Shown here: positions 1 to 48,588 of the stretch, piece after piece | How the letters are laid out: every line of letters begins with the position of its first letter | Numbering within the stretch: the stretch's first letter is position 1 | Assembly (NCBI GenBank): GCA_949744075.1 | Contig: CATJWI010000094.1 | Span: 1 to 48,588 of the forward strand | Reading direction: 5' to 3' | Length of the DNA stretch: 48,588 nt | DNA from: an uncultured Eubacteriales bacterium | Lineage (GTDB): Bacteria > Bacillota > Clostridia > Oscillospirales > Oscillospiraceae | Position numbers and translations under genes: made by a program | The notes under the pieces: generated by a model | What the model was told of the DNA's origin: nothing | Database searches by the model: none | What the model saw: only the letters and a program-made list of their open reading frames with translations

Positions 1-230
1 GTGAGCAAAGCGAGCTTAGAGGGAGTTAATGCCGCGAAGCGGTTGAGGGTCCGGGAGGGCTCTTTTGGCAGCAAAAGAGTCCTCCCGGGCTTCCCAGTTG
101 CCAATGTAGAAACCAGGAGGGCTAAACGTGGTAGCACCTCCGCAAGAAAGAAGACCGGATCGCCACGGCCCTTTCAGTCCCTCGCAATGACGGGAGGGAG
201 TGGGAGATCGCGTTTTTACCGAAGTATGTG
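1..230. repeat. Non-coding intergenic repeat-like element with strong inverted repeats
   Basis: Long hairpin ccgggaggGctcttttg...caaaagagTcctcccgg (about 51-89) and a segment ggatcgccacgg...ccctcgcaatgacgg resembling dispersed intergenic repeats; no credible protein in either frame. Confidence 0.5.
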
Positions 231-337
231 TGTTAAAAATGGAAGGAATACTTGACAAAGAATCTCTGGCTTGTTACGATAAATCCAGCGTGATCAAAAT
301 ATCCCGCGAAAGGAGCGGGGATTCAGGAGGGGCAAAT

Positions 338-1498
338 ATGGAGCAGTTTTATGAACAGATCAGGGCCTATATCGACGCTCACCGGCAGGAGATGCTGGAC
401 CTTTGGCGGGACATGGTGAATACCGAGAGCGGGCCTGCCCAGAAGGAGGGCGCGGACGCGGTGCACGCACTGCTGGCCAAGGAGATGACCGCCTGCGGCC
501 TGTCGGTGCAGACCATCCCCATGGAGAAGGTGGGCGACGTGCTGGTAGCCCAGTGGGACAACGGCAGCCAGTTGCCCCCCATTCTGTTGATCGGCCATGT
601 GGATACCGTCTTTAAGCCCGGCGCCGCCACCGAGAACCCTTTCCGGATCGACGCTGAGGGCAAGGTCCACGGTCCCGGCTGCCTGGATATGAAGGGGGGC
701 GTGGTGGTGGCCCTCTATGCTGTCAAGGCCCTTCAGTCTGTAGGATACAACAAGCATCCCATCATGTTCGTGCTGGCGGGGGACGAGGAGACCCTTCACC
801 AGAACTCCAACGCCCGGGAGGTCATGGGAGAGGTGATGAAGGGGGCTTGCGCCGCCTTTAACTTTGAGACGGGCTATCCCGACGACGGCATCGTGGTGGG
901 CCGCAAGGGCGGCAGCATCGTGGCCTTCGACATCGAGGGGGTGGCTGCTCACTCGGGCATCGCCCCGGAGAAGGGCCGCTCCGCCATCGCCGAGGCCGCC
1001 CACAAGATCCTGGCTATCCAGGCCCTCAACGATATTCCCCGGGGAAAGCTCATCAACTGCGGGCTTATTTCCGGCGGCATCGGGGAGAACACCATCCCCG
1101 GCTCCTGCTCCATCCGCTGCGGCCTGCGGTTCCCCACGGTGGCCATTAAGGAGGAGCTACTGGCCGACTGCAAGGCTATTGCCGACACGGTGAACATCGA
1201 GGGCACCAAGACCACCATGCGGGTGGAGATGGTCATGGACGCCATGGAGCACACCGAGGGGGTCCAGAAGCTCTACGAGCTTGTGGAGGAGACCGCCCGG
1301 GACATGGGCTACGGGGAAGTCCACCCCTTCGAGGTGGGGGGTGTGTCCGACTCCTCGGTGGCCGTGGTGGCGGGGGTGCCCACCGTTTGCGCCATGGGAG
1401 TGAAGGGGGAGTTCAACCACACGGAGAAGGAGTACGCCCAGATGGAGAGCCTCTTTACTCGTGCCGCCCTGGCCGCCGCCTGCATCGCCAAGATCTGA
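338..1498 (+). CDS. M20 family metallopeptidase (glutamate carboxypeptidase/CPDG2-like)
   Basis: Motifs LLIGHVDTVF, GPGCLDMKGG, AGDEET; RBS attcaggagg before ATG at 338; track ORF start at 200 is too long. Confidence 0.88.
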   Translation: MEQFYEQIRAYIDAHRQEMLDLWRDMVNTESGPAQKEGADAVHALLAKEMTACGLSVQTIPMEKVGDVLVAQWDNGSQLPPILLIGHVDTVFKPGAATENPFRIDAEGKVHGPGCLDMKGGVVVALYAVKALQSVGYNKHPIMFVLAGDEETLHQNSNAREVMGEVMKGACAAFNFETGYPDDGIVVGRKGGSIVAFDIEGVAAHSGIAPEKGRSAIAEAAHKILAIQALNDIPRGKLINCGLISGGIGENTIPGSCSIRCGLRFPTVAIKEELLADCKAIADTVNIEGTKTTMRVEMVMDAMEHTEGVQKLYELVEETARDMGYGEVHPFEVGGVSDSSVAVVAGVPTVCAMGVKGEFNHTEKEYAQMESLFTRAALAAACIAKI

Positions 1499-1518
1499 GA
1501 AAGGGAGAAAATCAAGCC

Positions 1519-2679
1519 ATGGAACATATCGACAATATCCGCAGCTATATCGACGCCCACCGGCAGGAGATGCTGGACCTGTGGCGGGACCTGGTGAACA
1601 CCGAGAGCGGCCCCAGCCAGAAGGAGGGGGTGGGGGCGGTCTGTCGTCGGCTCTGCGCTGAGCTGGAGGCCATGGGGGTCCACACCCGGCCCGTGCCCAT
1701 GGAGGACGGCTCCCAGGTGCTGGTGGCCGACTGGAAAAACGGCGGGGAGGAGGCCCCTGTGCTCCTGCTGGGCCACATGGACACCGTCTTCCAGCCTGGG
1801 GCCGCCGCCAAGAACCCCTTCCGCATCGACCCCGACGGCACCGCCCACGGCCCCGGGGTGCTGGACATGAAGGCGGGGCTGGTCATCGCCCTCTATGCGG
1901 TGAAGGCTCTCCAGAGTGTGGGCTGGAAGGGGAGAAACATCCGCTTCCTCTTCGCCGGGGATGAGGAGACCGCCCACAAGGGCTCCGACGCTAAGGCGGT
2001 CATGGCCCGGGAGGCCCGGGGCTGCGCCGCCGCCTTCAATTTTGAGACGGGCTATCTGGACGACGGACTGGTGGTGGGCCGGCGGGGGGCCGCCATCGTC
2101 AACTTCCATGTCACCGGGGTCTCCGCCCACTCGGGTATTGAGCCGGAGAAGGGGCGCTCCGCCATTTTGGAGGCCTCCCACCGGATCATCGCCCTAGAGG
2201 CGCTCAACGATATTCCCCGGAGCAAGCTGGTGAACTGCGGCGTTATTACCGGAGGGGAGAGCTCCAATACGGTGCCAGACAGCTGCACCGTTACCGCCGC
2301 CCTTCGCTTCCCCACGGTGGCCATCAAGGAGGAACTGCTGGAGGACTGCCGGAGGATCGTGGAGGCCCCCTCCACTGTGCCCGACACCTCTGTCACCATG
2401 ATGGTGGGGGGCGTGTTTGACCCCATGGAGCACACCGAGGGGGGCCAGAAGCTCTATGAGCTGGTGGAGGAGACCGCCCGGGACATCGGCTATGGTCCCG
2501 TCCACCCCTTTGAGGTCAGTGGCGCCTCCGATTCCGCCATCTCGGTGAACGAGGGGGTGCCCACCATCTGCGCTATGGGAGCCCGGGGGGCCTTCAACCA
2601 CACCGAGCGGGAGTACGCCGTGGTGGAGTCCCTGTTCCAGCGCACCGTACTGGCTGCCGCCTGCATTATTCGGGTGTAA
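1519..2679 (+). CDS. M20 family metallopeptidase, tandem paralog of the preceding gene
   Basis: LLLGHMDTVF, GPGVLDMKAG, AGDEET; strongly similar along its whole length to the upstream gene. Confidence 0.88.
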   Translation: MEHIDNIRSYIDAHRQEMLDLWRDLVNTESGPSQKEGVGAVCRRLCAELEAMGVHTRPVPMEDGSQVLVADWKNGGEEAPVLLLGHMDTVFQPGAAAKNPFRIDPDGTAHGPGVLDMKAGLVIALYAVKALQSVGWKGRNIRFLFAGDEETAHKGSDAKAVMAREARGCAAAFNFETGYLDDGLVVGRRGAAIVNFHVTGVSAHSGIEPEKGRSAILEASHRIIALEALNDIPRSKLVNCGVITGGESSNTVPDSCTVTAALRFPTVAIKEELLEDCRRIVEAPSTVPDTSVTMMVGGVFDPMEHTEGGQKLYELVEETARDIGYGPVHPFEVSGASDSAISVNEGVPTICAMGARGAFNHTEREYAVVESLFQRTVLAAACIIRV

Positions 2680-2700
2680 GGGAAACGCAAAAAGGAGAGA

Positions 2701-2737
2701 CAAGATGGAGTCATTTTTGACTCCATCTTGTTTTATT
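2701..2737 (+). terminator. Rho-independent terminator
   Basis: caagatggagtca-ttt-tgactccatcttg followed by ttttattt. Confidence 0.85.
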
Positions 2738-2782
2738 TCCTGAATATACTACAGAGTGGAGAGAAAAACCCGCAAAAATCAG

Positions 2783-2811
2783 TTGTCAAAGGATGACATA
2801 AATAGTATAAT
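2783..2811 (+). promoter_or_regulatory. SigmaA-type promoter for the M60/SLH operon
   Basis: TTGTCA - 17 nt - TATAAT. Confidence 0.75.
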
Positions 2812-2877
2812 TATGTAGCCTAAAAATTCCCGCGTATCAAACCAAACAGAGCGGGAGAGGGAAAGGATGTTGTTGGG

Positions 2878-5800
2878 ATGAAAGTGAGAACTCGAATCCT
2901 GTCAGCGGCGGTGGCTCTGGCCATGGTCTGCTCTCTGTGTACGCCGGTCATGGCGGCAGAGGAGGAAGGAAGCGGGGTGACGGGAAGCATCACCGCTACC
3001 CTGCGGCTGGACTATGCCCAGAAGCGCAACGAGCTTTTGAGGCGGCAGGTGCAGGTGCGCCTGCTGCGGGACGGAAGACCGGTGGGGGCCGCCCTGCTGG
3101 GACAGGACGGCGGGCTGGACCAGGTGGGGGACTACCCGGCGGAGCTCTCCGCCCGGAACGCAGACGGCGGCGACCTGGGAGACGGCCAGTGGCCGGCTTA
3201 CCTGGAGTTGACGGTCCGGGACCTGCCCCAGGGAAGCTATACCCTGGAATTTACCGGGGAGGGCTATGTGCCCTATACCCAGAAGGTCCGGCTGGCCGAC
3301 TATGCCCAGCACGTCATCGTGGGCAACGGAGACGCCACCTTTACCCTGGGAGATGTGAACGGGGACGGCAAGGTGGACGAGAGGGACCGGAAGGCCCTCT
3401 CCGCCGCCCTGGACTCCGTCCGCCGGGCCGATTTGGAGAAGTATGACCTCAACGGCGACGGGGTCGTGGACATCGTGGACCTGGCCTATGTGAACCGGAT
3501 GATGGTCACGGAGGGCGGGGCGGAGGTGAAGGACACCCTGCTCCTGGCCCCCCCGGTGGATACCCAGGCCACCCAGGCCGCTTTGGCCCAACAGGGCACT
3601 ACCCTGGAAGGGGAGCTGAGTGACCTCTTTGCCGACAACGGCAAGGGGGTGGAGCTCACCGTGGACCGGGGGGATATCGTGCTGCCCCTGACCATGACCA
3701 AGGCGGTGGAGACCCAGGAGGTCCAGATCCTCTCCCCGGCGGGGCAGGGGGGCCTGGTGGCCGGCACCGTGGAGGTAGAGGATGAGCGGGGGAACAGGAC
3801 CACTGTTCCTTTTGACCAGACCTTGCCCCAGGGGGTCCACGCCATCAGCCCCCGGGCAGGCAGCAGCGTCATCACCATCGACCTGGGCAAGCGGGTGCCG
3901 GTGAAGAAGATCACCATCACCGTCACCCGCACCGAGACCGGCGGCTATGCTGCGGTGGAGGCCATCCAGTTCCTGAAGGACATCGTCCCCGAGACCCCCG
4001 CCGCCCCCAACAGCGTGGTGAAGGGCCTGTCCGCCACGGCGGGCAGCGAGATGGTGGAGCTGAAGTGGAACGAGCTGCCCAATGTATCGGGCTACAAGGT
4101 CCTCTACTGGCCCCAGAAGGACGCGGGCAAGACCCAGGAGCTCCATGTGGATACTACCAGGGCCCAGGTCAATGGCCTGGAGAACCTGACCACCTATGTC
4201 TTTACTGTCACCCCCACCGACGGGGAGTGGGAGGGCAAGGCCTGCGACCCAGTGGTGGCCACCCCCCAGCCGGTGAAGGTGCCGGACAAGACCGATATGG
4301 TCCAGGTCACCGCCATGGAGGGGGCCCTGGGGGTCTCCTGGAAGGCGGGGAAGTCTGCTACCTACTATGAGGTGTACTACCAGCGCAAGGGGGATACCGC
4401 CTGGCAGCAGGCGGGGCAGCGGCTGAGCCAGACCCGGACTACCATCGGGGGACTGGAGAACGACGTGACCTACTGCGTCTACGTGGTGGCGGGCAACGAC
4501 ATCGGCAAGGGCCCCCGGTCCGATATCTCCGAGGGGACCCCCAAGGCGGTGAAGTACGAGCGGCCCGAGGGGATCCCCACAGAGGGTATTTTGGACAACA
4601 GCCTCATTTCCAGCATCGCTCTGGCGGACACGGGGAACTATGACCACAGCAGCTATAACGGCAGTAGCCCCTTTACCGCGCGGAACATGATCGACGGGGA
4701 CTACCGCACCCACTGGACTGCCGCCTGCTGGTGGCGGAATGAGCATGTGGTGTGCACCTTTGCCCGGCCGGTGGACCTGAGCGCCGCCATCTGGGTGCCC
4801 CGGCTGGACGGCAGCTATCCCACCAACCTGCGGGCCTACAGCGTCCGGGTGTGGTACGCTGACGACCCGGTGGGCAGCCCCGGCCACCTGGTGACCCCTG
4901 ACGAAGTACGGGGGGGTGTGGACAACGGCGGCACGGGACGGGACGTGGACACCTGGCCTGGCGTCCAGGGCAACCCGGCGGTGAGCAACTTCGCCGTGCT
5001 GCCCTTCAGCCCCGCCAAGGGTGTGGTGAAGATCAGCCTGGCGGTGGAGCAGCGGGACTACCTCACCGTCAGCCTCTCCGAGCTCATGTTTCTGGAGTAC
5101 GACCCGGCCCACAGTTTGCCCGGGGAGATCGAGGCCCTCTTTGCCGACAGCCTGCGCACCCAGCTGGCCCAGGGAGTCACCCAGGAGCGCATCGACGCCT
5201 TGAGGGCCCGGCTGGGCAGCGACGAGCGAAACTACTATGTGGACCTGAATACCCTGGCCGACGAGCTCTCCCTGGCCCAGGAGCTGCTGACAACGGGGAA
5301 GAGCAAGGGCGTGGTCCTCTCGAGCCTGGATAGCCGCAACAGCGCCGTGGACGGCAAAAAGTACAGCCAGGGCGGCAGCCAGCTCCAGCCCCTGGGGGTG
5401 ACAGCCGGGGCCAATCAGGAGCTTACCGTCTACGCTGAGGGCATCCCCGAGGGGGAGAGCGTGACCCTCTACGCCAGCCAGTTCAACGCCGAGGCCTCCA
5501 CCTGGCTGCGGGAGATCGGCAAGGTGGAGAACGGAAAGACTATCCTCCTGGTGCCCAAGATCGGCAGCCGGGCGGGGAACAATGGCGGCAGCCTGTACGC
5601 CGCCTACACCGGGGAGAATGGGGAGGCCATCCGCCTCCATATCCGCCGGGGGCTGGATATCCCCGCCTTGGAGCTGGCTCACTGGTATGACATGACCGAG
5701 AGCGCCCGGCGGCAGGCCATCGGAGCCTATGTGGACGAGCTGGGGACCTATCTAAGCGGGCTCAAAATGGGCAGCCCCACCGCCGACTACCGGAACGTCA

Positions 5801-7824
5801 CCGAAATATCCACCCCCGTAGTGCTGCTGTCCCTGCCCGCCCTGGCGGTGCAAAACGCCCTGGGCCAGAGTGGCCGGGAGGAGAAGGTCGACACCCTCTA
5901 CAACGCCGTCCTGGCCTGGGAGGACATCATGGCCATTTGTAAGCGGACCCAGGGCATCGACCGGGTCTACGCCGAGAACGACATGGAGTCCCGCCAGAAT
6001 ATCCGGTGTATGACCATGTTTGCCGGGGCCTTTATGTACGCCGCCGGGAACCACATCGGCATCGGCTATGGTTCTTGCGGCGGCATGGTCACCGGCCGGC
6101 CCATCCCGGCGGGGGGAGAGAGCTCCGCCAACGGCCTCTTCGGCTGGGGCATTGCCCACGAGATCGGCCACAACATGGACAAGTTAGGCAAGGCCGAGAT
6201 CACCAACAACATCTACTCCATCATGGTCCAGACCTGGGACGGCAAGGCGGCCACCCTGCCCTCCCGGCTGGAGAAGAGCGGTAAGTATAACGGCATCTTC
6301 ACCAAGGTGGCCCAGGGCTACCCCGGCATGTCCAACGACGTCTTCGTCCAGCTGGGCATGTACTGGCAGCTCCACCTGGCCTACGACGGGGCGGAGGACC
6401 CCCTGGCCTTCTACAACGCCTTCTTCAAGGCCTGGAAGGCGGGGACCTACACCGCCGGGGCGGCCTCTTATGACGACAAGGTGGCCCTCACCGCCGCCGG
6501 AGTGGCGGGGCGGGACCTGACCGAGTTCTTCACCCGCTGGGGCATGACCCTTTCGGCGGAGACTAAGGCCAAGCTGGCCGCCTACCCCGCCGAGGACCGG
6601 GCCATCTGGTATCTCAGCGACCAGAGCCGCCGGGACTTTATCAACGGCTTTGTCCGCTCCACCGGCACTCTGACGGCCCGGGCGGAGAAGACGGAGGACA
6701 ACGCCGTTACCCTCACCCTGGACGCCGCGGGGATCAGCGGGCCGCTCCAGGGCTACGAGATCCTCCGCAACGGCAAGCCCATCGCCTTCGTCCCCGCGGG
6801 GGAGGAGCGCACTGCCTCCTATACCGACGTCATCGGCTCGGCCAACCACCGGACCTACCGCTATGAGGCGGTGGCCTACGACACCCTGGGCAACCGGATA
6901 AGCGCCGCCGACACCGGGGAGGTGCGAATCGCCTACGACAAGACGGTGGATCCGGACAAGTATACCATCGCCCAGGCTGCCGACGGCACGGTGACCATCG
7001 CCCTGAAGGAGGAGACCGCCGTCTCCGGCCTAAAGCTCCAGAGCTTCCAGCCCACCGGGGCGGAGTACACCGTCACCGTGGCCCCGGCGGAGGGGGAGGG
7101 GGTCGCCGCCCTCTCCGGCACTTTGGATGAGGCCCACAACCAGGCGGTGGACGATTTGGACAGCTTCGTGGCCTATTTCAAGCTGCCTGGGGCGGCTCAG
7201 GAGGACACCCGCATCTGGACCTACGACGCCAAGATGGTGACCATCACCGGCCTGCCCGCAGGTATGGACCTGGACCAGGTCCGGCTCATCACCTACCCTG
7301 GGGACGACGTGGCCTTCCTGGAGGGGGCCACCATGGGCCTGCTGGGGGAGGATTACACTTATGATACCCTGGAGGGGACCGAGACCATCCCGGCGGGGAC
7401 CCTGGTGATCCTGGGCACCTACCGGGGAGACCCGGTGTACAACACCCTGACAGTGGAGGGCCGCTTCACCGGCACCCAGGCTGATGGGGAGCTCACCGAG
7501 GCCCCGGCGGCGGAGCGCCCGGTGGCGGGCTATGCCCTGCTCTTCGCCCAGGTGCCCGAGACGGGCCCGGTGAGCGACATCAGCGACGGGCTCTTCCTCT
7601 TCGTCCCCGACGTGCAGCAGGAGGCGGCCCTCCAGGGCCAGGCCAGCACCTGCTCGGTGAGCAATCTGCTGCCCACCCAGATCCGGGTGAACCTCTACCG
7701 CACCGATGATCCCGAGGACGCCTCCAGTAAGCGGCTCACCGCCCAGACTCTGTGGATATACAGCCCCGGCGGCCAGGCGGAGGACCTGCCCTCCGTCACC
7801 CTGGAGGGAGGGAGTCAGGGATGA
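2878..7824 (+). CDS. Secreted M60-like (enhancin/mucinase-type) metallopeptidase with dockerin-like, FN3 and F5/8 type C-like modules
   Basis: Signal peptide; DVNGDGKVDERD...DLNGDGVVDIVD duplicated Ca-binding loops (about 3346-3504); FN3-like repeats; HEIGHNMDKLGKAE matching HExxHx(8,28)E of M60. Confidence 0.85.
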   Translation: MKVRTRILSAAVALAMVCSLCTPVMAAEEEGSGVTGSITATLRLDYAQKRNELLRRQVQVRLLRDGRPVGAALLGQDGGLDQVGDYPAELSARNADGGDLGDGQWPAYLELTVRDLPQGSYTLEFTGEGYVPYTQKVRLADYAQHVIVGNGDATFTLGDVNGDGKVDERDRKALSAALDSVRRADLEKYDLNGDGVVDIVDLAYVNRMMVTEGGAEVKDTLLLAPPVDTQATQAALAQQGTTLEGELSDLFADNGKGVELTVDRGDIVLPLTMTKAVETQEVQILSPAGQGGLVAGTVEVEDERGNRTTVPFDQTLPQGVHAISPRAGSSVITIDLGKRVPVKKITITVTRTETGGYAAVEAIQFLKDIVPETPAAPNSVVKGLSATAGSEMVELKWNELPNVSGYKVLYWPQKDAGKTQELHVDTTRAQVNGLENLTTYVFTVTPTDGEWEGKACDPVVATPQPVKVPDKTDMVQVTAMEGALGVSWKAGKSATYYEVYYQRKGDTAWQQAGQRLSQTRTTIGGLENDVTYCVYVVAGNDIGKGPRSDISEGTPKAVKYERPEGIPTEGILDNSLISSIALADTGNYDHSSYNGSSPFTARNMIDGDYRTHWTAACWWRNEHVVCTFARPVDLSAAIWVPRLDGSYPTNLRAYSVRVWYADDPVGSPGHLVTPDEVRGGVDNGGTGRDVDTWPGVQGNPAVSNFAVLPFSPAKGVVKISLAVEQRDYLTVSLSELMFLEYDPAHSLPGEIEALFADSLRTQLAQGVTQERIDALRARLGSDERNYYVDLNTLADELSLAQELLTTGKSKGVVLSSLDSRNSAVDGKKYSQGGSQLQPLGVTAGANQELTVYAEGIPEGESVTLYASQFNAEASTWLREIGKVENGKTILLVPKIGSRAGNNGGSLYAAYTGENGEAIRLHIRRGLDIPALELAHWYDMTESARRQAIGAYVDELGTYLSGLKMGSPTADYRNVTEISTPVVLLSLPALAVQNALGQSGREEKVDTLYNAVLAWEDIMAICKRTQGIDRVYAENDMESRQNIRCMTMFAGAFMYAAGNHIGIGYGSCGGMVTGRPIPAGGESSANGLFGWGIAHEIGHNMDKLGKAEITNNIYSIMVQTWDGKAATLPSRLEKSGKYNGIFTKVAQGYPGMSNDVFVQLGMYWQLHLAYDGAEDPLAFYNAFFKAWKAGTYTAGAASYDDKVALTAAGVAGRDLTEFFTRWGMTLSAETKAKLAAYPAEDRAIWYLSDQSRRDFINGFVRSTGTLTARAEKTEDNAVTLTLDAAGISGPLQGYEILRNGKPIAFVPAGEERTASYTDVIGSANHRTYRYEAVAYDTLGNRISAADTGEVRIAYDKTVDPDKYTIAQAADGTVTIALKEETAVSGLKLQSFQPTGAEYTVTVAPAEGEGVAALSGTLDEAHNQAVDDLDSFVAYFKLPGAAQEDTRIWTYDAKMVTITGLPAGMDLDQVRLITYPGDDVAFLEGATMGLLGEDYTYDTLEGTETIPAGTLVILGTYRGDPVYNTLTVEGRFTGTQADGELTEAPAAERPVAGYALLFAQVPETGPVSDISDGLFLFVPDVQQEAALQGQASTCSVSNLLPTQIRVNLYRTDDPEDASSKRLTAQTLWIYSPGGQAEDLPSVTLEGGSQG

Positions 7825-9149
7825 GGCGGAGAGGGCTCAAGGCCCTGGTTTTGACTGCCGCCCTGCTGCTTCAGCTCTCCCTGCCCGCCCTTGCCGCCGG
7901 GCCCCGGCTCACCTACCGGGACAGCGGCAGCCGGGGGGCCCGGCTCATCCTACGGGACCTGGGGGAGGGGAACGTCTACGGCGTTCAGCTGGAGCTGACG
8001 GTGGCGGGCAGCTATGCCTCCGCCTCCTTTACCCCCGACAGCGGGGAGGCGTACAGCCCTGACTGCGGCCTGGAGACCGCCAGAGGCAACACCCAGATCA
8101 CCGTCTATGTGACCAGCCGCTCCCCCCTCAACGACGGGGAGCGGCTGGACCTGGGGATCCTGGAGCTAGACAAGTCCTTCTCCATGCCATCCACCGCTAC
8201 TGTGACCCTGCTGGGCCGGGAGCTGAAGCCCCTCTCCGGTGGGGACGGGGTGACGTTGCCGGTCTCTGAGGCCCCCCGGGAGACCGGGGGCGGTGGCGGC
8301 GGGGGAAACAGTATCCCCACCAACGCCCAGTACGCTATCAACGTGGAGGAGACCGACCACGGCACCGTGACCGCCGACGCCAAGAAGGCCCGGTTCCGGG
8401 ACAAGATCACCCTGACGGTCCGGCCCGACCGCCGCTATGAGTTGGAAAGCCTCACCGCTACCGACGGCCAGGGTCGGGAGCTGACCCTCACCGAGGGGGA
8501 GGAGGGGGAGTACACCTTCCTCATGCCCTATAGCGACGTGACGGTGACCGCCCGGTTCCGCCGCCCTCCCCAGGAGCCCATCGACCTGCCCTTCACCGAT
8601 GTGGGGGAGGAGGACTGGTTCCGGGAGGCGGTGGAGTACGTCTACCGCCGGAAGATGATGACGGGCACCTCGGAGACCGCCTTTGACCCCGGCCTCACCA
8701 CCTCCCGGGGGATGATCGTCACGGTGCTCCACCGGCTGGCGGGCGCCCCCCCGGCGGAGCTGTCCGGTTTCCCCGACGTGCCGGTGACCCAGTATTACGC
8801 CGGGCCGGTGGGCTGGGCCTCGGCCAACGGTATCGTCAGCGGCTACGGGGGCAATGAGACGGGTACCTTTGGCCCGGAGAACAGCATCACCCGGGAGCAG
8901 TTGGCGACCATCCTCTACCGCTATGCGGAGAAGGAGGGGTACGATACGGACGAACGGGGGGACCTGTCGGCCTTTACTGACCGGGAGGAGATCTCCTCCT
9001 ATGCCGCCGACACCCTGAGCTGGGCGGTAGGCGTGGGGCTCATCTCAGGCATGGGCAACGGCCGGCTGGACCCCGGTGGCAGCGCCACCCGGGCCCAGGT
9101 GGCTACCATGCTGATGCGGTTTTGTGAGAATGTGGCTGAGATGGAATAA
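7821..9149 (+). CDS. Secreted S-layer homology (SLH) domain protein with N-terminal possible cohesin-like domain and a beta-rich middle domain
   Basis: ATGA overlap with the upstream gene; signal peptide; three C-terminal SLH repeats (FTDVGEEDWFREAVEYVY..., FPDVPVTQYYAGPVGWA..., SSYAADTLSWAVGVGLISG...). Confidence 0.82.
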   Translation: MRRRGLKALVLTAALLLQLSLPALAAGPRLTYRDSGSRGARLILRDLGEGNVYGVQLELTVAGSYASASFTPDSGEAYSPDCGLETARGNTQITVYVTSRSPLNDGERLDLGILELDKSFSMPSTATVTLLGRELKPLSGGDGVTLPVSEAPRETGGGGGGGNSIPTNAQYAINVEETDHGTVTADAKKARFRDKITLTVRPDRRYELESLTATDGQGRELTLTEGEEGEYTFLMPYSDVTVTARFRRPPQEPIDLPFTDVGEEDWFREAVEYVYRRKMMTGTSETAFDPGLTTSRGMIVTVLHRLAGAPPAELSGFPDVPVTQYYAGPVGWASANGIVSGYGGNETGTFGPENSITREQLATILYRYAEKEGYDTDERGDLSAFTDREEISSYAADTLSWAVGVGLISGMGNGRLDPGGSATRAQVATMLMRFCENVAEME

Positions 9150-9188
9150 AAAAAGGACCTGATTTCCCGGGAAATCAGGTCCTTTTTG
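9148..9188. terminator. Bidirectional intrinsic terminator
   Basis: Perfect palindrome aaaaaggacctgatttcccgggaaatcaggtccttttt. Confidence 0.88.
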
Positions 9189-9422
9189 CTGTTCAGACGG
9201 AAATTTTGCCTCCGGCGGATATAGGGATCCTGCCGGTTTTTCCTGCCCGGGAGGCCATGGCTCCCTTTTTGCCAAAAGGGAATGTATGCCATGTAAGCTT
9301 TTGCCACCGGGCGGGTGATATCTGCCCCTGCGGAGCTCGGGCGCTTTTCTGATATGGTGTGGGGATGGTCAGGCATTTGATGTTTTTCTGTATGTGGGGG
9401 CGGCTGTACGGGGCCGGATTTT

Positions 9423-10253
9423 TTAGTGTCCTGCCTCAAAAAAGGCGTTTTTTGCCCGGCGGGCGTATGTCTGTTCCAGCATTTTAATGTGGGAGAGCAT
9501 TTGGGGGTCGGTAAAGAATTTGGCCCCCCGGAGGCATTTTCGGACGCAGGCCTGGCATTTGATGCAGACACCGGGGACCAGGGACGGGTCCTTGGGGTCG
9601 ATGCTGCCCATGGGGCAGGCCCGGGCGCAGGCGCCGCAGTGGGTGCACTTGCCCAGGTCGGTCTCCGGCTTGGCCTTCAGGAACTTGGCAGGGGTGCCGT
9701 CGGCCTGGAGGGGGGTGTAGTAGGGGCCCACCGGGTCGTTGCCCGGCACGGTGAAGGGCGGGAAGTCCTCCCCGGCCAGGAGGCGCTGGGCCACCCGCTG
9801 GGCAAAGGAGCGGAGCTGGGCCTGGTCCTCCCGGTCCGGCCGGCCGGCGGCCAGAGTTTGGGAGAAGCTGTGGCGGCTCACCGCCCCGGCGGCGGCCAAG
9901 GGGCGGAAGCCCTGGGCCTCCAGGATCTGTTTCAGCTCCATCAGGGCGTCGTCAAAGCTGCGGCCACCGAAAACACTGATGGGGATCACCTTGGCCCCGT
10001 TGCCTGCAAAGCCCTTTTTTAGGTCGGGCAGCAGCTTGTTGGGCACCCGCCCGGCGTAGACGGGGATGCCGAAGACCACCAGGTCGGAGGCCTGAAAGGA
10101 GTAGAACTGCTGTCTGGCCTGGGGTCTGGTGTAGTCCAAAGCCTCCACAGGGAGAGACAGGACCTCCCCGAGGGTGTTGGTCACGGTCTCTGTCACCTTC
10201 CGGGTGCCTCCGGTGGGGCTAAAATAGACTGCCCAAATTTTTTGTACGTCCAT
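9423..10253 (-). CDS. EFR1-type flavodoxin/ferredoxin fusion protein
   Basis: N-terminal flavodoxin YFSPTGGTRKVTE; C-terminal 2x[4Fe-4S] CTHCGACARACP and CIKCQACVRKC. Confidence 0.85.
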   Translation of the reverse strand: MDVQKIWAVYFSPTGGTRKVTETVTNTLGEVLSLPVEALDYTRPQARQQFYSFQASDLVVFGIPVYAGRVPNKLLPDLKKGFAGNGAKVIPISVFGGRSFDDALMELKQILEAQGFRPLAAAGAVSRHSFSQTLAAGRPDREDQAQLRSFAQRVAQRLLAGEDFPPFTVPGNDPVGPYYTPLQADGTPAKFLKAKPETDLGKCTHCGACARACPMGSIDPKDPSLVPGVCIKCQACVRKCLRGAKFFTDPQMLSHIKMLEQTYARRAKNAFFEAGH

Positions 10254-10269
10254 GATATTGTCCTCCCAC

Positions 10270-10914
10270 TCAATACTGCCCCTCTACCGCCCGGAAGAGG
10301 GCGTAGGCGGAGAGGGTGAAGCCGTCGCTGATCTGTCCCAGGGCGATCTCACGCCCCAGCTCCTCCGGGGTGAGGCAGACTATGCCCTGGATGCCCTCAT
10401 ACTGGAGGGGCGGATGGGGCTGGGTGATGCGGCACAGCATGGCCTGGGCGCCGCCGGCGGAGAGGCCGCTGTCGGCCACGATCTGTCCTAGGGGCTTGAG
10501 GGAGAGGACCTGTGCGCCCAACTCCTCCCCCAGTTCCTTCTGGGCGTTCTCCTCCTCAGAGAGTCCCGGCTCCCCGAAGCCCCGGGGAAAGGCCAGCTGG
10601 CAGGTCCGCAGGGGGTGACGGAACTGGTCAAGCAACACGAACTTCCCCTCCCACAGGGGAGCCAGCACCACCGCACCCTGGGGGACGGCGGGTAGGACCC
10701 GCTCATAGGGAAAGGGCCCCTCCGGAGTCCGGACCAGGTCTACCACCATCAGATGATAGGGGCTTTCATAGACCACCCCGATGCTCCGGCCAGTGCGGGC
10801 GGTGTAGGCGGCCACGACTGCCGGGTCGGTCTCGATGGGCAGGGCGGGGTCCGGAGTGAAGGCGCCGGGCCGCTCCTCCATCAGCTGCAAATAGCGCTCC
10901 CAGGGTCCTGTCAC
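10270..10914 (-). CDS. NUDIX hydrolase (ADP-ribose pyrophosphatase-like)
   Basis: Nudix box variant GFGEPGLSEEENAQKELGEELG; GTG start overlapping the stop of the upstream gene. Confidence 0.8.
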   Translation of the reverse strand: MTGPWERYLQLMEERPGAFTPDPALPIETDPAVVAAYTARTGRSIGVVYESPYHLMVVDLVRTPEGPFPYERVLPAVPQGAVVLAPLWEGKFVLLDQFRHPLRTCQLAFPRGFGEPGLSEEENAQKELGEELGAQVLSLKPLGQIVADSGLSAGGAQAMLCRITQPHPPLQYEGIQGIVCLTPEELGREIALGQISDGFTLSAYALFRAVEGQY

Positions 10915-12452
10915 GGCCGCTTCACCATCCCTTCATAATAGGCGTTGCCCCTGGGGGCGGACAGCAGCCGCCCGGCGTCCCGCAGGGTGTGGAAAAAGTC
11001 CTTGGTGTTGTCCAAAATATCGGGTAGGCCCGTGAGGGCGGAGACGGCGGAGCCTAAGAGCCCGAACAATAGGATATTGCAGACGGAAAGGGCCGGCCCG
11101 CTCAGTTGGAGCTGGGCCCCCATTTGGGCGGAGAGGGAGTCCTCCAGCAGCTCCAGCAAAAGGGAGGAGCCCAAAAACAGGGCGAAATAGACCCCAGCGG
11201 TGCAGACCTGCTTCAAAAGGCTGCGGCCCATCCGGACGCGCCAGCTCCGCCGCTCCCGGGCGTCGGCATCCTCGTAGAGCCCGTCCCGGACCTCCTGCCC
11301 GTTACCGGAGGAGCGCAGCAGACGGACCGCCGTGTCCCAGTGGGGGAGGGGCAATTTTTGGGGCCGGGCCAGGGTCCGGCGGTCCCCTTTTTGGGGGGTG
11401 TGGACCCCGGAGCGGATATCGGCCCAGGCCAGGCGGAGGCGGCAGAGGAAGTCGGCGAAGAAGGTGGCGTCGTCCCGGTAGTGGCGGGAAATCCCGGAAA
11501 TGCTGGCCTCCATGGTGTAGTTGTAGCACAGGTCCACCACCGCCTCGGCCAGCTGAGCCTGGGGGGAGGGATCCAGGGCGTAGAGGGCCCGGTGCCAGTT
11601 GCTCCGGTTCTGGATGGAGCTGCCGGGGCCGAAGGCGGTGTCCCGCAGCTCCCGTAGCAGCTCCAGGGTCTGGGGCAGCAGCGGGGAGACCGGGTCCTCC
11701 TCCCGGGGCTCCAGAGGGGCGCAGAGGCGGAAGATCCGCTCCAGGGTGTCGGTGAAGGAGACCCAGCGCCCCAGCTTGGCGGGGTTGGCCGCCAGGGGCT
11801 CCCGGCTGAGCAGGAGGATCATTTCCACGAAACGTTTTACATAGTCCAGCCGCTCCTGGGTCGCGGCCTCCTCCTCCCCGAAGGAAAAGGCCCCGGCGCA
11901 GGCGTCCAGCACCGAGGGGTCGCTGTATTGCAGGGCGTAGGATAGGGCGGAGAGGACCTCCTTGTCCCGGGAGCGAAAGGGAAGGGCGGAGAAGAGAAAG
12001 GAATCATTGTCGTCGTTGAGGCATTTTTCCACTGCGTTCTGGACATAGTGGGAGGCGGTGCGCAACACCCGCTGGGGGGCGTCCCCCGGCAAGGGTGGGT
12101 AGGACTTGAGCACTCCATCCCGGAACAGGGGGCCATATTCCTCCCGGCATTGGTCCACCTGCCGCCCCAGGGCCTCCTGGCCCGCCGGGTCCAGGTCTTC
12201 CCCAAAGCCGGGGGGTGCGAACCGGGAGACCTTGAGGGCCCCTAACCGGAACAGCTCCAGGATATGGGGGTAGGTCTCCGGGTCCCGGATGGCGGAGAGG
12301 AAGGGGAGGGAGTCGGTGAGCTGGTTGAAGGTGAGCACCACCCGGTTGCCGTGAAGCACGATCTCCTCAAACAGAGCCCGCTGCCCCCGGAGGATCTCCG
12401 CGGGGGAGGTGCAGGTGGAGTCCAACTCATATAGATAAACCAGCTTGTCCAA
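10911..12452 (-). CDS. Uncharacterised protein with C-terminal hydrophobic segments
   Basis: 513-aa ORF with translational overlap to the NUDIX gene; no family recognised. Confidence 0.7.
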   Translation of the reverse strand: MDKLVYLYELDSTCTSPAEILRGQRALFEEIVLHGNRVVLTFNQLTDSLPFLSAIRDPETYPHILELFRLGALKVSRFAPPGFGEDLDPAGQEALGRQVDQCREEYGPLFRDGVLKSYPPLPGDAPQRVLRTASHYVQNAVEKCLNDDNDSFLFSALPFRSRDKEVLSALSYALQYSDPSVLDACAGAFSFGEEEAATQERLDYVKRFVEMILLLSREPLAANPAKLGRWVSFTDTLERIFRLCAPLEPREEDPVSPLLPQTLELLRELRDTAFGPGSSIQNRSNWHRALYALDPSPQAQLAEAVVDLCYNYTMEASISGISRHYRDDATFFADFLCRLRLAWADIRSGVHTPQKGDRRTLARPQKLPLPHWDTAVRLLRSSGNGQEVRDGLYEDADARERRSWRVRMGRSLLKQVCTAGVYFALFLGSSLLLELLEDSLSAQMGAQLQLSGPALSVCNILLFGLLGSAVSALTGLPDILDNTKDFFHTLRDAGRLLSAPRGNAYYEGMVKRP

Positions 12453-12519
12453 GGGGGCCGCCTCCTTTCTCTATGGTCCCTATTATAATATGGAACGGCT
12501 CCGCCCGCAAGGGAAAAGA

Positions 12520-12550
12520 GGCCGCCGGGACCCAGAGACCCGGCGGGGGG
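12520..12550 (-). terminator. Probable terminator of the ROK gene
   Basis: ccgccggg...cccggcgg hairpin followed on the minus strand by a T-rich stretch. Confidence 0.45.
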
Positions 12551-12562
12551 AGAGGGAAAGAC

Positions 12563-13717
12563 TCAAATTTGGTTGATGAAGCGGTCGATGAGGGAGATGG
12601 CTGCGCCTAACTTGGGGGATTTGTTGCCGTACTGGCTCAGCTTCAGGGTGAAGGAGGAGGTGTCAAAGGCGCACTGCTCCCGGACATACCGGCAGAGAAG
12701 GTCGATGTCGGAGGAGTTCATGAAATGGAGCAGGAAGCCTCCCAGGATAAAGTCGCAGTCCACCACCATGCGGATATTGTCAATGGCCAGGGCCAGGTTG
12801 TGGAGGTAGCCGCGCCAGATCTTGGAGCAGCGGGGATCGCTGGTGTGGACCCGGTCGAAGAACTCGGGCAGCTCCATCTGGGCGGTGGAGCGCAGGCTGT
12901 CGGCGGAGCAGAAGGTCTCGATACAGCCGCGCTTTCCGCAGTAGCACAGGGGGCCGTCGGGAGAGAGGCACATGTGCTCGATAGTGGCGCTGCTGCTCAG
13001 CTCCCGGCCCTTGTGGACCTGGCCGTTGATGATGAGGGTGCCGCCGAAGTTCCGGTTCAGGGTGAGATAGATGGCGTTGATGATGTCGGGCTTGTGCCAG
13101 GTCTCGGCCAGGGCAGCGGCCTCGGTGTCGTGGATGAGGGAGCAGGGCAGGGAGATGTATTTTTGATAGGCGCTGCGCTTGACACCGGTGGATTTCAGAA
13201 GCTCGGAAAAGATGATGGTCTCCCCGTCGGCGGAAACCAGGCCCTGGAGGGCCACACAGACCCCCAGGAGCTTTTGGGGCGGGTAGGGAAGACCGGCGGC
13301 GAACTGGTCGATCCAGGCCCCTAACTGCTGGTAATAGCGGTCGGTATTCTCAAAGCTGAGGGAGAAGGAGCCCTCCTTCAGGATGGCGCCGCAGAGGTCC
13401 ACCGCCGCGATCTCGGCCCCCTCCTTCAGCACCTCCACCCCGATGGCCACATGGGCCAGGCTGTTGCAGCGGTAGGTCTGGGCCTTTCGCCCGCCGGTGG
13501 AGGCATAGACCCCGCCCTTCTCCACCAGGCCCCGGTCGATAAAGTGGGTCAGGCTCTGGGTGACGGTGGGGAGGCTCAGCTCCAGGGCGTTGGCCAGCTC
13601 CTGCTTGGAGACCTGCTTGGCGCTGTACATGTATTGGTAGATGCGGGTGCGGTTGATCTTCTTTAGTTCCGTTGGAGTCAGCTTGTCGGAAGTATAGCCG
13701 ATGGTGGTGTGGGCCAT
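12563..13717 (-). CDS. ROK family transcriptional regulator (NagC/XylR type)
   Basis: N-terminal HTH SKQELANALELSLPTVTQSLTHF; ROK-like C-terminal half with cysteine motif CYCGKRGCIETFCS. Confidence 0.85.
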   Translation of the reverse strand: MAHTTIGYTSDKLTPTELKKINRTRIYQYMYSAKQVSKQELANALELSLPTVTQSLTHFIDRGLVEKGGVYASTGGRKAQTYRCNSLAHVAIGVEVLKEGAEIAAVDLCGAILKEGSFSLSFENTDRYYQQLGAWIDQFAAGLPYPPQKLLGVCVALQGLVSADGETIIFSELLKSTGVKRSAYQKYISLPCSLIHDTEAAALAETWHKPDIINAIYLTLNRNFGGTLIINGQVHKGRELSSSATIEHMCLSPDGPLCYCGKRGCIETFCSADSLRSTAQMELPEFFDRVHTSDPRCSKIWRGYLHNLALAIDNIRMVVDCDFILGGFLLHFMNSSDIDLLCRYVREQCAFDTSSFTLKLSQYGNKSPKLGAAISLIDRFINQI

Positions 13718-13818
13718 TTCATTTCCTCCATATCTTTCTTGTTATCCTATATTTTATATGGGCGGTCGGCAAAATGCAATCTATTCTTGCAATTCTACAA
13801 AAAACTTTTATAAAACTA

Positions 13819-13847
13819 TTTACAAAAAGATTTTGCCATGGTACAAT
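13819..13847 (+). promoter_or_regulatory. SigmaA-type promoter of the TRAP operon
   Basis: TTTACA - 17 nt - TACAAT. Confidence 0.65.
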
Positions 13848-13913
13848 ATGGGCGAAAGGACCAAAAGGAAGGCGTGAAAAAGAAAAAATTTAATGAAAAA
13901 GGAGAAGAAAGAC

Positions 13914-14996
13914 ATGAAAAAGATGGTAGCCCTGACTCTGGCACTGTGTATGGCTCTGTCCCTGGCTGGCTGCGGGGGCGGAAGCGCGTCCACCCCCGCC
14001 CCTTCGGCCGCGAATGATCCGGTCCCCAGCGCCCAGGGGGAGGTCCTGGACCCCACCTACACTGCGGAAAAGCCTCTGGTGCTGAAATTCACCTGGGCCG
14101 GCACGGCCAACGACGTCCGGGGCCAGGCTTTCCAGCGCATGGCCGACAGCGTGGCCCAGCGTTCCGGCGGCGCCATCCAGTGCGAGCTGTATCCGGGCAA
14201 TGAGCTGGGCGGCGCGGCGGATACCGTAGAGATGATCGCCAACGGGGCGGGCATCCTGCAGACGGTCTCCGCCGACTTCACCTGCGACTACGGCTGCCCG
14301 GATATGATGCTGTGCAACATCTTTTACACCTTTGACTCCGTGGAGAAGACCCTGCAGTTCAGCGACTCCGATATCTTCCAGAGCATGTGCGACAAGGTGG
14401 CCGAGGGGGGCATCAAGGTGCTGAACTTGGCCTGGATCGAGGCCCCCCGTCAGCTGATGACCACCAAGCCCGTCCAGAGCTTCGCCGACCTGAAGGGCAT
14501 GAAGATCCGGGTGCCCAGCTTTGTATATACCGACTTCTGGGAGGGCTGTGAGGCCGTGGGGACCGCTGTGGGCCTCAACGACGCCTACTCCGCCCTGTCC
14601 AGCGGTATCTTGGACGCCACCGAGACCAATTTGGAGTCCCTCTACAGCTACAGCATGCAGGAGGTTTGCTCCTACTGCACGCTGACTGCCCACACCACCG
14701 CCCCCGGCTGCTTCCTCATGAGCGAGGCGGTGTGGGAGTCCATGGGGCCCCAGCTCCAGGCCATTTTGGAGGAGGAGGCCTACAATGCCGGCGTCTGGTT
14801 CACCCAGCAGCAGTTGGAGGGCCAGGACACGGCCAAGGCCGCCCTGGAGACCGCAGGGGTCACTTTCTACGAGCTGTCGGAGGATGATATGGCCCAGCTG
14901 AAGGAAGTGGCCCTGGAGCAGGTCAACGGCTATGTGGACCAGTATGGCCTGACCCCCGGCCTCTACGAGGAGATCGTGGCCTTCCTGGCGGACTGA
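13914..14996 (+). CDS. dctP: TRAP transporter substrate-binding lipoprotein (DctP family)
   Basis: Lipobox LSLAGC; DctP-like features; RBS aaggag upstream of ATG 13914. Confidence 0.85.
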   Translation: MKKMVALTLALCMALSLAGCGGGSASTPAPSAANDPVPSAQGEVLDPTYTAEKPLVLKFTWAGTANDVRGQAFQRMADSVAQRSGGAIQCELYPGNELGGAADTVEMIANGAGILQTVSADFTCDYGCPDMMLCNIFYTFDSVEKTLQFSDSDIFQSMCDKVAEGGIKVLNLAWIEAPRQLMTTKPVQSFADLKGMKIRVPSFVYTDFWEGCEAVGTAVGLNDAYSALSSGILDATETNLESLYSYSMQEVCSYCTLTAHTTAPGCFLMSEAVWESMGPQLQAILEEEAYNAGVWFTQQQLEGQDTAKAALETAGVTFYELSEDDMAQLKEVALEQVNGYVDQYGLTPGLYEEIVAFLAD

Positions 14997-15025
14997 GGCC
15001 GTTGAACCAGCAAACGAATAAAAAG

Positions 15026-15078
15026 AAGGGCCGCCGGGTGGTATCAGAATAGACACAATACCATCCGGAGGCCCTTTT
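15026..15078 (+). terminator. Intra-operonic terminator/attenuator between dctP and dctQ
   Basis: aagggccgccgggtggtat...ataccatccggaggccctttt. Confidence 0.75.
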
Positions 15079-15104
15079 CGCATCAAAGCAAGAGGGGAGA
15101 TATC

Positions 15105-15641
15105 GTGAAAAAAAGCGTCCTGCTGATTTTGAGAAACCTGGAAGAGATCGTTGCGGGGATCTGCCTTGCCGTTATGGTGGCCATCACCTTCTGCAATGTG
15201 TTGGGGCGGTATTTCTTCACCCGGCCCATCACCTGGGGAGATGAGTTTGCCATGATGCTGGCGGCCTGGGCCACCTTCCTGGGGATGTCTGCCGCCTACA
15301 AGCGCAACCAGCATTTGGGGATGGAATTTTTCCTGAACCACATGAGGCCGGAGCACCGGCTGCGCCTGCAAGGAGTGATGATGGCAGTCATGATCCTGCT
15401 GTGCGGGGTGCTGACGGTGGTATCCTGGCAGTTTGTGTGGATGACCAGCAAGAGGACGGCCATCATGCGGGTGTCGTATAAGCTGGTCTATTCTTCCGCC
15501 GCGGTGGGCTTTACCTTTATGACGGTCCACTCCCTGCGGTATCTGTACCAGAGCCTGTTTCAAAGGGAGCGGTTCCGGGAACGGTATTTCCCTGCCCCAG
15601 AGGAGGAGACGGAGGAAGGAGAGGAGGAGAAGGGACAATGA
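15105..15641 (+). CDS. dctQ: TRAP transporter small permease (DctQ)
   Basis: Four predicted hydrophobic helices; NVLGRYFFTRPITWGDEFAMMLAAWATFLG; ATGA overlap with dctM. Confidence 0.85.
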   Translation: MKKSVLLILRNLEEIVAGICLAVMVAITFCNVLGRYFFTRPITWGDEFAMMLAAWATFLGMSAAYKRNQHLGMEFFLNHMRPEHRLRLQGVMMAVMILLCGVLTVVSWQFVWMTSKRTAIMRVSYKLVYSSAAVGFTFMTVHSLRYLYQSLFQRERFRERYFPAPEEETEEGEEEKGQ

Positions 15642-16927
15642 GCATCAATTTTATCCCCATCCTGATCCTGATGGTGTGCTTTGTGCTGGGCTTTCCCATC
15701 GCCTTTTCCCTGATCCTGGCAGTGGCCCCCTACTTTTTTATGCAGCCGGGGGTAGGGCTGGTGGGGGTGGTGCAGAAGATGATCGCCAACACGGAGAGCA
15801 CCTCTCTGATGGCCATTCCTTTCTTTGTGATGGCAGGCTCCATTATGAACTACTCTGGGGTGACCCAGCGGCTGATGAACCTGGCTGATCTGCTGGTGGG
15901 TCATCTGGTGGGTGGCTTGGGCCATGTGAACGTGATGCTCTCCACCCTGATGGGCGGCCTGTCTGGTTCGGGGGCGGCGGACGCCTCCATGGAGTGTAAG
16001 CTACTGGTGCCCGAGATGGTGAAGCGGGGCTATTCCAAGTCCTTCAGCGGGGCGGTGACGGCGGCCTCCTGTATCATCACCCCGGTGATCCCGCCGGGGG
16101 TGGGGCTTATTGTCTATTCCTTTATCTGCCAGGTGTCCGCAGGAAAAATTCTCTGCGGTGGTTATGTCCCAGGGCTGTTGCTGTGTGTGGCCATGATGGT
16201 CGTGGTGTATATCGTCTCCAAAAAGCGGAACTACAAGCCCAACCGGGAGCGGATGGGCACCCGGAAGGAGATCGCTAAGGCGGTGGGGGATGCGGCCTGG
16301 GCCCTCATCATCCCCTTTGTGCTGGTGCTGGGCCTGCGCTTCGGCGTGTGTACCGCCACCGAGGGTGGGGCCATCATCGCGGTCTACTCCCTTTTTGTGG
16401 GGGTAGTGATCTACCGGGAGATCACCTGGAAGGTGGCGCCCAAAATTTTGCTGGACGCGGTGTTGTCCACCGCTACAGTGATGCTTATCATGTGCGCCTC
16501 CAACGCCTTTGCCTTTTATCTCTCCTGGGAGCGGATCCCCCAGGCGCTGAGCGCCGCGGTCATTCAAATTTCCGGGGGAAACAAGTACCTGTTTTTGCTG
16601 ATGGTGAACGTCCTGTTCCTCTTTTTGGGGATGTTTTTGGATGGGACGGCGGCTATGATCATTTTGGCGCCCCTCTTTGCGCCGGTGGCCGCCCTGCTGG
16701 GTATCGACCCGGTGCACTTCGGCATCATCATCGTGGTGAATATCACCCTGGGCGGCATTACGCCTCCCTTTGGGATGTATCTCTATCTGGTGGCGGGGAC
16801 CATTCACGAGAAGGTGGACGCCATTGCGAAAGACCTGATGCCCTTTATTGCGGCGTCCGTCATCGTACTGCTGATGATCACCTATATTCCCCCGTTGGTG
16901 ATGTTTATCCCCAATCTTGTGTACTGA
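15638..16927 (+). CDS. dctM: TRAP transporter large permease (DctM)
   Basis: 429-aa polytopic protein; MAIPFFVMAGSIMNYSGVTQRL and LGMFLDGTAAMIILAPLF. Confidence 0.9.
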   Translation: MSINFIPILILMVCFVLGFPIAFSLILAVAPYFFMQPGVGLVGVVQKMIANTESTSLMAIPFFVMAGSIMNYSGVTQRLMNLADLLVGHLVGGLGHVNVMLSTLMGGLSGSGAADASMECKLLVPEMVKRGYSKSFSGAVTAASCIITPVIPPGVGLIVYSFICQVSAGKILCGGYVPGLLLCVAMMVVVYIVSKKRNYKPNRERMGTRKEIAKAVGDAAWALIIPFVLVLGLRFGVCTATEGGAIIAVYSLFVGVVIYREITWKVAPKILLDAVLSTATVMLIMCASNAFAFYLSWERIPQALSAAVIQISGGNKYLFLLMVNVLFLFLGMFLDGTAAMIILAPLFAPVAALLGIDPVHFGIIIVVNITLGGITPPFGMYLYLVAGTIHEKVDAIAKDLMPFIAASVIVLLMITYIPPLVMFIPNLVY

Positions 16928-16949
16928 GCTGAGATAGGACGGTGCTGTC

Positions 16950-18167
16950 ATGTGTGATAAAAAGACGGTTCTGGAGCCCTCCCGGCAAATTCCGGTGGCC
17001 GGGGAATATGAGGTAGTGATCGTGGGCGGCGGCATCGCCGGGGTGTCGGCAGCCTTGGCGGCGGCACGGCGGGGCAACCGGGTGGTTTTGCTGGAGAAGA
17101 TGTACGGCTTGGGAGGGCTGGCTACCCTGGGGCTGGTGGTGGTCTACCTGCCTATCTGTGACGGGAGGGGCCACCAGGTCTGCCACGGCATTGCGGAGGA
17201 ATTGCTTCACCTGTCCATCTCCCACGGCTGGGAGGACCGGTATCCCGACAGCTGGCTGGTGCCGGGCCGGGAGGCGGGGCGGAAGGAGCAGCGCTTCGAG
17301 GTGCAGTATAACGGCCAGGTCTTTGCCATCCTTCTGGAGCAGCTGCTGCGGAAAGAGGGGGTGGACATCCTGTACGGTACCGCCGTCTGCGGGCTGGACA
17401 GGGAGGAGGACCGGGTCCGGGGAGTGTTCATTGAAAACAAGTCGGGCCGCCAGGCCCTTTTGGGGCGGTCCTTTGTGGACGCCACCGGGGACGGGGACCT
17501 GTGCCGGCTGGCCGGGGAGGAAACGGTGGTCCATGAGGAGGGCAACCCCCTGGCGGCGTGGTACTGTGAGACCATAGACGGGGAGTATAAGCTGCGGATC
17601 TTCGGGGTCTCCGACCTGGTGCGGCCGGGGGAGGAGGCGGAGGCCATCAGCGCCCGGCGGTATATCGGACTGGAGGGCAGAGAGCTGTCCGAGATGGTCT
17701 GCGAGTCCCACGACAGGGTGCTGGAGGATTACCTGAGCAAGGGAGGGGTCTCCCGGACCCACGCCCTGTCCACCATAGCGTCCATCCCCATGATCCGCAT
17801 GACCCGGCGGCTCAGGGGAAGATACGAGATGCGGGAGGAGGACGCCTTCCGCCGGTTTGAGGACAGTGTGGGTCTGGTGTCCGACTGGCGGAAGCGGGGG
17901 CCCATATTCGAGGTGCCATTCTCCGCCCTTCACGGCAAGTGTAAGAACCTGATCACGGCGGGGCGCTGCGCCTCTGCGAAAGGGGATATGTGGGACATTA
18001 TGCGGGTGATCCCGCCCTGCGCGGTGACGGGGGAAGCTGCCGGAACGGCGGCGGCTATGACCGGGGACTTTTCTACCCTGGACGTGGGGCGTTTGCAGAA
18101 GAGGCTGCGGGAGAACGGAGTGAAGCTCCACATAGAGGACCTTTCCATGGGAAAGGATGACGCATAA
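16950..18167 (+). CDS. FAD-dependent oxidoreductase
   Basis: Rossmann motif YEVVIVGGGIAGVSAALAAARRGNRVVLLE. Confidence 0.85.
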   Translation: MCDKKTVLEPSRQIPVAGEYEVVIVGGGIAGVSAALAAARRGNRVVLLEKMYGLGGLATLGLVVVYLPICDGRGHQVCHGIAEELLHLSISHGWEDRYPDSWLVPGREAGRKEQRFEVQYNGQVFAILLEQLLRKEGVDILYGTAVCGLDREEDRVRGVFIENKSGRQALLGRSFVDATGDGDLCRLAGEETVVHEEGNPLAAWYCETIDGEYKLRIFGVSDLVRPGEEAEAISARRYIGLEGRELSEMVCESHDRVLEDYLSKGGVSRTHALSTIASIPMIRMTRRLRGRYEMREEDAFRRFEDSVGLVSDWRKRGPIFEVPFSALHGKCKNLITAGRCASAKGDMWDIMRVIPPCAVTGEAAGTAAAMTGDFSTLDVGRLQKRLRENGVKLHIEDLSMGKDDA

Positions 18168-18185
18168 AACAGGCGGGGACATGAG

Positions 18186-19217
18186 ATGAAGGGCAACTAT
18201 TATCTTGGCGATGGAAAATTTGAAATGAGGCCGCTTCCCCAGCGCCCCCTGGGGCCGGGGGAGGTGCTGATCAAGGTGGAGGCCTGCGGCATCTGCGGCA
18301 CGGACGTACACATCTACCACGGCAGCAAGGGCTCCGCCGAAGTCCATCCCCCGGTGGTCCTGGGCCATGAGCTGGCGGGACAGGTGGTGGAGGTGGGCGG
18401 CGGCGTGGACCGGGTGGCGGTGGGAGACCACGTGACGGTGGACCCCAACATCTACTGCGGGAAATGCCGGTTTTGCCGGATGGGGAAAAAGCAGATGTGC
18501 CAGGACCTCCGGGCCATCGGCGTCACTCAAAACGGCGGCTTTGCCGACTATTGCTATGTTCCCCAGGAGCAGTGCTACCGGCTGGCGTCCCAGGTGCCTT
18601 ACCGCTGGGGGGCCATGACCGAGCCTGTGGCCTGCTGCCTCCACGGGATGGACCGGGCGGGGGTGCGGCAGGGGGACACGGTGTGTATCCTCGGGGGCGG
18701 GGCCATCGGCCTTATCATGCTCCAGCTGGCCCAGCTGGCGGGGGCCGCCCAAGTGGTCCTCAGTGAGCCGGTGGAGCAGCGGCGGGAGCTGGCTTTATCT
18801 CTGGGGGCCTCGGCAGTGGTGGACCCCGGCCGGGAGGACTTAGGGCAACGGTTGGAGGAGCTGCTGGGCGCGGCGGGGGCCGGCGTGGTCATCGAATGTG
18901 TGGGCGGCGTGGCCGCCGCCACCCAGGCGGTGTCGGCGGCGGCGAGGGGAGGGACGGTCCTCCTCTTCGGTGTGCCCAAGAGCGGGACCTCCGTTCAGTT
19001 GAACCTGGACGACATCTTTCAGAAGGAGCTGAAGGTGATGGGTTCCAAGATCAACCCGGATACCCATGGGCGGGCGGCGGCCCTCATCAACGGCGGGAAG
19101 CTCCGGCTGGAGCCCCTGATCACCCACAGCTACCCGGTGGAGCGGCTGGAGGAGGGGATCCAAAAGCAGATGGCGGACGATTCTATCAAGGTGGTGATCG
19201 AAGGATGCGGGATATGA
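18186..19217 (+). CDS. Zinc-dependent alcohol/polyol dehydrogenase
   Basis: GICGTDVHIYHG, GHELAGQVVEVG, CGKCRFCRMGKKQMC, GGGAIGLI. Confidence 0.88.
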   Translation: MKGNYYLGDGKFEMRPLPQRPLGPGEVLIKVEACGICGTDVHIYHGSKGSAEVHPPVVLGHELAGQVVEVGGGVDRVAVGDHVTVDPNIYCGKCRFCRMGKKQMCQDLRAIGVTQNGGFADYCYVPQEQCYRLASQVPYRWGAMTEPVACCLHGMDRAGVRQGDTVCILGGGAIGLIMLQLAQLAGAAQVVLSEPVEQRRELALSLGASAVVDPGREDLGQRLEELLGAAGAGVVIECVGGVAAATQAVSAAARGGTVLLFGVPKSGTSVQLNLDDIFQKELKVMGSKINPDTHGRAAALINGGKLRLEPLITHSYPVERLEEGIQKQMADDSIKVVIEGCGI

Positions 19218-20251
19218 TAACGGGGACCATGTGCCAGCAGGTAATGACCGAGCCGGGGAAGATCGAGTTCCGGAGGGTGGACATCCCCAAGATCGGGGAG
19301 GAGGAGCTGCTGGTCCGCATTGAGCGGATCGGCATCTGTGGGTCGGACATCCATGTGTACCACGGCACCCATCCCTTTACCCAATACCCGGTGACCCAGG
19401 GCCACGAGGTGTCGGGAGTGGTGGTGCAGGTGGGGGACGGGGTCTCCGGGTTTTCGGTGGGGCAGAAAGTGACCATCCAGCCCCAGGTGGTGTGCGGCAA
19501 GTGCTACCCCTGCCGCCACGGGAAGTATAACCTGTGCGAGGAGCTGAAGGTCATGGGCTTTCAGACCACGGGGGTGGCCTCGGAGTATTTCGCGGTGAGC
19601 GCCGGGAAGGCGCTGGCCCTGCCGGAGGAGATGACCCTGGACCAGGGAGCCATGATCGAGCCTCTGGCGGTGGCGGTCCACGCCGTAGGCCGCTACGGCT
19701 CCATGGAGGGGGCCCGGGTGGCGGTGCTGGGGGCCGGGCCCATCGGCAATCTGGTGGCCCAGGCGGCCAAGGCGGAGGGGGCCCGGGTCATGCTCTGTGA
19801 CGTGAGCCAATTCCGCCTGGACCTTGCAAAAGAGTGCGGGGTGGACTATACTTTCCATACGGGCGCGGTGGACTTTGGACAGGCCCTTGTCCAGGCCTTT
19901 GGTCCGGACAAGGCGGACGTGATCTACGACTGCGCGGCCAACGACGACACCATGGGCCAGGCCATCCGCTGGGCCAGAAAGGGCAGCAAGATCATTCTGG
20001 TGGGGGTCTACGCCGGGATGGCCAGGGTGGACCTGGCTACTCTCAACGACCATGAGCTGGACCTGGACACCACCATGATGTACCGGGTGGAGGATTACCG
20101 CCGGGCCATTGCGCTGGTGGAGGAGAAGAAGGTCCGGCTGGAGCCCCTGATGAGCAGGCATTTCCCCTTTCGGGAGTATTTGGAGGCCTACCGTTTTATC
20201 GACGAGAACCGGGAGAGGACCATGAAAGTCATTATTGACGTGCAGGCGTGA
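19214..20251 (+). CDS. Zinc-dependent alcohol/polyol dehydrogenase
   Basis: GICGSDIHVYHG, GHEVSGVVVQVG, CGKCYPCRHGKYNLC, GAGPIGNL; overlaps the previous stop. Confidence 0.87.
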   Translation: MITGTMCQQVMTEPGKIEFRRVDIPKIGEEELLVRIERIGICGSDIHVYHGTHPFTQYPVTQGHEVSGVVVQVGDGVSGFSVGQKVTIQPQVVCGKCYPCRHGKYNLCEELKVMGFQTTGVASEYFAVSAGKALALPEEMTLDQGAMIEPLAVAVHAVGRYGSMEGARVAVLGAGPIGNLVAQAAKAEGARVMLCDVSQFRLDLAKECGVDYTFHTGAVDFGQALVQAFGPDKADVIYDCAANDDTMGQAIRWARKGSKIILVGVYAGMARVDLATLNDHELDLDTTMMYRVEDYRRAIALVEEKKVRLEPLMSRHFPFREYLEAYRFIDENRERTMKVIIDVQA

Positions 20252-20275
20252 GAGGGCCTGCCGAAGGAGGAGCCC

Positions 20276-21247
20276 ATGATCGATGTGACCGCCCTGGGGG
20301 AATTTTTGATCGACTTTACCCCCCACGGGGAGAACGAAGAAGGAGTGCGGCTGCTGGAGGAAAACCCGGGGGGCGCGCCGGTGAATGTGCTGACAGCGCT
20401 CAGCCGCCTGGGGAAAAAGACCGCCTTTATCGGAAAGGTGGGGGACGACCTCCACGGCCACTTCCTGGCCCGGGTGCTGGAGGACAACGGCATCGACGGC
20501 CGGGGGCTGCGGTTTTCCAAGGCGGCCTATACCACATTGGCTTTTGTGGCCCTCTCCCCCGGCGGAGAGCGGACCTTTTCCTTTGCCCGGGCCCCAGGGG
20601 CGGACACCACCCTGACGGTGGAGGAGCTGCCCGGGGAGCTGCTAAGGGACAGCCGTATCCTCCATGTGGGGTCCCTCTCCATGACCCACGAGCCCGCAAG
20701 GAGCGCCACTTTGGCCGCGGTGGAGGTGGCGAAGAAGGCCGGAGCGCTGATCTCATATGACCCCAACTACCGCGCCCCCCTGTGGCCCTCGGAGGAGGAG
20801 GCGGTGAGACGGATGCGCTTTTTGGCGCCCCGGGCCGACTTGGTGAAGCTGTCGGATGAGGAGACGAAGCTGCTCACCGGAGAGGAGGACCCCCGGCGGG
20901 CGGCAGAGGGGCTTTTGGAGCAGGGGGCGGCTCTGGTGGCGGTGACCTTGGGCGGGAAGGGGGCCCTGGTGGCCAACCGGAACGCTGTGGTGAGCAGGCC
21001 CGGCCATGGGGTGCCCATGGTGGACACCACCGGAGCGGGGGACGCCTTTTGGGGCGGCCTTTTGGCCCGGCTGCTGGAGCTGGGAGGGGCTCCGGAGGAA
21101 CTCTCCGGGGAGGAGCTGCTGGACCTGGCACGGTGGGGCAACGCCGCCGCGGCTCTGTGCATCGGGAAAAGGGGGGCCATCCCGGCCATGCCCACCGGGG
21201 AGGAGGTCCGCCGGTTGTTGGAGGGGGAAGCCCTCGGCTGTGAATAA
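20276..21247 (+). CDS. PfkB family carbohydrate kinase (fructokinase-like)
   Basis: GGAPVNVLTALSRLG, DTTGAGDAFWGGLL. Confidence 0.88.
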   Translation: MIDVTALGEFLIDFTPHGENEEGVRLLEENPGGAPVNVLTALSRLGKKTAFIGKVGDDLHGHFLARVLEDNGIDGRGLRFSKAAYTTLAFVALSPGGERTFSFARAPGADTTLTVEELPGELLRDSRILHVGSLSMTHEPARSATLAAVEVAKKAGALISYDPNYRAPLWPSEEEAVRRMRFLAPRADLVKLSDEETKLLTGEEDPRRAAEGLLEQGAALVAVTLGGKGALVANRNAVVSRPGHGVPMVDTTGAGDAFWGGLLARLLELGGAPEELSGEELLDLARWGNAAAALCIGKRGAIPAMPTGEEVRRLLEGEALGCE

Positions 21248-21256
21248 GAGAAAACG

Positions 21257-21292
21257 AGCCTGTGCCCATTGGGGCACAGGCTTTGTTTTTTG
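21257..21292 (+). terminator. Rho-independent terminator
   Basis: agcctgtgcccattggggcacaggctttgtttttt. Confidence 0.85.
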
Positions 21293-21481
21293 TGTATGCC
21301 GCTGCCCTGTTTTGTAAGTCGTTCAGCAGGGATATGGGGAGTATTGCTGTAAGGTCATGGGAATGCCCATATCAACCGGAAAGCTCAGGCCCATTTTATT
21401 GTTTGTGATAAAATAGGACCCTACATTATAACACCAGACTTTTTGGCTATGGTATATTGGGGGAAAAGGAGGTGGGAAGGC

Positions 21482-22225
21482 GTGAACACATATAAAACTG
21501 CGGAAGTTGCCGCAATTATTGGAGTACACCCAAACACAGTGCGGTTATATGAAAAACGAAAGCTGATACCAAAGCCGGAACGACGGTCAAATGGCTATCG
21601 TGTATTTACAGAATTTCATATAGAGCAATGTAAGCTGATCCGGCTTGCATTTCAAGTAGAGGTCTTGCAGAACGGGTTAAGAAAGAAAATGGCACAGGTG
21701 ATCACAGTATCAGCGACAGGAGACTTTGACATGGCCATTGTGCTTGCGAAAAACTATTTGAAGCAAATCGGACGGGAACGACAAAGCGCAGAGGAGGCCA
21801 TTGAAATTGTAAAGAAGATCTTATCCGGCGATGGAGGGGAAAACGATGGTCATTTGAAACGAAAAGAGGTATCAAAGATGTTTGATATTTCTATGGACAC
21901 GCTCCGGAATTGGGAAATGAACGGTTTGCTTTCCGTAAAAAGAAAAGAGAACGGGTATCGCGTCTATACGGATGAGGATATACGACGGCTAAAAATCATC
22001 CGTTCTTTAAGATGTGCAAATTATTCCTTGGAATCGATCCTGCGTCTTTTACAACAGCTATCCCAAAATCCCGATACAGATATTCGCGCTGCACTAAATG
22101 AGCCAAAGCAAACAGGTGACATTATTTCTGTCTGCGACAGGCTTATTGTGTCGCTGTCAGCGGCAGAGAAGAATGCACGCGCCGTTTTGAATATGCTGTA
22201 TGATATGAAGATCCGATTTTCATAA
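21482..22225 (+). CDS. MerR family regulator with two MerR-type HTH domains
   Basis: YKTAEVAAIIGVHPNTVRLYEKRKLIPKP and LKRKEVSKMFDISMDTLRNWEMNGLLSVKRKENGYRVYTDEDIRRL; strong RBS aaaaggaggtgg before GTG 21482. Confidence 0.82.
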   Translation: MNTYKTAEVAAIIGVHPNTVRLYEKRKLIPKPERRSNGYRVFTEFHIEQCKLIRLAFQVEVLQNGLRKKMAQVITVSATGDFDMAIVLAKNYLKQIGRERQSAEEAIEIVKKILSGDGGENDGHLKRKEVSKMFDISMDTLRNWEMNGLLSVKRKENGYRVYTDEDIRRLKIIRSLRCANYSLESILRLLQQLSQNPDTDIRAALNEPKQTGDIISVCDRLIVSLSAAEKNARAVLNMLYDMKIRFS

Positions 22226-22237
22226 CCTTACACTTTG

Positions 22238-22270
22238 CCACCAATGTTTTCATTGGTGGTATTCTTATTT
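22238..22270 (+). terminator. Hairpin with weak T-tract between merR and the ABC genes
   Basis: ccaccaatg-tttt-cattggtgg. Confidence 0.5.
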
Positions 22271-22296
22271 TACAAAAAGCAAAAGGAGGATTTATT

Positions 22297-23022
22297 ATGG
22301 AGACGGTGATCCATGTGGAGCGGTTGTCAAAATCCTATGGCGGCCTGCTTGCGGTAGACAAAATCAGTCTATCCGTAAAACGCGGAACTGTTTACGGGCT
22401 TCTTGGTGCAAACGGCGCAGGAAAAAGTACAACGATGGAATGTATTTTAGGCACAAAAAATGCCGACAGCGGAAGGATATCGGTCTTGGGTTATAACCCT
22501 AAAAAGGACAGACACCGCTTATTTCAGAATGTTGGCGTTCAGTTTCAGGAGGGCGGTCATCAGCCGGAAATCAAAGTTTCCGAGCTGTGTGAAGAGACCG
22601 CCTGCCTGTATAAAGAGCCTGCCGACTGGAAAAAACTTTGTGAACAGTTTGGAATAGGCAGTAAGATCGGTAATGTGGTAAAGAGTTTGTCCGGCGGGGA
22701 GCGTCAACGCTTATTTATCGCACTTGCCTTGATCCCAAGGCCGGAACTGGTATTTCTTGATGAATTGACTACCGGGCTCGACGCAAAGGCCCGGCGTGAG
22801 GTTTGGAAAATATTATCCGAATTAAAAAGCAAGGGGTTGACGATTTTCTTGACCTCTCACTTCATGGACGAAGTAGAAGCCCTATGTGATGAGGTCTGTA
22901 TTTTGAGAAATGGGAAGGCCGTATTTTTTGGAACCGTTGAACAGGCAAAGAAAGCCAGCGGTTGTGAGAAATTTGAAGACGCTTACCTTATGCTCTCGGG
23001 CGAGGAGGTCGGGAAAGAATGA
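22297..23022 (+). CDS. ABC transporter ATP-binding protein
   Basis: GANGAGKST, LSGGERQRL, LVFLDELTTGLD. Confidence 0.92.
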   Translation: METVIHVERLSKSYGGLLAVDKISLSVKRGTVYGLLGANGAGKSTTMECILGTKNADSGRISVLGYNPKKDRHRLFQNVGVQFQEGGHQPEIKVSELCEETACLYKEPADWKKLCEQFGIGSKIGNVVKSLSGGERQRLFIALALIPRPELVFLDELTTGLDAKARREVWKILSELKSKGLTIFLTSHFMDEVEALCDEVCILRNGKAVFFGTVEQAKKASGCEKFEDAYLMLSGEEVGKE

Positions 23023-23762
23023 GATCGATAAGAACACTTTTGAAAAATGAGCTAAAACTGAACATTAGAGATATGAATATGGTTATTTTCGCTGTCATTC
23101 TGCCGTTGATCGTTTTGCTTATTTTGGGTCTCATGTATGGAACGGAGCCCGCCGCAGACGGGGCAGCATATACATTTATGGAGCAGTCCTTTGGCGCGCT
23201 ATGCTGCATTTCCATTTGTGCCAGCGGATTTATGGGTTTGCCTCTTGTAGTAGCAGGCTATCGGGAACGAAAAATCTTGAAGCGTTTTCAAGTGACTCCT
23301 GTCAGTCCGGCAAAATTACTTTTGGTAGAATTTTTGATTTATATTATCTATTGTATCCTGTCAATGATAACCCTGTTTCCTGCCGCCATGCTGTTTTGGA
23401 AAATAAGAATACATGGGTCTTTCCTCTTGTTTTTGGGAAGTTGGCTTTTGACTATGCTATCGACTTTGAGTATAGGGTTATTGGTTGGGGGGATCGCGAA
23501 AAATACCAAAAGTGCAAGTGTGGCCGCCTGTATCCTGTATTTCCCTATGCTGATTTTTTCGGGAGCGACACTGCCCTTTGAGGTCATGCCTGCCGCCATG
23601 CAAAAGATGATCGGTATCTTTCCGTTGACACAAGGGATTCAATTGATGAAAGCGGCATTTCTGGGGTTGCCGGTTGAAAATGTGCTGCTTTCGGTTGCGG
23701 TGATGTGTGCCGTTACACTGGTTTGTTTTGCTGTCTCTGTAAAGTGTTTCAAATGGGAATAA
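23019..23762 (+). CDS. ABC-2 type transporter permease
   Basis: Six hydrophobic segments; overlaps the ATPase stop. Confidence 0.87.
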   Translation: MRSIRTLLKNELKLNIRDMNMVIFAVILPLIVLLILGLMYGTEPAADGAAYTFMEQSFGALCCISICASGFMGLPLVVAGYRERKILKRFQVTPVSPAKLLLVEFLIYIIYCILSMITLFPAAMLFWKIRIHGSFLLFLGSWLLTMLSTLSIGLLVGGIAKNTKSASVAACILYFPMLIFSGATLPFEVMPAAMQKMIGIFPLTQGIQLMKAAFLGLPVENVLLSVAVMCAVTLVCFAVSVKCFKWE

Positions 23763-23875
23763 ACCTTTCATTGTAAAACATAAGCACGAGATACATTATA
23801 AAGTAAATCCGCTGTAGGACAGCGTTTATAGATATGGAAGGCGGTATGAGCAGCTATCATATACCGAATATATTA

Positions 23876-23903
23876 TTGACATATGACAAAAATAGTGTAT
23901 AAT
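23876..23903 (+). promoter_or_regulatory. Consensus sigmaA promoter of the DUF134 gene
   Basis: TTGACA - 16 nt - TATAAT. Confidence 0.75.
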
Positions 23904-23948
23904 AAAAGGCACAAGAGCATATCGAAGATAGAAAAGGGGAAAATAGCG

Positions 23949-24719
23949 ATGGCAAGGCCCAGAAAATGCAGAAAGGTGTGCCACTTTCCCCAGAGTAGAG
24001 GCTTTTTCCCCGATCCACCCGGAGAGGGAGGGACCATTTTCCTAACGGTGGAGGAGTACGAGACCATACGGCTCATTGACGGGCGGGGCCTTTCTCAGGA
24101 GGAGTGCGGCGCGTCCATGGAGATCGCCCGCACCACCGTCCAGGCGATTTATGCCCAGGCCAGGAAGAAGCTGGCCGACGCGCTGGTGGAGGGCCGGCCC
24201 TTGGAGATCCAGGGGGGAGATTATCGCTTGTGCCAGGGCGGCCGGCGGGACTGCGGCGGCTGTTTTAAGCAGTTTTATTATCAGCATTACCCCAAACCGA
24301 AAGGAGAAAACAGCATGCGGCTGGCGATCCCCTATGAGGAGGGACAGATCTTCCAACATTTTGGACACACCAAACGATTCAAGCTCTACGACGTGGAAGA
24401 GGAGCGCATCACGGCTACTCAGCTGGTGGATGCCGGCGACCAGGGTCACGGCGCCCTGGCGGGAGTCCTTCACGCCCTCCATACCGACGTGCTGATCTGC
24501 GGCGGGATCGGCGCCGGGGCCCAGGCGGCCCTGGAGGGGGCGGGGATCCGTTTCTACGCCGGAGTCACGGGGGAGGCGGACCGGGCCGCGGAGGCCTTGC
24601 TGGCCAGGACGCTGGCCTATGATCCGGCTGCGCGGTGCGACCACCATGGGGAGCACCACCATCATCACAAGGACGGCCGGGACTGCGGCGGACACCATTG
24701 CTGCGGGCCGGCTGACTGA
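23949..24719 (+). CDS. DUF134 DNA-binding domain fused to a NifX/NifB (dinitrogenase Fe-Mo cofactor) domain, with a His/Cys-rich tail
   Basis: MARPRKCRKVCHFPQ... (DUF134), MRLAIPYEEGQIFQHFGHTKRFKLYDVE... (NifX/B), C-terminus CDHHGEHHHHHKDGRDCGGHHCCGPAD. Confidence 0.85.
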   Translation: MARPRKCRKVCHFPQSRGFFPDPPGEGGTIFLTVEEYETIRLIDGRGLSQEECGASMEIARTTVQAIYAQARKKLADALVEGRPLEIQGGDYRLCQGGRRDCGGCFKQFYYQHYPKPKGENSMRLAIPYEEGQIFQHFGHTKRFKLYDVEEERITATQLVDAGDQGHGALAGVLHALHTDVLICGGIGAGAQAALEGAGIRFYAGVTGEADRAAEALLARTLAYDPAARCDHHGEHHHHHKDGRDCGGHHCCGPAD

Positions 24720-24762
24720 GAAAAAGGTTTATCGATCAAACAAATCAAAGGAGGAAGAAGAA

Positions 24763-25137
24763 ATGACAAAATTTTATCTCTGCCGCCACTGCGGCAACCT
24801 GGTGGGAATGATTCATGACGGGGGAGTGACCCCCATCTGCTGCGGCGAGAAGATGACGGAGCTGAAGGCCAACACGGTGGACGCCGGCGGGGAGAAGCAC
24901 CTGCCCGTGGTGAAGGTGGACAAGGACGCCGTCAGCGTCAACGTGGGCTCTGTAAGCCACCCCATGACCCCGGAGCACCTGATCGAGTGGGTCTATCTGG
25001 AGACGGAGCAGGGCGGCCAGCGGAAGGCGCTGAAGGCGGACGACGCTCCCGAGGTGACCTTCGCCCTGGGCGGCGACAAGCCGGTGGCCGTGTATGCCTA
25101 TTGCAATCTCCATGGGCTGTGGATGACCAAGCTGTAA
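24763..25137 (+). CDS. Desulfoferrodoxin family protein
   Basis: Desulforedoxin-like CRHCGNLVGMIHDGGVTPICCGEKM; C-terminal CNLHGLW. Confidence 0.85.
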   Translation: MTKFYLCRHCGNLVGMIHDGGVTPICCGEKMTELKANTVDAGGEKHLPVVKVDKDAVSVNVGSVSHPMTPEHLIEWVYLETEQGGQRKALKADDAPEVTFALGGDKPVAVYAYCNLHGLWMTKL

Positions 25138-25146
25138 AAGAATGAA

Positions 25147-25180
25147 AAGCCCCCTGGCCAGACGGTCAGGGGGCTTTTTG
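25147..25180 (+). terminator. Rho-independent terminator
   Basis: agccccctggccagacggtcagggggcttttt. Confidence 0.8.
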
Positions 25181-25220
25181 CTGCAGAGAATTATATGATG
25201 TCAAGGATAAACGATAGGCC

Positions 25221-25589
25221 TTACTGGACCGCGATGGCCTCGATCTCGCAGAGGACTCCTTTGGGCAGGGCCTTGACCGCTACGCAGCTGCGGCCTGGCT
25301 TGGAGACGAAATACTTGGCGTAGACCTCGTTGAAGGCGGCAAAGTCTCCCATGTCCGCCAGGAAGCAGGTGGTCTTGATCACCTTAGTGAAGTCTGTCCC
25401 GGCGGCGGTCAGGATGGCGCCGACGTTCTGACAGCTCTGCTCGGTCTGGGCGGCGATGCCCTGGGGGACCTCGCCAGTGGCGGGGTCTACGGGGATCTGG
25501 CCCGAGGTGATGACGAAGCCGTTGGCCGCATAGCCCTGGGAGTAGGGGCCGATGGCCCCGGGGGCGTTTTTGGTGTCGATGAGCTTCAT
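25221..25589 (-). CDS. RidA family protein (reactive intermediate/imine deaminase)
   Basis: APGAIGPYSQGYAANGFVITSGQIPVDPATG...RSCVAVKALPKGVLCEIEAIAV. Confidence 0.92.
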   Translation of the reverse strand: MKLIDTKNAPGAIGPYSQGYAANGFVITSGQIPVDPATGEVPQGIAAQTEQSCQNVGAILTAAGTDFTKVIKTTCFLADMGDFAAFNEVYAKYFVSKPGRSCVAVKALPKGVLCEIEAIAVQ

Positions 25590-25619
25590 GCTTTGATCTT
25601 CCTTTCTGATATCAGGCTT

Positions 25620-26939
25620 TTATCCAGACGAGCGGGATCGCCCCGCCCGGTTTGGACCGGTTTGCTTCTCCCTGCCCTCCTGGAGCAGGCGCTGGTGGTC
25701 TTCCAGCATGAGCTGGGCCGCGATGTCCAGGGAGTGGATGGCCTCGTACTGGTCTACCAGGTCGCTCTGGACCAGGTCGCTGTAGGTCTTCTCCCCACCG
25801 TAGGACAGCTTCAGAAAAACGGGGGTGCAGATGGCGCAGGCCATGACGCACAGGATCACCGGGCCGGTGAGGGCCTCCTGCATCAGGCCCAGGGCCAGGC
25901 CCTTGGTGGCCACGATCAGGGCCACCTCCCCCCGGCAGACCATGCCCACCCCTACCTGGAGGCTCTCCCTACCACTGTAGCCGCACAGGCGGGCCCCCAA
26001 GCCGCAGCCCAGGAGCTTGGTGGACATGGCCACCAGGGTGAGGACCAGGGCAAAGAGCAAAAGGGCCCCGCTCATCTCCGGCAACACCAGCTTCACCCCA
26101 ATGCCCGCGAAAAAGACGGGGGAGAAGAAGAGGAACGACAGGGTTTCGCACCGGGAGGCGATGTGAGCGGCCTGGCTGGTGTTGGCGATGATGACCCCCG
26201 CCAGATAGGCCCCCGTGATATCGGCCACGCCGAAGAAGGTCTCCGCCCCATAGGCGAAGAGGAAGCAAAGCCCAAAGGAAAATACGGCGTACCGCCGCCG
26301 GCCCCGGTCCTCGGCCTGGGTCAGCCATTTGACGCCCTTGTGCAGGAGCACCCCAAGGACGAGGGCGGCGGCGAAAAACCCGCCGATGCGCAGCAGCACC
26401 AGGGACAGCCGCACCGTGGGGTCCGCCATGCTGGTGACCAGAGTGAGGGCCACGATGCCCAGAATGTCGTCAATGAGGGCGGCGCTGAGCACCGCGCTGC
26501 CCGAGCGGGTGGACAGCTTGCCCATTTCCCGCAGGGTCTCCACTGTAATGCTCACCGAGGTGGCGGTGAGGATCACGCCCAGGAAGGCGCTCTCCAAGGG
26601 GCTGCCCACGCCAAAGGCTGTCCCCAGCAGGAAGCCTCCTGCCAGAGGGACCGCCACCCCGCACAGGGCGATGATCAGGGCGGAGCGCCCTGACTTCCGC
26701 AGCTCCTGCACGTCTGTCTCCAGACCGGCGGTGAACATGAGGACGATGACTCCGATCTCGGAGACCTGATCCATAAAATCCGTCTCCACCAGCACTCCCA
26801 GGCAGGCGGGGCCCAGCAGCAGCCCCGCCAGAAGCGCCCCCACCACCTGGGGCAGGGCGAAGCGTTTTGTCACGATACCAAACAACTTGGTGCTGAACAG
26901 GATCAGCGCCATATCTAACAAAAAATGATAAGAACCCAT
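25620..26939 (-). CDS. Cation:proton antiporter (CPA2 family)
   Basis: Polytopic; LPQVVGALLAGLLLGPACLG, ALIDDILGIVAL. Confidence 0.87.
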   Translation of the reverse strand: MGSYHFLLDMALILFSTKLFGIVTKRFALPQVVGALLAGLLLGPACLGVLVETDFMDQVSEIGVIVLMFTAGLETDVQELRKSGRSALIIALCGVAVPLAGGFLLGTAFGVGSPLESAFLGVILTATSVSITVETLREMGKLSTRSGSAVLSAALIDDILGIVALTLVTSMADPTVRLSLVLLRIGGFFAAALVLGVLLHKGVKWLTQAEDRGRRRYAVFSFGLCFLFAYGAETFFGVADITGAYLAGVIIANTSQAAHIASRCETLSFLFFSPVFFAGIGVKLVLPEMSGALLLFALVLTLVAMSTKLLGCGLGARLCGYSGRESLQVGVGMVCRGEVALIVATKGLALGLMQEALTGPVILCVMACAICTPVFLKLSYGGEKTYSDLVQSDLVDQYEAIHSLDIAAQLMLEDHQRLLQEGREKQTGPNRAGRSRSSG

Positions 26940-26984
26940 GCTTTGCTTGTCGCCTCTTTATAAAATTTTTCAGTCTTCCGGGTT

Positions 26985-28214
26985 TTAAAACATCAAGGGA
27001 TGCGCCCCGTCGTAGACTACGTGGCGGTAGCCCTGCGGGTCGGTGTCCCCCTCGGTGTTGAACAGCAGGACCACCGAATTTTCGTCCAGGCCCAGCTTGT
27101 CCCGGAAGGGGCGCAGCTCCTCCCGCTCCAGCAGAAGGGAGAGAAGGCCCGCGGTGACGGCCCCGGACTCTCCGGAGACCACCGGCCGGTCTCCGCCCGC
27201 CGGGGCGGCCAGCACCCGCATCCCCCGGGCGGAGACCGCGTCGGGGCAGGCAAAGGCAAAGTCGGTGTTGTCCCGCAGGATAGGCCAGGTGAGCTGGCAG
27301 GGCTCGGCACAGTTGAGTCCTGCCATGATGGTGATCTCCGAGCCGATGGCCTTATGCTCTTTTCCGTCGTCCTGGCGGAGGGACTCGAAGATGCAGGCCA
27401 CCTCCTCCGGCTCCACCACGGCGATTTTGGGCCGGTCCTTCCCATAGGTACAGCAGAGGGCGCCGGTGACGCCGCCGGCCATGGCCCCCACGCCCGCCTG
27501 GAGGAACACATGGGTGGGGCGGCGGTAGCCCAGCAGCTCCAGCTGGTCCATGGCCTCATAGACCATGGTGGTGTAGCCTTGGATGATCCAGCGGGGGGCG
27601 GTCTCATACCCGGGCCAGGAGGTGTCCTGGATCAGGGTCCAGCCCTTCTCCTCCGCCATCTTGGCGGCGTAGCGCACCGCGTCGTCATAGCTCAGGTCGG
27701 TGATGGTGACTTCCGCGCTCCCCGCGTCCCGGATGGCCTGGGCCCGGGCCTCCACTGAGCCCCGGGGCATGTAGACGTAGGACTTGGCTCCCAGAAGCCC
27801 CGCCGCCCAAGAGATTCCCTTGCCGTGGTTGCCGTCGGTGGTGGTGACAAAGGTCATTTTACTGATCTTCTCACGGTTTTCCGGGCGCTGGAGCTGCTCC
27901 ATGGTGACGGTGTGGTGGTCCAGGCCCAGACTCTCGCATACCGACCGGCACAGGGCATACACCCCGCCCAGGCCCTTAAAGGCGTTAAGGCCGAAACGCT
28001 TGGACTCATCCTTGACGCAGATAGCCGCTACCCCAAGGCGCTTGGCCAGGCCGTTGAGTTCCACCAGGGGGGTGGGGGCATACTGCTTCAGGGACTCGTG
28101 GAGATGGCGCACCGGCCCGGTGGCCTCCCGGGAGAGAAAGTCGGGGGCTGGGCTGGGGGTGCGGTGGGGATTGAGCTCCATTTGGATGTTTGCAATGGTT
28201 TCTACCTGTAACAT
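26985..28214 (-). CDS. dpaL: Diaminopropionate ammonia-lyase
   Basis: PLP fold with SKRFGLNAFKGLGGVYAL, TDGNHGKGISWAA, QAGVGAMAGGV. Confidence 0.88.
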   Translation of the reverse strand: MLQVETIANIQMELNPHRTPSPAPDFLSREATGPVRHLHESLKQYAPTPLVELNGLAKRLGVAAICVKDESKRFGLNAFKGLGGVYALCRSVCESLGLDHHTVTMEQLQRPENREKISKMTFVTTTDGNHGKGISWAAGLLGAKSYVYMPRGSVEARAQAIRDAGSAEVTITDLSYDDAVRYAAKMAEEKGWTLIQDTSWPGYETAPRWIIQGYTTMVYEAMDQLELLGYRRPTHVFLQAGVGAMAGGVTGALCCTYGKDRPKIAVVEPEEVACIFESLRQDDGKEHKAIGSEITIMAGLNCAEPCQLTWPILRDNTDFAFACPDAVSARGMRVLAAPAGGDRPVVSGESGAVTAGLLSLLLEREELRPFRDKLGLDENSVVLLFNTEGDTDPQGYRHVVYDGAHPLMF

Positions 28215-28254
28215 AAAAATACCTCCTTTGGATGGTTTGTTGTCTCTATGTTAT

Positions 28255-28271
28255 AGCAAGCGCCGTGCCAA
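28255..28271 (-). promoter_or_regulatory. Sigma54 (-24/-12) promoter of dpaL
   Basis: Minus strand TTGGCACGGCGCTTGCT; full match to YTGGCACGrNNNTTGCW. Confidence 0.85.
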
Positions 28272-28384
28272 AATGCCCCATAGACCAGAAAACCATTGGG
28301 AGACAGGCACTTTTTATTTTTGAACGAGGTGTTTTTCCCGGGAGACCGCTCCGCCGTTCTCAATTTGAAACAGAAAAAAGAAAT

Positions 28385-28424
28385 GGGTCTATCAAAATGA
28401 GAAAATCTCCATTTTGATAGACCC
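28385..28424. promoter_or_regulatory. 14-bp-arm palindrome; candidate activator site and/or terminator of the sigma54 regulator
   Basis: gggtctatcaaaat-N12-attttgatagaccc; T-rich stretch follows on the minus strand. Confidence 0.6.
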
Positions 28425-28429
28425 GCTTT

Positions 28430-30166
<1,737 letters not shown>

Positions 30167-30250
30167 GTCCGTTCACCTCTCCTTTGCCTTTTCTCCATTA
30201 TCGCATGTCCTGTCCCATTTTTCCAGAGGAAAATTCAGATTCCTGCGGGA

Positions 30251-30287
30251 AAAGGGCGGACGGCACGAATGGGTACCGTCCGCCCTC
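30251..30287 (-). terminator. Intrinsic terminator downstream of pepD
   Basis: gggcggacgg...ccgtccgccc hairpin followed by tttt on the minus strand. Confidence 0.7.
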
Positions 30288-30302
30288 GGGCGGTCCGTTG
30301 GC

Positions 30303-31760
30303 TCAGTAGTCTTTCATGGCCGCCAGCACCTTCAGGAACCGGGCGTAATCGTCGGCCATGACCTTCACGGAGAAGTGTTCCCGGGGAGAGTGGGGGCTTT
30401 CCACCACCGGGCCCACCCCGGCGGCCTCCGCCCCGGGCATATGCATGAGGAAGATGCCCTGCTCGCAGGTGCCTTGGGCCACATTGGGCTCCATGTCGGC
30501 GTAGATGGGCCCCACCACCTGGGCCACCCGGCCGTTGCCGCAATATTCCCACTGGGGCAGGTCGTGGAGGATGTTGAGGCGCACACCCATCAGTTCACAA
30601 ATGCGCTGGATCTTGTCGAACTGGAAATACTTCTTGGCCGCTAGGGCGGAGCGGATGCATACCACCACCCGGAAGGCCCCTTGGGCCATCTCCACCACGC
30701 CCACATTGACGCAGGACTCATACTTGTGCTCGAAATACTTGTGGAGGGAGCACAGCCCGTCGGGGAGGATGGTCATGAGGGTCAAAAATTTCTCCGTGGT
30801 CCCGTCGTCGCAGGTCTCAGCCGCCGGGGCGTCCCACAGGGTTACCGACAGTTTTACATCGGGATCGGGCACCGCCAGCTCAGAGGAGTAGACCCCCTGC
30901 CACTCCTGTACTGCATTTACTACTGTCTCGGCCCACTCCGCCGGGAAGCTCAGCACACACTGGGCGTCCCGGGCGTAGGCGCAGGCGGTCTCCGCCCCGC
31001 CCACGAAGGAGGCGATGCGGAAGGGAACCTTCTTCTTTTTTTGCAGGTCGGAGAGCACCCGCACCAGCAGAGTGTTGGCGTTGCCCCGCTCGGCAAAGGC
31101 GTTCTTGCCGCTGTGGCCCCCCATAAGCCCGCCGATGGAGAGGGCGGCGGTCACGTCTCCCGGCCGGGCGGGGGTCATGTTCCGGTCCTGGAGCAGTTCC
31201 ATCTCCAGCTCCCCCGCGCCCCCCAGGGACAGGCGGGTGGCGTCGGTGCTGAGGATGATCTTGCTCTTGAGTTTGTCGTAGTGGAGCTTCCAAGCCCCCT
31301 TCATATCGGTCTCCTCATTGGTGGTGAACACCGCCTCCAGGGCCGGGTGGGGAATGTCTTTGGATTCCAGCACCGCCAGGATAAAGGCCATACCCAGGCC
31401 GCAGTCGGCCCCCAGGGTGGTGCCGTTGGCGTGGATGATGTCCCGGTCGGCGTCCAGCATCAGCTCCAGAGGTTCCTTTTCGAAGTCGTGCTCCACCCCG
31501 GGGTCGGTGGCGCAGATCATATCCATGTGGGCGGCCACCATCACCGAGGGGGCCTTCTCGTAGCCCGGGGTGGCGGGCTTGTAGATGATAACGTTGGTGG
31601 TCTCGTCCTGAAAGACCTCCAGCCCCAGGTCCCGGCCAAACTTCACCAGGTAGTCGCTAATGCCCTGGGTGTTGTCCGCCCGACGGCAGGTCACTTGGGA
31701 CAGGTCATAGAAGCACCGCAGCACGCTTTGAGGCTCCAGACCGTTAAATATATAGTCCAT
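30303..31760 (-). CDS. pepD: Aminoacyl-histidine dipeptidase (M20C, PepD-like)
   Basis: VMVAAHMDMICA, GTTLGADCGLGMAFILAVLE, EAVFTTNEETDMKGA, GGLMGGHSGKNAFAERGNA. Confidence 0.88.
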   Translation of the reverse strand: MDYIFNGLEPQSVLRCFYDLSQVTCRRADNTQGISDYLVKFGRDLGLEVFQDETTNVIIYKPATPGYEKAPSVMVAAHMDMICATDPGVEHDFEKEPLELMLDADRDIIHANGTTLGADCGLGMAFILAVLESKDIPHPALEAVFTTNEETDMKGAWKLHYDKLKSKIILSTDATRLSLGGAGELEMELLQDRNMTPARPGDVTAALSIGGLMGGHSGKNAFAERGNANTLLVRVLSDLQKKKKVPFRIASFVGGAETACAYARDAQCVLSFPAEWAETVVNAVQEWQGVYSSELAVPDPDVKLSVTLWDAPAAETCDDGTTEKFLTLMTILPDGLCSLHKYFEHKYESCVNVGVVEMAQGAFRVVVCIRSALAAKKYFQFDKIQRICELMGVRLNILHDLPQWEYCGNGRVAQVVGPIYADMEPNVAQGTCEQGIFLMHMPGAEAAGVGPVVESPHSPREHFSVKVMADDYARFLKVLAAMKDY

Positions 31761-31790
31761 AATAAGACGCTCCTTTTGATGGGATTTTTC

Positions 31791-32209
31791 TTACAGCTTG
31801 CTCTCCAGCAGGGCATAGAAGGAACAGGCGGTGAGGATCTGGTCCACCGGGCAGGTCTCGTCTACGATGTGGCAGCCCGCCTCATCCCCTGCGCCGAAGA
31901 TGATGGTGGGGACCCCCAACTTCCCGGCGGTGACATAGCCGTTGGTAAAGCCGTTGCGGCGGTAGACGATGGGCTCCAACTCCAGCTCCGATACCGCTTT
32001 CCGGGCCGCCTCGATGCGGGGGTGGTCCTCCTCCAGACGCCAGGCCGGCAGCAGGTTTGCAGCACGGCCCCCCGCCCAGTCCAGGTGATGCCGCAAGTGT
32101 CCACGATTTTCCAGGAGACCCCGGGGAACCCTTCGCACAGCCCGTCCAGCTCCCTGAGCTCATGGGCTACTGCCAGGCCCGCCATCAGGGCTTGATGCTC
32201 TTTGTTCAT
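31791..32209 (-). pseudogene. Truncated and frameshifted remnant of a YgeY-like M20 peptidase
   Basis: Frame A ...VDTCGITWTGRGA then frame B ANLLPAWRLEEDHPRIEAARKAV...NGFTNGYVTAGKLGVPTIIFGAGDEAGCHIVDETCPVDQ; frame change near the C-run 32068-32073; only the C-terminal part of an M20 enzyme. Confidence 0.72.
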
Positions 32210-32240
32210 ATGGGGCTTCTCCTTTCGCTTTTGGGGCGGC

Positions 32241-33650
32241 TTACTGCTCTGCGGCGGCGGACTCCTTGACGTACTTGGTGTCGAAGCCCATCAGGGTCAC
32301 CACCAAGAGCACAACGGGGGTCACATAGGCGAAGAAGCTGTAGGGGATGAGCTGGGCGGGGCTGACGCCGATATGGCCGGCGGCCACCACCGAATTCATG
32401 TTCCAGGGCAGCAGGGTGCACATGGCGGTGCAGCCCACCGCCAGAGCCCGGGTCAGGTTCACCTTGTCCAGCCTGGTCCGGTCATAGACAGGGGCCATGA
32501 TGTTGCCGGCGAAGACATAGGCAAAGTTGGAGGAGGCGCCGATGGCGTTGCCCAGCACGGACATGAACACCGTGGCCAGGATGACGCTGAGCTTGGAATG
32601 AAGCCGCTGGGTCAGGGGCTCCACCAGGGCGTCGATGATGCCGGCGGCGTTGAGGATGCCGAACAGGCCGAAGGCGAAGAGGAACAGGATGCCCGTGCTG
32701 GCCATGCTGGTGATGCCGCCCCGGTTGAGCAGGGTGTCCACCATATCCATGCCGGAGTCAATGGAGTAGCCACCCCAGAAGTAGGAGATCACGTCGGGGA
32801 TGCTCTTGCCCTCCGCCAGGCAGGCGATGACGCCGCCGGCGAAGGCGCCGGTGAGCAGGGAGGGGATGGAGGCCTTCTTCATGGCCAGCATGCCGAAGAC
32901 GATGACCATGGGCAGCACCGCCACGACGCCCATATGGAAGTTGCTCTCCAGAGTCTGGCTGATGCCGTTGACCACGGTGTAGTCTACCGTTCCGTTGCTG
33001 TTGAGCATCAGGCCCATAATAAGGTAGAGCACGGCGCAGATGATGCCCGAGGGGACGGTGACCTTGGCCTGGTGCTTGATGCCCACGAACAGGTCCACCC
33101 CGGTGACGCCGGAGCAGAGGTTGGGGCCGTCGGACAGGGGGGAGATGGTGTCCCCGAAGAAGGCGCCGGAGCAAATGGCACCGGCGGTGATGAGGGGGTC
33201 AATGCCCATACCCATCCCGATGCCCGCCAGGGCAAGGCCCGCGGTGCCGCAGGTGCCCCAGGAGGTGCCGGTGACCATGGAGCACATGACGCACAGCAGG
33301 AAGGCGGCCACCAGGAAGAAGGAGGGGGAAATGAACTTGATGCCCAGATTAATAATGAGGGGCACGGTGCCGGCGGCGTTCCAGGTGCCCACCAGGCCGC
33401 CGTTGATCAGCAGGATCAGAATGGGGACAATGGCCCGGGTGCAGGACTGGACCACGCCGTTTTGAAGGTCCTTGTAGGACACACCCAGCCGCAGGCACAG
33501 GGGCAGGGCCACCAGCCAGCTCAGCAGGAAAAGGGGGTGGATCTTGGACCCCCAGGCCAGGGCGGGTACCATGATAACACTGAATACAGCGATCACAGTG
33601 AACAGGGCATACCCAAAGGAAGGCTTTTTTGCAATTTTTTGCTCATTCAT
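32241..33650 (-). CDS. NhaC family Na+/H+ antiporter (or related exchanger)
   Basis: Polytopic; TGTSWGTCGTAG, GDTISPLSD; start MNEQKIAKKPSF with RBS aggag rather than the track start at 33854. Confidence 0.85.
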   Translation of the reverse strand: MNEQKIAKKPSFGYALFTVIAVFSVIMVPALAWGSKIHPLFLLSWLVALPLCLRLGVSYKDLQNGVVQSCTRAIVPILILLINGGLVGTWNAAGTVPLIINLGIKFISPSFFLVAAFLLCVMCSMVTGTSWGTCGTAGLALAGIGMGMGIDPLITAGAICSGAFFGDTISPLSDGPNLCSGVTGVDLFVGIKHQAKVTVPSGIICAVLYLIMGLMLNSNGTVDYTVVNGISQTLESNFHMGVVAVLPMVIVFGMLAMKKASIPSLLTGAFAGGVIACLAEGKSIPDVISYFWGGYSIDSGMDMVDTLLNRGGITSMASTGILFLFAFGLFGILNAAGIIDALVEPLTQRLHSKLSVILATVFMSVLGNAIGASSNFAYVFAGNIMAPVYDRTRLDKVNLTRALAVGCTAMCTLLPWNMNSVVAAGHIGVSPAQLIPYSFFAYVTPVVLLVVTLMGFDTKYVKESAAAEQ

Positions 33651-33730
33651 CGTCATTTTCTCCTCTATTCTCAAATTTTTGGCGGGTGGTGTAAGAAAAA
33701 ATTGCGGTATCCGCCACTGCCTATCAATAG

Positions 33731-33747
33731 AGCAATGGGGATGCCAA
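33731..33747 (-). promoter_or_regulatory. Sigma54 promoter of the nhaC operon
   Basis: Minus strand TTGGCATCCCCATTGCT (TGGCAT-N5-TTGCT). Confidence 0.75.
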
Positions 33748-33847
33748 AGAGGAAATGCGTTTGTTTTTTTCTTCCCGATTTTCTCAAACCAAGTTTCCTC
33801 AATGGTTTGCCCGGTGTGGGGGATTTTTGCGCGAATAAGCACGTGAA

Positions 33848-33879
33848 ATCTCAAAATAATAAAATTCTCATTTTGAGAT
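33848..33879. promoter_or_regulatory. Palindrome, candidate sigma54 activator site
   Basis: atctcaaaat-N12-attttgagat. Confidence 0.65.
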
Positions 33880-33934
33880 CACAGGTGTTTATTTTGATAT
33901 CCGGTCAAGGGAGGATTGAGGGAGGAAACATGAC

Positions 33935-33969
33935 GTTGTAAAAATGCATCAAAAAGGTAAATTTACAAC
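33935..33969. promoter_or_regulatory. Candidate activator site upstream of the gntP operon
   Basis: gttgtaaa-N19-tttacaac, centred about 143 nt upstream of the predicted sigma54 start site. Confidence 0.45.
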
Positions 33970-34067
33970 AAAACGATTTGGGAAGAGGAGTGGGAAAACG
34001 GAGGGGATAGTGGGTAAACAGACTGGGGCGGAATGGGTGTATGGTTTTTGAAGAGGGACTTTCCGTT

Positions 34068-34084
34068 TTGGCACAGGGTATGCG
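34068..34084 (+). promoter_or_regulatory. Sigma54 promoter of the gntP/maoC/caiB-like/acd operon
   Basis: TTGGCACAGGGTATGCG (GG and GC at correct spacing). Confidence 0.72.
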
Positions 34085-34191
34085 TATAGTCTAAAGCAGG
34101 AATCAAAGACAGCTGTCAAAAAAGGAGCGGAGAGGGAAAGTGAGATTCCGGGCAGAGACAACCTGTTGGAAAGAAAAAGGAGGTTTATAAC

Positions 34192-35502
34192 ATGTACGAT
34201 ATTCTGGTTCTGATCATCGCGCTGGTCCTGTTTACCGTTCTGGCCTTCCTGCGGGTGGGCGCCATGCCCCTGGCCGCAACGGTGGCCCTCATTACCTGCA
34301 TCCTGGCCCGGCTGCCCATTCTGGAGACCATTCTGGGCCCCTTCATGGCCTCGGCGGCCAACTATGTGCAGAACTACTGCTTTGTGTTCTTCCTGGGGGC
34401 AGTGTTCTCCGCCCTCTATGAGCGATCCAAGGGCGCCAAGTCCATCGCCCTGTTTTTGAGCAAGGTCACCCACGGCAAGCACGTGGCCGCCCTTATCTTT
34501 ACTGTCACCGCCATTCTGACCTACGGCGGTATCAGCGGCTTCGTCATCTACTTCGTCATGTACCCCATCTGCCTGCAGATGTTCCAAAAGAACAACCTCT
34601 CCCGCATCCTCATCCCCGGCGCCATCACCGCCGGGTGCTGGACGGTGTCCATGGTGGCTCCCGGCTCCCCCTCGGTGCAGAACGTGGTGGCCATGAACAA
34701 CCTAGGCACTCCTTCTACCGCCGCCCTGGTCCCCGGCGTCATCACCATCGTGGTGGAGTACATCCTCATCGTGGCCTGGTTCGAGTACCGGACCAAGAAG
34801 CTCCAGAAGATGGGCAAGGGCTTCGACGACCCCACACTGCCTCCTCTGCCCGAGTCGGAGAAGGACTTCTCCGAGGACCCCGACGAGGTCCGGCCCAGCG
34901 CCATTATCTCCTTTATCCCCATTGCGGTCATCCTTATTCTTTTCAACGGCTTCCATCTGAAGGTAGAGGCCGCCGTCTTCTTCGGCATCCTCACCGCCTG
35001 CGTTCTCTTTAAGCCTTTCCTGCCTACTTACCGGGATTACATCGACCTGTTCAACCAGGGCGGCACTAACGCCATCAACGCCCTGCTGAACACCGCCATC
35101 GTGGTGGGCTTCGGCGGCGTGGCCCAGCAGACCATCGGTTTCCAGAAGATCGTAGACGGGGTGTTGCAGATGAACATCTCCCCCCTGGTCTTTGTGGCCA
35201 TCGCCGTTGCCGTGTGCGCCGGCATGTGCGGCTCCGCTTCCGGCGGCATGGGCATCGCCTTCAACGCTCTGAAGGACACCTTTGTGGCCCTGGGAGTCAA
35301 CCTGGAATATGTCCACCGGATCTCCGCCATCGCCGCCGGTACCCTGGACACCCTGCCCCACCAGGGCGGCCAGATCACCATTTTCGCCATCACCCATATG
35401 AACCACAAGACGGCCTACTGGGATATCTGCGTCACCCAGCTCATCATTCCCCTCATTACCGTCTTTGCCGTCACCATCCCCCTGTGCTCTCTGGGGCTGT
35501 AA
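34192..35502 (+). CDS. GntP family permease (carboxylate/hydroxy acid transporter)
   Basis: Polytopic 436 aa; LTYGGISGFVIYFVMYPI, GSASGGMGIAFNALKD, DTLPHQGG. Confidence 0.8.
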   Translation: MYDILVLIIALVLFTVLAFLRVGAMPLAATVALITCILARLPILETILGPFMASAANYVQNYCFVFFLGAVFSALYERSKGAKSIALFLSKVTHGKHVAALIFTVTAILTYGGISGFVIYFVMYPICLQMFQKNNLSRILIPGAITAGCWTVSMVAPGSPSVQNVVAMNNLGTPSTAALVPGVITIVVEYILIVAWFEYRTKKLQKMGKGFDDPTLPPLPESEKDFSEDPDEVRPSAIISFIPIAVILILFNGFHLKVEAAVFFGILTACVLFKPFLPTYRDYIDLFNQGGTNAINALLNTAIVVGFGGVAQQTIGFQKIVDGVLQMNISPLVFVAIAVAVCAGMCGSASGGMGIAFNALKDTFVALGVNLEYVHRISAIAAGTLDTLPHQGGQITIFAITHMNHKTAYWDICVTQLIIPLITVFAVTIPLCSLGL

Positions 35503-35532
35503 AACCGTTTTTCAAAGAAAGGATGAAATGAT

Positions 35533-36417
35533 ATGGAGAAGTTGAATTTGACCGAACTCCTGGTGGGCCAAAAGATGGAGCCCCGCTACATGGAGTACAA
35601 CTGGCGGGACATCGCCCTCTACGCCCTGGCGGTGGGCGCCAAGCGGGAGGACCTGGACTACGTCTACGAGAAGGGCCTGAAGGCCATCCCCACCTACGCC
35701 ACCATCCCCTACTGGGGCACGGTGAACGTCCGGCCCTACCAGTGGATGCCCCTGCCCGCCTCCATGCTGGCCAACGACATCATCAAGCCAACCATCTCCT
35801 ATCTGAACATGGACCACGAGGTCATCATTCACCGGCCCATCGATCCCATCAAGGGCACCTTCCAGTGGCAGGACGAGATCACCGACGTCTACGACCGGGG
35901 CGAGGGCAAGGGCGCCGTGGTCAAGAGCAAGGTACTGGTCCGGGACGAGGCGGGCAATGCCGTGGCCACCAACTACTCCACCACCTTCTTCCACGAGGCC
36001 GGCGGCTTCGGTGGTCCTCCCATGCCCAAGAGCGACGTGGTCATCCCCGACCGGGAGCCCGACTTTGAGGTGGACGACTACATCAGCCCCATCCAGAACC
36101 TGCTCTACCGCCTCACCGGCGACACCAACCTGGTCCATGTGGACCCGGCCTATGCCCAGAAGATGGGTTTTGAGACCTCCTTCATGCAGGGGCTGTGCTC
36201 CTTTGGTTTCTCCTGCCGCATGGCCATCGGAGCCCTGATTCCCGGCCAGCCCGAGCGGATGACACGGATGGCTGCCCAGATGAGCTCAGTGCTCTTCCCC
36301 GACACCCCGGTGCGGCTGCGCCTGTGGAAGCTGGAGGAGGGGAAGGCCCTGTTCCAGTTCGTGAACCTTACCACCGGGAAGCCCGTCCTCAACCGGGGCG
36401 TCTTTGAGTGGAAGTAA
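35533..36417 (+). CDS. MaoC family (hotdog) dehydratase/enoyl-CoA hydratase 2-like
   Basis: Double hotdog architecture; DTNLVHVDPAYAQKMGFETSFMQGLCSFG. Confidence 0.85.
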   Translation: MEKLNLTELLVGQKMEPRYMEYNWRDIALYALAVGAKREDLDYVYEKGLKAIPTYATIPYWGTVNVRPYQWMPLPASMLANDIIKPTISYLNMDHEVIIHRPIDPIKGTFQWQDEITDVYDRGEGKGAVVKSKVLVRDEAGNAVATNYSTTFFHEAGGFGGPPMPKSDVVIPDREPDFEVDDYISPIQNLLYRLTGDTNLVHVDPAYAQKMGFETSFMQGLCSFGFSCRMAIGALIPGQPERMTRMAAQMSSVLFPDTPVRLRLWKLEEGKALFQFVNLTTGKPVLNRGVFEWK

Positions 36418-36460
36418 GAGCGTTCTATTTTTGATACTACCCCATCTCCCAATAGAGCTG

Positions 36461-36494
36461 TTTTCAGGCGGCGGGGAGACCCGCCGCCTGAAAA
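36461..36494. other. Intercistronic perfect hairpin without T-tract
   Basis: ttttcaggcggcggg-gaga-cccgccgcctgaaaa, 15-bp perfect arms. Confidence 0.75.
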
Positions 36495-36530
36495 CCGGCC
36501 ACCTCACATGAAGAAAGGAGCTATCCCATT

Positions 36531-37769
36531 ATGTTCAAACCCCTGGAAGGCGTGAAGGTCGTAGACCTGACCTATTTCGTAGCCGGACCCGGCACCGCCA
36601 AGATCCTGGCGGACTGGGGCGCTGACGTCATCAAGGTGGAGCCCTCCTTCGGCGACCCCGCCCGGAGCACCGGCGCCACTATGTCCTGCCCCATCCAGAA
36701 GGACTGCAATCCCTTCTACACCGCTTACAACGCCAACAAGCGGGGCATTTCCCTGAACCTGAAGACCGAGGAGGGCAAGGCGGTGCTGGATAAAATTTTG
36801 GAGGGGGCCGACGTGTTTCTCTCCAGCTACCGCACCGGAGCCTTGAAGCGGCTGGGGTTGGACTACGCCTCGGTCCACGCCAAGCACCCCCACATTATCT
36901 GGGCTCAGATCAACGGCTTCGGCGATTTCGGCCCCGCCAAGGACAATGCCGGCTTTGATACCGTGGCCTTCTGGGCCCGGTCCGGGGCCATGATCGACAT
37001 CACCGAGAAGAACACCAGCCCGGTGAATCCCCTCATTGCCTTTGGTGACGCCACCACCTCCTGTTCCCTGGCCGGGGGCATCTCCGCCGCCCTCTACCAG
37101 AAGTCCAAGACCGGCCGGGGCTGCAAGGTCATGGTCTCCCTCTTCGCCCAGGCCATCTGGACCGAGAGCGCCGGCATGGTATCCACCCAGTACGGCGACG
37201 AGTACCCCAAGTCCCGGCTGAATCCCGGCTCCCCCGTGATGGATACCTTCCAGAGCTCCGACGGTATCTGGTTCTATATGAGTATCCTGGAGCCTGACCG
37301 GTATAACTCCGCCCTTCTCAAGGAGCTGGGCCGGGAGGACCTGCTGGGCGATGAGCGGTACTGCACCGCCGTTGGCTCCAAGGCCAACAGCGCCATGGTG
37401 GTGGAGACTCTCAGCAAGGAGTTTGCCAAGCACACCATGGTGGAGATCGAGGGCATGTTTGCCCGGGCGGACATCGCCTACGACCGGGTCCAGCATATCA
37501 AGGAGGTGTTGGACGATCCCCAGGCGTTGGAGAACATGTACATCGTCCCTGTGAAGAACACCGACGGCTCGGTGACCAAGCAGCCTATGACCCCCATCCG
37601 CTTCTGCCTGGAGGAGCCCAAGACCGTGAAGGACATCGCCCCCACCGTGGACCGGCAGGCTCCCCTGGTGGGCGAGCACTCGGTGGAGATCCTGAAAGAG
37701 GTGGGCTACTCCCAGGCCGAGATCGACAAGCTGCTGGCCGACAAGGTGGTCACTGTGGACAGCCTGTGA
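36531..37769 (+). CDS. Family III CoA-transferase (CaiB/BaiF)
   Basis: PLEGVKVVDLTYFVAGPGTAKILADWGADVIKVE. Confidence 0.9.
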   Translation: MFKPLEGVKVVDLTYFVAGPGTAKILADWGADVIKVEPSFGDPARSTGATMSCPIQKDCNPFYTAYNANKRGISLNLKTEEGKAVLDKILEGADVFLSSYRTGALKRLGLDYASVHAKHPHIIWAQINGFGDFGPAKDNAGFDTVAFWARSGAMIDITEKNTSPVNPLIAFGDATTSCSLAGGISAALYQKSKTGRGCKVMVSLFAQAIWTESAGMVSTQYGDEYPKSRLNPGSPVMDTFQSSDGIWFYMSILEPDRYNSALLKELGREDLLGDERYCTAVGSKANSAMVVETLSKEFAKHTMVEIEGMFARADIAYDRVQHIKEVLDDPQALENMYIVPVKNTDGSVTKQPMTPIRFCLEEPKTVKDIAPTVDRQAPLVGEHSVEILKEVGYSQAEIDKLLADKVVTVDSL

Positions 37770-37800
37770 TATTATTTTAATGAAAAAGGAGATAGGACCC

Positions 37801-38949
37801 ATGGATTTCAAGTTTACCGAGGACCAACTGTCCCTCCAGGAGATGGCCCGGGAGTTTGCTGAGAAGGAGATCGCCCCTAAGGCGGCGGAGCTGGACGAGG
37901 TCAGCAAGCACCCGGCGGACCTCTTCGCCAAGATGGCCGAGCTGGGCTTCACCGGCCTGTGCACCCCCGAGGAGTATGGCGGCGCCGGCGGCGGGGACAT
38001 TGAGAAGGCCATCGTCATTGAGGAATTCGCCCGGAAGGATCCGGCGGTGGCCGGAGTTTACGCCATCCACTTCGGCACCGCCGCCTTCCTCAACAACTGG
38101 GGCAGCGAGGAGCTGAAGAGGGAGTACCTGCCCAAGCTGGCCAACGGGGCCCTGGGGGCCTTCGCCATGACCGAGCCCGGGGCGGGCTCCGACGCCAGCG
38201 CCATGCGCACCACCGCCATTTTGGATGAGACCGCCGGGGAATACGTTATCAACGGCTCCAAGTGCTTCATCACCGGTGGCAGCCAGGCCGACTACATCGC
38301 CCTTATCGCCCTGACCCAGCCCGAGCTGGGGGTGAAGGGAATGTCCGCCATCCTCATCGACACCGCCAAGGTGAAGGGCAAGGGCTTCACCATCGGCAAG
38401 ATCGAGCACAAGATGGGCCTCCACGCCTCGGAGACCGCCGAGCTCATCTTTGAGGACTGCCGGGTGCCCAAGGAGAATCTCATTGGCGTGGAGGGTAAGG
38501 GCTTCAACTACGCCATGACCATCCTGGACGGCTCCCGCATCGCTTGCGGCGCCCAGTGCGTGGGCCTGGCCGAGGGGGCCATCGAGCTGGCGGTGAAGTA
38601 TTCCAAGGAGCGGGTGCAGTTTGGCAAGCCCATCTCTGCCAACCAGGGCATCCAGTGGTACCTGGCTGATATGGCTACCCGCACCGAGGCGGCCAAGTGG
38701 ATGACCTACCACGCCGCCTACCTGAAGGCCAGCGGCCAGAAGCACTCCAAGGAGGCGGCCATGGCCAAACTCTTCGGCTCGGAGACCGCCCGGTTCGTGG
38801 CCAACCTGGCCATGCAGATCCACGGCGGCTACGGCTACATGGAGGAGTACCCCATGGCCAAGCTCTACCGGGACGCCAAGATCCTGGAGATCTGGATCGG
38901 CACCTCTGAGGTCCAGAAGATGGTGATCTCCCGGGCCGTTATGGGATAA
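37801..38949 (+). CDS. Acyl-CoA dehydrogenase
   Basis: FAMTEPGAGSDAS, MQIHGGYGYMEEYPMAKLYRDAKI; RBS aaaaggag upstream of ATG 37801. Confidence 0.93.
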   Translation: MDFKFTEDQLSLQEMAREFAEKEIAPKAAELDEVSKHPADLFAKMAELGFTGLCTPEEYGGAGGGDIEKAIVIEEFARKDPAVAGVYAIHFGTAAFLNNWGSEELKREYLPKLANGALGAFAMTEPGAGSDASAMRTTAILDETAGEYVINGSKCFITGGSQADYIALIALTQPELGVKGMSAILIDTAKVKGKGFTIGKIEHKMGLHASETAELIFEDCRVPKENLIGVEGKGFNYAMTILDGSRIACGAQCVGLAEGAIELAVKYSKERVQFGKPISANQGIQWYLADMATRTEAAKWMTYHAAYLKASGQKHSKEAAMAKLFGSETARFVANLAMQIHGGYGYMEEYPMAKLYRDAKILEIWIGTSEVQKMVISRAVMG

Positions 38950-38956
38950 AAAAAGA

Positions 38957-39003
38957 AAAAACAGGAGGGAGACGTCCTTGGACGTCTCCCTCCTGTTTTT
39001 TTG
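38957..39003. terminator. Bidirectional terminator
   Basis: aaaaacaggagggagacgtccttggacgtctccctcctgttttttt. Confidence 0.88.
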
Positions 39004-39004
39004 C

Positions 39005-40402
39005 TCAGGAAAGCACCTTTTTCACCGTGATCCCCGCCTTTTTCATCTTCCGGTAGAGAAGACTGCGGTCGATGCCCAGAGCGGCCGCGGCGGCGGTGCA
39101 GCTCTGGCCATACTGGCGCAGGGTGTCCCGGATGATGGCGGCCTCGTAGTCGGCCATCAGGCTGGCCAGGCGCTTGTTTGGGTCGGCCGCCCGGGACAGC
39201 AACCGGGCGGGTAGGTCCACCTCGTCGATCATCAGCATGTCGCAGGAGGTATAGGCGCTGGCGATCACGTTGGTCAGCTCCCGCACGTTGCCGGGCCAGG
39301 TGTAGCCCATGAGCCGCCCCTTGGCCGCGTCGGAGAGCATGATGCTGGTCTTGTATTCTTGGTTCAGCTTGTCCAGGGTGTGGTTAGCGTGCAGGAGGAT
39401 GTCCCCCGGCCGGTCCCGGAGGGGGATGGTCTCCAGGTTGATCACGTTCAGGCGGTAATAGAGGTCCTCCCGGAAGGCGCCCTCCCGGATCATTTTGGGC
39501 AGGTCCTGCCGGGTGGCGGCCACGATGCGCACGTTGATGGGGATGGGCCCCTCGCCTCCCACCGGCTCCACCTCCTGTTCCTGGAGGACCCGGAGCAGCT
39601 TGACCTGAAGGGGAAGGCTCATGTCCCCGATCTCGTCCAGAAACAGGGTGCCCTGGTCCGCCAGCTGGAATTTTCCCACCTTGCCACCCCGTTTGGCTCC
39701 GGTGAAGGCCCCCTCGGCGTAGCCGAAGAGCTCGCTTTCCAGCAGCTCTGCGGGGATGGCGGCGCAGTTGATGCTCACTATGGGCTTGTCCCGGCGGGGG
39801 CTCTCCATGTGGAGGGCCTTGGCAAAGAGCTCCTTGCCTGTGCCCGTCTCCCCGGTGATGAGGACGGGGAAGTCCAGGCCGGCCACCTTGGCGGCCCGCT
39901 TTTTCAGTTGGACCAATTTGGGGTCGTTGCCCAGAATGCGGTCAAAACTGCCCTGGGAACCACTCCGGTTCAGGTATTCGTCCTTATAGTAGCGCAGCTC
40001 CTCCTCGGCCAGGCTGGTGGCCATGGCGGCGGTATTTTCCTTGAAGGTGACCTGAGCGGCGGCCCCTAAAAGGGCGCCATCCGCGTCAAAGAAGCAAAAG
40101 CGGTTGCCCACCCCGTAGGTGTCCACCCGCTTCTGGGTGTCGGTGTGGGAGTAGGGGTGGATATAGACTCCGTCGTGCCCGTCCCCCCGGAGGCGGCGCT
40201 TGAGCACGTCGTACATGGAGGTGGTGGAAATGGTCTTCTCAATGGGGAAGCCCACGATCTCCTCCCGGGGCTTGCCGAAGAAATCGCAGTATTGCTGGTT
40301 GATCTCAATGACAATGCCCTGGGGGTCCACCACGATAAAGCCGTCATTGGTGATGCGGAGAAATTCCTCAAATAGCAGACGGTACATCCGGTCCTGTTCC
40401 AT
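39005..40402 (-). CDS. PAS domain-containing sigma54-dependent activator
   Basis: PAS-like N-terminus; GETGTGKELFAKALH; YAEGAFTGA; Fis-type HTH C-terminus. Confidence 0.92.
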   Translation of the reverse strand: MEQDRMYRLLFEEFLRITNDGFIVVDPQGIVIEINQQYCDFFGKPREEIVGFPIEKTISTTSMYDVLKRRLRGDGHDGVYIHPYSHTDTQKRVDTYGVGNRFCFFDADGALLGAAAQVTFKENTAAMATSLAEEELRYYKDEYLNRSGSQGSFDRILGNDPKLVQLKKRAAKVAGLDFPVLITGETGTGKELFAKALHMESPRRDKPIVSINCAAIPAELLESELFGYAEGAFTGAKRGGKVGKFQLADQGTLFLDEIGDMSLPLQVKLLRVLQEQEVEPVGGEGPIPINVRIVAATRQDLPKMIREGAFREDLYYRLNVINLETIPLRDRPGDILLHANHTLDKLNQEYKTSIMLSDAAKGRLMGYTWPGNVRELTNVIASAYTSCDMLMIDEVDLPARLLSRAADPNKRLASLMADYEAAIIRDTLRQYGQSCTAAAAALGIDRSLLYRKMKKAGITVKKVLS

Positions 40403-40555
40403 GGCGTCCTCCTGATAAAAAGGGGTGGGGGAATAGCTATAGTATAGAGGATTTCGGGGTTGGATACAAGAGGAACTGATGCAAAAAGTCTACAAATGTG
40501 GAAAAAAGACAACCGGCGGAATGGATATATCTATACTTTAAAAGCATAAATAACC

Positions 40556-40599
40556 ATTTAATATAAGTATTTGCTATCAAATTGGAGGAGAATTAAAAT
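40556..40599 (+). promoter_or_regulatory. Promoter with shared 22-bp candidate LysR motif
   Basis: ATTTAATATAAGTATTTGCTAT overlapping -35 TTGCTA, 17 nt, -10 TAAAAT. Confidence 0.65.
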
Positions 40600-40660
40600 A
40601 AAAGCAGGATAGGAGAGGGTGCACCCTCTCATGACCCAGAAAAAAGGAGCGGGTGAAGGG

Positions 40661-43579
40661 ATGAAAAACACCAAACGACTCGTTACGCTGCTGCTAGCCG
40701 CCGCTATGGTGCTGTCCATAATGACGGTGGGCTGCGCTACGGAGAGCCAACCGAAGTTTGAGGATGTGCCTGCCGGGACCTGGTATACGGAAGCGGTGGA
40801 GTACTGCCGGGAAAAGGGGCTGATGAGCGGCACTTCCGGGGGCCGGTTTGAGCCCGGCAGCACCATGACCCGGGCCATGCTGGTCACGGCTCTTTACCGG
40901 CAGGCCGGGGAGCCCGCCGTTACGGGGACCGACGGCTTCAGCGACACGGAGGAGGATACGTGGTATTCTAAGGCCGTCCTTTGGGCCAGTCAGGAAGGGC
41001 TGGTCAGCGGGTACGGAAACGGGCTCTTTGGGACCGGCGATCCGGTGGCCCGGGAGCAGATCGTCACCATTCTCTGGCGGATGGCGGGAAGCCCCGGGGC
41101 GGAAGAAGGCGGGGCCTTTACCGACCAGGACCGCATCTCTCCCTATGCCGTTGCCGCCGTGGCCTGGGCCAGGGAAAAGGGGATCGTCAGCGGCCGGGAC
41201 GGGGACCGCTTTGATCCCCAGGGGGAGGCCACCCGGGCGGAGGTCGCCGTTATTTTGAGCAATCAGGCCAAACAGGGCGAGACCGTCCCGGAGCCCATGC
41301 CCTCGCTCAGCACGTCCCCTTCCGGCGCAGGCGGTTCCGGCGGCGGCTCCGGGCCTGCGCCCGTACAGGATGATCTTGTGCTGATCCAGGGGGGTACCTT
41401 CCAGATGGGCAGTCCGGCAGACGAGCCGGAGCGCAGTTCCGATGAGGTCCAGCACAGGGTGAGCGTGGGTAGCTTCTACATGGCAAAGACTGAGGTATCC
41501 CAAAAAGAGTACCAGAACATGATGGGGTCCAACCCCAGCGAGACCAGGGGCGACGACCTGCCCGTGACGAATCTCACCTGGTACGACGCCATCCGGTATT
41601 GCAATAAGCGCAGTGAGGCCGAGGGTCTGACGCCCTGCTATACCATCGAGGGCGCCACTGTGACCTGGAACAGGGCAGCCAACGGGTACCGCCTGCCCAC
41701 GGAGGCGGAGTGGGAGTATGCCGCCCGGGCCAATACCGCCACCCCCTTCAGCTTCGGGGACGATGTCCACAACAGCGACGCCAACTGCTACAATGCCTAC
41801 GGCTACAACAACGACGCCAGCGGCAGCTGGGTCAACGGCTCTGGCACCTACCTGAGAAGGACCGTGGCGGTGGATGCCTACGCCGCCAATCCCTATGGCC
41901 TCTATAATATGCACGGCAACGCAGCCGAGTGGGTGTGGGATTGGTATGGTGTGTACGGCTCTGGCACAGCGTCCGACCCAACCGGGCCGGAGGGCGGAAA
42001 TGCCAAGGTCGTCCGGGGCGGCGGCTGGAACGACCATCCCAAGCATATCCGCTCTGCCTACCGGGGGGCGCAGCCTGCCGACGTGGGCCTTTACAGCATC
42101 GGCGTGCGCCCGGTGCGAAATGCGGAAGCCGGCTCCGGTCGGGTGAGAAGCGAATATACCGCCGTTGCCGGGACGGAAACCGGCAAAACGCTCATCGTCT
42201 ACTTTTCCCAGACCGGAAACACCGAGGGCCTGGCTAAGTTGATCCAGGAGATGAGCGGGGCGGACATCTTCCGGTTGGAGCGGGCGACTCCCTATTCCTC
42301 CAGCAGCAACGGGCCCGTACTCTACGGGGAGGCGCTGGATGAGCTGCGCTCCGAGGCCCTTCCGGAGCTGAAGGCCTGTCCCGATATTGACCGGTATGAC
42401 ACCATCCTTCTGGGATACTGTAATTGGTGGTCCTCCGTCCCTGCGGCGGTCCGGACCCTGCTGACTAGGGCCGACTTCAGCGGGAAGACCATCGTCCCCT
42501 TCTGCTCCATGGGGGGCGGACGGTTTGGACAGACCATCAGCGCCATCGCCAAGCTGGCCCCCAACAGCGTGATCAGGGAGGGGCTGGAGGTCACCTATTC
42601 CTTCTACGACAGGGAAGAGATCGCCGCCTGGCTGGAGCGCTCCCTTCCCGCCGCACCCGGCCCCGACCCTGATCCGGACCCGGAGCCGGCGGGAGCCCAT
42701 GTGTTGGTGGCCTATTTCTCCGCCACCAATAACACGGAGAACATCGCGAACCACATCAAGGCCGCCTTTGGGGAGGAGGCCGACCTCTACGAGATCGTCC
42801 CCGAAACGCCCTACAGCTCCGCTGACTTGAACTACAATAACGATTCCAGCCGGGCCAACCGGGAGCAGAGCGATGCCAGCGCCCGCCCCGCCATCACCGG
42901 AATGGTGGCCAACATGGGGCAATATGACGTGGTCTTTTTGGGCTATCCCATCTGGCATGGACAGGCGCCTAAGATCCTGTACACCTTTGCCGAGTCCTAT
43001 GACTTGGCTGGGAAGACTGTCGTTCCTTTCTGTACCTCGGGCAGCAGTCCCGTGGGCTCCAGCGCGACGAATCTGGCGGCGGTGACCGACGGGGCCTCCT
43101 GGCTCTCCGGCAGGCGCTTTTCCGGCAGCGCGGACCAGGCCGCTGTGGAGAGTTGGATAGACAGCCTGGAGCTGCCCGAAGCAGCGCAGGGACAGACCGA
43201 GACCGCTCGGCTGTATCTTCAGGTCTCCGGCGGGAAGGAGGCCCTGTGGACGGCTACGCTGGCGGAGAACTCCTCGGCGGAGGCCTTAAAGGAGCTGCTG
43301 AAAGGCGGCCCCCTGACCATTGAAATGAGCGATTACGGCAGCATGGAGAAGGTGGGGCCCATTGGCCGGAGCCTGCCCACCAATAATCAGCAGATCACCA
43401 CAAACGCCGGCGACATTATCCTCTATCAGGGAGACCGCTTGGTGATCTACTATGACCGCAATTCCTGGAATTTCACCCGCCTGGGCAAGGTGGATGAAGT
43501 GACCCAGGCGGAGATGAAGGAGGTCCTTGGGACCGGCGGCGTGACAGTGACCCTCTCCTTGACGGCCCCCGGTGCCTGA
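40661..43579 (+). CDS. Surface lipoprotein: SLH x3, FGE-sulfatase-like, flavodoxin x2, cyclophilin-like
   Basis: Lipobox TVGC; SLH repeats; LIQGGTFQMGSP...YRLPTEAEWEYAARA...GNAAEWVWDW; flavodoxin starts TLIVYFSQTGNTE and VLVAYFSATNNTE; C-terminal cyclophilin-like MEKVGPIGRSLPTNNQQITTNAGDIILYQGDRLVIYY. Confidence 0.87.
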   Translation: MKNTKRLVTLLLAAAMVLSIMTVGCATESQPKFEDVPAGTWYTEAVEYCREKGLMSGTSGGRFEPGSTMTRAMLVTALYRQAGEPAVTGTDGFSDTEEDTWYSKAVLWASQEGLVSGYGNGLFGTGDPVAREQIVTILWRMAGSPGAEEGGAFTDQDRISPYAVAAVAWAREKGIVSGRDGDRFDPQGEATRAEVAVILSNQAKQGETVPEPMPSLSTSPSGAGGSGGGSGPAPVQDDLVLIQGGTFQMGSPADEPERSSDEVQHRVSVGSFYMAKTEVSQKEYQNMMGSNPSETRGDDLPVTNLTWYDAIRYCNKRSEAEGLTPCYTIEGATVTWNRAANGYRLPTEAEWEYAARANTATPFSFGDDVHNSDANCYNAYGYNNDASGSWVNGSGTYLRRTVAVDAYAANPYGLYNMHGNAAEWVWDWYGVYGSGTASDPTGPEGGNAKVVRGGGWNDHPKHIRSAYRGAQPADVGLYSIGVRPVRNAEAGSGRVRSEYTAVAGTETGKTLIVYFSQTGNTEGLAKLIQEMSGADIFRLERATPYSSSSNGPVLYGEALDELRSEALPELKACPDIDRYDTILLGYCNWWSSVPAAVRTLLTRADFSGKTIVPFCSMGGGRFGQTISAIAKLAPNSVIREGLEVTYSFYDREEIAAWLERSLPAAPGPDPDPDPEPAGAHVLVAYFSATNNTENIANHIKAAFGEEADLYEIVPETPYSSADLNYNNDSSRANREQSDASARPAITGMVANMGQYDVVFLGYPIWHGQAPKILYTFAESYDLAGKTVVPFCTSGSSPVGSSATNLAAVTDGASWLSGRRFSGSADQAAVESWIDSLELPEAAQGQTETARLYLQVSGGKEALWTATLAENSSAEALKELLKGGPLTIEMSDYGSMEKVGPIGRSLPTNNQQITTNAGDIILYQGDRLVIYYDRNSWNFTRLGKVDEVTQAEMKEVLGTGGVTVTLSLTAPGA

Positions 43580-43589
43580 AGGGGATAAA

Positions 43590-43628
43590 AGGAGCGGACG
43601 CCGCTGTGCCGCAGCGTCCGCCCCTTTT
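43590..43628. terminator. Bidirectional terminator
   Basis: gagcggacgc...gcgtccgcccctttt. Confidence 0.75.
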
Positions 43629-43629
43629 C

Positions 43630-44523
43630 CTATTGCTGCGTCTCCGGCAGGACCTCTTTCCGAAGCAGCTCTAAAAATTTGGCCGCCGCGGGAGAGAAGG
43701 TCTGGTACCGCTTCCAGGTCAAAAACAGGTCCACCTCCAGTTGGGGGGACAGGGGGCGGTAGCAAAGGCAGCTCTCGCCGGTGGTGTTGATCAGCCCCTC
43801 CAGCGTCAGGGCCACGCCCAGGCCCTCCTCCACCATGAGGGAGGCGTTATAGATCAGGTTGTGGGTGCTGACCACGTTCAGCTGGGCCAGGCTTTTCCCC
43901 ATCCAGGTTAGGAGGGGGCTGCCGTCCTTGACCTGGCGGGAGAGCAGAAGAGGCTCCCGGGACAGGTCCTCGGGCCGAATGGCGGCCTTTTGGGCCAGGG
44001 GGTGGTCCCTGCGCATCAAAACGCCCCAGGTATCCCGGTCAGGCAGGTGGATGCGCTCATATTTCTGGGAATCCGTCCCGCCCACCAGCAGGGCGAAATC
44101 GATGAGGCCCTTATCCAGCTGCTCCAGGATGTCCACCCGGTCGCCGCTGATAATATGGAGATGGACGTCCGGATATTGCCGGCCAAGGCGCCCGGCGGTT
44201 CGGGCGATGAGGCGCATTCCCTCGGTCTCCCCGGCCCCGATGGAGACGTGGCCGGCCACGATGTCCTGGTCCGCAGTGAGGGCGTCTGTGGTACGATCCA
44301 CCAGGCCGATGATCTCCTCGGCGCGCTTACGCAGGAACATGCCCTCCTCGGTGAGGGTGATCTTCCGCCGGCCCCGGAGAAACAGGGTCTTCCCCAACTC
44401 CTCCTCCAGCTCCTTGAGCTGCCGGGACAGGGAAGGCTGGGCGGTATGGAGCGCCTCCGCCGCGCGGGAGATGTTCTCCTCCCGTGCCACGGCCAAAAAA
44501 TAGCGCAGGACACGCAGTTCCAT
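43630..44523 (-). CDS. LysR family transcriptional regulator
   Basis: MELRVLRYFLAVAREENISRAAEALHTAQPSLSRQLKELEEELG. Confidence 0.93.
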   Translation of the reverse strand: MELRVLRYFLAVAREENISRAAEALHTAQPSLSRQLKELEEELGKTLFLRGRRKITLTEEGMFLRKRAEEIIGLVDRTTDALTADQDIVAGHVSIGAGETEGMRLIARTAGRLGRQYPDVHLHIISGDRVDILEQLDKGLIDFALLVGGTDSQKYERIHLPDRDTWGVLMRRDHPLAQKAAIRPEDLSREPLLLSRQVKDGSPLLTWMGKSLAQLNVVSTHNLIYNASLMVEEGLGVALTLEGLINTTGESCLCYRPLSPQLEVDLFLTWKRYQTFSPAAAKFLELLRKEVLPETQQ

Positions 44524-44588
44524 GGATGATCCCTCCTCTGGCGGCCATCCTATCACAGGCTTATTATACCTGTCAAGTATGTTGGCAT

Positions 44589-44632
44589 ATTTAATATAAG
44601 TGTTTGATATTGTTCCTTCCGCATTTTATAAT
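44589..44632 (+). promoter_or_regulatory. Promoter with shared 22-bp candidate LysR motif
   Basis: ATTTAATATAAGTGTTTGATAT overlapping -35 TTGATA, 17 nt, -10 TATAAT. Confidence 0.75.
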
Positions 44633-44655
44633 GTGAAAGAGTAGGAGGCGGCGTC

Positions 44656-44880
44656 ATGCTCCGTGATCTGGAAAAAGCGGATATTGTTCAAAATCTGGAG
44701 GATGCGGGATGCCCCGGGGAGTTGATCCGGCGGTTTATGAAAACGTTGGAGGAGGGCGCCATACAGGACTGCTCCCGCCTGCTGGACGGATACCGGCGCA
44801 CCCTGCTGGACGACATTCACACAAGGGAAGAAAAATTGACCTGTCTTGACTATTTGCGGTACCAATTGAGAAAAGCGTGA
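44656..44880 (+). CDS. Small conserved-looking protein of unknown function (74 aa)
   Basis: RBS taggagg before ATG; first gene after a good promoter. Confidence 0.7.
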   Translation: MLRDLEKADIVQNLEDAGCPGELIRRFMKTLEEGAIQDCSRLLDGYRRTLLDDIHTREEKLTCLDYLRYQLRKA

Positions 44881-44887
44881 AAGGAGA

Positions 44888-45640
44888 ATGATGATCATGA
44901 TCAAGCAGACTGCAGGCCGGGACCAGTTGGGGGAGTTTGCCCCCAAGTTTGCCCAGCTCAATGACGACGTTCTGTTTGGCGAGGTGTGGAACCGGGAGGG
45001 GCTGTCCCCCCAAATGCGCTCCATCCTCACCGTTACCGTGCTGGTGAGCAAGGGACTTTTCGACGCCTCCTTCCAGCACCACCTGATGAACGCCAAACAA
45101 AACGGCGTCACCAAGGCCGAGATGGCGGAGATACTGACTCACGTGGCCTTTTACACTGGATGGCCCAACGCCTGGGCGGCCTTCCGGGCGGCGGTGGAGG
45201 TCTACAAGAACGACCCCGGCGTGGACGGTGGGATGTTTGGCCTGGGGCAGCCCAACCAGGCCTACGCCCAGTATTTTATCGGCAACAGCTACCTCAACCC
45301 CCTCACCGATCCCAAGGAGACCGTCTTTTTGGCCAACGTGACCTTTAAGCCGGGCTGCCGCAACAACTGGCACATCCACCACGCCGACAAGGGCGGCGGG
45401 CAGATCCTGCTGTGCACCGACGGCCGGGGCTGGTACCAGGAGTGGGGCAAGGAGGCCAGGGCGCTCCGGCCCGGCGACGTGGTCTATATCCCCGCCGGGG
45501 TGAAGCATTGGCACGGGGCCGCCAGGGACAGCTGGTTCAGCCATGTGGCCTTCGAGGCTCCCGGCGAGGGCTGCTCCAACCAGTGGCTGGAGCCGGTGGA
45601 GGACGGAGAGTACGGCAGACTGGACCAGGGACAGGACTGA
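44888..45640 (+). CDS. Carboxymuconolactone decarboxylase family protein fused to a cupin domain
   Basis: CMD region RSILTVTVLVSKGLF...LTHVAFYTGWPNAWAAF; cupin NWHIHHADKGGGQILLCTDGRGWYQEWG. Confidence 0.87.
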   Translation: MMIMIKQTAGRDQLGEFAPKFAQLNDDVLFGEVWNREGLSPQMRSILTVTVLVSKGLFDASFQHHLMNAKQNGVTKAEMAEILTHVAFYTGWPNAWAAFRAAVEVYKNDPGVDGGMFGLGQPNQAYAQYFIGNSYLNPLTDPKETVFLANVTFKPGCRNNWHIHHADKGGGQILLCTDGRGWYQEWGKEARALRPGDVVYIPAGVKHWHGAARDSWFSHVAFEAPGEGCSNQWLEPVEDGEYGRLDQGQD

Positions 45641-45678
45641 GAGCAGGATCTGGGGAACAGCGCGGAAAGGAGCCCGGT

Positions 45679-46719
45679 ATGCAGGATACGGTGTTGGGGA
45701 ACACGGAATTGAAGGTTTCCCGCATCTGCCTGGGGTGCATGGGGTTCGGGGATCCCAAAAGGGGCCGGCACTCCTGGACCCTTGATGAGGCCCGCTCCCG
45801 GGAGATCATCAGGCGGGCGCTGGAGCTGGGGATCCATTTTTTTGACACCGCCATCAGCTATCAGAGCGGCACCAGTGAGCAGTATGTGGGCCGGGCGCTG
45901 CGGGAGTTTGCCAAACGGGAGGATGTGGTGGTAGCCACAAAGTTCCTCCCCCGCACGGAGGAGGAGATCGCGGCGGGGGTCAGCGGAGAGCAGCACATTG
46001 AGCGGATGCTGAACAAGAGCCTAAAAAACCTGGGGCTGGACTATGTGGACCTGTATATATACCACATGTGGGACTACCGGACCCCGCTCTATGAGATCAT
46101 GGACGGACTGAACCGGGTGGTCCGGGCGGGAAAGGTCCGGTATATCGGCATTTCCAACTGCTTCGCCTGGCAGCTGGCCAAGGCCAACGCCCTGGCGGAC
46201 AGGGAGGGCTTTGTCAGGTTCGTATCCGTCCAGGGCCACTACAACCTGATCTTCCGGGAGGAGGAGCGGGAGATGGCCCCGCTGTGTGCAGAGGAGAACA
46301 TTGCCATGACGCCCTATAGCGCCCTGGCGGGAGGGCGGCTGTCCAAACGCCCCGGAGAGACATCCAGGCGGCTGGAGGAGGATAGCTATGCCAGGCTGAA
46401 ATACGACGGTGCCCCGCGGCAGGACGGGGAGATCATCCGCCGTGTGGCAGAGCTGGCCGGCCGGTACGGCGTGACCATGACGGAGATCTCTCTGGCGTGG
46501 CTGCTGACAAAGGTAACAGCTCCGGTGGTAGGGGCGACCAAGCTCCGCCACGTGGAGGGTATGGCCAGGGCGGCGGAGCTGACGCTGACGGCGGCGGAGC
46601 TTGCCTATTTGGAGGAGCCCTATGTTCCTCACGCCCTGGTGGGCGTGATGGCCCAAAATACCGCCGCGGCCGCGAAAGAGTCCCATGTGTGGTCTACGGG
46701 AGATCAGAAGATCAAGTGA
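45679..46719 (+). CDS. Aldo/keto reductase
   Basis: SRICLGCMGFG, FFDTAISYQSGTSEQYVGRAL, DLYIYHMWDYRTP. Confidence 0.9.
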   Translation: MQDTVLGNTELKVSRICLGCMGFGDPKRGRHSWTLDEARSREIIRRALELGIHFFDTAISYQSGTSEQYVGRALREFAKREDVVVATKFLPRTEEEIAAGVSGEQHIERMLNKSLKNLGLDYVDLYIYHMWDYRTPLYEIMDGLNRVVRAGKVRYIGISNCFAWQLAKANALADREGFVRFVSVQGHYNLIFREEEREMAPLCAEENIAMTPYSALAGGRLSKRPGETSRRLEEDSYARLKYDGAPRQDGEIIRRVAELAGRYGVTMTEISLAWLLTKVTAPVVGATKLRHVEGMARAAELTLTAAELAYLEEPYVPHALVGVMAQNTAAAAKESHVWSTGDQKIK

Positions 46720-46734
46720 GAAAGGAGCATTTTT

Positions 46735-47214
46735 ATGGGGAAGAAATTGGTGGCCTATTTTTCGGCCAGCGGCACTACTGCCGCTGCTGCAAAGACCCTG
46801 GCGGAGGCGGCGGGGGCCGGGCTCTATGAGATCAGGCCGCAGACGCCCTATACCACCGCCGACCTGAACTGGAACGACAAGAGGTCCCGCAGCAGCGTGG
46901 AGATGAACGACAAGTCCTTCCGCCCGCCCCTGGCCGACCGGGACGCGCCGGTGGAGGACTGCGATACCCTGTTTCTGGGCTTTCCCATCTGGTGGTATAC
47001 CGCGCCCACCATCATCAACACCTTTCTGGAAAGCTATGACTTTACCGGAAAGACTATCATCCTCTTTGCCACCTCGGGCGGAAGTGGCCTGGGGAAGACA
47101 GCCTCTGAACTGAAGGCCCGCGCCCCCGGCGCGGTGATCCGGGAGGGAAAGCTGCTGAACGGGCGCCAGAGCAAGGAGGGCCTTGCCGCCTGGGCCGGCG
47201 GCCTGTCCATATAA
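46735..47214 (+). CDS. Flavodoxin
   Basis: KKLVAYFSASGTTAAAAKTLAE...DTLFLGFPIWWYTAP. Confidence 0.9.
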   Translation: MGKKLVAYFSASGTTAAAAKTLAEAAGAGLYEIRPQTPYTTADLNWNDKRSRSSVEMNDKSFRPPLADRDAPVEDCDTLFLGFPIWWYTAPTIINTFLESYDFTGKTIILFATSGGSGLGKTASELKARAPGAVIREGKLLNGRQSKEGLAAWAGGLSI

Positions 47215-47331
47215 AGAGGACGGCAGTATGGGAAGCGCTTTTTGGCTTTGCCCCCTGCGCTGAGCCTGGCCGCACCGAGCCGCAGTTTGAGACGGGAAAA
47301 AGCAGGGCAGATAAACCTGGCCGGAAAATGA

Positions 47332-47367
47332 AAAAGTCACCGTTTCCATCAGGAAACGGTGACTTTT
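47332..47367. terminator. Bidirectional terminator between the flavodoxin and tRNA genes
   Basis: aaaagtcaccgtttcc-atca-ggaaacggtgactttt. Confidence 0.88.
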
Positions 47368-47368
47368 C

Positions 47369-47445
<77 letters not shown>

Positions 47446-47475
47446 ATATGAAAGATATGCCCCAAGGGAGTCTTT

Positions 47476-47563
47476 TGGTGCCGGAGACCGGAGTCGAACC
47501 GGCACGTTCTTTGGGAACACAGGATTTTAAGTCCCGGGCGTCTACCAATTCCGCCACTCCGGC
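47476..47563 (-). tRNA. tRNA-Leu (anticodon TAA), CCA encoded
   Basis: GCCGGAG...GGGACTTAAAATCCTG, long variable arm, CTCCGGCACCA. Confidence 0.93.
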
Positions 47564-47595
47564 ATGGATGACACGGGTCTTTTTCGTGCTTCATT

Positions 47596-47624
47596 ACTAT
47601 ATCATAGCTTATGCCGGGTGTCAA
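47596..47624 (-). promoter_or_regulatory. Promoter of the tRNA-Leu/tRNA-fMet unit
   Basis: Minus strand TTGACA - 17 nt - TATAGT. Confidence 0.75.
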
Positions 47625-47710
47625 GAAAAAATTCCGGTCCGGCTTCGAGTGTTTTTGCGGCGGCCGCTGCATAGAATGGTGGAGATACCCTTGGGAAAGG
47701 AGGCGCCGCC

Positions 47711-47812
47711 GTGGAGGAGAAGAGCTTGCCCCGGGGAGCCGGCGGGGACCAGGGGGACGTGGACGACATGATCTTTCCCGTCCCCGGCCCGGTGATCCCC
47801 AGCAGCCGTTAA
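47711..47812 (+). CDS. Candidate 33-aa small ORF
   Basis: gggaaaggaggcgccgcc-GTG; MEEKSLPRGAGGDQGDVDDMIFPVPGPVIPSSR; followed by a terminator-like hairpin. Confidence 0.4.
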   Translation: MEEKSLPRGAGGDQGDVDDMIFPVPGPVIPSSR

Positions 47813-47819
47813 AAGGACC

Positions 47820-47846
47820 AAAGGCCGCCCTCTGGGGCGGTTTTTG
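47820..47846 (+). terminator. Short terminator-like hairpin
   Basis: aaggccgccctctggggcggttttt. Confidence 0.55.
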
Positions 47847-47858
47847 TGTATGTTTCCC

Positions 47859-47887
47859 TTTACAACAGGGGCGGTTTTGGATATAAT
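47859..47887 (+). promoter_or_regulatory. SigmaA-type promoter of prfB
   Basis: TTTACA - 17 nt - TATAAT. Confidence 0.7.
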
Positions 47888-47921
47888 AGGAACGCGAATT
47901 TAAGAAATGAGAGTGGATACC

Positions 47922-48588
47922 ATGCTGCAATTCGATGAATATAAGGTAAAACTGAACAACCTGAAGCCCGCCCTGGACGACCTCAGCCAGGCCCTGGACC
48001 TGGAGAGCGCGGGGAAGGAACTGGAGATGCTGGAGTCGGAGAGCGCCAGCGAGGGCTTTTGGGACGACCTGGAGAAATCCCAGAAGGCCACGAGAAGGAT
48101 GAACACCCTCCGGGGAAAGCTGGAGAGCCAGAACCGCCGGGAGCGGGAGTGGGACGATCTGCTGACCCTGTGCGAGATGGGCAACGAGATGGAGGATGAG
48201 TCCCTTCTGACCGAGCTGGAGGAGGGCTACGCCAAGCTGGAGTCTGAAATGGAGGAAGCAAGGCTCTCCACCCTTCTCACCGGGGAGTATGACAGCTCCA
48301 ACGTGATCCTCACCATCCACCCCGGCGCCGGAGGGACCGAGGCCCAGGACTGGGCCCAGATGCTCTACCGGATGTATACCCGCTGGACCGAGCGGAAGGG
48401 GTTCACCTATAAGATCATGGACTATCAGGAGGCCGATGAGGCGGGTATCAAGTCGGCCACCATTATGATCGAGGGGGAGAACGCCTACGGTTACCTCCGG
48501 GGGGAGCACGGGGTCCACCGGCTGGTGCGGGTGTCCCCCTTTGACGCCAACGCCAGAAGGCAGACCTCCTTCGCCTCGGTGGAGGTTA
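47922..48588 (+). CDS. prfB: Peptide chain release factor 2, truncated by the window end
   Basis: MLQFDEYKVKLNNLKPALDDLSQALDLESAGKELEMLESESASEGFWDD...NVILTIHPGAGGTEAQDWAQMLYRMYTRW. Confidence 0.92.
   Translation, partial: MLQFDEYKVKLNNLKPALDDLSQALDLESAGKELEMLESESASEGFWDDLEKSQKATRRMNTLRGKLESQNRREREWDDLLTLCEMGNEMEDESLLTELEEGYAKLESEMEEARLSTLLTGEYDSSNVILTIHPGAGGTEAQDWAQMLYRMYTRWTERKGFTYKIMDYQEADEAGIKSATIMIEGENAYGYLRGEHGVHRLVRVSPFDANARRQTSFASVEV

Follow-up and report, generated by a model that had tools for sequence, protein, structure and literature searches.

A candidate one-enzyme cohesin-dockerin-type surface tether for an M60 peptidase in gut Clostridia

Organisation of the locus

The window analysed here is a 48,588-nucleotide stretch of contig CATJWI010000094.1 (GenBank assembly GCA_949744075.1) from an uncultured member of the Oscillospiraceae, and it carries two overlapping genes whose features are collected in Table 1. 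Both genes, their ATGA overlap and the N-terminal stretch quoted for gene 2 were found in the sequence as the initial annotation had described them, and the start of gene 2 was placed at 7821, the upstream GTG at 7752 in a mechanical list of open reading frames not being the start. The promoter-like site ahead of gene 1 is weak, since chance alone would produce about one such site in the region; the terminator hairpin behind gene 2 was absent from the listing of a pattern scan.

Table 1. Features of the gene pair (positions in the window).
Feature	Position	Strand	Remarks
Promoter-like site TTGTCA-17-TATAAT, 5' of gene 1	2783..2811	+	11/12 matches
Gene 1, secreted dockerin-M60 peptidase	2878..7824	+	1,648 aa, with signal peptide
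N-terminal beta-sandwich domain, residues ~28-152, just before the dockerin, X-module-like in position	2959..3333	+	Boundaries by eye; low-confidence model
Type I dockerin, residues 157-208, two calcium loops	3346..3501	+	PF00404 (Dockerin_1) 33.0 bits vs cut-off 22.9
Peptidase_M60 catalytic domain, HEIGH motif	5914..6543	+	PF13402 64.1 bits vs cut-off 25.8
Gene 2, secreted surface anchor protein	7821..9149	+	442 aa; shares ATGA with the end of gene 1
NDOM, putative dockerin receptor, possible divergent cohesin-like beta-sandwich, residues ~27-150	7899..8270	+	Cohesins not matched in Pfam or PDB sequence searches
Divergent InlB B-repeat (Flg_new_2), putative spacer	8331..8564	+	34.7 bits vs cut-off 23.6
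Three SLH repeats, predicted cell-wall anchor	8586..9140	+	PF00395 86.9 bits vs cut-off 20.8, 3 stretches
Strong terminator hairpin 3' of gene 2, A/T tracts either side	9150..9187	+	-28.7 kcal/mol, z -6.1

Within gene 1, the translation confirmed the two dockerin-style calcium loops noted initially, which are F-hand loops of 12 residues each (DVNGDGKVDERD and DLNGDGVVDIVD), and this dockerin is the sole dockerin match in its own genome (78% complete). The boundaries of the preceding N-terminal domain were set by eye and then used in the orthologue alignment; its single-sequence model, of low confidence, gave generic Ig-like Foldseek matches. When this domain and the dockerin were folded together, the dockerin part was modelled at low confidence, so that any X-dockerin claim is limited to position. 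The catalytic domain has the HEXXH motif of gluzincins (HEIGH, from the translation), and gene 1 also carries two fn3 domains (Pfam). Its nearest solved relatives are F5/8-type-C/Zmp M60 glycopeptidases. Mucinase activity is known for the M60 relative BT4244 (PMC3267712), and mucin may be the substrate of the gene 1 peptidase.

Gene 2 encodes, in order, a signal peptide (recognised by eye), an N-terminal domain of ~125 aa that we call NDOM, an InlB-B-like repeat and three SLH repeats; with the signal peptide in place and PF00395 above cut-off, its description as a secreted SLH protein holds. The InlB B-repeat is missing from some orthologues, rows of the middle-domain model coming from 18 of 25 loci.

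Conservation of the gene pair

A single copy of NDOM is present in 32 of 300 genomes of the family and in five of 196 genomes of the class, four of these additional to the family set; one more NDOM genome, G200, was detected by position. In all 37 genomes it lies directly 3' of an M60 gene on the same strand, and a pairing conserved in so many genomes is more than chance. None of 33 family genomes had NDOM without M60, and a dockerin was present in 33 of 33 NDOM genomes with a readable peptidase N-terminus, four of the 37 having been left out of this count because of contig ends or chimeric assembly. In a 38th genome (G180), which encodes the dockerin-M60 protein, the contig breaks off within the partner gene, of which just the start is left. 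For a far M60 homologue (locus L144 in G156), the models used found neither dockerin nor partner; as a single case, it did not serve as a formal negative control.

Two genomes (G294 and G216) gave a weak NDOM match on a partner whose C-terminal end carries, in place of SLH repeats, a TGD motif, membrane helix and basic tail. The anchor varies among relatives, which have either SLH repeats or a membrane/sortase-like tail and retain an NDOM-like domain. Four g77 genomes encode a dockerin-M60 protein that is itself fused to SLH repeats. An NDOM-like stretch is a possibility in these fusion proteins, where the region between catalytic part and SLH is pattern-like, but its scores (-0.4 to 8.8 bits) are not significant and it was not accepted as NDOM. 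For the two proteins examined, one from g77 and the other from g95, the dockerin fell under the Pfam cut-off. Twelve loci in the genome collection matched whole gene 2, mainly via SLH and the middle repeat, and were set aside because an NDOM or M60 match was not seen in them. A search of viral contigs for relatives found none.

Cohesin content of genomes with NDOM

Among 133 dockerin-positive genomes of the family, the Pfam cohesin model PF00963 matched in four of 29 with NDOM versus 73 of 104 without it (Fisher p 6e-8, phylogeny not corrected), and no listed PF00963 match coincided with an NDOM. With all genome qualities pooled, Pfam cohesins were missing from 28 of 32 NDOM genomes, and exactly one Pfam dockerin was present in 23 of the 32; the genome studied here (78% complete) gave no PF00963 match at E ≤ 1. 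Neither NDOM nor a Pfam cohesin was found in 31 dockerin genomes, so orphan dockerins exist anyway, NDOM aside. Instead of the multi-cohesin scaffoldin and many dockerin enzymes that define a cellulosome or mucinolysome, we found one NDOM per genome and, in the 78%-complete genome of this locus, one dockerin.

Comparison of NDOM with cohesins

The initial annotation had likened NDOM to a cohesin-type beta-sandwich. Sequence searches of Pfam, NCBIfam and the PDB did not detect a cohesin resemblance in gene 2: PF00963 matched none of 24 NDOMs, nor was a Pfam cohesin found in four further partner proteins, and a PDB profile search with NDOM returned no cohesins, its best match (E 0.17) being a virus capsid protein. 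Virus capsid proteins at this E-value and weaker, together with one phage protein, were taken as chance matches and rejected as relatives.

Profile comparisons were done with several alignments, for which favourable and unfavourable P values are all reported. The first comparison of NDOM with cohesins gave Prob 1.5% and P 0.033; comparison with five cellulosomal cohesins gave P 0.57, and one divergent NDOM subgroup on its own gave P 0.09 and 0.07. Against 36 gut cohesins, NDOM scored 28.4 (P 2.5e-4), the controls being 17.1 for the best of 200 column shuffles, 11.2 for the reversed profile and 19.3 for the highest-scoring of nine further domains from the system. Enlarged profiles gave P 2.5e-4 to 5.5e-4, exceeding every control tried but weak (Prob < 50%), and adding four more NDOMs left the result similar.

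The cohesin fold is a nine-stranded jelly-roll beta-sandwich. The NDOM model, predicted from one sequence, is 8-stranded and of low confidence (pLDDT 56, pTM 0.52). Its closest cohesin matches are structures from Clostridium perfringens, namely 2vo8 (Z 9.3, rmsd 2.8, 112 aligned of 135), 2jh2 (Z 8.9) and 2w1n (Z 8.7), and AP2 mu2 equals 2vo8 as a match (Z 9.3). Foldseek placed an integrin first and cohesin 2jh2_C second, with zero matches at E ≤ 1e-3; no fold was discounted for being absent from the VIA-align list. The proposed likeness thus survives in part: structure prediction put cohesins among the top matches and the profile P is about 3e-4, but the model is a low-confidence, single-sequence one in which AP2 mu2 ties, and the Pfam cohesin model stays silent. 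On this model, NDOM may have a cohesin fold.

Proposed tether and alternative readings

Gene neighbourhood, the one-to-one relation, the missing cohesins, the exchange of anchors and the profile and fold comparisons all favour NDOM as a divergent cohesin-like socket, which it probably is. They also partly support the minimal cell-anchored complex envisaged in the initial annotation, albeit one with no Pfam cohesin match. We consider it likely that the gene pair is a dedicated one-enzyme cohesin-dockerin-type cell-surface tether. The N-terminal dockerin of the secreted M60-type zinc glycopeptidase would be the plug and NDOM its very divergent socket, with the SLH repeats holding the cell wall, the InlB-B-like repeat acting as a spacer and coupled translation supplying both proteins in matched amounts. 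With its dockerin plugged into wall-bound NDOM, the peptidase would be kept at the cell surface, where it could cleave mucin and other host proteins that bear O-glycans. Dockerin-NDOM binding, its calcium dependence and the surface location are predictions of this arrangement.

A real tether might instead run through other parts, with NDOM binding the C-terminal region or another peptidase domain and the dockerin either pairing with something else or having only a structural role in calcium stabilisation. In co-evolution distances the dockerin does not stand out from the remaining gene 1 domains (mirror-tree partial r with NDOM was 0.23 for the dockerin and 0.35 for fn3, and this measure was discarded as not discriminating), and some aligned orthologues (L047 and L049) carry a degenerate first calcium loop. 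We nevertheless hold this unlikely, as residues D1, L2, G4, D5, D9 and D12 of loop 2 are invariant in 29 of 29, which fits a binding element, as dockerin and NDOM co-occur wherever both are readable, and as Pfam cohesins are missing from most genomes with the pair.

NDOM could also be a general beta-sandwich that, for example, lets an SLH adhesin bind glycans or mucin; it would then share a transcript with the peptidase for the sake of function without binding to it. It has no family match, CBM2/CBM3-type modules and other jelly rolls are also among its structural neighbours, and the M60 protein has a possible glycan-binding F5/8-type region of its own (a weak Pfam match); such a role would, however, leave unexplained the constant retention of the dockerin with NDOM, the missing-cohesin pattern and the persistence of an NDOM-like domain through the change of anchor, and we give it little credence. 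It is very improbable that the dockerin docks to a conventional, mucinolysome-like multi-cohesin scaffoldin elsewhere in the genome, gene 2 being an unrelated surface protein, given the single dockerins and absent Pfam cohesins of most NDOM genomes, even though the genome of this locus is incomplete and both G070 (7 dockerins) and G147 (6 dockerins) contain one weak cohesin match.

A bolder version of the plug-and-socket tether, to which we assign somewhat less than even chances, would make NDOM the founder of a separate dockerin-receptor family, so far unrecognised, that cohesin models do not see. Each genome would have one such private socket serving a single dockerin, on exchangeable anchors (SLH, a membrane/sortase-like tail and possibly an in-cis fusion), and the family would explain some of the orphan dockerins in gut Clostridia.

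Relation to known systems

OlpA and OlpC of Clostridium thermocellum have a layout of a single cohesin plus SLH, and their cohesins are canonical, common to many cellulosomal enzymes and part of the cellulosome. Like gene 2 as proposed here, they are described as surface-tethered type I cohesins that catch dockerin enzymes directly at the cell wall (PMC12811415). NDOM differs from them in being unseen by Pfam and paired with one adjoining peptidase gene.

Dockerins on host-glycan enzymes outside cellulosomes are already known, as described for the C. perfringens pairs and the Limousia mucinolysome (PMC12997984). The cohesin (X82)-dockerin complexes of C. perfringens bring host-glycan enzymes together pairwise (PMC12997984) and resemble the proposed pair in being non-cellulosomal; each of their cohesins is part of a glycoside hydrolase and links one enzyme to another, whereas NDOM belongs to an SLH anchor that is not catalytic and would link an enzyme to the wall. 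In the Limousia mucinolysome, mucin enzymes with dockerins, peptidases among them, are likewise retained at the wall of gut bacteria, but through multi-cohesin scaffoldins and with up to tens of dockerins, as that source describes it (PMC12997984). Being based on Pfam cohesin models, the mucinolysome survey would overlook the present pair, and the terms M60 and SLH are absent from its main text (PMC12997984).

If the tether is real, cohesin-dockerin tethering reaches one-enzyme modules with a receptor hidden from standard cohesin models, so that surveys needing a Pfam cohesin would undercount such systems. It would also give a set of gut-bacterial orphan dockerins a concrete partner, show how commensals may keep a mucin-type protease on their surface and provide a small plug-socket pair usable in protein engineering. 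An M60-dockerin/SLH-cohesin gene pair was not found in the literature searched, whose coverage leaves out most subscription journals. The account of the M60-like/PF13402 domain deals with the peptidase family of gene 1 and differs from ours in that 'cohesin' has 0 occurrences in its main text, and its domain table gives M60 with dockerin type 1 in 2 proteins and with S-layer homology in 1 protein (PMC3267712).

Architecture of the gene pair

The initial annotation had read this locus as a possible two-gene cohesin/dockerin-type surface protease system. Translations and Pfam searches bear out its description of a dockerin-bearing M60 peptidase gene (gene 1) followed, across an ATGA overlap, by a gene for a secreted SLH protein (gene 2), since domains, gene layout and overlap were all found as described. 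Beyond the dockerin, the gene 1 product continues with another region and a pair of fn3 domains; a weakly matching F5/8-type-C-like region and Peptidase_M60 come after these. Its nearest solved relatives are the F5/8-type-C/Zmp M60 glycopeptidases (best E-value 4.7e-21). Family searches with the N-terminal domain of the gene 2 product (~125 aa; hereafter NDOM) returned no match. A strong hairpin (−28.7 kcal/mol, z −6.1) lies 3′ of gene 2, and one promoter-like site, not in excess of chance, lies 5′ of gene 1.

Features of the gene pair and other observations in the window
Feature	Position	Strand	Details
Gene 1	2878-7824	+	1,648-aa product with signal peptide
Gene 1 N-terminal beta domain	residues ~28-152		after signal peptide, before dockerin
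Gene 1 type I dockerin	residues 157-208		33.0 bits (Pfam cut-off 22.9)
Gene 1 Peptidase_M60			64.1 bits (Pfam); HEIGH motif
Gene 2	7821-9149	+	442-aa product: signal peptide, NDOM, divergent InlB B-repeat, three SLH repeats
Two similar tandem M20-type peptidase-like genes	200-1498, 1387-2679	+	directly upstream of the pair; translations only
Single 986-aa frame	40619-43576	+	three SLH repeats with FGE-sulfatase-type, flavodoxin and cyclophilin-like domains
Low-GC segment	~22000-24000		GC 0.44 against ~0.62 around; ABC-2 type transporter inside, MerR-type regulator just before

Conservation of the pair across genomes

A 253-aa query against 300 family genomes yielded 24 with NDOM, for which full neighbourhoods were fetched; in all 24, the NDOM gene directly followed the M60 gene and shared its strand. 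Intergenic spacing was scored in 23 of 25 pairs (these 24 plus the window): 13 showed the −4 (ATGA-type) overlap, one a spacing of −1, eight 0 to 20 bases and one 125. A profile built from the 24 NDOMs (A1), used to search family and class genomes, found the domain in 32/300 family genomes, one copy in each. The same M60–NDOM pairing holds in the seven new genomes among them (G118, G182, G053, G198, G282, G273, G189) and in G200, a further genome identified by gene position. Among the 196 class genomes, A1 found NDOM in five, four of them new and from two other families, and all four were paired. Overall, NDOM was paired with M60 in 37/37 genomes, and the peptidase bore a dockerin in all 33 pair genomes with a readable peptidase N-terminus. 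In G050, G282 and G481 the gene is cut by the contig; in G118 (locus L130, 7309-9246) its N-terminal half is lost to unrelated sequence, probably an assembly error or chimera, and the NDOM partner is kept.

An M60 homologue was present in 42 of the 300 family genomes, 33 of which had NDOM; none of the 33 family genomes with NDOM lacked M60. The nine others include G180, where the dockerin-M60 gene sits at a contig end and the start of a signal-peptide gene overlaps its stop codon, and G156, whose far M60 homologue lacks a dockerin by the models used; the remaining seven fall into two more distant groups (G202, G216, G294; and G077, G152, G207, G288), considered under anchor exchange.

Dockerin and cohesin inventory

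The source genome of the window, a 2.0 Mb draft in 194 contigs, has exactly one Pfam dockerin, that of gene 1, and at 78% completeness shows no Pfam cohesin at E ≤ 1. Of the 300 family genomes, Pfam dockerins were detected in 133 and Pfam cohesin matches (E ≤ 0.001) in 80. Pfam cohesins occurred in 4/29 dockerin genomes with NDOM versus 73/104 without it (Fisher p 6e-8, overstated because shared ancestry is uncorrected). In G143, G147 and G214 the cohesin matches, among those listed, lie on contigs other than that of NDOM; G070 is the fourth genome. The 32 profile-found NDOM genomes held exactly one Pfam dockerin in 23 cases, two to seven in five and none above threshold in four, of which two are cut by contig ends, one is the chimera and one has a dockerin scoring below threshold. 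Neither NDOM nor a Pfam cohesin was found in 31 of the 133 dockerin-bearing genomes, which counts against a simple missing-cohesin picture; given these, further unrecognised dockerin partners may exist.

Relationship of NDOM to cohesins

Pfam cohesin matches were found in none of 24 NDOMs, nor in four other partner proteins, and a PDB profile search with NDOM returned no cohesin; because of the Pfam result, NDOM is not filed, on its sequence, as a PF00963 cohesin. In a first profile–profile comparison, of 24 NDOMs with 20 cohesins, P was 0.033 and Prob 1.5%. With 36 NDOMs, P was 0.0014 against 20 cohesins, 1.8e-4 against 11 'gut' cohesins (a label for a non-cellulosomal-looking set, loci L078 and up, not based on habitat) and 0.57 against five cellulosomal ones; one NDOM subgroup alone gave 0.086 and 0.072. 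Against 48 non-redundant cohesins, P was 4.6e-4 (0.0065 with 24 NDOMs). The comparison with 36 gut cohesins (P 2.5e-4) scored 28.4, against at most 17.1 for 200 column shuffles, 11.2 for the reversed profile and at most 19.3 for nine other domains of the system; 40 NDOMs against cohesins gave P 3.1e-4, with 300 shuffles reaching at most 18.3. The alignment places NDOM strands 2 and 3 and a Pro-Leu-Asn-Asp-Gly turn on matching cohesin elements. When known cohesins were compared with one another, five cellulosomal ones with eleven others, Prob reached 99.7%; NDOM is therefore far less like cohesins than they are like each other. The profile similarity exceeds all controls tried, yet stays below proof and varies with the cohesin set used.

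A low-confidence, single-sequence fold model of the NDOM encoded in the window has eight strands (pLDDT 56.1, pTM 0.52). Foldseek gave no match at E ≤ 1e-3, ranking an integrin first (4.3e-3) and the C. perfringens cohesin-like module 2jh2 second (5.8e-3). VIA-align matched the model to 2vo8, a C. perfringens GH33 cohesin (Z 9.3, rmsd 2.8, 112 aligned of 135), and to further cohesins: 2jh2 (8.9), 2w1n (8.7), the archaeal non-cellulosomal 2xdh (8.3) and several cellulosomal ones. AP2 mu2 also reached Z 9.3, with integrins and alpha-macroglobulin close behind. The model thus fits a cohesin fold without proving one. The cohesin-type domain of the initial annotation is hence partly supported: cohesins are among the best structural matches and the profile beats its controls, but Pfam and PDB sequence matches to cohesins are absent and AP2 mu2 does equally well against a single-sequence model.

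Dockerin loops and co-evolution

Across the 29 pairs aligned, D1, L2, G4, D5, D9 and D12 never vary in the dockerin's second calcium loop, and the first loop is looser (D1 27/29, D5 24/29, D9 17/29); the L047 and L049 orthologues have a longer non-canonical stretch in its place. This difference between the loops suggests a putative single binding face via the second repeat, not the symmetrical dual mode reported for many cellulosomal dockerins (PMC5429695). The dockerin did not stand out in distance-based co-evolution: its partial r with NDOM was 0.23, compared with 0.28 for the N-terminal domain, 0.35 for fn3 and −0.07 for SLH.

Proposed mechanism

The pair most likely works like a one-enzyme cohesin–dockerin tether with putative binding. 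Translation of genes 1 and 2 would be coupled and both products secreted; the gene 2 product would be held on the wall via its SLH repeats, and wall-held NDOM would, in the likeliest mechanism, catch the peptidase through its dockerin. The substrate is probably a host mucin-type glycoprotein, by analogy, since an M60 relative, BT4244, degrades mucin (PMC3267712). The nearest systems are the OlpA/OlpC surface scaffoldins of C. thermocellum in layout (PMC12811415), C. perfringens enzymes in pairwise, non-cellulosomal logic and the Limousia mucinolysome in biological setting (both PMC12997984). An M60 survey has dockerin and SLH, and in its main text no cohesin, among M60-associated domains (PMC3267712), and our literature search recognised no paper describing the dockerin-M60/NDOM-SLH two-gene system.

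Anchor exchange in more distant relatives

In G294 and G216, the M60 protein is ~35% identical and the gene 3′ of it matches NDOM weakly (E 2e-3 and 5e-5, respectively). After this match come a proline-rich linker, TGD motif, membrane helix and basic residues, with no SLH, a tail resembling those of sortase or membrane anchors. The neighbouring gene in G202 looks similar by eye, with no significant NDOM match. In a different genus, G077, G207, G288 and G152 each encode a single polypeptide of 2,173 to 2,247 aa that combines a stretch resembling a dockerin with M60 and, at the C-terminus, SLH; these four genomes yielded no NDOM-bearing partner gene. This one-polypeptide version was seen at L137, L138, L139 and L141. 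Between M60 and SLH, the fusion proteins are NDOM-like in pattern, with non-significant scores of −0.4 to 8.8 bits. Of these distant proteins, L137 and L142 were run against Pfam, and their dockerins scored 10.4 and 14.0 bits, both under the cut-off. Given the fused SLH or swapped tails of these relatives, surface anchoring of the M60 peptidase therefore seems to be constant and the type of anchor variable.

Follow-up and report, generated by a model that had tools for sequence, protein, structure and literature searches.

The element TTGGCACGGCGCTTGCT, read on the minus strand from position 28271 to 28255 of the window (the whole stretch of 48,588 nucleotides analysed here, contig CATJWI010000094.1 of an uncultured Eubacteriales bacterium), is very probably a real sigma54 promoter, from which a DioR/YgeV-type activator (EBP) would switch on dpaL-kef-ridA, together with a second operon, nhaC-(dead ygeY)-pepD, for diaminopropionate-type breakdown. 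The promoter elements, the palindromic sites (UAS) common to the two promoters and their spacing, the family of the EBP, and rpoN can all be read directly from the DNA, and as a promoter the element belongs to a well-known type. The features discussed below are collected in Table 1.

Table 1. Predicted genes, promoters, palindromic sites and hairpins of the dpaL region (window positions)
Feature	Position	Strand	Sequence or supporting detail
RidA-family imine/enamine deaminase (ridA)	25221..25589	-	TIGR00004 above cut-off
CPA2-type cation:proton antiporter (Kef-like)	25620..26939	-	PF00999 8.7e-62
dpaL, diaminopropionate ammonia-lyase	26985..28214	-	PLP enzyme
Putative sigma54 promoter of dpaL-kef-ridA	28255..28271	-	TTGGCACGGCGCTTGCT
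Possible third UAS near dpaL	28358..28370	-	TTTCAAATTGAGA, 2 mismatches
Hairpin containing A1/A2, predicted EBP-gene terminator	28375..28424	-	GC clamp, T-rich tail
Candidate UAS A2	28390..28402	+	TATCAAAATGAGA; centre 127 bp from first G of -24 GG
Candidate UAS A1, left arm of palindromic pair	28407..28419	-	TATCAAAATGGAG
Sigma54 activator (EBP), DioR/YgeV clade	28430..30166	-	GAF-like sensor with CX2CX5C, AAA+ with GAFTGA, Fis-type HTH
Weak sigma70-type promoter candidate of EBP gene	30197..30225	-	TGGAAA-17-GATAAT, TG before
Terminator-like hairpin between pepD and EBP gene	30250..30285	-	GGGCGGACGG-N12-CCGTCCGCCC-TTTT, read from sequence
pepD-type aminoacyl-histidine dipeptidase (M20)	30303..31760	-	TIGR01893 346 bits, above cut-off 343.75
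ygeY-like M20 hydrolase remnant	31791..32209	-	C-terminal part only, over two frames
nhaC-family antiporter/transporter	32241..33656	-	TIGR00931 354 bits vs cut-off 370; PF03553 on shorter frame
Putative second sigma54 promoter, before nhaC	33731..33747	-	TTGGCATCCCCATTGCT
Candidate UAS B3, pairs with B2	33849..33861	+	TCTCAAAATAATA
Candidate UAS B2	33866..33878	-	TCTCAAAATGAGA; centre 127 bp from first G of -24 GG
Possible UAS B1	33887..33899	-	TATCAAAATAAAC, 3 mismatches; one 21-bp step upstream of B2

The probable dpaL promoter and its neighbouring activator

An earlier, sequence-only reading of this DNA had placed a full -24/-12 element here, about 40 nucleotides upstream of the dpaL start, with a sigma54 activator gene directly upstream, and each of these points is borne out. 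The sequence and coordinates of the element are correct, with the GG of -24 at 28269/28268 and the GC of -12 at 28257/28256, and it has the form TGGCAC/T...TTGC with the GG and GC at the fixed spacing. Exactly 40 nucleotides separate it from the dpaL ATG at 28214, which is preceded by AAAGGAGG, and the stop codon of the EBP gene lies 159 nucleotides upstream of the element. From the position of the GC, the +1 is predicted to fall near 28244. On the window's minus strand this is the sole match of consensus strength (at most one mismatch to YTGGCACGRNNNTTGCW). The genome is a draft, 78% complete, and it carries the rpoN gene that the sequence-only reading had suggested looking for: an intact-looking copy on contig C134 (E 1e-52), with a 463-aa frame that includes region I and the RpoN box SRRTVAKYRE. 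The contig was also checked for misbinning, which was rejected: over its last kilobases it shares 75-91% identity with other genomes of the genus.

The EBP product (578 aa) has a GAF-like region at its N-terminus, followed by a sigma54 AAA+ domain (PF00158, 4.5e-70) with the GAFTGA motif and by a C-terminal HTH (HTH_8). It is 37% identical to E. coli YgeV over the full length, and its N-terminal domain alone matches YgeV (E 6e-22); of the genome's other complete EBPs, those compared show no match to this domain. A tree built from 26 EBPs places the window EBP with 100/100 support among EBPs adjoining dpaL, ygeY/ygeW, ssnA or xdh, and those adjoining cdsB-like genes form a separate set outside this clade. 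The cdsB-like neighbours are presumed to be such from their sequence alone, an NCBIfam search at 1e-40 having returned no match for them. The pairing of the window EBP with YgeV within the clade is unsure because both are long branches. Sequence comparison thus assigns the EBP to the DioR/YgeV (purine/dpaL) clade, DioR being likened to it by way of its published description rather than by protein sequence or UAS logo.

A C-X2-C-X5-C motif is kept in all 22 of the aligned sensor domains, including those of EBPs next to cdsB-like genes, and corresponds to C78, C81 and C87 of the window EBP; its conservation hints at metal binding or at thiols that respond to redox state. A search of 400 genomes of the bacterium's family and nearly 400 of its order returned only a 26% match to the EBP, and there is therefore no close orthologous footprint. 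The closest layout found, at locus L126, consists of an EBP, three UAS, a sigma54 site, dpaL and ygeY. At 29 other DpaL loci of the same family that were checked, a consensus sigma54 site stands beside none, which indicates that sigma54 control tracks the EBP and not dpaL in general.

Other sigma54-related features were observed in the genome. Strong sigma54 sites on contigs C130 (L075:2248 and 6263) and C191 (L048:2245) follow closely on EBP genes and precede CoA-transferase-like genes, and apparently belong to a set of sigma54-controlled acyl-CoA operons. In the window, within 34068-40402, a second EBP gene (39005-40402, minus strand; PAS, AAA+ and HTH) stands at the end of a plus-strand operon that includes a transporter-like gene at 34192 and genes for a MaoC hydratase, a CoA-transferase III and an acyl-CoA dehydrogenase, preceded by a weaker sigma54-like site, TTGGCACAGGGTATGCG, at 34068. 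The DioR-type UAS at 33849-33899 are also within reach. Elsewhere in the window, a plus-strand gene at 40619-43579 encodes a 986-aa protein of unusual architecture, with S-layer homology, FGE-sulfatase, flavodoxin and cyclophilin-like domains. The segment 21000-24000 has a GC content of 0.46, against about 0.62 around it, and is possibly acquired DNA; by inspection, we take its genes to be a MerR-type regulator and an ABC transporter pair.

A probable second promoter and the palindromic sites shared with dpaL

The claim of sigma54-inducible regulation is strengthened by the clade of the EBP and by features that go beyond the earlier reading, namely a second sigma54 promoter, a palindrome found at the same spacing from both promoters, and the recurrence of that motif at homologous EBPs. 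The second promoter lies about 75 nucleotides before the likelier nhaC start, an ATG at 33656 (the listed ORF starts at 33854), and is an exact match to the clostridial consensus TTGGCATN5TTGCT of Nie et al. (PMC6615313). The 13-bp palindrome TMTCAAAATGAGA is common to the two promoters, and in both cases (A2 and B2) its centre lies upstream of the -24 GG by exactly 127 bp, a distance within the range of about 100-250 bp over which UAS are placed. The EBP would bind the paired sites A1/A2 and B2/B3, and the regulon would probably include the nhaC-(ygeY remnant)-pepD operon.

In the paired form, TMTCAAAAT-N12-ATTTTGAKA, the palindromes occupy 28390-28419 and 33849-33878. These are the only two perfect copies in the 2.0 Mb genome, and the reversed control of the pattern has no genome match even at three mismatches. 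The paired pattern was derived from the two window copies themselves, and for this reason its recurrence out of sample is the stronger evidence. For that comparison, 388 Clostridia-type genomes of the same class were searched for EBPs with the same sensor domain, and 20 regions of 350 bp each downstream of such EBPs were scanned, with the 13-bp unit fixed before the scan and TMTCAAAATGAKA generalised from it afterwards. The fixed unit gave three exact sites and, at up to one mismatch, 17 sites in 10 of the 20 loci. The generalised form gave 14 exact sites, where shuffled sequence would give 0.01, and 32 sites when one mismatch was allowed, where it would give 0.20; it recurs at 13 of the 20 loci. 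Of the same regions, 17 have a strong sigma54 site, where 0.12 would be expected. Within the window's own genome the 13-bp unit has 13 matches, none of them at the other EBP genes; the third exact match, on C124, overlaps a start codon, has no sigma54 site nearby, and was set aside as chance. The result is a concrete 13-bp candidate activator site, found repeatedly at loci whose EBPs share this sensor family, making the question of what the CX2CX5C GAF-like domain senses directly testable.

Hairpins around the EBP gene and other readings of the promoter region

The hairpin formed by A1 and A2 folds at -25.7 kcal/mol (z -6.3), so that the enhancer pair looks like it doubles as the terminator of the EBP gene, a small design feature. 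At loci L122, L133 and L138, UAS pairs likewise overlap hairpins with T-rich tails directly after the EBP gene. The coincidence of enhancer and terminator may hold at these loci as well, and the hairpins could also be a by-product of palindromes in AT-rich genomes. At the other end of the gene, the hairpin at 30285-30250 and a sigma70-like candidate of its own imply that the EBP gene is probably transcribed separately, which is the more likely arrangement relative to nhaC-pepD; the scan for sigma70-type promoters found three, where 2.0 are expected by chance. Autoregulation of the EBP by way of an nhaC-pepD-EBP transcript was considered, and is made unlikely by the same hairpin.

That the palindromes act solely in termination, with no part in activation, would fit the GC clamp, the T-rich tail and the folding energy of the A1/A2 hairpin. 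The same repeat, however, is also found ahead of nhaC, equally far from the promoter there but without a clamp or a long T tail, the 13-bp unit recurs at most of the homologous EBP loci, and the copies in L126 and L125 form no clear terminator, making a termination-only role very improbable. The -24/-12 element could likewise be a coincidence, with dpaL driven by a housekeeping sigma70-type promoter. An extended -10 motif, TGC-TATAAC at 28258-28250, overlaps the -12 element, and TGCTATAAC is present and would give a transcription start at almost the same position. Against this, the scan found no sigma70-type pair here, TTGGCA is just 10 nucleotides upstream, homologous loci feature the -24/-12 element and UAS rather than TATAAC, and the second sigma54 site has its UAS in common with the dpaL promoter; a sigma70 promoter is accordingly regarded as very improbable.

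In favour of a chance match without promoter function, the degenerate pattern TGGCACGN4TTGCW, at up to one mismatch, is no commoner in the genome than its reversed control (14 matches versus 10, no enrichment). Perfect matches to this pattern, on the other hand, number three in the genome, and all three (in the window, on C130 and on C191) lie about 160-190 nucleotides downstream of an EBP stop codon. By inspection, we take the genes that follow the other two to resemble CoA-transferases. With a perfect site beside an EBP gene, at the right spacing to the RBS and start codon, and with matched UAS and a second promoter, a chance match is scarcely credible, and a sigma54 promoter served by the neighbouring EBP is the preferred reading.

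The predicted pathway and its relation to known systems

The dpaL product far exceeds the cut-off of NF006058/PRK08206 (511 bits versus 276) and is narrowly below that of TIGR03528 (517.7 versus 532.25). Its best solved relatives are 5ygr and 4d9g, it is 46% identical to E. coli YgeX, and it keeps the FGLNAFK, TTTDGNHG and QDT.W.GY motifs of characterised DpaL. The three genes of its operon are separated by gaps of 45 and 30 nucleotides. A second DpaL (about 51%) is encoded on contig C113 (6504-7628, minus strand; L046), beside a ygeY-like gene and without an adjacent consensus sigma54 site. YgeX acts on 2,3-diaminopropionate to yield pyruvate and ammonia (PMC12507026), and RidA removes the reactive 2-aminoacrylate made by PLP-dependent enzymes, making it a sensible partner for DpaL.

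In the proposed mechanism, RNA polymerase-sigma54 would be held as a closed complex at the dpaL promoter. The EBP of the upstream gene would bind the paired palindromes, both between its own gene and dpaL and upstream of nhaC, and, when its N-terminal domain senses the inducer, would loop to the polymerase and open the promoter, turning on the two operons. Diaminopropionate, or an amino acid related to it, is the most likely inducer. Substrate would then be imported, and 2,3-diaminopropionate or a similar beta-substituted alanine released by the peptidase; DpaL would cleave it to pyruvate and ammonia, and RidA would clear the aminoacrylate/imine intermediate. The flow of substrate and the roles of the antiporters are predicted from gene content. 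No SsnA, the marker of uric acid breakdown, was found above cut-off in the 78% complete genome, and this, with the broken ygeY, makes uric acid an improbable source of the diaminopropionate. The presence of nhaC and pepD suggests uptake and peptide cleavage as the source instead. The locus may represent, as a tentative proposal, a stand-alone and non-uricolytic regulon for diaminopropionate (or a beta-substituted alanine), fed by transport and dipeptide cleavage and governed by a DioR/YgeV-type CX2CX5C activator through two promoters and shared enhancers, one pair of which would also be the activator's terminator.

The sequence-only reading had predicted inducible catabolism of 2,3-diaminopropionate or serine-like amino acids. 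The regulatory part of this prediction is supported and has a precedent in the dpaL2 gene of C. difficile, whereas the inducer and the true substrate are ones that we infer. It is possible, if rather unlikely, that the switch is real but that DpaL acts mainly on another beta-substituted alanine, such as D-serine or a carbamoylated compound, sensed by the EBP. The divergence of DpaL from YgeX and its score below the TIGR03528 equivalog cut-off are in keeping with this, as are the second DpaL next to a ygeY-like gene and the sensor motif shared with cdsB-linked EBPs, given that CdsR responds to cysteine (PMC5767170). The retained DpaL motifs, the wide margin over the PRK08206 cut-off, and the repeated pairing of EBPs of this clade with dpaL speak for diaminopropionate itself.

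Among known systems, tdcF, a RidA-family gene, and dpaL2 connect the window with the DioR/DioR2 regulon of C. difficile and other Clostridiales, where the EBP is likewise beside its targets and sigma54 sites are found at both genes. The site of dpaL2, TTGGCACGGTAATTGCTTT, is assigned to DioR2, and dpaL2 expression was 0.3-fold in a sigL::erm mutant by qRT-PCR (Soutourina et al., PMC7438776); the predicted site of tdcF, TTGGCACGTTAATTGCTT, is also assigned to DioR2, and tdcF is called a regulatory endoribonuclease in the published work on DioR/DioR2 (PMC6615313, PMC7438776). Nie et al. place dpaL, tdcF, ygeW-ygfK-ssnA-ygeY and others under DioR, with the function given as 'unknown' (PMC6615313). 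Unlike those in the window, the targets of DioR also include purine and selenium genes (yqeB, pbuX, ygeW-ygfK-ssnA-ygeY; PMC6615313, PMC7438776). The window instead has nhaC, pepD and a Kef-like antiporter as partners, its ridA is inside the dpaL operon, and the host is without SsnA above cut-off.

In the case of E. coli, YgeV is a full-length homologue of the window EBP, its gene adjoins ygeX (dpaL), the YgeV iModulon contains ygeX and uric acid genes, and between ygeV and ygeW lie a sigma54-like site and a UAS copy, TATCAATATGAGA, at one mismatch. The arrangement differs from that of the window in that ygeV is divergent from ygeW, lies within a full uricolytic cluster, and has only this one UAS copy. 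A further parallel is CdsR/cdsB of C. difficile, where the sigma54 promoter has been mapped, cysteine induction has been shown by reporters, and expression of cdsB needs a region containing a pair of inverted repeats spaced about 21 bp apart, also by reporters (PMC5767170). Here too the EBP gene is directly upstream of its target, and the inducer of CdsR is the substrate amino acid, a beta-substituted alanine; the target, however, is a cysteine desulfidase, and cdsB-linked EBPs fall outside the clade of the window EBP. The reductive uric acid clusters (PMC12507026) resemble the window in having dpaL (ygeX) and a ygeY-like gene; the window differs from them in its broken ygeY, in having no SsnA above cut-off, and in lacking an adjacent ygfK, hyuA or ygeW. 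The locus extends DioR/YgeV-type control to a GC-rich bacterium in which no SsnA was seen, and whose family is otherwise without the activator in the genomes searched. Sigma54 control of dpaL is thus already known, and the window locus represents a further, apparently non-uricolytic case of it, with a different gene set and a different host.
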